From an uncultured Pseudomonadota bacterium (GTDB lineage: Bacteria; Pseudomonadota; Gammaproteobacteria; Ga0077536), in the NCBI GenBank assembly GCA_902551695.1, contig CACDEI010000013.1, positions 1 through 33,630 on the forward strand: DNA of 33,630 nt. Reading direction: 5' to 3'. Position 1 is the stretch's first letter; every line of letters starts with the position of its first letter. Positions 1-33,630 of the stretch are shown piece after piece. The notes below the pieces were generated by a model. The model had not been told where the DNA came from. It saw nothing but the letters and a program-made list of their open reading frames with translations, and made no database searches. The position numbers and the translations under genes were made by a program.

Positions 1-2
1 CA

Positions 3-317
3 ATCGTTAAGAGAGAGGCTCTTTCTGAGTTTGGTTCAATGTATTTAGGAGGAGCTTTGCCAACTACTCCTCTAGCCTCCCCACTTTACGCAAATTTCCA
101 TGGATTGTGCCCGATACTAGTGCAAGTGGGCGGAACAGAAGTGCTGCTTGATGATTCGCTTCGTTTACGAAAAAAACTTGAGAGCGCGGCAGTCACTACA
201 GAATTGCAAGTATGGGATGATGTGGTTCATGTGTGGCATCTTTTTGCTCCAATACTAGAAAAGGGAAAAGAGGCAATAAATGATGCCGCCAAATATGCAA
301 ATGCGCACGTAGCATAG
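3..317 (+). CDS. alpha/beta hydrolase (HSL/esterase family), C-terminal part
   Basis: This is the 3' end of a gene whose start lies before the window; the frame is open from base 3 to the TAG at 315-317. The visible residues match the last third of hormone-sensitive-lipase-type esterases. The segment GGTEVLLDDS carries the catalytic Asp, and HVWHLF near the end carries the catalytic His. The nucleophile Ser (GDSAGG motif) and the oxyanion HGG motif would be upstream and are not seen. It probably hydrolyses short-chain or alicyclic esters in the cytoplasm, but the substrate cannot be told. It converges on the DUF3127 gene with a 20-nt gap. Confidence 0.8.
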   Translation: MVKREALSEFGSMYLGGALPTTPLASPLYANFHGLCPILVQVGGTEVLLDDSLRLRKKLESAAVTTELQVWDDVVHVWHLFAPILEKGKEAINDAAKYANAHVA

Positions 318-337
318 GTTTGAGGCTAGGTCTTAAT

Positions 338-694
338 TTAAAACGGTGGGTCTTCACCGTCACTAAAGTCCAAATTTGAGCTCGTCTTATCTCCAGAGCC
401 TAATTCTTCGGTGGGGATCTCTATTTTCCAAATATCCAGGCTGTTAAAATATTTTGTAGTGCCATCGGGGCTAGACCATTTATTACCCCTTAAGTTAAAC
501 GATATTTTCAATTCGTCCCCAATATTAAAGGAGTCAACTAGGCCACATCGATCGCCGGAAAGTTGAAAGGTGACAAATTGTGGATAAGCCGGATTTTCTG
601 CTACTTCTAGAATGATGTCTCTTTTTTGAAACCTTTCGTTGATTTTTTTTATATCGAAGATTTCTGTTAATTTCCCTTGTGTTTGATGGGCCAT
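338..694 (-). CDS. DUF3127 family OB-fold, SSB-like protein
   Basis: A 118-residue protein. The pattern GKLTEIF, then ERFQKRDIILEV, FQLSGDRC, FNIGDELKISFNLRG and KYFNSLDIWKIE matches the DUF3127 family. These are small predicted OB-fold proteins, best known to me from Bacteroidetes. The C-terminus is acidic and ends in EDPPF, resembling the DDDIPF tip by which bacterial SSB proteins recruit partners. I infer a single-stranded-DNA-binding or SSB-mimicking role; this is not demonstrated. I chose the ATG at 694 rather than the TTG one codon earlier because an AAGGA motif lies 8 nt upstream of it. It follows the luciferase-like gene by 32 nt and may be cotranscribed with it. Confidence 0.75.
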   Translation of the reverse strand: MAHQTQGKLTEIFDIKKINERFQKRDIILEVAENPAYPQFVTFQLSGDRCGLVDSFNIGDELKISFNLRGNKWSSPDGTTKYFNSLDIWKIEIPTEELGSGDKTSSNLDFSDGEDPPF

Positions 695-726
695 CAAATA
701 TTTCCTTCAAAAATAGATTTTAAATG

Positions 727-1713
727 CTATGGTTGACGCGCACTAATTCCCGCTATCCCTCTTAGGGTGGCCTGGTTACGATCCTCAGAAACGGGACTTA
801 TGGCTAAAACCGGTTCGTCTACACCTTGCGCCCTGAAGGCCTCTAGTTTTTTCCTGCAATCGATACTTTTTCCATAGACGCATACCTCTTCTACTAAATC
901 CATCGGTATGAGTCGAGCAATTTCTCTTCTGCTGGCTCCCATTTGATACTTTTCTTTAATGCGATCAATATCTTCAGCAAAACCTGCTCTTCTCCATTGA
1001 CGCCGATAGTTTGGAAGATTAGCGAAAAAAGCTAAATTATACTTTGCGGCAGAGATTGCATCTTCTTCATTTTCACAAAAAAAAGTCGGTATGCTTAAGA
1101 CACATTTAAAACTTTTGCCGGGACTAGTTTTTGCGGCCTCTGAGACCGCTGAGCCTAGTAGCAGGGGAAGCGATGAGATAGGTGAAAGATAAGGCATGAT
1201 CCCATCAGCGACTTTTCCTGCAATCTTGGCAGATTCAACAGTATTTGCTGCAGCAAAAATAGATGTTAGTGGTGTCTTTAGATTGCTAGGGCCCTTTTCT
1301 CTTTCTTGCCTTGACCTCAGATAGGCTTTAACGTCTTTGATATATGTCTCTAACCTAGGGCGCGCATCTCCCATTTCTATTCCGATTGAGCGTAGAATAT
1401 CTCTGTGACTAATTCCAAAACCGATCTTCGCCCTGCCTTCGCTCGCTTCGGCTAATACGTTGATGGAATGAGCAGCTAGATAAGGAGCCCTGAAGTAGAT
1501 ATTAGCAATATTAGTTCCTATTTTGATTTTAGAAGTGCTTAGCGCTACCGCAACACAGGTCCCAATGGCGTCTCCTCTTCCCTCATTAATATACACAGAG
1601 TCAAGTCCGTAATGCTCGGCCTGCTGGGCAAGAGAAATTAGGGTATTTAGGGAGGAGTTAGTTACTGTGGATAGTACAATCCCAAGGGGTTTATCATGAG
1701 GATAAGAGGACAC
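727..1713 (-). CDS. LLM-class (luciferase-like) flavin oxidoreductase
   Basis: A 328-residue single-domain TIM-barrel protein of the bacterial luciferase-like monooxygenase superfamily. The family pattern is visible: AEHYGLDSVYINE near residues 33-45, KIKIGTNIANIYFRAPYLAA near 62-81, then GRAKIGFGISHRDILRSIGI. Family members use FMNH2 or F420; the cofactor cannot be decided here. The start is a GTG 3 nt after the stop of the FAD dehydrogenase gene, with GAG just upstream, so the two are probably translationally coupled. It belongs to a general oxidation module, substrate unknown. The window has two other members of the superfamily (22160-23083 and 30509-31549). Confidence 0.8.
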   Translation of the reverse strand: MSSYPHDKPLGIVLSTVTNSSLNTLISLAQQAEHYGLDSVYINEGRGDAIGTCVAVALSTSKIKIGTNIANIYFRAPYLAAHSINVLAEASEGRAKIGFGISHRDILRSIGIEMGDARPRLETYIKDVKAYLRSRQEREKGPSNLKTPLTSIFAAANTVESAKIAGKVADGIMPYLSPISSLPLLLGSAVSEAAKTSPGKSFKCVLSIPTFFCENEEDAISAAKYNLAFFANLPNYRRQWRRAGFAEDIDRIKEKYQMGASRREIARLIPMDLVEEVCVYGKSIDCRKKLEAFRAQGVDEPVLAISPVSEDRNQATLRGIAGISARQP

Positions 1714-1716
1714 AAC

Positions 1717-3114
1717 TCAAGCCGCAAAGATTTTACTTGGATTGAGAATGCCTTTGGGGTCTAGCGCGGATTTTAGTTTTTTCATCAGCTCTATTTCATT
1801 TTTTGAACGACTGAGGTTTAAGTAGGCTTTCTTTTCCGTCCCGATTCCATGCTCGGCGGATATAGAACCTCCAATGGGCTGCAGAGGCTCATACACACAG
1901 TTGTTAACTGCGGCGTGTTCCTCTTCGCTGTCGCCCCCGACATGAATCGCGAAATGTATATTGCCATCACCTATATGCCCCACCGTGAAGCAGTGGTGGT
2001 CAGGCCATTTTTTCTCGAGGCGTTTTTTTACGTCCTGTACGTAATCTTCCATATATCGGATTCCAAGGCTTACATCGTAGATAAAAACAGGGCCATACCG
2101 AAACCATTCGTCTACGGAGTCTCTTATTCGCCACATTGATTTTCTGTCGGCTTCAGATTGCGCAATCGCCGCGTCGGCGACGAGGTTCTCATTCATAGCT
2201 TCTTCCATGATTTCTTCGAACATGCTGGTATATTTACTATCTGCGGTGCCGAGTGCTTCGAATAACACATAATTCGGATAATCCAAGGGAACTGGTCGAT
2301 TATTGGTGGCTGGATGAGTCGTCACAAGCTCGTAATAATCCTTCCACATCACTTCGAAAGCACAAAGAGCTCCTCCAAGCTCACGATCGATAAATCGTAA
2401 GAAGTTTGTGAGCTGGCTAAAACTCTCAAAACCTGCGAAGCCAGTGTGTAGCGCCTTAGGTGCCTCCCTTAATCTAACTACAACCCTAGTTACCAATCCT
2501 AAAGTTCCTTCGCTTCCGATGAACAATTGTTTTAGATCATAACCCGCATTGTTTTTTATCATGGTGTTCATTGAAGATACGACTGTTCCATCTGCTAATA
2601 CTGCCTCAAGGCCTAAGACATTCTCGCGGGTCATGCCGAAGCGGATTACCCTATTCCCTCCGGCATTAGTAGAAACATTGCCTCCGATTTGGCAAGATCC
2701 TCTGGCGCCTAGATCCATAGGAAACATCAGATCGTGGGCCTCAGCGGACTCTTGAAGTGTTTGTAAGGGAACGCCAGCTTGAACGGTCATAGTTCGTCCC
2801 ATCGGATCGATTTCTTCTATCTGATCCATCTTTTCTAAGGATAACACTACATCGGTAATTCCTACGTTGCATCCTTGAACAAGCCCCGTGAGACCTCCGT
2901 GAGGGATCACTTTTTGTCCTCTATCATTACAGAGTGAAAGTACCTTTGAGACCTCTTCAGTGGTCTTTGGTCGAACAATGCACATTGCCTCTATTGGTAG
3001 ATCATACCAAACGTGTATCATCCTCGATGTAACTTGATCGCCGACTAAAACGTCCTTTTTCCCAACGATTTTTTCAAGGTCTTGAACAATTTCTTTATGC
3101 ATTTCGGTGCTCAT
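1717..3114 (-). CDS. FAD-binding oxidoreductase, GlcD / D-lactate dehydrogenase type
   Basis: A 465-residue flavoprotein of the vanillyl-alcohol-oxidase fold. The N-terminal FAD-binding domain shows VIPHGGLTGLVQG and GGNVSTNAGGNRVIRFGMTR. The C-terminal oxidase domain shows GHIGDGNIHFAIHV and SAEHGIGTEKK, the His/acid motifs seen in D-2-hydroxyacid dehydrogenases such as GlcD, D-lactate and D-2-hydroxyglutarate dehydrogenase. It probably oxidises a D-2-hydroxy acid and passes electrons to the quinone pool or to ETF. Length is normal for the family. It precedes the luciferase-like gene by 3 nt. Which hydroxy acid is used is unknown. Confidence 0.88.
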   Translation of the reverse strand: MSTEMHKEIVQDLEKIVGKKDVLVGDQVTSRMIHVWYDLPIEAMCIVRPKTTEEVSKVLSLCNDRGQKVIPHGGLTGLVQGCNVGITDVVLSLEKMDQIEEIDPMGRTMTVQAGVPLQTLQESAEAHDLMFPMDLGARGSCQIGGNVSTNAGGNRVIRFGMTRENVLGLEAVLADGTVVSSMNTMIKNNAGYDLKQLFIGSEGTLGLVTRVVVRLREAPKALHTGFAGFESFSQLTNFLRFIDRELGGALCAFEVMWKDYYELVTTHPATNNRPVPLDYPNYVLFEALGTADSKYTSMFEEIMEEAMNENLVADAAIAQSEADRKSMWRIRDSVDEWFRYGPVFIYDVSLGIRYMEDYVQDVKKRLEKKWPDHHCFTVGHIGDGNIHFAIHVGGDSEEEHAAVNNCVYEPLQPIGGSISAEHGIGTEKKAYLNLSRSKNEIELMKKLKSALDPKGILNPSKIFAA

Positions 3115-3205
3115 CCCCTAGTCCTAATTAATCTAACAATAATATTCTTTCGATCAAAATATCAAGTTTCTCTCCCACTCCGCTAATAATAATCCGTTTT
3201 AACTA

Positions 3206-3790
3206 TTATTTCCCTTCTGTCGCTATTTCCCAAATCCAATTAACTTCATCTTTTTTAAAAAAAAGTGAATCACTAAGGGATCGAGGAAGGAGTGCTTCAA
3301 TTTTTTCATATAGTGATATTAGTGTAGAATCAGTGTTTCTTAAGATCTCTCTCCTAGTGCCCTTGGGTAATTCAGGATATTCGAACCCTAATATATATCG
3401 GTGCTCTAGTATCGTGTTTAGGAGGGTCAGATATTCTTGGTCTTTTTCATCCCGATTTTCTTCAAAGCCTCGGTTGAGATATTCGAGATAGTGTTTTGTA
3501 GCTAATTTAGCTTCTTCTATTTTTTTTCCTTTTGCCATTTCAACGATTTCTGCGAGCTTCTCTTTGGACAGTTTTAGGTAAATCTCTTCTTGATGTCCCT
3601 CTTTAAGGGACACTAGGACTTCAATTTTTTCTGCAAAGCTATCCAGAAAGTAAAGGCTCTGGTTGGGCGTAAGGCCAGCTTTTGGAAGCCACTCAATGTT
3701 AGCAAAAGAATTCATGAAACCATGTCCTGCTAATCCATTAATGGAGTAAAAAGACATAACCAAAAGCAAGGAGGTATATTTAGATGACAA
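3206..3790 (-). CDS. secreted DUF5667-like protein
   Basis: A 194-residue protein with an N-terminal hydrophobic signal-like segment (about residues 1-22). The middle reads GLTPNQSLYFLDSFAEKIEVL, then a charged helix with YLKLSKEKLAEIVEMAKGK. This is the pattern of DUF5667-type proteins: 'pdSplYfldrl.E...f' followed by a helix with AEERLAE repeats. Such proteins are predicted extracytoplasmic and of unknown function. It is the third gene of the DUF1302-DUF1329 operon, 23 nt after DUF1329, so it may be an envelope partner of those two. Assignment to DUF5667 is by eye and moderately sure; no catalytic motif is visible. Confidence 0.6.
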   Translation of the reverse strand: MSSKYTSLLLVMSFYSINGLAGHGFMNSFANIEWLPKAGLTPNQSLYFLDSFAEKIEVLVSLKEGHQEEIYLKLSKEKLAEIVEMAKGKKIEEAKLATKHYLEYLNRGFEENRDEKDQEYLTLLNTILEHRYILGFEYPELPKGTRREILRNTDSTLISLYEKIEALLPRSLSDSLFFKKDEVNWIWEIATEGK

Positions 3791-3813
3791 CTCAGGCGCA
3801 GCTTATCGGATTT

Positions 3814-5130
3814 TTACTCGGTTCCAGTGCTTTCGAAGATTAGTTTGCCGGCCGCTTCTTGAGCTTGGTAACGTTTTTGAATTTCCGCACTAAGAACAAC
3901 ATTTCTATGTTCAGGGAATTTGTTGGGATAAAGCTTCGATCTAAGGAAGAATTGGTCCGGTTTTTCAACTAGAGCTTGTGTTTTGACCATTTCATACATC
4001 CATTCACGCCTCATGAACTCCGCTGTGAAAATGCTTTGCTTCTCTTCTTTTGTCCATACCCGTGGTTTCAGGCCATCATGAAAGCTGTAAGAAATGAGGT
4101 CATGGTCTAAATTCCAGTAGACTGAAAGATAGGCAGAATAGCCTAATTCTTTTCTTGCTGCATTTTCAAACCGGGCAAGTCTCTCATCAACCATTATAAG
4201 TCGGTCATCGAGGCCATATTTTTCTGTCCTTAGAGGATAAAAAGTGTTTTTCTCAAGCCATATAACTAGATATTTCTCGGCATAGCCATCAGGAACCCAT
4301 TCCGGATCAGCAGTGGCTTTAAGAACCCAACAGTCCACACCCCCATCAGGTCTGTAATGTTCAAAGTTTTCTCCCATCATTTTTAAAGATTCAGTTGGTT
4401 TTGCCGTAAAGCCCTCGCCATCTAAATTTAAAACCATGTTTGGTCTAGTGTTAGGAAAGCGAACCGTTTCGTAAAGAACGTCAGTTCCCAACACTTCCCA
4501 TTTGAATTCCCATGGATCCCGGCCCATGACATCGTCGATGGTTTGCGCATTATCCGGAAATCTTTGATCTCTCCGAGGCTCGGGCATTCTTCTGATTCTT
4601 CTGAGTCCTTTTGAGTAAATATAGAAATCAAGTTTTGTTCTAAAGTTTTTATCTGATCGATAAGGTGTCCAGAATTGTTGACCGCCTTGGCCATCAGGTG
4701 GAAAGGTTTGCCAAATCATCCATTTGGCATATATCTCACCGGGTTTGTGTCTCATATATCCTTCAAATCCAGGCTCTCCTTCCAGTGAAGTATAGGTTAT
4801 CCATGCGCCTTGATTTATGTAGCCCGAAGGGGTGACCACTCCGAATACATCATTCATAGTATTTGCCCACCTATTGATGTGAGGAAATTCGGCGTATCGA
4901 TAACCCATTTCTTCTGCGGTATACGGTGCGCTAAAAGGGTATTTTTCAGCTGGAATGTAAGGTATGGAAGCATCCCGTGGAGTATTCAGCGAAGGATCAT
5001 AGAGCTCTAACTCTTGAGGACTTAGATCAATCAAAGCTTTCCAAGTTTTTTGAGGCTCAGAAAAGCTAGCTTTTGCGCTAATCAGTAAAGTAATTAGCAG
5101 TCCATTTACGGATAGCCTTCTAAAATTCAT
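3814..5130 (-). CDS. DUF1329 envelope protein
   Basis: A 438-residue protein with a signal peptide (about residues 1-24, ending ASFSEP). It has the DUF1329 layout: an early YPFSAPYTAEEMGYRYAEFP region, a central GRDPWEFKWEVLGTDVLYETV region, and a late YWNLDHDLISYSFHDG segment. DUF1329 proteins are distantly LolA/LolB-like periplasmic proteins. They are habitually encoded next to a DUF1302 barrel and an MMPL transporter in clusters for alkane, steroid or other hydrophobic substrate use. Here it overlaps the DUF1302 gene by 11 nt, which indicates coupling. A role in moving a hydrophobic compound across the envelope is inferred, not proven. Confidence 0.88.
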   Translation of the reverse strand: MNFRRLSVNGLLITLLISAKASFSEPQKTWKALIDLSPQELELYDPSLNTPRDASIPYIPAEKYPFSAPYTAEEMGYRYAEFPHINRWANTMNDVFGVVTPSGYINQGAWITYTSLEGEPGFEGYMRHKPGEIYAKWMIWQTFPPDGQGGQQFWTPYRSDKNFRTKLDFYIYSKGLRRIRRMPEPRRDQRFPDNAQTIDDVMGRDPWEFKWEVLGTDVLYETVRFPNTRPNMVLNLDGEGFTAKPTESLKMMGENFEHYRPDGGVDCWVLKATADPEWVPDGYAEKYLVIWLEKNTFYPLRTEKYGLDDRLIMVDERLARFENAARKELGYSAYLSVYWNLDHDLISYSFHDGLKPRVWTKEEKQSIFTAEFMRREWMYEMVKTQALVEKPDQFFLRSKLYPNKFPEHRNVVLSAEIQKRYQAQEAAGKLIFESTGTE

Positions 5131-6673
5131 AGCTTAACTCCCAACCTATATTATCCCAGTTATTATATTGGCCATAGAAATCCGAATCACTACCTCCATC
5201 ATATCTATTAAGGGTCAAGCGTCCCTTGATAAAGTTCGAGAATTTGTAGTTGATTCCAAATTTAGTCTTTATGCCGCCCCAGCCGGTGTCTGAACCACTT
5301 ATTACTGGATAAAGTGTGAGATCTGCGCTCATTCTGTCTTTTGAAAAGGCAAAAGGCCTCGTTAAATAGAGAACAGGGATAAAGCTCCACTCGTCGCTCA
5401 ATCCTCCTCCGAAAGCGGGTCCTAAACCTTCTTTGTGGTTGAGCGTTTGATACCATGAGGGCTGGAACATGAAGGTTGTTCTCTGAGGGAGAGCTAATTC
5501 TATAGCTACCGCGGCCCGCACCGTATCATGTCGGGATATTCCATCCGAAAATATTCCGCTATTTCGAGCAGCCCTTTGTTTTCTTGCGTCGGTTACTCGG
5601 ACTCCATTTGAATAAAGTGCTTCTACTCGAAATACTGTGGGAAGACTGCCAACCAAAGGAATGCCAGAAAAGGTGGTTGCATAGTCAGCTGTGAATCCGA
5701 GATGGTGAATTCGCTCATGTCGAGATTCGAAATTTAATACCCGATCTCCATTCACAAAGGTGGTTCCAATTATTTTATTGATCGGATTTTTGTCCCACGC
5801 ATACATATAAACGAAACCATAACTAAGCGCTCCTGAAGTACGGTCAAGTCTGATTCCATATTCGTGGTCTGAAAAATTATTGGCTTGTGGTCTTTTTGAG
5901 CGAGTAATTAAGTCAGAAGATGAAGCAGGCAGTAGAGGTGAGGCCCATGGAGAGTGCAGGCCAGGTAGTCTATCTTGTTCGAAATCGAATACATACAGAA
6001 GTTGTAGAGTATTTTTGCCGAAATAAAAAGTGGAATTGGCCATCCAAGTGGGTAAACGTCTTATCTCGTAATCGTCGGATTCTAATTGGACAAACTCTCT
6101 TCTATCCATTCCGTTGACAATGTCGATAAATTGCCCATCCATCTTACCCCAAGCTAATTGCTGCTTTCCTATTCGAAAGTCCAACCAAGATTTTCGATAG
6201 CTAATATAAAGCTCTCGAAGCACCCGTTCGCCATCATGATACAGTTCGGCACTTCTATCTGAACTATCGGCCGACAGTCCTGTGCCTCCTTGCCAGTCGT
6301 ACACGCCGTCGTAGAGCATGTGCGCAATAGCTTTAACGTCTATGCCTTGAGCGATATTGTAGTCCACCTCCACTTCCGCCAAATTTTGTAACTGCAGAAA
6401 ACGGTTATTTTGGTTATGAGAGCCGATAACCCCATTTTCTTCTAAAAGAAAGTCAGACCAATTCTTCAAAAAACCAGAAATCTGTGCTTTCGGAATTTTC
6501 TTTTCGAAAGGTTGCTTGAGATATTTGCCACCCGGATCAAAGGTGGCCAATTTCCGATCAATTTTTGAGAGGTTATCCTTGAAGGTGTTGCTGAAAACTT
6601 CATTGGAAATCAAGCATATGCCGAAAAAAAAAGAAGTTAAAACCAATAGTTTGGTCTTATTTTTTTTGGACAC
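5120..6673 (-). CDS. DUF1302 outer-membrane beta-barrel protein
   Basis: A protein of about 517 residues with a hydrophobic signal segment (KLLVLTSFFFGICLISNEVFS), then alternating aromatic/polar strands and a C-terminal Phe (WELSYEF) typical of outer-membrane barrels. Internal motifs such as LRELYISYRKSWLDFRIGKQQ and WGKMDGQFIDIVNG match the DUF1302 family. I chose the GTG at 6673 because a GGGGGG run lies 5 nt upstream. An in-frame ATG at 6688 would add five residues before a weaker ribosome site. It starts the operon with DUF1329 and the DUF5667-like gene. Probable role: outer-membrane passage of a hydrophobic substrate. Confidence 0.85.
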   Translation of the reverse strand: MSKKNKTKLLVLTSFFFGICLISNEVFSNTFKDNLSKIDRKLATFDPGGKYLKQPFEKKIPKAQISGFLKNWSDFLLEENGVIGSHNQNNRFLQLQNLAEVEVDYNIAQGIDVKAIAHMLYDGVYDWQGGTGLSADSSDRSAELYHDGERVLRELYISYRKSWLDFRIGKQQLAWGKMDGQFIDIVNGMDRREFVQLESDDYEIRRLPTWMANSTFYFGKNTLQLLYVFDFEQDRLPGLHSPWASPLLPASSSDLITRSKRPQANNFSDHEYGIRLDRTSGALSYGFVYMYAWDKNPINKIIGTTFVNGDRVLNFESRHERIHHLGFTADYATTFSGIPLVGSLPTVFRVEALYSNGVRVTDARKQRAARNSGIFSDGISRHDTVRAAVAIELALPQRTTFMFQPSWYQTLNHKEGLGPAFGGGLSDEWSFIPVLYLTRPFAFSKDRMSADLTLYPVISGSDTGWGGIKTKFGINYKFSNFIKGRLTLNRYDGGSDSDFYGQYNNWDNIGWELSYEF

Positions 6674-6761
6674 TGTTTCCCCCCGCATCTTAAATTTCTT
6701 GTTAGAATAACATTTTTATTTACTAGGAAGTGTAACAAAGAAAATACTGAAAAGTCTTTAA

Positions 6762-6790
6762 TTAGTGCCTGTAGTACTTTCTGCTATGAT
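6762..6790 (+). promoter_or_regulatory. candidate sigma70 promoter for the swivel-domain operon
   Basis: TATGAT at 6785-6790 matches the -10 consensus at five of six positions. TTAGTG at 6762-6767, 17 nt upstream, is a weak -35. Transcription would begin near 6797, leaving a leader of about 20 nt before the ATG at 6818. Seen in the sequence only; the -35 is poor. Confidence 0.35.
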
Positions 6791-6817
6791 GGCGAGGCCA
6801 AACAATAGGGGCGAACA

Positions 6818-7552
6818 ATGAGTAAACTGTATTGCGACAATGACAAGTATGGATATCAGTGTGATTTTCCCATATCCGAGGCTTATAACAGTGCCGTCAA
6901 GGACCTTGTAAGAAGATCATACGAGAAGTTTGGAGGGAAATGGCAAGACTTTGTTTTTAAAAACGAGTTTGATTTTGTTAAGAAAGAAAACATGTTGGAG
7001 ATAGAGTCAAATTTGTTAGATTTTGGATATAAATTTGAACCCTCTGCCATGTCTTCCTCAAGGGAGCGGCCGAACGCCTACAAAGCTTCCGATCTTTATG
7101 ACGAAGATTTCAGTTTTGAGCATGAAGAGGCCCCGACTTCGCGAGTTGACAAAAATGGACTTGAACTTTGTGGGGTGGGGGACAACGTTGTGTCCCATGA
7201 TTCTAATTTTAGAGGAACAGCCCTATACGTACGCACGATCGATAAGGTTCTAGAATGTTTGGAGGGTGTTGCCGAAAGGACTATTGCAATAGTAGATGAC
7301 TCAGGAGGAACACTCACTGCTCCAGTTCTTCAATATTTTTCTGGGGTGCTTTGTGCTGGAGGCACTGCTCGCTCGCATCTAGCCATCCTTACCCGCGAGT
7401 ACAATATACCTTGTCTTATGAATGTAAAGCTTAAGGGAATCAAGGATGGTGATCAGTTGGAATTAGAGGTGACTGCACAATCTAAGACTGCTGAAGACTA
7501 CGATGCCGGAAGAGATGTGACGGCAAATGTTTGGCGACTACATTCGGATTGA
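6818..7552 (+). CDS. stand-alone PEP-utilising-enzyme phosphohistidine (swivel) domain protein
   Basis: A 244-residue protein. Residues about 155-215 form the mobile phosphohistidine domain of PEP synthase/PPDK: an IAIVDDSGG lead-in, then GGTARSHLAILTREYNIPC at 181-199 with the expected phospho-accepting His187, then GDQLELE. The first 110 residues are not recognised. The nucleotide-binding (PPDK_N) and PEP-binding barrel domains that normally surround this domain are absent, and no other gene in the window supplies them. Separate swivel subunits are known, for example in phenylphosphate synthase. It is followed by two uncharacterised genes and an SDR in the same direction. I infer a phosphoryl relay subunit with unknown partner and acceptor. 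Confidence 0.75.
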   Translation: MSKLYCDNDKYGYQCDFPISEAYNSAVKDLVRRSYEKFGGKWQDFVFKNEFDFVKKENMLEIESNLLDFGYKFEPSAMSSSRERPNAYKASDLYDEDFSFEHEEAPTSRVDKNGLELCGVGDNVVSHDSNFRGTALYVRTIDKVLECLEGVAERTIAIVDDSGGTLTAPVLQYFSGVLCAGGTARSHLAILTREYNIPCLMNVKLKGIKDGDQLELEVTAQSKTAEDYDAGRDVTANVWRLHSD

Positions 7553-7597
7553 TTTGTACTTAATGTTAGCCGTAATTATTAACTTGAGAATATATGC

Positions 7598-9145
7598 ATG
7601 AAAGATATCAAAATAGACTATGCCCAACTTCTAGAGACGAACAACCTCATCCAACAAAATGCGGATGAAACCTACTGGCTTTGTGCGACTCGTACTGTGC
7701 AAGAATCCAAAATTTTCCCTGTTTCAGCGTACATCCTGTTTTCCTACTTGAATTGCTTTTACCGATTTCCCGAACTTCTGAAAAAAATTGAAGCTGTCAT
7801 GCCTGCGGAAGATGTGGGAGATAGAGCTCGAATACAGGGACTGAAAATCGTAGCTTGGACTATTCCATGTTTTTATCTGTTAGGTAGAGAAGCCTTAATT
7901 AACTGGGGTGTAATCAAACCAACGGATGCGATAGAAGACGTTATTTACGTGATGGATTTTTGGAAACGATTCCAACTTTCTTGGCATAGAAATAATGGGA
8001 ATATTACTAACAAGCAAGCTGGTCATAGGGCTCAAATATTGCCTGAATATACTCTTCAGGTGATGCATGCGGATGCATTTGAGTGTAAAAGTGGTGACAG
8101 CCTTCATGCTGCTGCGCAGGCGTTTATGGCTGCGGTGGCTCAGTATGGATTCTTGGTGTCTTGTGAATCAAGGCTAACAATCCATAACCATGGCCCTTAT
8201 AAAATCTCTGATAATCGCGAGATGATCGTTAGAGATTTCAGGGAGTTGGCGCAATATGATTTTCCTTGGCTTGATACGGTTGGCAAAGAGATACCTTTTA
8301 ACAATTTGAGTGTGGCCCTTATTTTGGAAGATTGTCATATTAGCTTATTAGATGATTGGGGGTCATTTGAATCAGAACCGGAAATGAGGGCTGAGCACAT
8401 TGTTGGGGTCGGCTTGTACACCTCGGATAACTTGACCGAGGGCCGAGTGCCTGTGGCTATGGATAGTCGCGAATCGTTAGAAAATATGTTTAATGAGCTA
8501 ACCGAGAAGTTGAAAGTAGCAACTAATGATTTGTGGAAAGAAATGGCCGGATGGACGAGAGACCAGCAGTTGGATGCTGGCGCACTGGTCTATTTTGGGT
8601 GTGCGAAGGAGCTAGCGCATATTGCTGGCGTTTATGAAATGGAAGATTGGATGATGATTGACAATCGAGCGGAGCGTTTCCGACCGTTGTTAAATGATGA
8701 GTACGGAAATTTATTTCTCGGTGAGCTTGTTGGCTTTATTTCATGTCCTAGTCAGCAAATGAACAAGTATACTATGATGCAACACACCGATCAGCCAGCG
8801 AGAGCGCTAAGCTATATACCGTATTCGGTACTGAAGGATGAGCCATTTACGAGAACGGTCGGCGCTATTAAAGGGGGAGTCACCTCCTTGTCCGCAAAGG
8901 AGGATTTATATCGAACTTCCGAAGGCACTTTCCCGCTTAAAGAATATAATGCGCTGAGCAAAAACTTTACCCCTAAGGTCTGTTCAGACGAGTTTAGATT
9001 TCTATGTGCTGATTGGATTAAATATCATCACTACACGCCGAAGGCGAATGCACTTTTTTCGATAGAGCAGGAATTGTCTAGAAATCTGAAGGGAAAGGGA
9101 GCGAGTCTTACCCGAGATGAGATTGAGGGTTTGCGTAAAAAGTAG
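7598..9145 (+). CDS. uncharacterised 515-residue protein, partner of the swivel-domain protein
   Basis: I do not recognise a named domain. The protein is soluble, with no signal peptide and no convincing membrane span. It looks like a folded two-part protein: a helical N-terminal third (for example FSYLNCFYRFPELLKKIE), a central region with LTIHNHGPY and the segment FRELAQYDFPWLD, and a C-terminal half rich in aromatic and acidic residues (MEDWMMIDNRAERFRPLL, then PARALSYIPYSVLKDE). There is no P-loop, ATP-grasp or Rossmann motif that I can see. It lies 45 nt after the swivel protein and 21 nt before the winged-helix-like protein, so the three are probably coexpressed. A role in binding the phosphoryl acceptor or donor is only a guess. 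Confidence 0.6.
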   Translation: MKDIKIDYAQLLETNNLIQQNADETYWLCATRTVQESKIFPVSAYILFSYLNCFYRFPELLKKIEAVMPAEDVGDRARIQGLKIVAWTIPCFYLLGREALINWGVIKPTDAIEDVIYVMDFWKRFQLSWHRNNGNITNKQAGHRAQILPEYTLQVMHADAFECKSGDSLHAAAQAFMAAVAQYGFLVSCESRLTIHNHGPYKISDNREMIVRDFRELAQYDFPWLDTVGKEIPFNNLSVALILEDCHISLLDDWGSFESEPEMRAEHIVGVGLYTSDNLTEGRVPVAMDSRESLENMFNELTEKLKVATNDLWKEMAGWTRDQQLDAGALVYFGCAKELAHIAGVYEMEDWMMIDNRAERFRPLLNDEYGNLFLGELVGFISCPSQQMNKYTMMQHTDQPARALSYIPYSVLKDEPFTRTVGAIKGGVTSLSAKEDLYRTSEGTFPLKEYNALSKNFTPKVCSDEFRFLCADWIKYHHYTPKANALFSIEQELSRNLKGKGASLTRDEIEGLRKK

Positions 9146-9166
9146 CCTAATTTAGGGAGTTTGATT

Positions 9167-9772
9167 ATGGTGAGTTTGTTACATCAAGTTATGCACGCTG
9201 TGGCGATAAAACGTAACGGAGGGGCTGATTCTATATCCTCTATCTCTGGCCTAAACCTAGAGTCGGTAATAAAAACCCTCAATGACGGAGTGTCGTTAGG
9301 AAGGTTGGTTAAGATAGACGATACATTTCTATTATCGCCTGCGGGGAGAATGATACTCGATTCGGAGTATTCTCGGTTTTGTGACGAGATTAGATCTCAC
9401 GGCCAATTTCTGGATGCCTATGAAAAATTTGAAATAATTAATAAGGAATTAAAACAGCTTATTACCGATTGGCAGACTATCAAAGTGGGTGATCAGATAA
9501 TCCCTAATGATCACAGTGATTCGGAGTACGATGAAAAAATTATCGACAAACTAGGCGTCATTCATGAAAAGTTTGAACCAGTATTGGCCATTATGGTCGA
9601 GAGTGTAGGTCGCTTCGCTAACTATAGCGCAAAATTAATAAAAGCACTGGAGAAATCAGAAGATGGGGAGCTCGAGTGGGTGAGTGACGCTAAATTGGAT
9701 AGCTATCATACAGTTTGGTTTGAGTTACATGAGGATTTGTTACGGTTGCTTGGCAGAAGTAGAGAGGAATAG
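9167..9772 (+). CDS. uncharacterised protein with N-terminal winged-helix-like region
   Basis: About 201 residues. The first 60 have the shape of a small winged helix: a helix LLHQVMHAVAIKR, then ISGLNLESVIKTLNDGVSLGRLVKID, then LLSPAGRMIL. The rest is helical and charged. It ends in the segment DSYHTVWFELHEDLLRLLGRSR, which I believe is a conserved block in proteins found beside or fused to PEP-utilising swivel domains; that recollection needs a search. The ATG at 9167 is preferred over TTG 9161 because GGGAG lies 7 nt before it. Two nucleotides separate its stop from the SDR start, so they are coupled. It may be a structural subunit rather than a regulator. Confidence 0.6.
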   Translation: MVSLLHQVMHAVAIKRNGGADSISSISGLNLESVIKTLNDGVSLGRLVKIDDTFLLSPAGRMILDSEYSRFCDEIRSHGQFLDAYEKFEIINKELKQLITDWQTIKVGDQIIPNDHSDSEYDEKIIDKLGVIHEKFEPVLAIMVESVGRFANYSAKLIKALEKSEDGELEWVSDAKLDSYHTVWFELHEDLLRLLGRSREE

Positions 9773-9774
9773 AG

Positions 9775-10557
9775 ATGGATCGTTTGAAAGGTAAGATTGC
9801 ACTGGTAACAGGGGCTGGCACAGGAATTGGTCGCGCTTGTATGATGAAATTCGCTGAAGAAGGTTCTACTGTGGTTGGGGTTTCGAGAACACAAGAAAAT
9901 TTGGATGAATCGCTTCGGCTAACTAAATCGTTGGGAGGGAGTGGTGCAGTGTTTAGTGCGGATTTGTCTGATCCGGTGCAAGCTGAGCGAGCGGTGGAAT
10001 TTTGTATTGAGAAATATGGCCGAATCGATATATTGCTTAATGCTGCTGGTGTTGGTTACAACCTCCGGGAGACTAGTGTTGGCTCCATGGATCCTATTGA
10101 CACAACCCCCATAGATAAATGGCGGGAAGTTATGGCGATCAATCTAGATAGCGTGTTTTACGTTAGTCGGCTAGTTGTTACTCAGATGAAAGCTCAACAA
10201 TACGGTTCTATTGTCAACGTTGCTAGTATTTTTGGGTTGGCAGGAGCGCCTGATGCGCATACCTACACAGCGACCAAGGGCGCAATAATTAATCTGACTC
10301 GATCTATGTCAGTTGCCTACGTAGACGATAATATTAGATGTAATGTGGTGGCGCCAGGGTTTGTGGAGACGCAAATGGTTGAAAGTGTCATCCCGATGCT
10401 TTTTTCTGCGGAGAATCCAAAGCTAATAGCGCCAATGGGGCGTCCGGCAACGACTGAGGAGGTGGCTTTCGCCTGCTTATTTTTAGCATCTGACGAGGCG
10501 TCTTACTGCACCGGTACGATTTTAAACGTCGACGGTGGTTCAATAGCTCGAGCCTGA
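9775..10557 (+). CDS. SDR-family NAD(P)-dependent oxidoreductase
   Basis: A classical 260-residue short-chain dehydrogenase. The nucleotide motif TGAGTGIG is at residues 12-19, NAAG near 89-92, and the catalytic residues are Ser151, Tyr164 and Lys168 (YTATK). The C-terminal SYCTGTILNVDGG is the usual cofactor/substrate block. It would reduce a ketone or oxidise a secondary alcohol; the substrate is unknown. It is the last gene of the swivel-domain group, starting 2 nt after the preceding stop, so its substrate may be the same small molecule handled by that group. It converges on the selenoprotein gene with a gap of about 36 nt that holds no clear terminator. Confidence 0.9.
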   Translation: MDRLKGKIALVTGAGTGIGRACMMKFAEEGSTVVGVSRTQENLDESLRLTKSLGGSGAVFSADLSDPVQAERAVEFCIEKYGRIDILLNAAGVGYNLRETSVGSMDPIDTTPIDKWREVMAINLDSVFYVSRLVVTQMKAQQYGSIVNVASIFGLAGAPDAHTYTATKGAIINLTRSMSVAYVDDNIRCNVVAPGFVETQMVESVIPMLFSAENPKLIAPMGRPATTEEVAFACLFLASDEASYCTGTILNVDGGSIARA

Positions 10558-10593
10558 TTGGAATCTCGCTAAGTAAAAAAATAAGTTGGAGAT

Positions 10594-11472
10594 TTAGGCT
10601 TTTACAGCCCCTGATTCAATGGCTGCGTCTCTATCCTCGGGATATTGAAATTGGGGCGATGTATCTCGCGGTTGCCGCGTATCAGAAGCTGCAGTGGAAC
10701 TAGCTTGAATTTTCCAGTCCTCAGAGCCCCAATCTAGTTCTAGTACCTCTATGTGTCCGGGCTTGTCAGCTGCTTCAAAAATCTCCAACGCTTTTGTTAG
10801 TACATCATATTGGTTGACTTCATTAAACGGTTTCCCACAACTGTGACCAAGTGGGTAGTCTAAAAAGACAGACCTCGGCGCTTGGCCAGCAAGGAGTATA
10901 TCGTGTGCAGACCCAAGACATAGTGTGGGTATGCCTCTTTCTTCAAGGTATCTCGCGACCAAACACCCGGTTTGGTGACAGACTGGTCACATGGGGACCA
11001 AAAGTGCAACATCTACTTCTTGAGATAGGAAGCGAGAATAGACATTCGGAGCAATATCCTCCAACACTTTTCTTTGGGAGTAAATTCCACCCATGCAGGA
11101 AAAAACTTGATCCGCCAACTCCCCTATTTTCCCTTCCTTTTCCATTCGAAGAAGTTGTCCTAGAGGCAAAATGCAATTCGGATCTTTTCTAGGGTTCTCA
11201 AGGTAGTTCTCCGTGATATGAGAAAACCGAATATCTTCCGTCGAACAGTTTTTCTCGATACTTCTAAGTGAGGAGTCATCTTTGTAATGGTAGGCGCTTT
11301 GACCTAGGGAATATGCCCCTGAGGTGGAAAGAAGTCCCAACCGGCATTCTTCTATTTTCTTGTATAGGGGCGTGAAAGGCGCAGGATCTTCTCCAGCATG
11401 AAACCAACGATAGGGCTGGTAACCCAGTTTGAGATAACGTTCTTTTATAGTTTTCATATAGTTCACATACAT
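10594..11472 (-). CDS. GrdB/PrdB-family selenoprotein (glycine/sarcosine/betaine/D-proline reductase selenoprotein B-like), TGA read as Sec162
   Basis: One 292-residue protein when the in-frame TGA at 10987-10989 is read as selenocysteine. Upstream: FSCMGGIY and VDVALLVPM. After the TGA: PVCHQTGCLVARYLEERGIP, then LGSAHDILLAGQAPRSVFLDYPLGHSCGKPF. This is the continuous pattern of the selenoprotein-B-like family, in which Sec sits in a UPxC motif; here Sec162 and Cys165. Family members of known function cleave C-N bonds reductively in glycine, betaine or proline; the aerobic proteobacterial branch is uncharacterised. It starts with ATG 11 nt after the cytochrome stop, with AGGA 9 nt upstream, as the last gene of the amine dehydrogenase operon. 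Ordinary gene calling would split it at the TGA. A nonsense mutation is the alternative, made unlikely by intact coding on both sides and the SECIS-like hairpin. Confidence 0.87.
10958..10976 (-). promoter_or_regulatory. bacterial SECIS-like hairpin
   Basis: On the minus strand, ACCAAAC and GTTTGGT form a perfect 7-bp stem around the loop CGGGT. The stem begins 10 nt, and the loop 17 nt, after the TGA at 10987-10989. As I recall them, bacterial SECIS rules ask for an apical loop about 16-37 nt after the UGA with a G among its first two bases; here the second loop base is G. It should recruit SelB to insert selenocysteine. No sel genes lie in the window. Confidence 0.8.
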
Positions 11473-11483
11473 AGCTTATAATC

Positions 11484-11924
11484 CTAAGGCCGAACATAGT
11501 CAGGTAGTACTATACCTTTTCCTTGGAGGGAGGTCAGGAGCTTCCTCCGGTTAGCATGAAGGTCTGCCGGCCTATTTTCCCTAAGCTCTTTGACTTCCTC
11601 TTCCGTATAAGGCTTGAATTCTTTAGTTAATTGTAGACTGCTGAATTCTCGGAGTACCCAATTCATTAGTGCTGCAACCTCATCATTCTGTAGTGGCGCT
11701 TGAGATATGTCGGCGACCTGAATTAGGTATTCTCGCCCATTAGACACCTTAGTGAAGTGGCCGATTATATTTCTGATGTCTGGAACCAGGTTAGAGGGGC
11801 TCCCAGAGCCGTTAGGCTTGTGACAGCCGCTACAATGAATCACATAGTTCTCAGCGGGTGGGCGAGCTTCGCTTGTAGAATAAGTGAAATTACACAAAAA
11901 GAAAGCTAATATAAATTTAAACAC
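11484..11924 (-). CDS. periplasmic c-type cytochrome of the amine dehydrogenase operon
   Basis: A 146-residue protein with a signal peptide (about residues 1-20) and one heme-c motif, CSGCH, at 31-35, followed by KPNGSGSPSNLVPDIRNIIGHF. That is the ordering of small class I cytochromes. The distal Met ligand is not certain; Met87 in EVAALMNWVL is a candidate. The tail (EEVKELRENRPADLHANRRKLL) is charged and unusual. It sits 17 nt after the small-subunit gene, where Paracoccus-type clusters place the blue copper protein amicyanin. I therefore infer that it accepts electrons from the TTQ cofactor in place of, or after, a copper protein. No amicyanin or azurin gene is seen. Confidence 0.82.
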   Translation of the reverse strand: MFKFILAFFLCNFTYSTSEARPPAENYVIHCSGCHKPNGSGSPSNLVPDIRNIIGHFTKVSNGREYLIQVADISQAPLQNDEVAALMNWVLREFSSLQLTKEFKPYTEEEVKELRENRPADLHANRRKLLTSLQGKGIVLPDYVRP

Positions 11925-11941
11925 TTTCTAAATTTTAATCA

Positions 11942-12469
11942 TTATGCCTTGTCGGAGGCCGTACCTAGAACTATGGAAACTGTGCAATGATATACTTCAG
12001 ACTCATTACCCATGCACCAATTAATATCATTGTGAAGGCCCATTCTGTAGGCTGGTTTTTCGCCGATATTTTCATTACAGTAGCAGCGCCCGCAAGATGA
12101 TACTCCGCAGCAATCGTAATAACTGACGATATAATGTTTGCCGTCTTCGGGATTTTCACAGGTACCGATCCAGCTTACCGTAGAGGCACTCGATCCTGGA
12201 GGGCAGGTGGTTATAGAGCCACCACAACACGTGCAGAGATGACCGTCCAGTGCGCAGTAACGCCAGTATTCACAACGTTGATCATCCAGCGGGTCAAAGT
12301 CCTCTGAGTCGGCGGCAGCATTGGCGGAGGACCGGTCGAAGGGAAGCACAGGAAGTACGAAAGCAGTCCCTACAAAGTATTTTGCGATGCGAGCTAGAGC
12401 ACCTCGCCTTGAGCTGTTTTGCGCTATAGAACGTGTTTTTTTCTCAAAAAAATTATCTAGCCACTCCAT
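11942..12469 (-). CDS. mauA: amine dehydrogenase small (beta) subunit, TTQ-bearing
   Basis: A 175-residue precursor of a methylamine/aralkylamine dehydrogenase light chain. It begins with a long twin-arginine-type leader (SSRRGALARIAKYF near 19-32), as MauA proteins do. The mature part holds 14 cysteines in the family's disulfide-rich pattern (CEYWRYCALDG, CTCCGGSITTCPPG, YDCCGVSSCGRCYC). The two tryptophans that form tryptophan tryptophylquinone are both present: Trp100 in SWIGTC and Trp151 in DINWCMGNE. They are 51 residues apart, the spacing of Trp57 and Trp108 in the Paracoccus enzyme. It should oxidise a primary amine to aldehyde and ammonia in the periplasm. Substrate is not decided by the sequence. 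Confidence 0.95.
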   Translation of the reverse strand: MEWLDNFFEKKTRSIAQNSSRRGALARIAKYFVGTAFVLPVLPFDRSSANAAADSEDFDPLDDQRCEYWRYCALDGHLCTCCGGSITTCPPGSSASTVSWIGTCENPEDGKHYIVSYYDCCGVSSCGRCYCNENIGEKPAYRMGLHNDINWCMGNESEVYHCTVSIVLGTASDKA

Positions 12470-12489
12470 TTTAAATTTCTCCTTAGCGT

Positions 12490-13083
12490 CTATGACGATT
12501 TTTCCAAATAATCTTGGATCGATTCTACTTCCAATTCCCGCGCAGTGAACAAGCTTTCTAGTTGCTCTCTACTGTTGACAAGCCCTTTAGACTTAATTAC
12601 CCCGTTTTTGTCGAGAAGTAAAGCATAGGGTAGTTTCCCCACTTTAAAAGCCATGCCTAAATCGTTGGACAGGACGTAGGGAAAGTCCTTCAATTTTGCC
12701 TTTTCATAAAAAGTTCGTTGCTTTTCGAAGTCTCCATCACTGGCTAGGATGACCTTGAGCCAGTGTCCTTCCGCTTTTTGAATTGAACGCAAAACAGGGA
12801 TGAGCTTCTTGCAGACTGGGCAGTTTGGGGAGAGGAAAAATAGGAGTTCACCTTGCTCAGAGGGTTTGCCTATGTCTATCCGCCTATTGTCAAGCGTCTC
12901 TAAATTGAAGTGCGGAGATTGTTCTCCAACCGATGGGCCGTCATCCATCATTAGTGCCCCCATGGGGGCTACGCGCTCATACAAAATACCGATTTGTCTG
13001 GCTAGAGCAAACAGCGCGAAAACCATGCAGGCAACCACTAGCCACAAGACTATCAGACTGAGAACGAGTGGGTCTGTTGTCAT
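12490..13083 (-). CDS. mauD: amine dehydrogenase accessory protein MauD (thioredoxin-like)
   Basis: A 197-residue protein with an N-terminal membrane anchor (about residues 7-28) and a periplasmic thioredoxin fold. The redox motif is Cys88-Pro-Val-Cys91 in FFLSPNCPVCKKLIP, the MauD signature, with a cis-Pro region at KLPYALLLDKNG. MauD is needed for correct disulfide formation or stability of the cysteine-rich small subunit. Its start overlaps the mauE stop by 4 nt, and its stop is 20 nt before the small-subunit gene, the conserved E-D-A order. Confidence 0.93.
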   Translation of the reverse strand: MTTDPLVLSLIVLWLVVACMVFALFALARQIGILYERVAPMGALMMDDGPSVGEQSPHFNLETLDNRRIDIGKPSEQGELLFFLSPNCPVCKKLIPVLRSIQKAEGHWLKVILASDGDFEKQRTFYEKAKLKDFPYVLSNDLGMAFKVGKLPYALLLDKNGVIKSKGLVNSREQLESLFTARELEVESIQDYLEKSS

Positions 13084-13607
13084 TTTATTGCTCTCAAACG
13101 AGGAAGGTTAGTGATTAATTGACTGCTCAATACATAGAGTCCATAGAAAGTTATGCTACCAGCTGCTAGTGTGAAAAAATCGAGAGGAGCCAAGATTCTC
13201 GATGATCCTGCAAAGAAAACAGATGTTAGGCCTGTTATCAAGATTAAGTTTCTAGTTACAAGTGCCCACGAAATTGGTTGCTCATCTTCAATTCCACCGC
13301 AACCGCAACCTATATCTGTATTTCCTCTCAAAAGATTGATAACCACCGCTAGAGTGACTATTGATAGGAGTGTTGATCCAAGTATCGCTCCGAGTAACAA
13401 AGTCCTTTCCATCAGTAGCAAAGTCGCCGCTACACCTTCGGCCAAGACAATCGCATAAGCTGAGTATTTTAAACCGGGCGTCGGAATGAGCTCGTAAGCT
13501 TCTAGCGAGATTTGGAATGTCTCCATCTCCTTAATTTTCTGCCAAAACCCGACAATGAAAATTATAGCTACCGCTGTAGTTATTATTTTTGCAAATAGGA
13601 AATCCAT
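13080..13607 (-). CDS. mauE: amine dehydrogenase accessory membrane protein MauE
   Basis: A 175-residue integral membrane protein with about four to five hydrophobic segments (residues 5-22, 48-66, 70-92, 119-135, 145-163). It carries the paired cysteines Cys101 and Cys103 in NTDIGCGCGG, next to a conserved RN pair. This is the MauE pattern, related to DoxX/VKOR-like membrane redox proteins. It most likely cooperates with MauD in disulfide chemistry on the small subunit. It starts 8 nt after the large-subunit stop and overlaps mauD by 4 nt. Confidence 0.92.
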   Translation of the reverse strand: MDFLFAKIITTAVAIIFIVGFWQKIKEMETFQISLEAYELIPTPGLKYSAYAIVLAEGVAATLLLMERTLLLGAILGSTLLSIVTLAVVINLLRGNTDIGCGCGGIEDEQPISWALVTRNLILITGLTSVFFAGSSRILAPLDFFTLAAGSITFYGLYVLSSQLITNLPRLRAIK

Positions 13608-13615
13608 GTTATGTC

Positions 13616-14764
13616 CTAATGGGTTTGAATCAAGCCGGCGAATTCTCCTACCGGCTCACTTACTGAAATGGCCTTCATTTGCGGGATAGTTTCGTATTTA
13701 TGTATTTTTGCTTCGACCCCATCATACAAATATAAATAAGGCTTTCGCTCTTTAGTTAGGGTCATAGCGATAGAATTAGCGCCCGCAATTCGTTGAATGA
13801 CTTTCTTGGTTTTTAGATCTACAGCCCAAATTTCCTCTCCAGGGTATTTGTGGGAACCTTCTTTTCCACCACTATGCATGGCTACGTATAATCTACGGGA
13901 GGTTTTGTCTACTGCGATTAATTGATAACCCCCAGGTCTCCATCCACCCTCCAGGTCTTTAACTGAACCTAATGGCCAGCTTTTCTTTAGGACAGAGGTT
14001 TCTCCTCCTACGTTGATCTCATGAATAATCCCTAGATAAGAGACGAAGTAGAAAAGATCTCCTATTCTCGCGGCTTGCACAAACAAAGGATCATCATCGG
14101 CGTTGAATAATTTTTCACTTCGACTTTGTTTGACCATTTCCCCTTTCTGGTCGTGGGTGATCGTTAAAAAAGTGCCGTCACCGCACATAGTTGAAAAACG
14201 CGCCATATTAGAAGCGGACGGTAAGATAATCCAGCATCCTGGAGTAGTCACTTCTGATGCGAACCGTTCATTCTTTCTGTCCACAATTGATATGGAGCTA
14301 GCCGGTGTCGCATTTTGGATATAGACAAAATGATCGTCTGCTGAGGGCATGATGGTGCCTACATAAGGAAGTGCCTGCGCGTGTCGGGGTGGAATGGGTA
14401 TTTCAGCCTTGAGGGTTAGGTCCTCTGTGCTATAGGCTTCAAGAAATTCGGTCTTTTCTCCTCGAGTTCCCTTGGAATAATACGCGGTTGCATTTAGCAT
14501 TTCGCTACTGTCACTTGAAAGTGCGGTGAGACCAAATAACCCAGTCCCTATTAGGCCAAGATATCTGAAATTGTCTCCGTTGAGAATATGAATCCTGCCA
14601 TCAATGACGTGTCCCAAGGCTAAATCGGTTAAGTAAATTCGATGAGGGTGAGCGGGCTCCAACTTCTCTATGCTGATAGTTTCAGGGGCTATATCTGCTA
14701 TGGCATTGCTAAAATTGAGAAAAAAACAAAGTCCTATTGCATGTACAAGCTTCTTATTACTCAT
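13616..14764 (-). CDS. mauB: amine dehydrogenase large (alpha) subunit
   Basis: A 382-residue precursor with a signal peptide (cleavage likely after NAIA near residue 23). Family signatures of the seven-bladed beta-propeller heavy chain are visible: HRIYLTDLALGHVIDGRIHI, the segment FLEAYSTEDLTLKAEIPIPP, PGCWIILPS, RRLYVAMHSGGKEGSHKYPG with GEEIWAVDL, and a closing LYLYDGVEAKIHKYE. It forms the alpha2beta2 dehydrogenase with the TTQ subunit. Length agrees with MauB/AauB proteins. It is the first gene of the six-gene operon. The usual mauF, mauG, mauC, mauJ, mauM and mauN neighbours are not beside it. Confidence 0.93.
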   Translation of the reverse strand: MSNKKLVHAIGLCFFLNFSNAIADIAPETISIEKLEPAHPHRIYLTDLALGHVIDGRIHILNGDNFRYLGLIGTGLFGLTALSSDSSEMLNATAYYSKGTRGEKTEFLEAYSTEDLTLKAEIPIPPRHAQALPYVGTIMPSADDHFVYIQNATPASSISIVDRKNERFASEVTTPGCWIILPSASNMARFSTMCGDGTFLTITHDQKGEMVKQSRSEKLFNADDDPLFVQAARIGDLFYFVSYLGIIHEINVGGETSVLKKSWPLGSVKDLEGGWRPGGYQLIAVDKTSRRLYVAMHSGGKEGSHKYPGEEIWAVDLKTKKVIQRIAGANSIAMTLTKERKPYLYLYDGVEAKIHKYETIPQMKAISVSEPVGEFAGLIQTH

Positions 14765-14866
14765 AGGTCTAATCTCCTATCGCGATAAAAAAGCTGTTTT
14801 AAACGAGCTCCAATATGCGCTAAATAATCAATTGTATGTGAGCATAAATCATTCCAAATTTATTTA

Positions 14867-14893
14867 TTGCCCGTTATACTGGCATACTATAAC
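14867..14893 (+). promoter_or_regulatory. candidate promoter of the dienelactone hydrolase gene
   Basis: In the 156-nt divergent gap between the amine dehydrogenase large subunit and the hydrolase, TTGCCC (14867-14872) and TATAAC (14888-14893) resemble -35 and -10 boxes. The spacer is only 15 nt, which is short, so this is a weak call. The opposite-strand promoter for the dehydrogenase operon must lie in the same gap, but I cannot point to it. Confidence 0.3.
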
Positions 14894-14920
14894 TGTTTTT
14901 AACTAGATAAGGATCAAAAA

Positions 14921-15589
14921 ATGCCTAAACGTCAATTAACTGCAGCTGATGGCCATAGTTTTGAGGCCTACGAGACCATACCTACTGGGGATATCAAGGG
15001 GGGTGTTGTCATAATCCAAGAGATTTTTGGAGTGAATCAACACATTCGTGAGGTGGTGGATGGTTATGCGAAAGATGGCTACGCAGCAATCGCACCCGCA
15101 CTTTTTGATCGCGTAGAAACCGGCGTAGAATTAGGGTATGCGAATGAGGATGAATTTAACAAGGGATTGGAAATCGCCTTTCAGAAGCTACAGATCGATG
15201 ATGCTTTGTCTGATGTGCAGGCTTGTGTCAAAGCACTTGGGAGCCATGGGAAAGTTGGAGTGGTCGGATACTGCTTTGGTGGTCTCCTAACCTGGCTTTC
15301 AGCTTGCCGTTTAACGGGTATTTCGGCCTGTTCTGCCTATTATGGAGGGGGTACCGTTAATCATGTGTCTGAAAAGGCCAAGTGTCCTGTTATCATGCAT
15401 TTTGGTGAGAAAGACGAACATATACCCATGAGCGAGGTGGAACAAATAACTTCGACGTTATCCGATGTTCCGGTTTATGTTTATGACGCTGATCACGGTT
15501 TTAATTGTGACCATAGGGGTAGCTATGATCAAAAAAGTGCCAGCGAAGCAAAAAAACGTACTCTAGATTTTTTCGATTTGAATCTCTGA
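14921..15589 (+). CDS. dienelactone hydrolase family protein
   Basis: A 222-residue alpha/beta hydrolase with the dienelactone hydrolase triad: Cys118 in GYCFGG, Asp165 in FGEKDEHIP and His192 in YDADHGFNC. The N-terminal block VVIIQEIFGVNQHIREVVDGYAKDGY is also typical. It hydrolyses lactones or esters in the cytoplasm; the true substrate may not be dienelactone, since no chlorocatechol-pathway genes are present. The ATG follows AAGGA. It is divergent from the amine dehydrogenase operon and precedes the nitroreductase by about 50 nt. Confidence 0.92.
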   Translation: MPKRQLTAADGHSFEAYETIPTGDIKGGVVIIQEIFGVNQHIREVVDGYAKDGYAAIAPALFDRVETGVELGYANEDEFNKGLEIAFQKLQIDDALSDVQACVKALGSHGKVGVVGYCFGGLLTWLSACRLTGISACSAYYGGGTVNHVSEKAKCPVIMHFGEKDEHIPMSEVEQITSTLSDVPVYVYDADHGFNCDHRGSYDQKSASEAKKRTLDFFDLNL

Positions 15590-15641
15590 ATAATTATTTC
15601 GAAAGTGCGGGTTTTGTAACATTTTGGGGGATTCAACAGCT

Positions 15642-16328
15642 TTGAAACATGAATTTGATTTAGCAAGCGTAGACCATGTATTGAATACTACTAGGAGTGT
15701 GCGAAAGAGGCTTGATTTGTCACGACCAGTGCCAAGAAAACTAGTAGAGGAAGCTCTCGAAATAGCGCTACAGGCGCCAACTGGCGCGAATACCCAAACC
15801 TGGCGTTTCCTGGTAGTGGAAGACCAGGAGAAGAGAGAAAAAATCGCCGATTTTTATCAGAGAGGGGTCCAGTTATACGTGGATGGTGAGACTGGACTAA
15901 GCAGAACAGGAGTGACCATAAATAAGGAGTTCGAGGCCACTGATTTGCGGCATTCCCAAAAAGGTTCTGTATTAGATTCCAGTGTTTATCTGATGGAGCA
16001 TTTGGCGGAAGTTCCGCTTTTTATTATACCTTGTATCGAATCTCGGTTTGATAATGAAGATGTTTTTACCCAGGCCTCTATGTGGGGATCTATTTTGCCG
16101 TCCACCTGGTCTTTGATGCTTGCATTGCGAGCGAGACAAATCGCCTCTGCGTGGACCACTATTCATTTAGTGTTTGAAAAAGAGATTGCTGAAATACTCT
16201 CTATACCTGAAAACTATACTCAGGCGGCTTTACTTCCTGTGGCATGGCTCAAAGGAAATAAATTGCATAAAGCCAAGCGGTTATCTCTGAACGAGGTCGC
16301 CTTTTGGGATAATTGGGGAGACTGGTGA
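15642..16328 (+). CDS. nitroreductase-family FMN oxidoreductase
   Basis: A nitroreductase-fold protein of about 228 residues. N-terminal TTRSVRKRLDLSRPVP, with the FMN-phosphate Arg pair, and ALQAPTGANTQTWRFLVVED are the FMN-binding signature. Later SMWGSILPSTWSLMLALRARQIASAW forms the dimer helix. No ATG fits the amino end. I take the TTG at 15642, about 11 nt after a GGGGGA ribosome site; a TTG at 15624 would add six residues but overlap that site. It would reduce nitro, quinone or enone groups with NAD(P)H. It is probably cotranscribed with the hydrolase before it. Confidence 0.85.
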   Translation: MKHEFDLASVDHVLNTTRSVRKRLDLSRPVPRKLVEEALEIALQAPTGANTQTWRFLVVEDQEKREKIADFYQRGVQLYVDGETGLSRTGVTINKEFEATDLRHSQKGSVLDSSVYLMEHLAEVPLFIIPCIESRFDNEDVFTQASMWGSILPSTWSLMLALRARQIASAWTTIHLVFEKEIAEILSIPENYTQAALLPVAWLKGNKLHKAKRLSLNEVAFWDNWGDW

Positions 16329-16450
16329 GAAGTTCTTATGAAAAAATCCATTCGTTAGAATTTAGAGTCGAATTCCTTTTTCGACGAGAAGGGAAGTTAC
16401 CTAAAGGTGTTCTGGTTAGAGCCCGAACTGCCCAATGTAAAAATTAATCC

Positions 16451-17683
16451 GTGAATCCTCAATACTTAAGTGATACGAGGTCAATTCGCCTAGTGTGTAT
16501 CGCCATTGTGCTGGCGTTTAGTTACGGTGTGTGGTACTCCTACAGCGTTTTCTTGGTCGCTCTTTTCGAAGCATTTGGTTGGTCTCGTTCTACTCTAGCT
16601 TTGGGCTTTTCTATTTTTGCGGTTGTCCATGGAGTTTCCAACCCAGTAGTGGGGCGGCTTTGTGACAAAATTAATCCAGCCTATCTAGTGGTTTTCGGAG
16701 GTATTGGGGTATCCTTAAGTTTACTGTACGTGAGTTTTATAGAGACCCCAGCACAGTTATTCTTTGGCTTTGGAGTGTTAACAGCTATATCGGTCGCTTT
16801 GTGTGGCTGGGCGCCTTCTCTAGTTCAAGTCCAACGAAACCATAAAGCCCGCCTAGGGTTCGCGATTGGTTTTATCAGTTCTGGTATCGGGGTTGGAATG
16901 TTGTTAATCGTTCCCTTAGTACAATTGCTAATTCAAAACTATGGATGGCGGCTCGCTTATCAGATATTTGCACTTATTTCTTTCTGTGTAATAGTGCCCA
17001 TCGGTATTTTTTTAATTAAATTATCCTCGGTTCAATCGTTCCTTCAACTGGAGCAGGAGCAGGGAGTGGAAGTTAAAGGTTCACCATCTTTACCAGACGC
17101 TATGAGAGATGCTAAATTTTGGCTGATCGTGGGGGCTTTCTTTTTTGGGAGCATGGGCTCTCAGATTCTACACGTTCATCAAGTGGTCTTCTTAGTAGAG
17201 CACGGAATATCAACTATGGTGGGTGCAACCGTAGTTAGTGTCATTGGCATTGCAAGCATATTGGGGAAAACTGGGGGAGGTTGGTTGTCAGATCTAATTG
17301 AGCGAGAAAAAGTCTTCGTGGCTGGTAATCTTATTATGATTTGCAGTGTTTTTGTCTTATTCCTCTCAGCAGAAACTGGATCGGTTTTTATTGCATATTT
17401 ATTTGCGGTTCTTTTAGGAGTGGGTTACTCCGCCAATGCCGCTATCGCTCCCGCTATGATGAGTGATCACTTCAGTGGTAGATACTTCGGTTCTATTTTG
17501 GGAGTAGGTTTGTTTGGAAGTGCGATTGGCGCAGCTCTTGGACCTTGGATTGCCGGCGAGCTATTCGACTTTAATGGTGACTACTCTTTGGCTTTTCGTT
17601 TGGCTATATTATGTGGAGTGCTCGCGGCGATTTCTGGCTTTGGAGTAAAAATATTAAAGTTGGCTACGGTTCGAACGCGATAA
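16451..17683 (+). CDS. MFS transporter
   Basis: A 410-residue major facilitator protein with 12 predicted hydrophobic segments. The loop 2-3 motif appears as GRLCDKINPAYLV and the loop 8-9 repeat as GGWLSDLIEREKV. The N-terminal YGVWYSYSVFLVALFEAFGWSRS resembles the oxalate/formate and monocarboxylate carrier group. Likely cargo is a carboxylic acid or related small organic molecule, unproven. The start is GTG with no obvious ribosome site upstream, so the exact start is less sure. It lies 122 nt after the nitroreductase and 36 nt before the next SDR. Confidence 0.88.
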   Translation: MNPQYLSDTRSIRLVCIAIVLAFSYGVWYSYSVFLVALFEAFGWSRSTLALGFSIFAVVHGVSNPVVGRLCDKINPAYLVVFGGIGVSLSLLYVSFIETPAQLFFGFGVLTAISVALCGWAPSLVQVQRNHKARLGFAIGFISSGIGVGMLLIVPLVQLLIQNYGWRLAYQIFALISFCVIVPIGIFLIKLSSVQSFLQLEQEQGVEVKGSPSLPDAMRDAKFWLIVGAFFFGSMGSQILHVHQVVFLVEHGISTMVGATVVSVIGIASILGKTGGGWLSDLIEREKVFVAGNLIMICSVFVLFLSAETGSVFIAYLFAVLLGVGYSANAAIAPAMMSDHFSGRYFGSILGVGLFGSAIGAALGPWIAGELFDFNGDYSLAFRLAILCGVLAAISGFGVKILKLATVRTR

Positions 17684-17719
17684 GTTTATTGAATTGGTAA
17701 ATTAAGTAAGGAGATATCT

Positions 17720-18505
17720 ATGAAACTGGATTCCTCGGTATCCGCGGTTATCACTGGCGGATCTTCAGGCCTCGGCGCCGCTACTGCTAGATTGTTGGCT
17801 GAAAAGGGTGTGAAGACTGCTTTATTTGATCTTAATCAAGAGGCAGGTGAAAAATTGGCTTCCGAGTTAGGGGGGGTATTCTGCAAAGTGGATGTGACCT
17901 CTCAAGCTGATTGCGAGAAAGGGTTTGAGGCTGCTCGCTCCGAGATAGGGCAGGAGCGGATTCTAGTGAATTGTGCGGGTACGGGTAATGCCTTTAAGAC
18001 AGCAGGAAGAGATAAAAAAACTGGCGAGATTCAGACCTTTCCAATGGATAAGTTTGAGCAGATTATTCAAATTAATTTAATAGGGACCTTTCGATGCATT
18101 GCGATTTCTTCCGCTGGCATGATGAGCTTAGATGCTTTAGATGAATTTGGAGAGCGAGGCGTAGTAATTAACACAGCGAGTGTTGCGGCAGAGGATGGCC
18201 AAATGGGACAAGCCTCGTATTCAGCGTCTAAAGCCGGGGTAGTCGGTATGACACTGCCTATCGCGAGAGATCTTATGAGCGAGGGGATCAGAGTTAATAC
18301 TATCTTGCCGGGCATATTCGATACTCCTTTGTTGCAAGGAGCGCCTGACAAGGTTAAACAATCCTTGGCCGCTTCAGTACCTTTTCCGAAACGATTGGGG
18401 GCTCCCCCGGAGTATGCTCACTTGAGTTTGGCTATGATAGAAAATGGCTACTTTAATGGTGAGAGCGTACGCCTAGATGGAGCAATAAGAATGGCGCCAA
18501 GATAG
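17720..18505 (+). CDS. SDR oxidoreductase, 3-hydroxyacyl-CoA dehydrogenase type II-like
   Basis: A 261-residue SDR. The cofactor motif TGGSSGLG is at 12-19, NCAG at 84-87, and the catalytic residues are Ser154, Tyr167 and Lys171 (YSASK). The inserted block AGRDKKTGEIQTFPMDKFEQIIQINL and the ending FNGESVRLDGAIRMAPR are characteristic of the HSD17B10/type II 3-hydroxyacyl-CoA dehydrogenase subgroup. These enzymes oxidise (3S)-hydroxyacyl-CoA, often branched chain, or hydroxysteroids. AAGGAG lies 9 nt before the ATG. It ends in convergence with the BadH-like SDR. Confidence 0.9.
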   Translation: MKLDSSVSAVITGGSSGLGAATARLLAEKGVKTALFDLNQEAGEKLASELGGVFCKVDVTSQADCEKGFEAARSEIGQERILVNCAGTGNAFKTAGRDKKTGEIQTFPMDKFEQIIQINLIGTFRCIAISSAGMMSLDALDEFGERGVVINTASVAAEDGQMGQASYSASKAGVVGMTLPIARDLMSEGIRVNTILPGIFDTPLLQGAPDKVKQSLAASVPFPKRLGAPPEYAHLSLAMIENGYFNGESVRLDGAIRMAPR

Positions 18506-18513
18506 AGGGTAAT

Positions 18514-18554
18514 GGCGGATGCAGTTTGGTTGTCTAAACCATGCTGTATCCGCC
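18514..18554. terminator. long hairpin between convergent SDR genes
   Basis: GGCGGATGCAG (18514-18524) pairs with CTGTATCCGCC (18544-18554), 11 bp with one G-T wobble. Inside, TGGTT pairs with AACCA around a 5-nt loop. It spans the stop codon and last codons of the minus-strand SDR and lies just after the plus-strand SDR. There is no T-run on either side, so it is an atypical or Rho-assisted terminator, or an RNA-stabilising structure. Confidence 0.5.
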
Positions 18555-19328
18555 GCTTACACTGAGTACTTGACCTGTAATATGCCCGGCCACTTTGTTC
18601 GAAGCGAGAAATAGAACCGCATTGGCCACATCTTGTGGTCGGCCAATTTTTTTTAAAGGTAAGGTTTTTGCTATTTTAGCAAGCTGCTCTTGGGTAAACA
18701 TAGAATCAATGTTTTTCCACATGCTACTATCACCAACCTCCGTATCATCTTCCGGAATCGTTACCCCAGGGCAAACGGTATTACAACGTACGCCGTAGCG
18801 TCCGTTTTCTTTTGCTATCGTTTTCATGAAGCTGTTTACCCCTGCCTTCATTGCTCCGTAAACTGCTTCTCTAGGTTCTCCTTGTTTGCTGGCATCAGAG
18901 CTTATTGACACGATCGAGCCAGAACCTTTCGTATTCATGATCTTAAGTGCTTCAAAAGAGCAGTTCAAAACACCCTTGAAGTTTATTTCTATGATTTTAT
19001 CCCAAAAATTGGGCTCGGTAGCAGTGAAATATTGCAGCTCATCCCAGCCGACTGCGTTTACTAGAACATCTACCGCGCCATATTTTCCTACAGTCATTTC
19101 GAAAAGGGACTTAACGTTCTTTGTATCGGTAACATCGCATTGTTGGAAGATGACTTCTCCGGAATATTGTTGGTTTGCAGCGCCGGATGTTATTTGGCCT
19201 TGTTCCGTATCGAGATCTGCCACGATTACATTTGCTCCTTCTTTTGCCAGGTTCATAGAAATAGCTCTTCCTATGTTGGATGCTCCGCCGGTAACAATAG
19301 CGATTTTTTCATCTAAATCTAAATTCAT
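18534..19328 (-). CDS. SDR oxidoreductase, BadH-like (2-hydroxycyclohexanecarboxyl-CoA dehydrogenase type)
   Basis: A 264-residue SDR. TGGASNIG is at 13-20, and the catalytic residues are Ser144, Tyr157 and Lys161 (YGAMK). NAVGWDELQYFTATEPNFWDKIIEINFKG is the block seen in BadH/AliD-type enzymes, which oxidise 2-hydroxycyclohexanecarboxyl-CoA. It is encoded 1 nt after an acyl-CoA synthetase, which would supply the CoA ester. I infer a ring or branched hydroxyacyl-CoA substrate; cyclohexanecarboxylate itself is only one possibility. Confidence 0.85.
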   Translation of the reverse strand: MNLDLDEKIAIVTGGASNIGRAISMNLAKEGANVIVADLDTEQGQITSGAANQQYSGEVIFQQCDVTDTKNVKSLFEMTVGKYGAVDVLVNAVGWDELQYFTATEPNFWDKIIEINFKGVLNCSFEALKIMNTKGSGSIVSISSDASKQGEPREAVYGAMKAGVNSFMKTIAKENGRYGVRCNTVCPGVTIPEDDTEVGDSSMWKNIDSMFTQEQLAKIAKTLPLKKIGRPQDVANAVLFLASNKVAGHITGQVLSVSGGYSMV

Positions 19329-19329
19329 A

Positions 19330-20955
19330 CTACGGGTCTCCTAATTCTTCTAAAGCTTTCTCTCTAAGTTCTACTTTTCGGATTTTCCCGCTTGGGGTCA
19401 TGGGGAAAGCGTCAATAACTAAAAAGTGTAGGGGAATTTTAAAGCTAGCGATTTTGCCTTTCATTCTAGTTCTTAACTCAGCTTCCGAAATATTACGATG
19501 CTCTTTTAGTATGATAAAGGCTACCGGTACTTCAGCTAGGCGTTGGTCAGGATAAGAGACTACTGCTGCATCGAGAATTTCATCCATATTACGTAAATAA
19601 GCCTCAACTTCCGCCGGGGATACATTTTCCCCACCCACTTTTAGCATATCTTTGTAGCGCCCCAAAAATACTACCATGTTGTCATCCCTGATTTTTGCCA
19701 TGTCGCCACTACGTATCCATCCTTCTTCATCCTTCGTTTCCGAAGAGGCTTCAGGCTTGTTCCAGTAGGCGTTCATTGTCGCGTAACCTCTGATCCATAA
19801 TTCCCCTGGCTCTCCCTTAGGCATTTCTTCTTTCGTTTCGAAATCTACCACTTTAAATTCGTAGTCGTTCATGGGGTAGCCTGAAGAGTGCACGCGCTGT
19901 TCTCGACTGTGGGAAAGATTTGAAATCGAGACGAAGGCCCACGTTTCGCTCATGCCAAAACCGGAAACAGTTGGGCAAAACACGTCCTGAACTCGCTCCG
20001 CTATAGGAATCGTGCTTTCCACACCGGAGGGGAGCGTGCCCAATCGTATATTTAATTCTCTTTGGTTTTTTTCTTGTGCAGAGAGAAGATCCAGCCAGTG
20101 AGCTTCAAAACCATGGAGAATGGTTGCTTTCTCTTTTTTGGCGATGTCTAAAATATGGTCTGGCTCAAAGGTCTCAGTCAAGACCTGAGCGGCCCCTGTT
20201 AGAACACACATCATGCTTATTTCGCTGTAAGCGTAAATATGAAAAAGTGGTAGATAGTTCATATGAACATCATGGCATGTGAGTCCAAGAACCTGAGCTC
20301 TCTCCATGGTGTTTCTTATGGGGATGTGGGAGTGAACGACTCCTTTGGGCGTGCCGGTAGTTCCTGATGTGTAAGCGATCATCATTCTGCCGTCGGGATC
20401 AACTTCTTCTATTCTTCTCTTCAAATCTTCATCGCTAACAGTTTGACCCTCGTGTAGAAAGGCCTCCCAACTTAGAGCTCCACTGATGGCAACCTCACCA
20501 TGAATAATTATTCTTTTCAGTTTTGGATAGTTTGATATGGACAGTTCGTTTTTAGAGGTAAAGGAAATATCTTCGATAGAGTTTGCGAGCATTTCCTGGT
20601 AGTTGACTGGTCCAGATTCTGCAAGTGCTATGAGGGAGGCACTTTCAGATTGAGCGATGGTATAGGCCAGATCGTCGGTCCGATAGCGTGTATTAAGTGG
20701 AACTATACACCCCCCAACACGAGCAATAGCGAACATTAGAAAAAGCCACTCGGGCCTGTTTGTCATCCAAACGGCAACATGTTCTCCGTTTGTAACGCCT
20801 ATTGCTAAGAGACTTTTAGCTACCTTATCTGTTTCTCTATTAAAGTCCTCATAGGTCCAGCGTTCGTCATTAAATATCAGGGCATTTCGGTTTCCAAACT
20901 TATTTGCGGCCTCTTCTAAAACTTCCCCTAAGGTTCTTTTGTGATACCAATTCAT
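19330..20955 (-). CDS. acyl-CoA synthetase (AMP-forming)
   Basis: A 541-residue adenylate-forming ligase. The P-loop YTSGTTGTPKG is near residue 195-205. GFGMSETWA is the A5 motif, GELWIRGYATMNAYWNKPEA and GWIRSGDMAKIRDDNMVVFLGRYKDMLKVGGENVSP (three pieces) lead into the hinge, and the catalytic Lys is in TPSGKIRK. It activates a carboxylic acid to its CoA thioester. The pattern is that of medium- or long-chain and cyclohexanecarboxylate ligases. I chose the ATG at 20955 because GAGGA lies 8 nt upstream; a GTG five codons earlier would bury that site. It is the middle gene of the MDR-ligase-SDR operon. Confidence 0.92.
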   Translation of the reverse strand: MNWYHKRTLGEVLEEAANKFGNRNALIFNDERWTYEDFNRETDKVAKSLLAIGVTNGEHVAVWMTNRPEWLFLMFAIARVGGCIVPLNTRYRTDDLAYTIAQSESASLIALAESGPVNYQEMLANSIEDISFTSKNELSISNYPKLKRIIIHGEVAISGALSWEAFLHEGQTVSDEDLKRRIEEVDPDGRMMIAYTSGTTGTPKGVVHSHIPIRNTMERAQVLGLTCHDVHMNYLPLFHIYAYSEISMMCVLTGAAQVLTETFEPDHILDIAKKEKATILHGFEAHWLDLLSAQEKNQRELNIRLGTLPSGVESTIPIAERVQDVFCPTVSGFGMSETWAFVSISNLSHSREQRVHSSGYPMNDYEFKVVDFETKEEMPKGEPGELWIRGYATMNAYWNKPEASSETKDEEGWIRSGDMAKIRDDNMVVFLGRYKDMLKVGGENVSPAEVEAYLRNMDEILDAAVVSYPDQRLAEVPVAFIILKEHRNISEAELRTRMKGKIASFKIPLHFLVIDAFPMTPSGKIRKVELREKALEELGDP

Positions 20956-20981
20956 GTGGGTTTTCCTCACAATAATTTATG

Positions 20982-21989
20982 TTAATCCATCACGACAGCG
21001 ATTCTACCAAATGATCGTCTACTCAGTACCTCTTCCATAGCCGTTTGAAAATTTGCTAAAGAGTAGCAATTGGAAATCGTCGGATTAATAAGACCTTCTT
21101 GAAACCAATTGAACAGTGTTTCCATGTGTTTTCTCATTTTTTCTTCATAGTGATATCTCATGTCTCTCGGTCCCCACCCAAAATATAACCCCATGTTCAA
21201 TCCGCATACCGTTAAATTTTTAACTAGAAGTAGGTTGGCGGCTATCTGAGGGATAGCACCAGAAGCAAAACCTACTGGCATAATGCGACCTTCTGGAGCA
21301 AGACAGCGTAGAGACTCATTGAATCCCTCTCCTCCAATAGGATCATATACTGCGTTTACCCCTTCTGAGGATGTTATCTCCATTATTTTATCTCGAAATC
21401 CGTTATTTCTATTGTTTACCACATGATCTGCTCCTCGGGATCGAGCAATTTCAAGTTTCTTGGACGAGCCTGCTGTCGCGATGACTTGCCCACCTAATAT
21501 CTTCGCGATTTCGATAGCGGCCAAACCAACGCCACCAGAGGCACCGTGTATTAAAATCCACTCAGACTGCTTAAGGTTAAGTAAACCTGGCCAGCCCAAG
21601 GCCGCAAATGAGGTCGCATAAGAGTTTGTGAAGGAAATGGCCCTTTCGTAACTTAAATCATCCGGTATTCTATAGACATTCACCTCCTTTGCGACTGCTA
21701 TTTCAGCTAGTCCACCATAGTCAATCACTGCGCAAATTCGATCGCCTTTCTTAAACCGAGTGGTAGCAGACCCAAGCTTAATAATTTCACCCGCAATCTC
21801 GGTGCCAGGGATGAAGGGCAATGGTGGGCGAACTTGATACTTCCCTTGTACGAATAGATTCATAGCAAAGCTGATGCCAGTAGCCTTGACTTTTATTTTT
21901 ACTTGATTATCGGACAGGGTGGGCTCTTCCAGATCCTTTACTTGTAGTTTATCAAAGGTTGTCCACTCTTCTACTAATACCCCTTTCAT
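20982..21989 (-). CDS. quinone oxidoreductase-like MDR protein (zinc-free)
   Basis: A 335-residue medium-chain dehydrogenase/reductase. The N-terminal domain contains ATGISFAMNLFVQGKY and PFIPGTEIAGEI. The cofactor domain has LIHGASGGVGLAAIEIAKILG near 145-165, the NADPH-type AxxGxxG motif. The catalytic-zinc ligands of alcohol dehydrogenases are missing (Cys replaced by Ser-Phe in the ATGISF stretch), as in NADPH:quinone reductases and enoyl reductases. It may reduce an enone or enoyl-CoA. It starts the operon that continues with the acyl-CoA synthetase after a 26-nt gap. Confidence 0.9.
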   Translation of the reverse strand: MKGVLVEEWTTFDKLQVKDLEEPTLSDNQVKIKVKATGISFAMNLFVQGKYQVRPPLPFIPGTEIAGEIIKLGSATTRFKKGDRICAVIDYGGLAEIAVAKEVNVYRIPDDLSYERAISFTNSYATSFAALGWPGLLNLKQSEWILIHGASGGVGLAAIEIAKILGGQVIATAGSSKKLEIARSRGADHVVNNRNNGFRDKIMEITSSEGVNAVYDPIGGEGFNESLRCLAPEGRIMPVGFASGAIPQIAANLLLVKNLTVCGLNMGLYFGWGPRDMRYHYEEKMRKHMETLFNWFQEGLINPTISNCYSLANFQTAMEEVLSRRSFGRIAVVMD

Positions 21990-22159
21990 AATCTCTCCAA
22001 ACGATTCTAATACTTCTATTCAATATTCCATTCTAGTAACGTTGGCCGCAATTTAGTTAGGTGCGTCCGTTAGTTATTGAGACTATAATAGTAATCAACA
22101 TATTAATATTAGAAACTTTGAAATTTTTATATTCTTAGTTTGAGGAGGATTTTAGAGGC

Positions 22160-23083
22160 ATGGGAATTCCTATCGAGTTTGGAACAGCTTTCCGCTCCCC
22201 TTTCGAAATCGCCGATTCTGCAAAATATATAGAGAAACTAGGTTTTGATATTTTGGGTTGTGGTGAGCATGTGAGTTTTCACGGGGATACGGCAAACGCA
22301 TTTATCTCACTATCGGTAGCAGCGGGAGTCACCTCAAAGATTAAATTAATGAGTACTATAACCTTGGTCCCATTGTACCCTGCTGCTCTACTGGCCAAAA
22401 TGGGGGCGGCACTTGATGTAGCGTCTGAAGGAAGGTTTATTTGCGGTGTTGGCGTAGGCGGCGAATATCCCCCTGAATTTGAAGCCTGCGGAGTGCCGGT
22501 AAAAGAACGCGGTTCAAGAACCGACGAAGCTTTGGAGATCGTTCAGAGACTTTGGAGTTCTAAAAATGTGACGTACAAAGGCAAGTACGCTGATCTCAAC
22601 AATATAAGTATGAAACCCATGCCGATTCAGAAACCACGTCCCCCCATTTGGGTTTCTGGTAGAAAAGATGTTGCGATGAAAAGAGCTGCAAAGTTTGCCG
22701 ATGGTTGGTTGCCTTATATGTATACCCCGGAACAGATGGCCCAGAGTGTTGAGAAGATAAAACGATTTGGCGAAGAATTAGGTAAAGATATGAGCGGCTT
22801 TCGGTATGGACTATACATTTTTACGGCGGTTCATGATGATAACGATACGGCGATAAAGATGGCCTCCGATCGCCTTTCGATTCAATATAACCAAGATTTT
22901 AGTAAAATAGTGCATAAATACGCCTTAGCGGGAGATCCTGACCGATGTATCCAACGACTTAAAGAGTATATTGATGCTGGGGCAAGTTTCGTTTTTGTAT
23001 CTTCCGCTTGTCCTGACGACTACATCGCTGAAAATTTGGAGAGAATTGCCCACTCTGTTATCCCGGCTTTTCGTCCTGAATAG
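22160..23083 (+). CDS. LLM-class flavin/F420-type oxidoreductase (TIGR03619-like)
   Basis: A 307-residue luciferase-like TIM-barrel protein. GFDILGCGEHVSFH, KIKLMSTITLVPLYPAALLAKMGAALD, SEGRFICGVGVGGEYPPEFEACG and RPPIWVSGRKDVAMKRAAKFADGWLPYM are the classic blocks of the F420-type subfamily annotated TIGR03619. Real F420 use is unproven: F420 is uncommon in gammaproteobacteria, and FMN is the alternative. GAGGAGG lies upstream of the ATG at a slightly long distance. Its 3' end overlaps the opposite-strand MFS gene by 26 nt (23058-23083). Confidence 0.87.
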   Translation: MGIPIEFGTAFRSPFEIADSAKYIEKLGFDILGCGEHVSFHGDTANAFISLSVAAGVTSKIKLMSTITLVPLYPAALLAKMGAALDVASEGRFICGVGVGGEYPPEFEACGVPVKERGSRTDEALEIVQRLWSSKNVTYKGKYADLNNISMKPMPIQKPRPPIWVSGRKDVAMKRAAKFADGWLPYMYTPEQMAQSVEKIKRFGEELGKDMSGFRYGLYIFTAVHDDNDTAIKMASDRLSIQYNQDFSKIVHKYALAGDPDRCIQRLKEYIDAGASFVFVSSACPDDYIAENLERIAHSVIPAFRPE

Positions 23084-24347
23084 TTTCAAATAGTGTCTTA
23101 TCCTCAGCTAACCTGAGTCCAGCACGATAGAAATGATATCCTGCCCAAATGTTTAGTAAGCTAAAAAAGCACAGACTCCAACGTAATGAGTCTTTTCCAT
23201 AGATTGGTTGCAGAACGTCGCTTAGAATGCCCACTGCCCACGGTCCAAACCCTAGACCAATTATGTTGATTAAAAAAAGAAGGATGGCCGATGCCATGCT
23301 CCGCATCCTAAGTTGCGCCATGGTTTGCACCTGCGCAAAGCTTGTCGCTTGCCAAAAGTTACCGGCTAAAATCGTAGGCGCAAACCACATCAGTACTAGA
23401 ACTAAGTTCTCAGCGATGTAACCGGCAATTCCGAAAGGAACAGTAGCGACCAAAATTACTCCAGGAGTCCAAAGATACCATCTAGTGTCCCGGCTACCGA
23501 ATTTATCAGATAAGAATCCCCCCAAGTACATTCCAGCCCCACCGACTAATCCCATTATTAGTCCTAGCCAGAGTCCGATCTCAGCTGTGCCCAGTTCATG
23601 AGTCCTAATGAGAAAGGCCGGATACCAGGTAATGACTCCGTAACCAACGAAGGCTGCCAGGGAATTAGCAATTGAAATCTGAACGAAGGCTGGCTTAGAA
23701 AGTAGATAACGGAATGTCTCTTTTACACTCGGCTTATTATCTTTTTGATCTTGTTTGTTTTCCGAAATTCCCCTTTCGGGTTCCGTAATCGTGAATCTGA
23801 CAACTAGAGCTAGAATGATTCCAGGTAGTCCTACGATAAAGAAAGCCTTGCGCCATCCGAACGCTTCGTTGATCCAACCGCCCAAAAATAGTCCGAACAT
23901 TATGCCGAAAGGGATGCCCAGAGCGTAAATACCGAGGGCTGTCGCACGTTTTCTAGGTGGATAGTAGTCAGAAATTAGTGAGTGAGAGGGTGGACTGCCG
24001 CCCGCTTCGCCAATAGCCACGCCGATTCTAGCCAATGCTAAGTGCCAGAAATTTTGAGCGAGCCCTGATAATGCTGTCATTATACTCCAAACTGAAAGAG
24101 CAATGGCGATGAGGTTTCTTCTGTTACCGCGGTCAGACCATATCGCAATTGGTATTCCCATCGTTGAGTAAAATGCGGCAAAGGCAAAGCCTGATAAAAA
24201 GCCAAGTGCTTGATCGGATAATAGTAGATCCGCTTTTATTGCCTCGAGGAGTATCGACAAGATTTGTCGGTCAATAAAATTGAAGGTGTAGACTAGAACT
24301 AATACTCCCAGCACATATCTTCGAGTAAAGGATTCGCTTTTAGCCAT
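23058..24347 (-). CDS. MFS transporter, spinster-like
   Basis: A 429-residue 12-segment carrier. The first segment ends in FNFIDRQILSILLEAIKADL and is followed by DQALGFLSGFAFAAFYSTMG, IWSDRGNRR (motif A) and RIGVAIGEAGGSPPSHSLI, the hallmark of bacterial spinster-like MFS proteins common in aromatic and steroid catabolic clusters. The loop 8-9 repeat is GGFLSDKFGSRD. Probably it takes up or exports a hydrophobic acid. It is the last gene of the operon GST-like, MauG-like, MFS, with a 23-nt gap before it. Confidence 0.88.
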   Translation of the reverse strand: MAKSESFTRRYVLGVLVLVYTFNFIDRQILSILLEAIKADLLLSDQALGFLSGFAFAAFYSTMGIPIAIWSDRGNRRNLIAIALSVWSIMTALSGLAQNFWHLALARIGVAIGEAGGSPPSHSLISDYYPPRKRATALGIYALGIPFGIMFGLFLGGWINEAFGWRKAFFIVGLPGIILALVVRFTITEPERGISENKQDQKDNKPSVKETFRYLLSKPAFVQISIANSLAAFVGYGVITWYPAFLIRTHELGTAEIGLWLGLIMGLVGGAGMYLGGFLSDKFGSRDTRWYLWTPGVILVATVPFGIAGYIAENLVLVLMWFAPTILAGNFWQATSFAQVQTMAQLRMRSMASAILLFLINIIGLGFGPWAVGILSDVLQPIYGKDSLRWSLCFFSLLNIWAGYHFYRAGLRLAEDKTLFETIQDEKPG

Positions 24348-24370
24348 TTAGTTTTCCATTTATCGTTAGA

Positions 24371-25513
24371 TTATTTCGTTTCTAGAAGGTGCTCGTATCT
24401 TTTATCAGTTAGAATTTTCAAAAAGGCTATTAGAGAATCAACTTTTGACGAGTCTAAAGGTTGGCCTAAAGTTAAAAGGGCGTCATTTATATTATCGGAA
24501 CTTTCAGGATTGCCCCAGTACTCCTGGGTTTCGGGGTTGGTTAACGCAGACTCGTTCTTTATCAAATGAAAATTATAGAATAGCAGTGTAGTTCTTAGTT
24601 CTTGAAAGATGCCATTATGCATATACGGGGAAGTGACAGCTACGTTTCTCAGAGTTGGTGTTTTAAATTTACCGCTGTTCTCGGAATTGGAGAAACTAGG
24701 GTTTTCTTCTAAACCTCTATCGTTATAGGATGGGCCTCGAAGTTCCTCTCTTGCGAGCACTTGGTTCCGAGGCACCCCGATATTGTGATATCTAAGGTCT
24801 GTGAAGGGTTCTTCTTTGCTTAAAGTTCCTTTATTTAATAGATGACAATTCATACAATTAGAGACATCAGAGAAGAAAATATTGAAGCCTCTCTCTTCTT
24901 GTTTTGACATGGTATAGGAACCCGCTAAAAATTTGTCATATTTGGAGTCAAAGGCAGAAAACGCTTTTGACCTCTCAAATGCTGCGATAGAGGTTTGCAC
25001 AGCGTTGAGCAGTACGTCAGGATTTTCTAAGGCTTTTTGACCAAATATCTGAGTGATCATTTCTTTCACCTTACTATCTCCTTTTAATCGGTTGAATAGC
25101 ATCAACTCATTTGATAATCCCATTTCGTTCTCATCGAAAAGAGGATGTAGAATCTGCTCCTCGAAGTTGTTTACTCTTCCATCGAAAAAAAGTCCGCCAA
25201 TGGGACCAGTGCTGTCGGATATTAGCGGAGGGGTTAGTAAGGTGTATGTAAGGGTAGGGGTGTTTCTTCTTCCTAAACTATTTTTCATAGTACCAGAAGA
25301 TATGGCACCTTCTGCCGCATTTTTTCTTGGGTCAGTAAAAGCGTTTTCAGGGTTATGACAAGTGGCACAGGCTACGTTACGATTTTTAGAAAGATTTGTG
25401 TTGGAAAAAAGATCTTTTCCTAATTCGATGAGCAGGGTGTTATCTCCCCAAGCTACAGTACAATGAAATAGGTATAGACATAAGATGAATGTGTGTGAGA
25501 TAGGACGAGCCAT
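24371..25513 (-). CDS. MauG-like di-heme cytochrome c / peroxidase family protein
   Basis: A 380-residue periplasmic protein with a signal peptide (about 1-23) and two heme-c sites, CATCH at 49-53 and CMNCH at 220-224. RRNTPTLTYTLLTP, GGLFFDGR, AFERSKAFSAFDSKYDKFL, RYHNIGVP and TPTLRNVAVTSPYMHNG follow MauG closely. Tyr313 in LLFYNFH falls where bacterial peroxidases have the distal Met and MauG has Tyr294, so it looks MauG-like rather than a classic peroxidase. Two MauG tryptophans appear replaced, by Phe110 in the FFDGR motif and by Ser218 two residues before heme 2. It could complete the TTQ of the amine dehydrogenase about 10 kb away, or act on something else. Confidence 0.8.
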   Translation of the reverse strand: MARPISHTFILCLYLFHCTVAWGDNTLLIELGKDLFSNTNLSKNRNVACATCHNPENAFTDPRKNAAEGAISSGTMKNSLGRRNTPTLTYTLLTPPLISDSTGPIGGLFFDGRVNNFEEQILHPLFDENEMGLSNELMLFNRLKGDSKVKEMITQIFGQKALENPDVLLNAVQTSIAAFERSKAFSAFDSKYDKFLAGSYTMSKQEERGFNIFFSDVSNCMNCHLLNKGTLSKEEPFTDLRYHNIGVPRNQVLAREELRGPSYNDRGLEENPSFSNSENSGKFKTPTLRNVAVTSPYMHNGIFQELRTTLLFYNFHLIKNESALTNPETQEYWGNPESSDNINDALLTLGQPLDSSKVDSLIAFLKILTDKRYEHLLETK

Positions 25514-25535
25514 AGAATCTATTGTCGATTTGTAA

Positions 25536-26336
25536 TTATTTTCCGAGATCTTCTAATTTACGGAGGTATGGTCCCAAATCTGGTTGAAAGTCGGGGTGTT
25601 CTACAAGTTTTTCAAAGTGACGCCAAGACCGAGGAAACTGCTCGTAGTTTTTTGGGTTTACTAACAAATCTAACTTGCAATTTTCTAATTGGTCCTTGTG
25701 ATATTTTTCGTTGTAGAGAAGAGCTATTTCGCATGCAAAGCACACGTCGGCTAAGGTAAGGTAATCGGATGATAGGTACTTGTGATTAGACAGAGCTCTT
25801 TCGACTCCATTTAGCCAAACCGTGAAAGCAGAGGCAACAGAATTGTATATATCAACAGTCAAGGTATCTTTCATCAGAGAGAGGAGATAAGCTTGCGAGT
25901 CACAAGCAAAAACAAGAGAGCTATCTAGGAAACTATCGATTCGGGAGGATGAGAAGGCATCAAATCCATATACGTTCTTTGTATTTTCCCCGATCCGAGC
26001 AACGCTTCGCATTATGCTATTTGATTCGAATACTCCCGTTTTCCCATCAGGACTAAACGCAGCTGGTACGTTTCCAAATGGATGAGCTGCTAAAAATTCA
26101 GATGTTTTAAAAAGTTCATTGTCGAAGCCTTTGGATGCTAGAACCGTTGAATTTTTTCTCTCCTTGTCCTCCTTCGAGAGAGGCCTTGCGTCAAAATCCC
26201 AAAGCCATTCGCTCAGCTCATTGGGCTTTGCTCCTCGAATTTCAATTTCCACTCCGCAAATTCTCCCTACTATCGTAGATTTAAATAGACGCGGATTTGG
26301 AAGATAGGAGAAAATCCGTAAGTTCTTAGACGTCAT
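25536..26336 (-). CDS. glutathione S-transferase-like protein, EF1B-gamma type
   Basis: A 266-residue protein with a two-domain GST layout. The thioredoxin-like half has a region ending FLAAHPFGNVPAAFSPDGKTGVFESNSIMRSVARIG (FESNSI is the gamma-glutamyl-binding E-S pair). The helical half has YLTLADVCFACEIALLY. The fold and the FGNVPAF..G..FESN..IMR order resemble the GST domain of elongation factor 1B gamma and related bacterial proteins. An insert of about 30 residues (SEWLWDFDARPLSKEDKERK region) lengthens the first half. Enzyme activity is uncertain. It begins the operon with the MauG-like and MFS genes (22-nt gap), divergent from the racemase gene. Confidence 0.7.
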   Translation of the reverse strand: MTSKNLRIFSYLPNPRLFKSTIVGRICGVEIEIRGAKPNELSEWLWDFDARPLSKEDKERKNSTVLASKGFDNELFKTSEFLAAHPFGNVPAAFSPDGKTGVFESNSIMRSVARIGENTKNVYGFDAFSSSRIDSFLDSSLVFACDSQAYLLSLMKDTLTVDIYNSVASAFTVWLNGVERALSNHKYLSSDYLTLADVCFACEIALLYNEKYHKDQLENCKLDLLVNPKNYEQFPRSWRHFEKLVEHPDFQPDLGPYLRKLEDLGK

Positions 26337-26371
26337 AGGTTCCTCTTTGATTGATCATTCTGCTAATCTGT

Positions 26372-26401
26372 TATCTTATAATCTAACAAGATTTTAAGAT
26401 A
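26372..26401. promoter_or_regulatory. 30-bp inverted repeat, candidate operator
   Basis: The arms TATCTTATAATCT and AGATTTTAAGATA match with one mismatch over 13 bp around AACA. The repeat lies in the divergent gap between the GST-like gene (start 26336) and the racemase gene (start 26472). The size and AT-rich symmetry fit a dimeric repressor site such as that of a TetR/FadR-type protein, but no regulator gene lies in the window. A hairpin role is less likely because it has no adjacent T-run. Confidence 0.45.
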
Positions 26402-26471
26402 GGGTGTAAGTTTTTCCAAGAAGACTGATGTTCGACAGATTATGCTTAAATTTTAAAGGGAGGAAAGATAC

Positions 26472-27623
26472 ATGTCAGCAAGTGGACCGTTAGTGGGTTA
26501 TAAGATAGTCGAATTGGCAGGAATTGGTCCGAATCCGATGTGTGCGATGATGCTAGCCGATATGGGAGCAGAAATTGTCCGGATAGATCGAACTGTTGAT
26601 GCGGGACTGGGCATTAACACCGAGGCAAAATTTCGGGTTTTAGATCGAGGAAGGCGCTCTGTGGCAGTAAACCTGAAAGATGAGCGAGGTGTACAAACTG
26701 TTTTGAAGTTAGTTGAACAAGCCGACGCCCTAATAGAAGGTTTCAGGCCTGGAGTAACTGAGCGGTTGGGGTTGGGTCCGGAAGTTTGTATGAAAATAAA
26801 TCCGAAATTAGTTTACGGAAGAATAACCGGCTGGGGTCAGGATGGCCCCTTGGCTTCTGCCGCTGGACACGACATTAACTATATTTCTCTGGCTGGTGCT
26901 GCTTATCCTATAGGGGTTGCGGATTCTCCGCCGTCTCCACCTTTGAATTTGGTGGGTGATTTTGGTGGTGGAGGGATGTTGCTTGCCTTGGGTGTGGTCG
27001 CTGCACTGTTGGAGGCGCAAAAGTCTGGTGTTGGTCAGATAGTGGATGCGGCGATGACCGATGGAGTGGCCGCATTGATGGCAGCCATTTACGGGATGCA
27101 CGCGGCCGGTATTTGGACTGACGATAGGCAAGCAAATATCCTTGACGGTGGTGCTCATTTCTACAATAGTTACGAAACATCTGATGGAAAGTTCATTTCT
27201 ATCGCTTCGATTGAGAAAAAGTTCTATGAAGAATTGTTGCAGTTAACGGGTTTTGTTGACCCAGATCATCAGGCTCATGCCGATAGGAAGCAGTGGAGGG
27301 TGAATAAAGAGAAAATGGCAAGTATGATTAAAGAAAAGACGAGAGATGAGTGGTGCGCTATTTTGGAGGGTACAGATGTTTGTTTTGCTCCTGTGTTATC
27401 GATGAGTGAAGCTCCTCATCATCCACATAATATTGCTAGAGAGACTTTTACCGAGGTGAATGGTGTCGTCCAGCCTTCACCAGCGCCTAAGTTCAGTCGA
27501 ACAAAATCAAAGATACAGAGTAGTCCGTCCTCTGTAGGAGAAGACACAAGGTCTTGTTTGGTTGATTGGGGATTTGAAGTCTCTGATGTGGATGACTTGT
27601 TTGAGAAGGGAGTATTGAAGTAG
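26472..27623 (+). CDS. alpha-methylacyl-CoA racemase (CaiB/BaiF family)
   Basis: A 383-residue class III CoA-transferase-fold protein. The racemase subgroup is shown by the catalytic pair His133 in AGHDINYISLAG and Asp163 in NLVGDFGGGG, 30 residues apart as His126 and Asp156 are in the Mycobacterium enzyme, with LDGGAHFY later. Simple CoA-transferases have a catalytic Asp in a different block and lack GHDINY. It inverts the 2-methyl centre of branched acyl-CoA esters so that beta-oxidation can continue, a step needed for isoprenoid and sterol side chains. A strong GGGAGG lies before the ATG. A 13-bp-stem terminator follows. Confidence 0.92.
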   Translation: MSASGPLVGYKIVELAGIGPNPMCAMMLADMGAEIVRIDRTVDAGLGINTEAKFRVLDRGRRSVAVNLKDERGVQTVLKLVEQADALIEGFRPGVTERLGLGPEVCMKINPKLVYGRITGWGQDGPLASAAGHDINYISLAGAAYPIGVADSPPSPPLNLVGDFGGGGMLLALGVVAALLEAQKSGVGQIVDAAMTDGVAALMAAIYGMHAAGIWTDDRQANILDGGAHFYNSYETSDGKFISIASIEKKFYEELLQLTGFVDPDHQAHADRKQWRVNKEKMASMIKEKTRDEWCAILEGTDVCFAPVLSMSEAPHHPHNIARETFTEVNGVVQPSPAPKFSRTKSKIQSSPSSVGEDTRSCLVDWGFEVSDVDDLFEKGVLK

Positions 27624-27643
27624 CCTACAGGGTATTGGCTGTT

Positions 27644-27686
27644 CGGTATTGCCCTCGAAACGTGTCGAGGGCAATACTGCTATTTT
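27644..27686 (+). terminator. Rho-independent terminator of the racemase gene
   Basis: GTATTGCCCTCGA (27646-27658) pairs perfectly with TCGAGGGCAATAC (27665-27677) around AACGTG, extended by one wobble and one C-G pair. TATTTTT follows at 27681-27687. It lies 23 nt after the racemase stop and just before the end of the opposite GST gene. The minus side lacks a T-run, so it is mainly a plus-strand terminator. Confidence 0.88.
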
Positions 27687-27696
27687 TGCAAACCAA

Positions 27697-28350
27697 CTAA
27701 ATACCTCGCATTCCAACTTCTGCAGTCGTTTGGTGTTTGCTGGCTTCTGCACTAGGCCTGCTATCTATCCGCGAAAACCAAGCCGTCAGATTCTTGAGAT
27801 CGCTGCTTATTGATTGTCCAACGCCTGTGCCAAAATCCATTGCGCAATATAAGATTAAATCCACCATGCGCATCTCACTGCCGCAGATGTAGTCGTTGTT
27901 ACCCATTAGACCGTCAAGCCAAGCGAGTTTTTCCTGTACAAGAGTTGTTAGTCCATCTACCGACTCAGGAATTAACCGCATTCTTTCTCGGAACATGTCT
28001 GCTCCTACACCATACCGAAATCCATTGTACATGTGTTCGGTAATATTGAGTTCAACTCTTCTCTGCCACTGTCGGTGCGTCGCTTTTTCTTTTGGGGTGG
28101 AACCTATCAACGCAGGAGTTGGATGGACATCTTCTAAATATTCGCAAATAGCTACGGTCTCGCCTATTACTGTCCCATCGTCGAGCTCTAATGCTGGCAT
28201 TTGGCCGCCAGGATTTTTATCAGTGTAGGGTGGTTTTCTGTTGGCCATCCCCATTAGGTCGGTTTCGATAAAAGGTATTTCAATACCTTTTTCAAGTATA
28301 AACATTCTGAGCATTCGAGGGTTGGGCCCTAATGAATTATAAACTTTCAC
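27697..28350 (-). CDS. glutathione S-transferase family protein
   Basis: A 217-residue GST. The N-terminal thioredoxin domain shows YNSLGPNPRMLRMFILEKGIEIP, NPGGQMPALELDDGTVIGETVAICEYLED (cis-Pro in QMPAL, glutathione-binding E-T). The helical domain has YICGSEMRMVDLILYCAMDF. A Ser or Asn near position 9 in place of Tyr/Ser/Cys leaves the catalytic class open. It would conjugate or isomerise an electrophile with glutathione. It is a monocistronic gene on the minus strand, downstream of the thioredoxin/P450 group's promoterless gap of about 180 nt. Confidence 0.88.
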   Translation of the reverse strand: MKVYNSLGPNPRMLRMFILEKGIEIPFIETDLMGMANRKPPYTDKNPGGQMPALELDDGTVIGETVAICEYLEDVHPTPALIGSTPKEKATHRQWQRRVELNITEHMYNGFRYGVGADMFRERMRLIPESVDGLTTLVQEKLAWLDGLMGNNDYICGSEMRMVDLILYCAMDFGTGVGQSISSDLKNLTAWFSRIDSRPSAEASKHQTTAEVGMRGI

Positions 28351-28529
28351 AAACTTTCCTCCGTAATGTAATTGGACATAAATTTCTAAACTATAGATAA
28401 GATACCACGTCTTCTGTCGAAACGCGGTTTATTTTTTTGCCAAAATTAGGGTTTTTAGGAGCGATCGCACTACTGTTTCTTGGTGTTTTTCTGCCCAGCT
28501 TAAGTATTACTAACTTACCTAGAATCCCC

Positions 28530-29051
28530 TTAGTTAATGAAATCGATTATAGTTTTTTTGTTTGTAGGTCCGTCCAGAAATGCTTGGAAGTCAGTTCCGT
28601 AGTAAAGGAGGTAAGAAGGAGTTCCGGAAAATGGTTCTCCTGTATTAATCTCATATGCGTTTGAAAAGTCGGTGGCAGTAGCCATTACAGAGGGAAATTT
28701 ATGTTGCTTTTCCTCTATCATAATCTTAACTTTATCGATGGAGGATTCCTCGTCTAAACAAATCCCTAACACTTCAATGTCATTCAACAGATCAGCATGT
28801 AATTCTGATAGGAAAGAATACTGATCTATGCAATGGTTACAATAAGTGGTCCACACGAATACGATATTCCATTTGCCGTTCTTCAACTGGTCTTTGAAGA
28901 GAACCTGTTCTCCCTCCAATGTCTGGATTGTAAGGCCTGGTTTCTTTGCTGCTGTTTTTATTTCTTTGGCTATTGATTGAGTAGAGAATAGTAGGGGAAA
29001 AACTAATAGAGAAAATAAAAATATATTCCTGCAAAGATTATTAACAAACAT
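28530..29051 (-). CDS. TlpA/ResA-like periplasmic thioredoxin
   Basis: A 173-residue protein with a signal or anchor segment (about 8-28) and a thioredoxin fold. The redox motif is CNHC in VFVWTTYCNHCIDQYSFL, where TlpA/ResA normally have WATWCxPC. The Pro before the second Cys is replaced by His. EVLGICLDEE and GTPSYLLYY (cis-Pro) follow as expected. It lies 2 nt after the P450 stop, so they are cotranscribed. A role in disulfide reduction or cytochrome-related chemistry in the periplasm is inferred. Confidence 0.78.
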   Translation of the reverse strand: MFVNNLCRNIFLFSLLVFPLLFSTQSIAKEIKTAAKKPGLTIQTLEGEQVLFKDQLKNGKWNIVFVWTTYCNHCIDQYSFLSELHADLLNDIEVLGICLDEESSIDKVKIMIEEKQHKFPSVMATATDFSNAYEINTGEPFSGTPSYLLYYGTDFQAFLDGPTNKKTIIDFIN

Positions 29052-29053
29052 CT

Positions 29054-30421
29054 TTATATTTTCTCAATCCTGACCGGCATTCCATAGCGTTGTTTCAAAG
29101 TAACGACTGGAAGCGGTTCAATTGGATGGTTAGGTATAGGATGAATTCTGAATTTTTGTAATATTTTGGCTAAGACGAGTTGTACTTCGAGCATAGCCAT
29201 ACCAGCACCTATACAAGCCCTCGGTCCAGCTGCAAAGGGTAAATATGAATAAGGATGTCTAGATTGTTGCTCCCCACTATCAAACCTACTGGGGTTAAAT
29301 TTCTCGGGTTCATGCCAATAGTCTGGGTGTCGGTGTAGTCCGTAAATACTGATAGCTATATAACTATCCTTCGGTATTCTGTATCCAGCAAACTTATTCT
29401 CTTCGTTACTTTTTCTAGCTATTCCCCAGACTGGAGGGTATATACGCATCGATTCCTGAACGACTTGCTTCAGGTATGGTAAGTCAGCTAAATTTTTTGC
29501 ATCAGCCACCTCGCCCTTCAGAACACTTTGCAATTCCTCTCTTAGATTATTTTCAACCATTGGATTTTCAGAAAGTAAGTGAAAGGTCCAGGCGAGTGCA
29601 GTTGCAGAAGTTTCGTGGCCGGCTAACATGAGCGTGATGATCTCATCTCGCATTTGTTCTGTAGACATGCTTTCCTTATCTGCTTTAGCGTTGGCAGATA
29701 TCAGTCTATCTACAATATCTCCGTCACTCTCTCCGCTCTCTTGGTGGGCGCTTATCAAACTATCGACGATTTGATCTAGTCTTGATTTTACTTTCCGGAA
29801 ATCGGCATTGCCTGGTAGTGGAAGGTCTGGCCAAAGTCGAAATAAAGATTCAAGCTTCATCGGATTTTGATTGACGAGATCTAATATTTCCACCATCTCG
29901 TCAGCCACATGATCGATATTCGCTCCAAATAACGTTCTACTAACTACTTGGAAGGTTATCCGGCTCATCTCTTGGTCGAGTTGGACTACTTTTTCTTGAT
30001 CATACGCCTTCCATTGCAAAATTAGTTTGTCGGTCATCTCGTTAATTACCGAATCAAACTGATTAATTGACCGATTTCCAAAAACTGGCTGCATTATTCT
30101 TCTTTGCGCTGCCCATTGTGGGCCATCATTCGTTACCAGTCCGTTGCCCAACACTGCGCCAACAACTTTGTAGTCTATAGTGCCTTTAACAAAGTGTGGC
30201 CATGCTTTTGTTAATATTTCCTTAACATACTCAGGGTTCGCAATACATATGATCGGAAAATAAGGGCCCCAGTATCTGGACACATCACCATATTCCTTTA
30301 TCAGATGCGACATATATTCTGGGGGAGAGTACATTTTTTTTCCCGTCAGCAGTCGAGACCACATAGTGAACCAGTCCTTAAGGGGAGGCCCTGGGGGAAG
30401 AGGATTGTTGCTGTGAGACAT
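29054..30421 (-). CDS. cytochrome P450
   Basis: A 455-residue P450. The oxygen-binding I-helix motif AGHETSA is at 267-273, the K-helix ExxR is E323-R326 in QESMRIYPP, the meander NPSRF precedes the heme loop, and FAAGPRACIG holds the cysteine ligand Cys403. The proline-rich start LPPGPPL and the strong LMLAGHETSA region resemble the CYP4/CYP102/CYP110-like bacterial group, often fatty-acid or terpene hydroxylases. It has no fused reductase, and no ferredoxin or ferredoxin reductase gene is in the window. The ATG has no strong ribosome site. It lies upstream of the TlpA-like gene with a 2-nt gap. Confidence 0.94.
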   Translation of the reverse strand: MSHSNNPLPPGPPLKDWFTMWSRLLTGKKMYSPPEYMSHLIKEYGDVSRYWGPYFPIICIANPEYVKEILTKAWPHFVKGTIDYKVVGAVLGNGLVTNDGPQWAAQRRIMQPVFGNRSINQFDSVINEMTDKLILQWKAYDQEKVVQLDQEMSRITFQVVSRTLFGANIDHVADEMVEILDLVNQNPMKLESLFRLWPDLPLPGNADFRKVKSRLDQIVDSLISAHQESGESDGDIVDRLISANAKADKESMSTEQMRDEIITLMLAGHETSATALAWTFHLLSENPMVENNLREELQSVLKGEVADAKNLADLPYLKQVVQESMRIYPPVWGIARKSNEENKFAGYRIPKDSYIAISIYGLHRHPDYWHEPEKFNPSRFDSGEQQSRHPYSYLPFAAGPRACIGAGMAMLEVQLVLAKILQKFRIHPIPNHPIEPLPVVTLKQRYGMPVRIEKI

Positions 30422-30465
30422 GAATTTAGCTAAATATTTCTAAGATTAGGGAACCTACGCCATGA

Positions 30466-30497
30466 GATCAGGACCGGATCGAAATCCGGTCCTGATC
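30466..30497 (-). terminator. perfect 14-bp hairpin with CGAA loop after the LLM gene
   Basis: GATCAGGACCGGAT pairs perfectly with ATCCGGTCCTGATC around the tetraloop CGAA. It sits 11 nt downstream of the stop of the luciferase-like gene at 30509 and about 45 nt before the P450 start. There is no T-run after it on the minus strand, so it may attenuate or stabilise a shared transcript rather than end it. Confidence 0.6.
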
Positions 30498-30508
30498 CAG
30501 AAAGGGCG

Positions 30509-31549
30509 TTACTTCCTAAAGGCAGGTAAAACATTTCTCGCAAAGATATCCATACTCTTTCGTATAAGGTTTGGAGCCAGTCCAGGTAAAGCCATTTGCA
30601 TAACCATGTGAGTAAATCGTCCTCTGCTGACGTAGTCGGCTATCATTTCCTTGGCATCATCGGGTGTCCCCACTATCGCGTCCTCCCCAAAAAAATTAAA
30701 AGCCTCGGCTTTAATCATTTCATCAACGGTAGGGAGTCCTTCCAGTGCCTTGTCATCACCTTCTTTATCGTTAGCTTCGGCGAACCATTTTCCATAACAT
30801 TCCGTAAGATAATGCAAATGTTGAGCACACTCTTCCCAAGCTTGAGAACGACTTTGAGCCACATAGACAGCTCTCATAGTCGCAATATTGTATTCTTGGG
30901 GATTTCTCCCAGCGGCTGTAAGCGCTCCGTCGTAAGCAGCATTAAGCTCTGTTGGTCCGACGCTTTGGAAATGAAAGCCCATTTTTGCGGCTCTTTCAAT
31001 GGCTTTCGGCGCTATAGCACCAAGCCATATGGGTGGGTGTGGCCTTTGAAGAGCAGGCGGGGATATCTGGATATCGTTTAAATAGTAATATTTTCCGTCT
31101 ATTGTCACGGATTCTCCACTCAGAAGTTTTTGTACTATTGCCATTCCCTCTTGAAGTCTGCCACCACGTTCGGTGTGCGATATTCCTTGGTCAGAAAATT
31201 CTTTGCGTCGATAACCGAGGCCTACGCCTAGATCAAATCGGCCGTTAGACATGAGGTCAACGGTCGCAGTATCTTCGGCTAGGCGAACGGGGTTGTGGAG
31301 AGGAGCTAAAACTAGAAATGTGCCGATTCTCATGCGTGTTGTGCGTTGAGACACGGCGGCAGCTATCGGTAGCAGGGATGGTGAGTATCCATCGTCAACG
31401 AAATGATGCTCCGTGAGCCAAGCGTCGTCAAACCCCATTGCTTCGGAATCTGCTATAAGATCAAGGTGTGATTTATATAAGTGCTCCCATGGTACTTTGT
31501 TGTGGCTTGGGTTTCTGAAAGGCCAGAGCACGCCAAATCTTAAATTCAT
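30509..31549 (-). CDS. LLM-class luciferase-like monooxygenase
   Basis: A 346-residue luciferase-like protein with the standard flavin-monooxygenase blocks: GFDDAWLTEHHFVDDGYSPSLLP, RMRIGTFLVLAPLHNPVRLAED, NGRFDLGVGLGYRRKEF and RPHPPIWLGAIAPKAIERAAKMG. The EHHF motif is typical of FMNH2-dependent bacterial luciferase alpha-like enzymes. It could perform a Baeyer-Villiger or hydroxylation step; no partner flavin reductase is adjacent. GGGGAG precedes the ATG. It is upstream of the P450 on the same strand, separated by the strong hairpin at 30466-30497. Confidence 0.9.
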   Translation of the reverse strand: MNLRFGVLWPFRNPSHNKVPWEHLYKSHLDLIADSEAMGFDDAWLTEHHFVDDGYSPSLLPIAAAVSQRTTRMRIGTFLVLAPLHNPVRLAEDTATVDLMSNGRFDLGVGLGYRRKEFSDQGISHTERGGRLQEGMAIVQKLLSGESVTIDGKYYYLNDIQISPPALQRPHPPIWLGAIAPKAIERAAKMGFHFQSVGPTELNAAYDGALTAAGRNPQEYNIATMRAVYVAQSRSQAWEECAQHLHYLTECYGKWFAEANDKEGDDKALEGLPTVDEMIKAEAFNFFGEDAIVGTPDDAKEMIADYVSRGRFTHMVMQMALPGLAPNLIRKSMDIFARNVLPAFRK

Positions 31550-31798
31550 TTGTTTCTCCCCGTTTGTAAAAAATGTAGTAGTTTTTTTATTGATTATTAA
31601 AGGTACAGCCCCTGTATTCGAGGCGCAAGTGTATTCCGTTGAAATTTTTCTAAATTAATCAAACTTTTTGGGAATAGTCGGGTTTCATAGAAGTTGGGTT
31701 TATTGAGACTTTCAATTTAACGATTAGCATCATATTATTTTGCTTAGGAGGGGCGTGGGGATTAGATTTAAACACTTTTCGGAAAAAGAGAGATAATT
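31550..31798. other. divergent intergenic region, 249 nt
   Basis: AT-rich gap between the luciferase-like gene and the LolA-like gene, which point away from each other, so it must hold two promoters. I see no convincing -35/-10 pair, palindrome or small gene in it. The only clear elements are the ribosome sites next to each start codon. Confidence 0.5.
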
Positions 31799-32602
31799 AT
31801 GAGAATAATACCTGTTTGGTTAATCGTAGTTTGGTCTGTGTTTTTTATGACACCTGTTTTCGCTTTCGACACTTCTCGAATAGAGGATCCCGAAGTAAGG
31901 GAGTGTGCCAACAAAGCATTACCGTCTAAGACAGCCTATCAAATTCAAAGAGTTGAGGTTACGGGCTCCAAAGGTCACGTCAGAGAGTCTTTAAGGAAAT
32001 TGTATTGGAGACGATCCAGTGATAATGATTCGAGGGTGTTAGTAAGAGTTTTGGAGCCTGTGGATGATAAGGGAGTTGCAGTCCTCATCAATGATGATGC
32101 AGACCGAAATGTTGTAAATTATATGACGTATTCCCCCAAACTAAGGAGAGTTAGGCGGGTCACCGGAGAGTCGTTTTTCGGTTCTATTCTGGGTACGGAC
32201 TTCACTTACGAGGATTTTTCTTTCTTTTACAGAGTTGATGAGAGGGAGGAAGTGGTCAGGGTGGAAGATTCTGAAGTAAACGGGTTCCCAGCCTACGTTT
32301 TGGAAACCGTGAAGCCAGGCGAAGAAGCCACTTACAGTTTGGTACGGTTTTTTATCGATCATGAATATTGTCTGCCGACCAGGAGTGAATTTGTTGGTTT
32401 GAATGGAGAATTGAGAAAAGAACTTGTCATAGATAGATCAAGTATTAAGAAAGTCGATGATCGATGGGTTCCCTATCGTACAACAATGTTTGATTTAAAA
32501 TTGAATACAAATAGCGTTTTTACTGTAGAGGAAGTGCAGATTGATCCCGATCTTCACGACGCGATGTTCGAAGTAACCAGTTTAAAAAGGGGCACTTTTT
32601 GA
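31799..32602 (+). CDS. outer-membrane lipoprotein-sorting (LolA-like) protein
   Basis: A 267-residue periplasmic protein with a signal peptide (about residues 1-22, ending PVFA). The blocks KLYWRRSSDNDSRVLVRVLEP, VVNYMTYSPKLRRVRRVTGE, SFFGSILGTDFTYEDF and VRFFIDHEYCLPTRSEF are those of the LolA-like family (PF17131) that accompanies MMPL transporters. It probably receives a lipid or hydrophobic compound from the transporter in the periplasm. AGAGAG precedes the ATG. The transporter gene begins 50 nt later, so they form one unit. Confidence 0.88.
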   Translation: MRIIPVWLIVVWSVFFMTPVFAFDTSRIEDPEVRECANKALPSKTAYQIQRVEVTGSKGHVRESLRKLYWRRSSDNDSRVLVRVLEPVDDKGVAVLINDDADRNVVNYMTYSPKLRRVRRVTGESFFGSILGTDFTYEDFSFFYRVDEREEVVRVEDSEVNGFPAYVLETVKPGEEATYSLVRFFIDHEYCLPTRSEFVGLNGELRKELVIDRSSIKKVDDRWVPYRTTMFDLKLNTNSVFTVEEVQIDPDLHDAMFEVTSLKRGTF

Positions 32603-32652
32603 TAGCTGATATTTAAGAATGTCCAGGCAGTTGGACTCTATGGTAGGCTTTT

Positions 32653-33630
32653 TTGAAAATCCTTATAAACATTCTGACTCGTTATCCTAAACTTATTGGG
32701 GCGGTTTCCGTATCTTTGCTCCTAGTGTCGTTCTTTATCGTTTTTTCGGGCCCAGATCTTAGTCTTGGTGTCCGCGTCGATCCCTCCATCAAATCTTTGT
32801 TGCCAAATAGTGGAGAAGAAATAGAATTCCTCGAAAATATTGAGGAACTATTCTCAAGTGATGACTTGCTTTTAGTAACTTGGGTCGGCGAAGACCTTTT
32901 TTTGCCGTCTCATCTTGAAGAGTTCAAGGCTTTGAGTCGTAAAATAGAGCAAATACCAGGAGTCGAAGATGTTGAAAGTTTAGCTACAGCGATTCGCACT
33001 AAAGTATTTGAGGACTATACGGAAGTTAATCCCTATCTGGCGGAGTTGCCAAAAACTAAAGAACAGGCTACCGAGATAAGGGATGCAATCGTCAAAAACC
33101 CTTTGTACAAGGGCTACCTGGTGTCTGACGATGGAACTGGACTAATGATATCCGTACGGTTCAAAAGGAACCTTACAGCTCAAGAGCTAATTAAAAAGGT
33201 ATCACTTATTAATCAGTATTCAGAGCAATCTGCTTCTGGTATCGAACAGTTTCTTTCTGGCCCTCTATTTGTGCGATTAGAAATTAGCCGCTTATTACTC
33301 GAAGATTTATATCGTGTGATGCCTTTGGCAGTGTTGGTAACTTTGGCCGTTTTGGCGTTAGGTTTTCGAAACATGAGGGGAGTATTTCTTCCTTTTTTAT
33401 CGAACACTCTGGCTCTTGGTTTAACTTTCTCTATTTTCATCTTGAATGGTAACCTATTGAATTATGTAACCGTTATTCTTCCACCTACAATCTATGTGGT
33501 CGGTTTTGCTTATTCAGTGCATGTGATGAGTGATTATGAAAGATATTTTCACTCTCAAATTTCAGTCATAGAAGCTGTAAAGAAAGCTCTTGACGATGTT
33601 TTAGTCCCTGTCTCCCTGACTGCAATAACG
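32653..33630 (+). CDS. MMPL/RND-family transporter, N-terminal part
   Basis: An open frame of 326 codons runs to the window end without a stop. The likely start is TTG at 32653 with TAGG about 6 nt before it; an in-frame TAG at 32644 rules out an earlier start, and the ATG at 32640 is in another frame. The first membrane segment is near residues 14-34. A periplasmic porter domain follows (SLLPNSGEEIEFLENIEELFSSDDLLLVTW region), then TM segments from about residue 221, and the conserved GFAYSVHVMSDYERYF with EAVKKALDDVLVPVSLTAIT. It moves a hydrophobic compound using the proton gradient. It is truncated only by the window edge. Confidence 0.9.
   Translation, partial: MKILINILTRYPKLIGAVSVSLLLVSFFIVFSGPDLSLGVRVDPSIKSLLPNSGEEIEFLENIEELFSSDDLLLVTWVGEDLFLPSHLEEFKALSRKIEQIPGVEDVESLATAIRTKVFEDYTEVNPYLAELPKTKEQATEIRDAIVKNPLYKGYLVSDDGTGLMISVRFKRNLTAQELIKKVSLINQYSEQSASGIEQFLSGPLFVRLEISRLLLEDLYRVMPLAVLVTLAVLALGFRNMRGVFLPFLSNTLALGLTFSIFILNGNLLNYVTVILPPTIYVVGFAYSVHVMSDYERYFHSQISVIEAVKKALDDVLVPVSLTAIT

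Follow-up and report, generated by a model that had tools for sequence, protein, structure and literature searches.

The locus considered here raises the question of whether a 292-codon frame interrupted by a TGA encodes a single selenoprotein of the GrdB/PrdB type and, if so, what such a protein does in a genome that lacks the usual partner subunits. It lies on the minus strand of a 33,630-nucleotide stretch of DNA, which was analysed as a whole and is referred to as the window (Table 1). There is indeed one frame, as originally predicted, running from 11472 to 10594, and the TGA at codon 162 (10989–10987) is its only in-frame stop. The expectation that automatic annotation would yield two fragments also held, and a standard ORF finder reports 11472–10987 and 10962–10594. 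These fragments are what might suggest a pseudogene or a sequencing error, with the TGA representing a nonsense mutation, but the gene is under purifying selection both 5’ of the TGA (dN 0.026, dS 0.349) and 3’ of it (dN 0.038, dS 0.294), and the low dN/dS in the second segment argues against loss of function. The window was also checked for further frames interrupted by TGA, and the single candidate examined closely (32682–32999, minus strand) runs antisense to a longer frame and gives no hit in Pfam.

Table 1. Features of the selenoprotein locus and the adjoining amine dehydrogenase genes, in window coordinates.
Feature	Coordinates	Strand	Remarks
GrdB/PrdB-like selenoprotein gene (predicted)	10594..11472	-	292 codons plus stop; Sec at codon 162
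UGA codon 162, predicted to be read as Sec; UPVC motif	10987..10989	-	TGA in 29/29 full-length orthologues; Cys codon in alphaproteobacterial homologues
Bacterial SECIS-type hairpin	10955..10979	-	7-bp stem, 10976-10970 with 10964-10958; loop CGGGU, 10969-10965
Lower stem of hairpin, 2 bp	10979-10978 with 10956-10955	-	Below a single mismatch
Small c-type cytochrome-like protein	11484..11924	-	One CxxCH; weak, sub-threshold hit to Pfam Cytochrom_C
TTQ amine dehydrogenase light chain, MauA/AauB type	11942..12469	-	PF02975, 6.6e-51
MauD accessory protein	12490..13083	-	TIGR02661, 195.4 bits, above cut-off 188.6
MauE accessory protein	13080..13607	-	PF07291, 8e-23
Amine dehydrogenase heavy chain, MauB type	13616..14764	-	PF06433, 4.7e-32

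A search of 36 genomes from the same bacterial family as the window's genome identifies full-length orthologues in 29 of them, representing eight genera and ranging from 54% to 93% identity, and in every one of these a single TGA interrupts the frame, always at the aligned codon. In a thirtieth match (G049) a contig end truncates the gene ahead of the Sec site, and it is not included in the 29. Because independent assemblies retain the TGA at identities as low as 54%, a read error in which TGC or TGG is the true codon is ruled out. The same conservation refutes the pseudogene or error reading, to which, with the selection noted above and the SECIS covariation described below, we attach almost no probability. 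Among 96 further homologous loci the column contains TGA in 88 and TGC or TGT in eight, with no other codon, and the homologues with neither Cys nor Sec at this position that would have counted against the original prediction were found neither here nor among the orthologues. The 96 loci include clostridial GrdB, whose known Sec (TSTUGTCTRCG) aligns exactly with the codon 162 column. The four closest Cys homologues are alphaproteobacterial (L024–L027, 44–51% identical), and all have Cys in place of Sec and have lost the downstream hairpin.

The hairpin 3’ of the TGA has the letters ACCAAAC / CGGGU / GUUUGGU, and the perfect 7-bp stem and 5-nt CGGGU loop described originally are both present; the spacing given for it of 17 nt after the UGA is however that of the start of the loop, and the stem itself starts at 10 nt. 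Bacterial SECIS elements have an apical loop approximately 16–37 nt downstream of the UGA, with G as its first or second base, and the geometry here fits this rule. The folding energy of the single sequence is unremarkable (z = -0.83), and the case for the hairpin therefore rests on comparison. A hairpin of at least 6 bp whose loop has G at its first or second position is found 3’ of the TGA in 25 of the 29 orthologues, and the frequency by the same criterion at other codon positions in these genes is 4.1%. In the 23 distinct orthologue sequences compared, 98.6% of the stem cells are paired, and pairing is abolished by shifting the stem partners by 1–3 nt. Two stem pairs have compensatory changes (A-U to G-C and C-G to U-A), and there are 12 double-sided stem changes versus 4.3 expected in shuffles, with none of 500 shuffles reaching 12. 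The loop sequences observed are CGUGU, CGUGA and CGGGU. At codons 165–172, synonymous-codon identity where the amino acid is the same is 0.78 versus a gene mean of 0.43, the maximum among 8-codon windows. An Rfam search of the window gave no match.

The genes for selenocysteine insertion, on which the original prediction depended, are all present in the window's genome: selA (563.4 bits), selB (376.9 bits) and selD (272.6 bits) each score above the curated cut-off, selC (65.8 bits) is likewise above its cut-off, and selA, selB and selC are together on one contig. An alternative genetic code in which TGA is read as tryptophan would explain the open frame only, and is refuted by the Cys homologues, since Cys but never Trp occurs in the column, by the use of TGA as a stop in seven of the 32 neighbouring window genes, and by the presence of selC; its probability is effectively nil. 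Conservation of the column, SECIS covariation and the sel genes all support the predicted translation of the UGA as Sec162 and, judged from sequence, codon 162 is a selenocysteine codon.

Assignment to the GrdB/PrdB family with a UPVC motif is also correct, and is supported by both Pfam and NCBIfam profiles. The match to PF07355 (Pfam GRDB) is marginally above the gathering score (23.7 bits versus 22), and the best NCBIfam match is to TIGR04483, PrdB (E 7.6e-32, residues 31–246), a profile that is matched by 47 of 47 aligned family members. By these profiles the protein is a member of the GrdB/PrdB selenoprotein superfamily, and its best match being PrdB and its Sec column being shared with GrdB are both consistent with it being a genuine PrdB subunit of D-proline reductase (or a GrdB) in a Stickland-type complex. 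However, its TIGR04483 score of 110.6 bits is below the equivalog cut-off of 300, a conserved C-terminal extension of about 45 residues past residue 246 lies outside the PrdB model, and by NCBI cut-offs it qualifies as neither PrdB nor GrdB. Moreover, none of the 36 family genomes contains the pyruvoyl-subunit family PF09338, to which GrdE and PrdA belong, and the same search finds it in control genomes (three Clostridium and two Endozoicomonas-type). The window's genome (1.43 Mb) is itself 72% complete, and near-complete relatives also lack PF09338, as do both of the Cys-form alphaproteobacterial genomes included in the search. GrdA is absent from the ten family genomes searched and present in three clostridial controls, while COX1 is present in the window's genome and in five of six relatives searched. 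Because PF09338 and GrdA are absent and COX1 is present, the protein appears to operate without the classical partners in genomes equipped for oxygen respiration, and we consider a role as a PrdB or GrdB subunit very unlikely. An AlphaFold model of the selenoprotein is confident (pLDDT 93.8), but Foldseek comparison of the model with the PDB reveals no similar structure at E≤0.001 and a PDB sequence search finds no homologue, so the active site cannot be read by analogy with a solved structure.

The window's genome encodes a second selenoprotein of the same superfamily (L139:7872–8720, G000:C22), about 30% identical and with a UPDCC motif, near which there are luciferase-like monooxygenase genes. 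Five paralogues (L179, L181, L183, L184 and L185) have a (U/C)PLDH motif with Asp in place of the resolving Cys of UxxC, and their Sec must therefore function differently; L183 contains two in-frame TGAs. One locus (L023, CAMAXW010000043.1) is in a record titled as a Klebsiella pneumoniae MAG, although its contig matches G013 of the window's family and the record is probably mislabelled. Within the window there are also three luciferase-like (LLM class) monooxygenase genes (727–1713, 22160–23083 and 30509–31549), as well as a P450, two MFS transporters and several SDRs.

Upstream of the selenoprotein gene, and separated from it by 11 nt, is the cytochrome-like gene, preceded by a set of amine dehydrogenase genes (Table 1). 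In the PDB the light chain best matches the beta chain of aromatic amine dehydrogenase, and it retains both tryptophans in TTQ-type contexts. The locus thus contains a light chain with both tryptophans, a heavy chain, MauE and MauD, as expected of a TTQ operon. For MauG, which serves in TTQ maturation, the candidate is a MauG-like di-haem cytochrome (24371–25513, minus strand) encoded about 10 kb from mau, which scores 84.1 bits against a cut-off of 443.85; G002, G012, G018 and G050 have similar genes on their mau contigs.

A light-chain gene with mau neighbours is present in 29 of the 36 family genomes, and the cytochrome gene is downstream of it at 28 of the 29 TTQ loci, the exception stopping at a contig edge. 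The selenoprotein gene follows the cytochrome gene, as the last gene of a mauB-E-D-A-cytochrome c series, in eight genomes of three genera (g1, g3 and g6), and in the window's genus and the two others it is probably co-transcribed with the TTQ operon. In a fourth genus (g7) the mau contig stops just past the light chain, and a second contig starts inside the cytochrome gene and continues into the selenoprotein gene; these contig ends are compatible with the same gene order but leave it unproven, and a search for an assembly overlap between the two contigs found none. The linked state takes three changes on the best tree; one gain with two losses would account for them, and the linkage may have had a single origin.

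The position of the selenoprotein gene at the end of this series, the short gap in the window and the contig ends in g7 raise the possibility that it is a functional part of an amine-oxidation system, providing a selenium-dependent redox step coupled to the TTQ amine dehydrogenase, whether in maturation, in detoxification of an aldehyde or peroxide product, or in imine reduction. However, in most other genera the orthologue sits apart from mau, and clustering of neighbouring genes identifies no linked gene in most genera, apart from mau in g1, g3 and g6. Three genomes have mau without the selenoprotein and four have the selenoprotein without mau, and in G001, from the same genus as the window, no mau genes were found but the selenoprotein gene still adjoins the dienelactone-hydrolase gene that flanks mau in the window. 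By eye, the selenoprotein has no apparent signal peptide, whereas the light chain has a Tat-like leader. Because the linkage to mau is not universal, we treat a functional tie to amine oxidation as a hypothesis, and an unlikely one; that a pyruvoyl-independent GrdB/PrdB relative is a working member of the TTQ pathway, performing a selenium-dependent step in aerobic amine oxidation, is a slightly more doubtful proposition.

The interpretation that we favour, and hold with high confidence, is that UGA 162 directs Sec insertion, that the protein has a UxxC redox pair and no pyruvoyl partner, and that its gene is at the operon end in three genera and is found elsewhere too. The product of the gene is a selenoprotein of 292 residues, cytoplasmic and belonging to the GrdB/PrdB superfamily, and at UGA 162 the downstream hairpin would recruit SelB with Sec-tRNA(Sec), so that Sec is inserted and termination avoided. 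Sec162 and Cys165 are predicted to form the UxxC redox pair. If PrdB is a guide, the selenolate of Sec162 may act as a nucleophile on an electrophilic or oxidised substrate, with Cys165 as the resolving thiol and formation of a selenenylsulfide, which could then be reduced by a cellular reductant such as a thiol or flavin system. Because the pyruvoyl subunit, to which amino-acid substrates bind in the PrdB and GrdB systems, is absent, the selenoprotein most likely acts alone or with some other partner and not as a reductase of D-proline or glycine; the most likely form is a selenol/thiol redox enzyme that acts on its own through Sec162 and Cys165, and a partner subunit unrelated to PF09338 is possible. 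As GrdB reportedly has peroxidase activity, according to the title of a paper in the reference list of the C. sticklandii study, a role as a selenol peroxidase or reductase is plausible.

Comparison with characterized systems places these features in context. In D-proline reductase the pyruvoyl group of PrdA binds the substrate; attack on the alpha carbon is attributed, as a proposed mechanism, to the Sec of PrdB (residue 152 of 242 in C. sticklandii), and resolution to a PrdB cysteine (PMC3091704). The window protein resembles the Clostridium sticklandii and C. difficile PrdB proteins (TIGR04483) throughout the region matched by the profile, and has the same order of Sec then Cys (UxxC), but its family differs in the lack of PrdA, the additional C-terminal residues, the sub-cut-off score and the oxygen-respiration genes. 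With GrdB, GrdF and GrdH (PF07355), the selenoprotein B forms of glycine, betaine and sarcosine reductases, it shares the aligned Sec column and the flanking C-terminal half, but the long N-terminal region of GrdB, a protein of 431–435 aa, is mostly missing from it, and neither GrdA nor GrdE accompanies it. The adjoining operon is similar to known methylamine and aromatic amine dehydrogenase (mau/aau) operons in having the mauB-E-D-A genes and both light-chain tryptophans, but differs in its selenoprotein gene, of which we found no description within mau/aau operons in the open-licence papers searched. The new element is thus the linkage to a TTQ amine dehydrogenase operon, and the kind of selenoprotein is itself already known.

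PrdB-type selenoproteins are among the commonest in the ocean, with 42 of the UxxC type in a Sargasso Sea survey (PMC1088965) and 235 in the GOS samples (PMC2398784). The window selenoprotein probably belongs to the same broad group as these marine ‘PrdB’ proteins, and is like them in its UxxC motif, its pfam07355 membership and its abundance in ocean bacteria. The passages of the two surveys cited here differ from the present analysis in giving family counts, and do not report an absence of partners or a link to mau; those of the Sargasso Sea paper cite the D-proline reductase role for PrdB, a reaction given to the marine proteins by homology. For the window's branch, absence of the pyruvoyl subunit in 36 genomes, together with the genes for cytochrome oxidase and amine dehydrogenase, argues against D-proline reductase, and the mau context offers a concrete genetic setting in which the function of these proteins can be tested.
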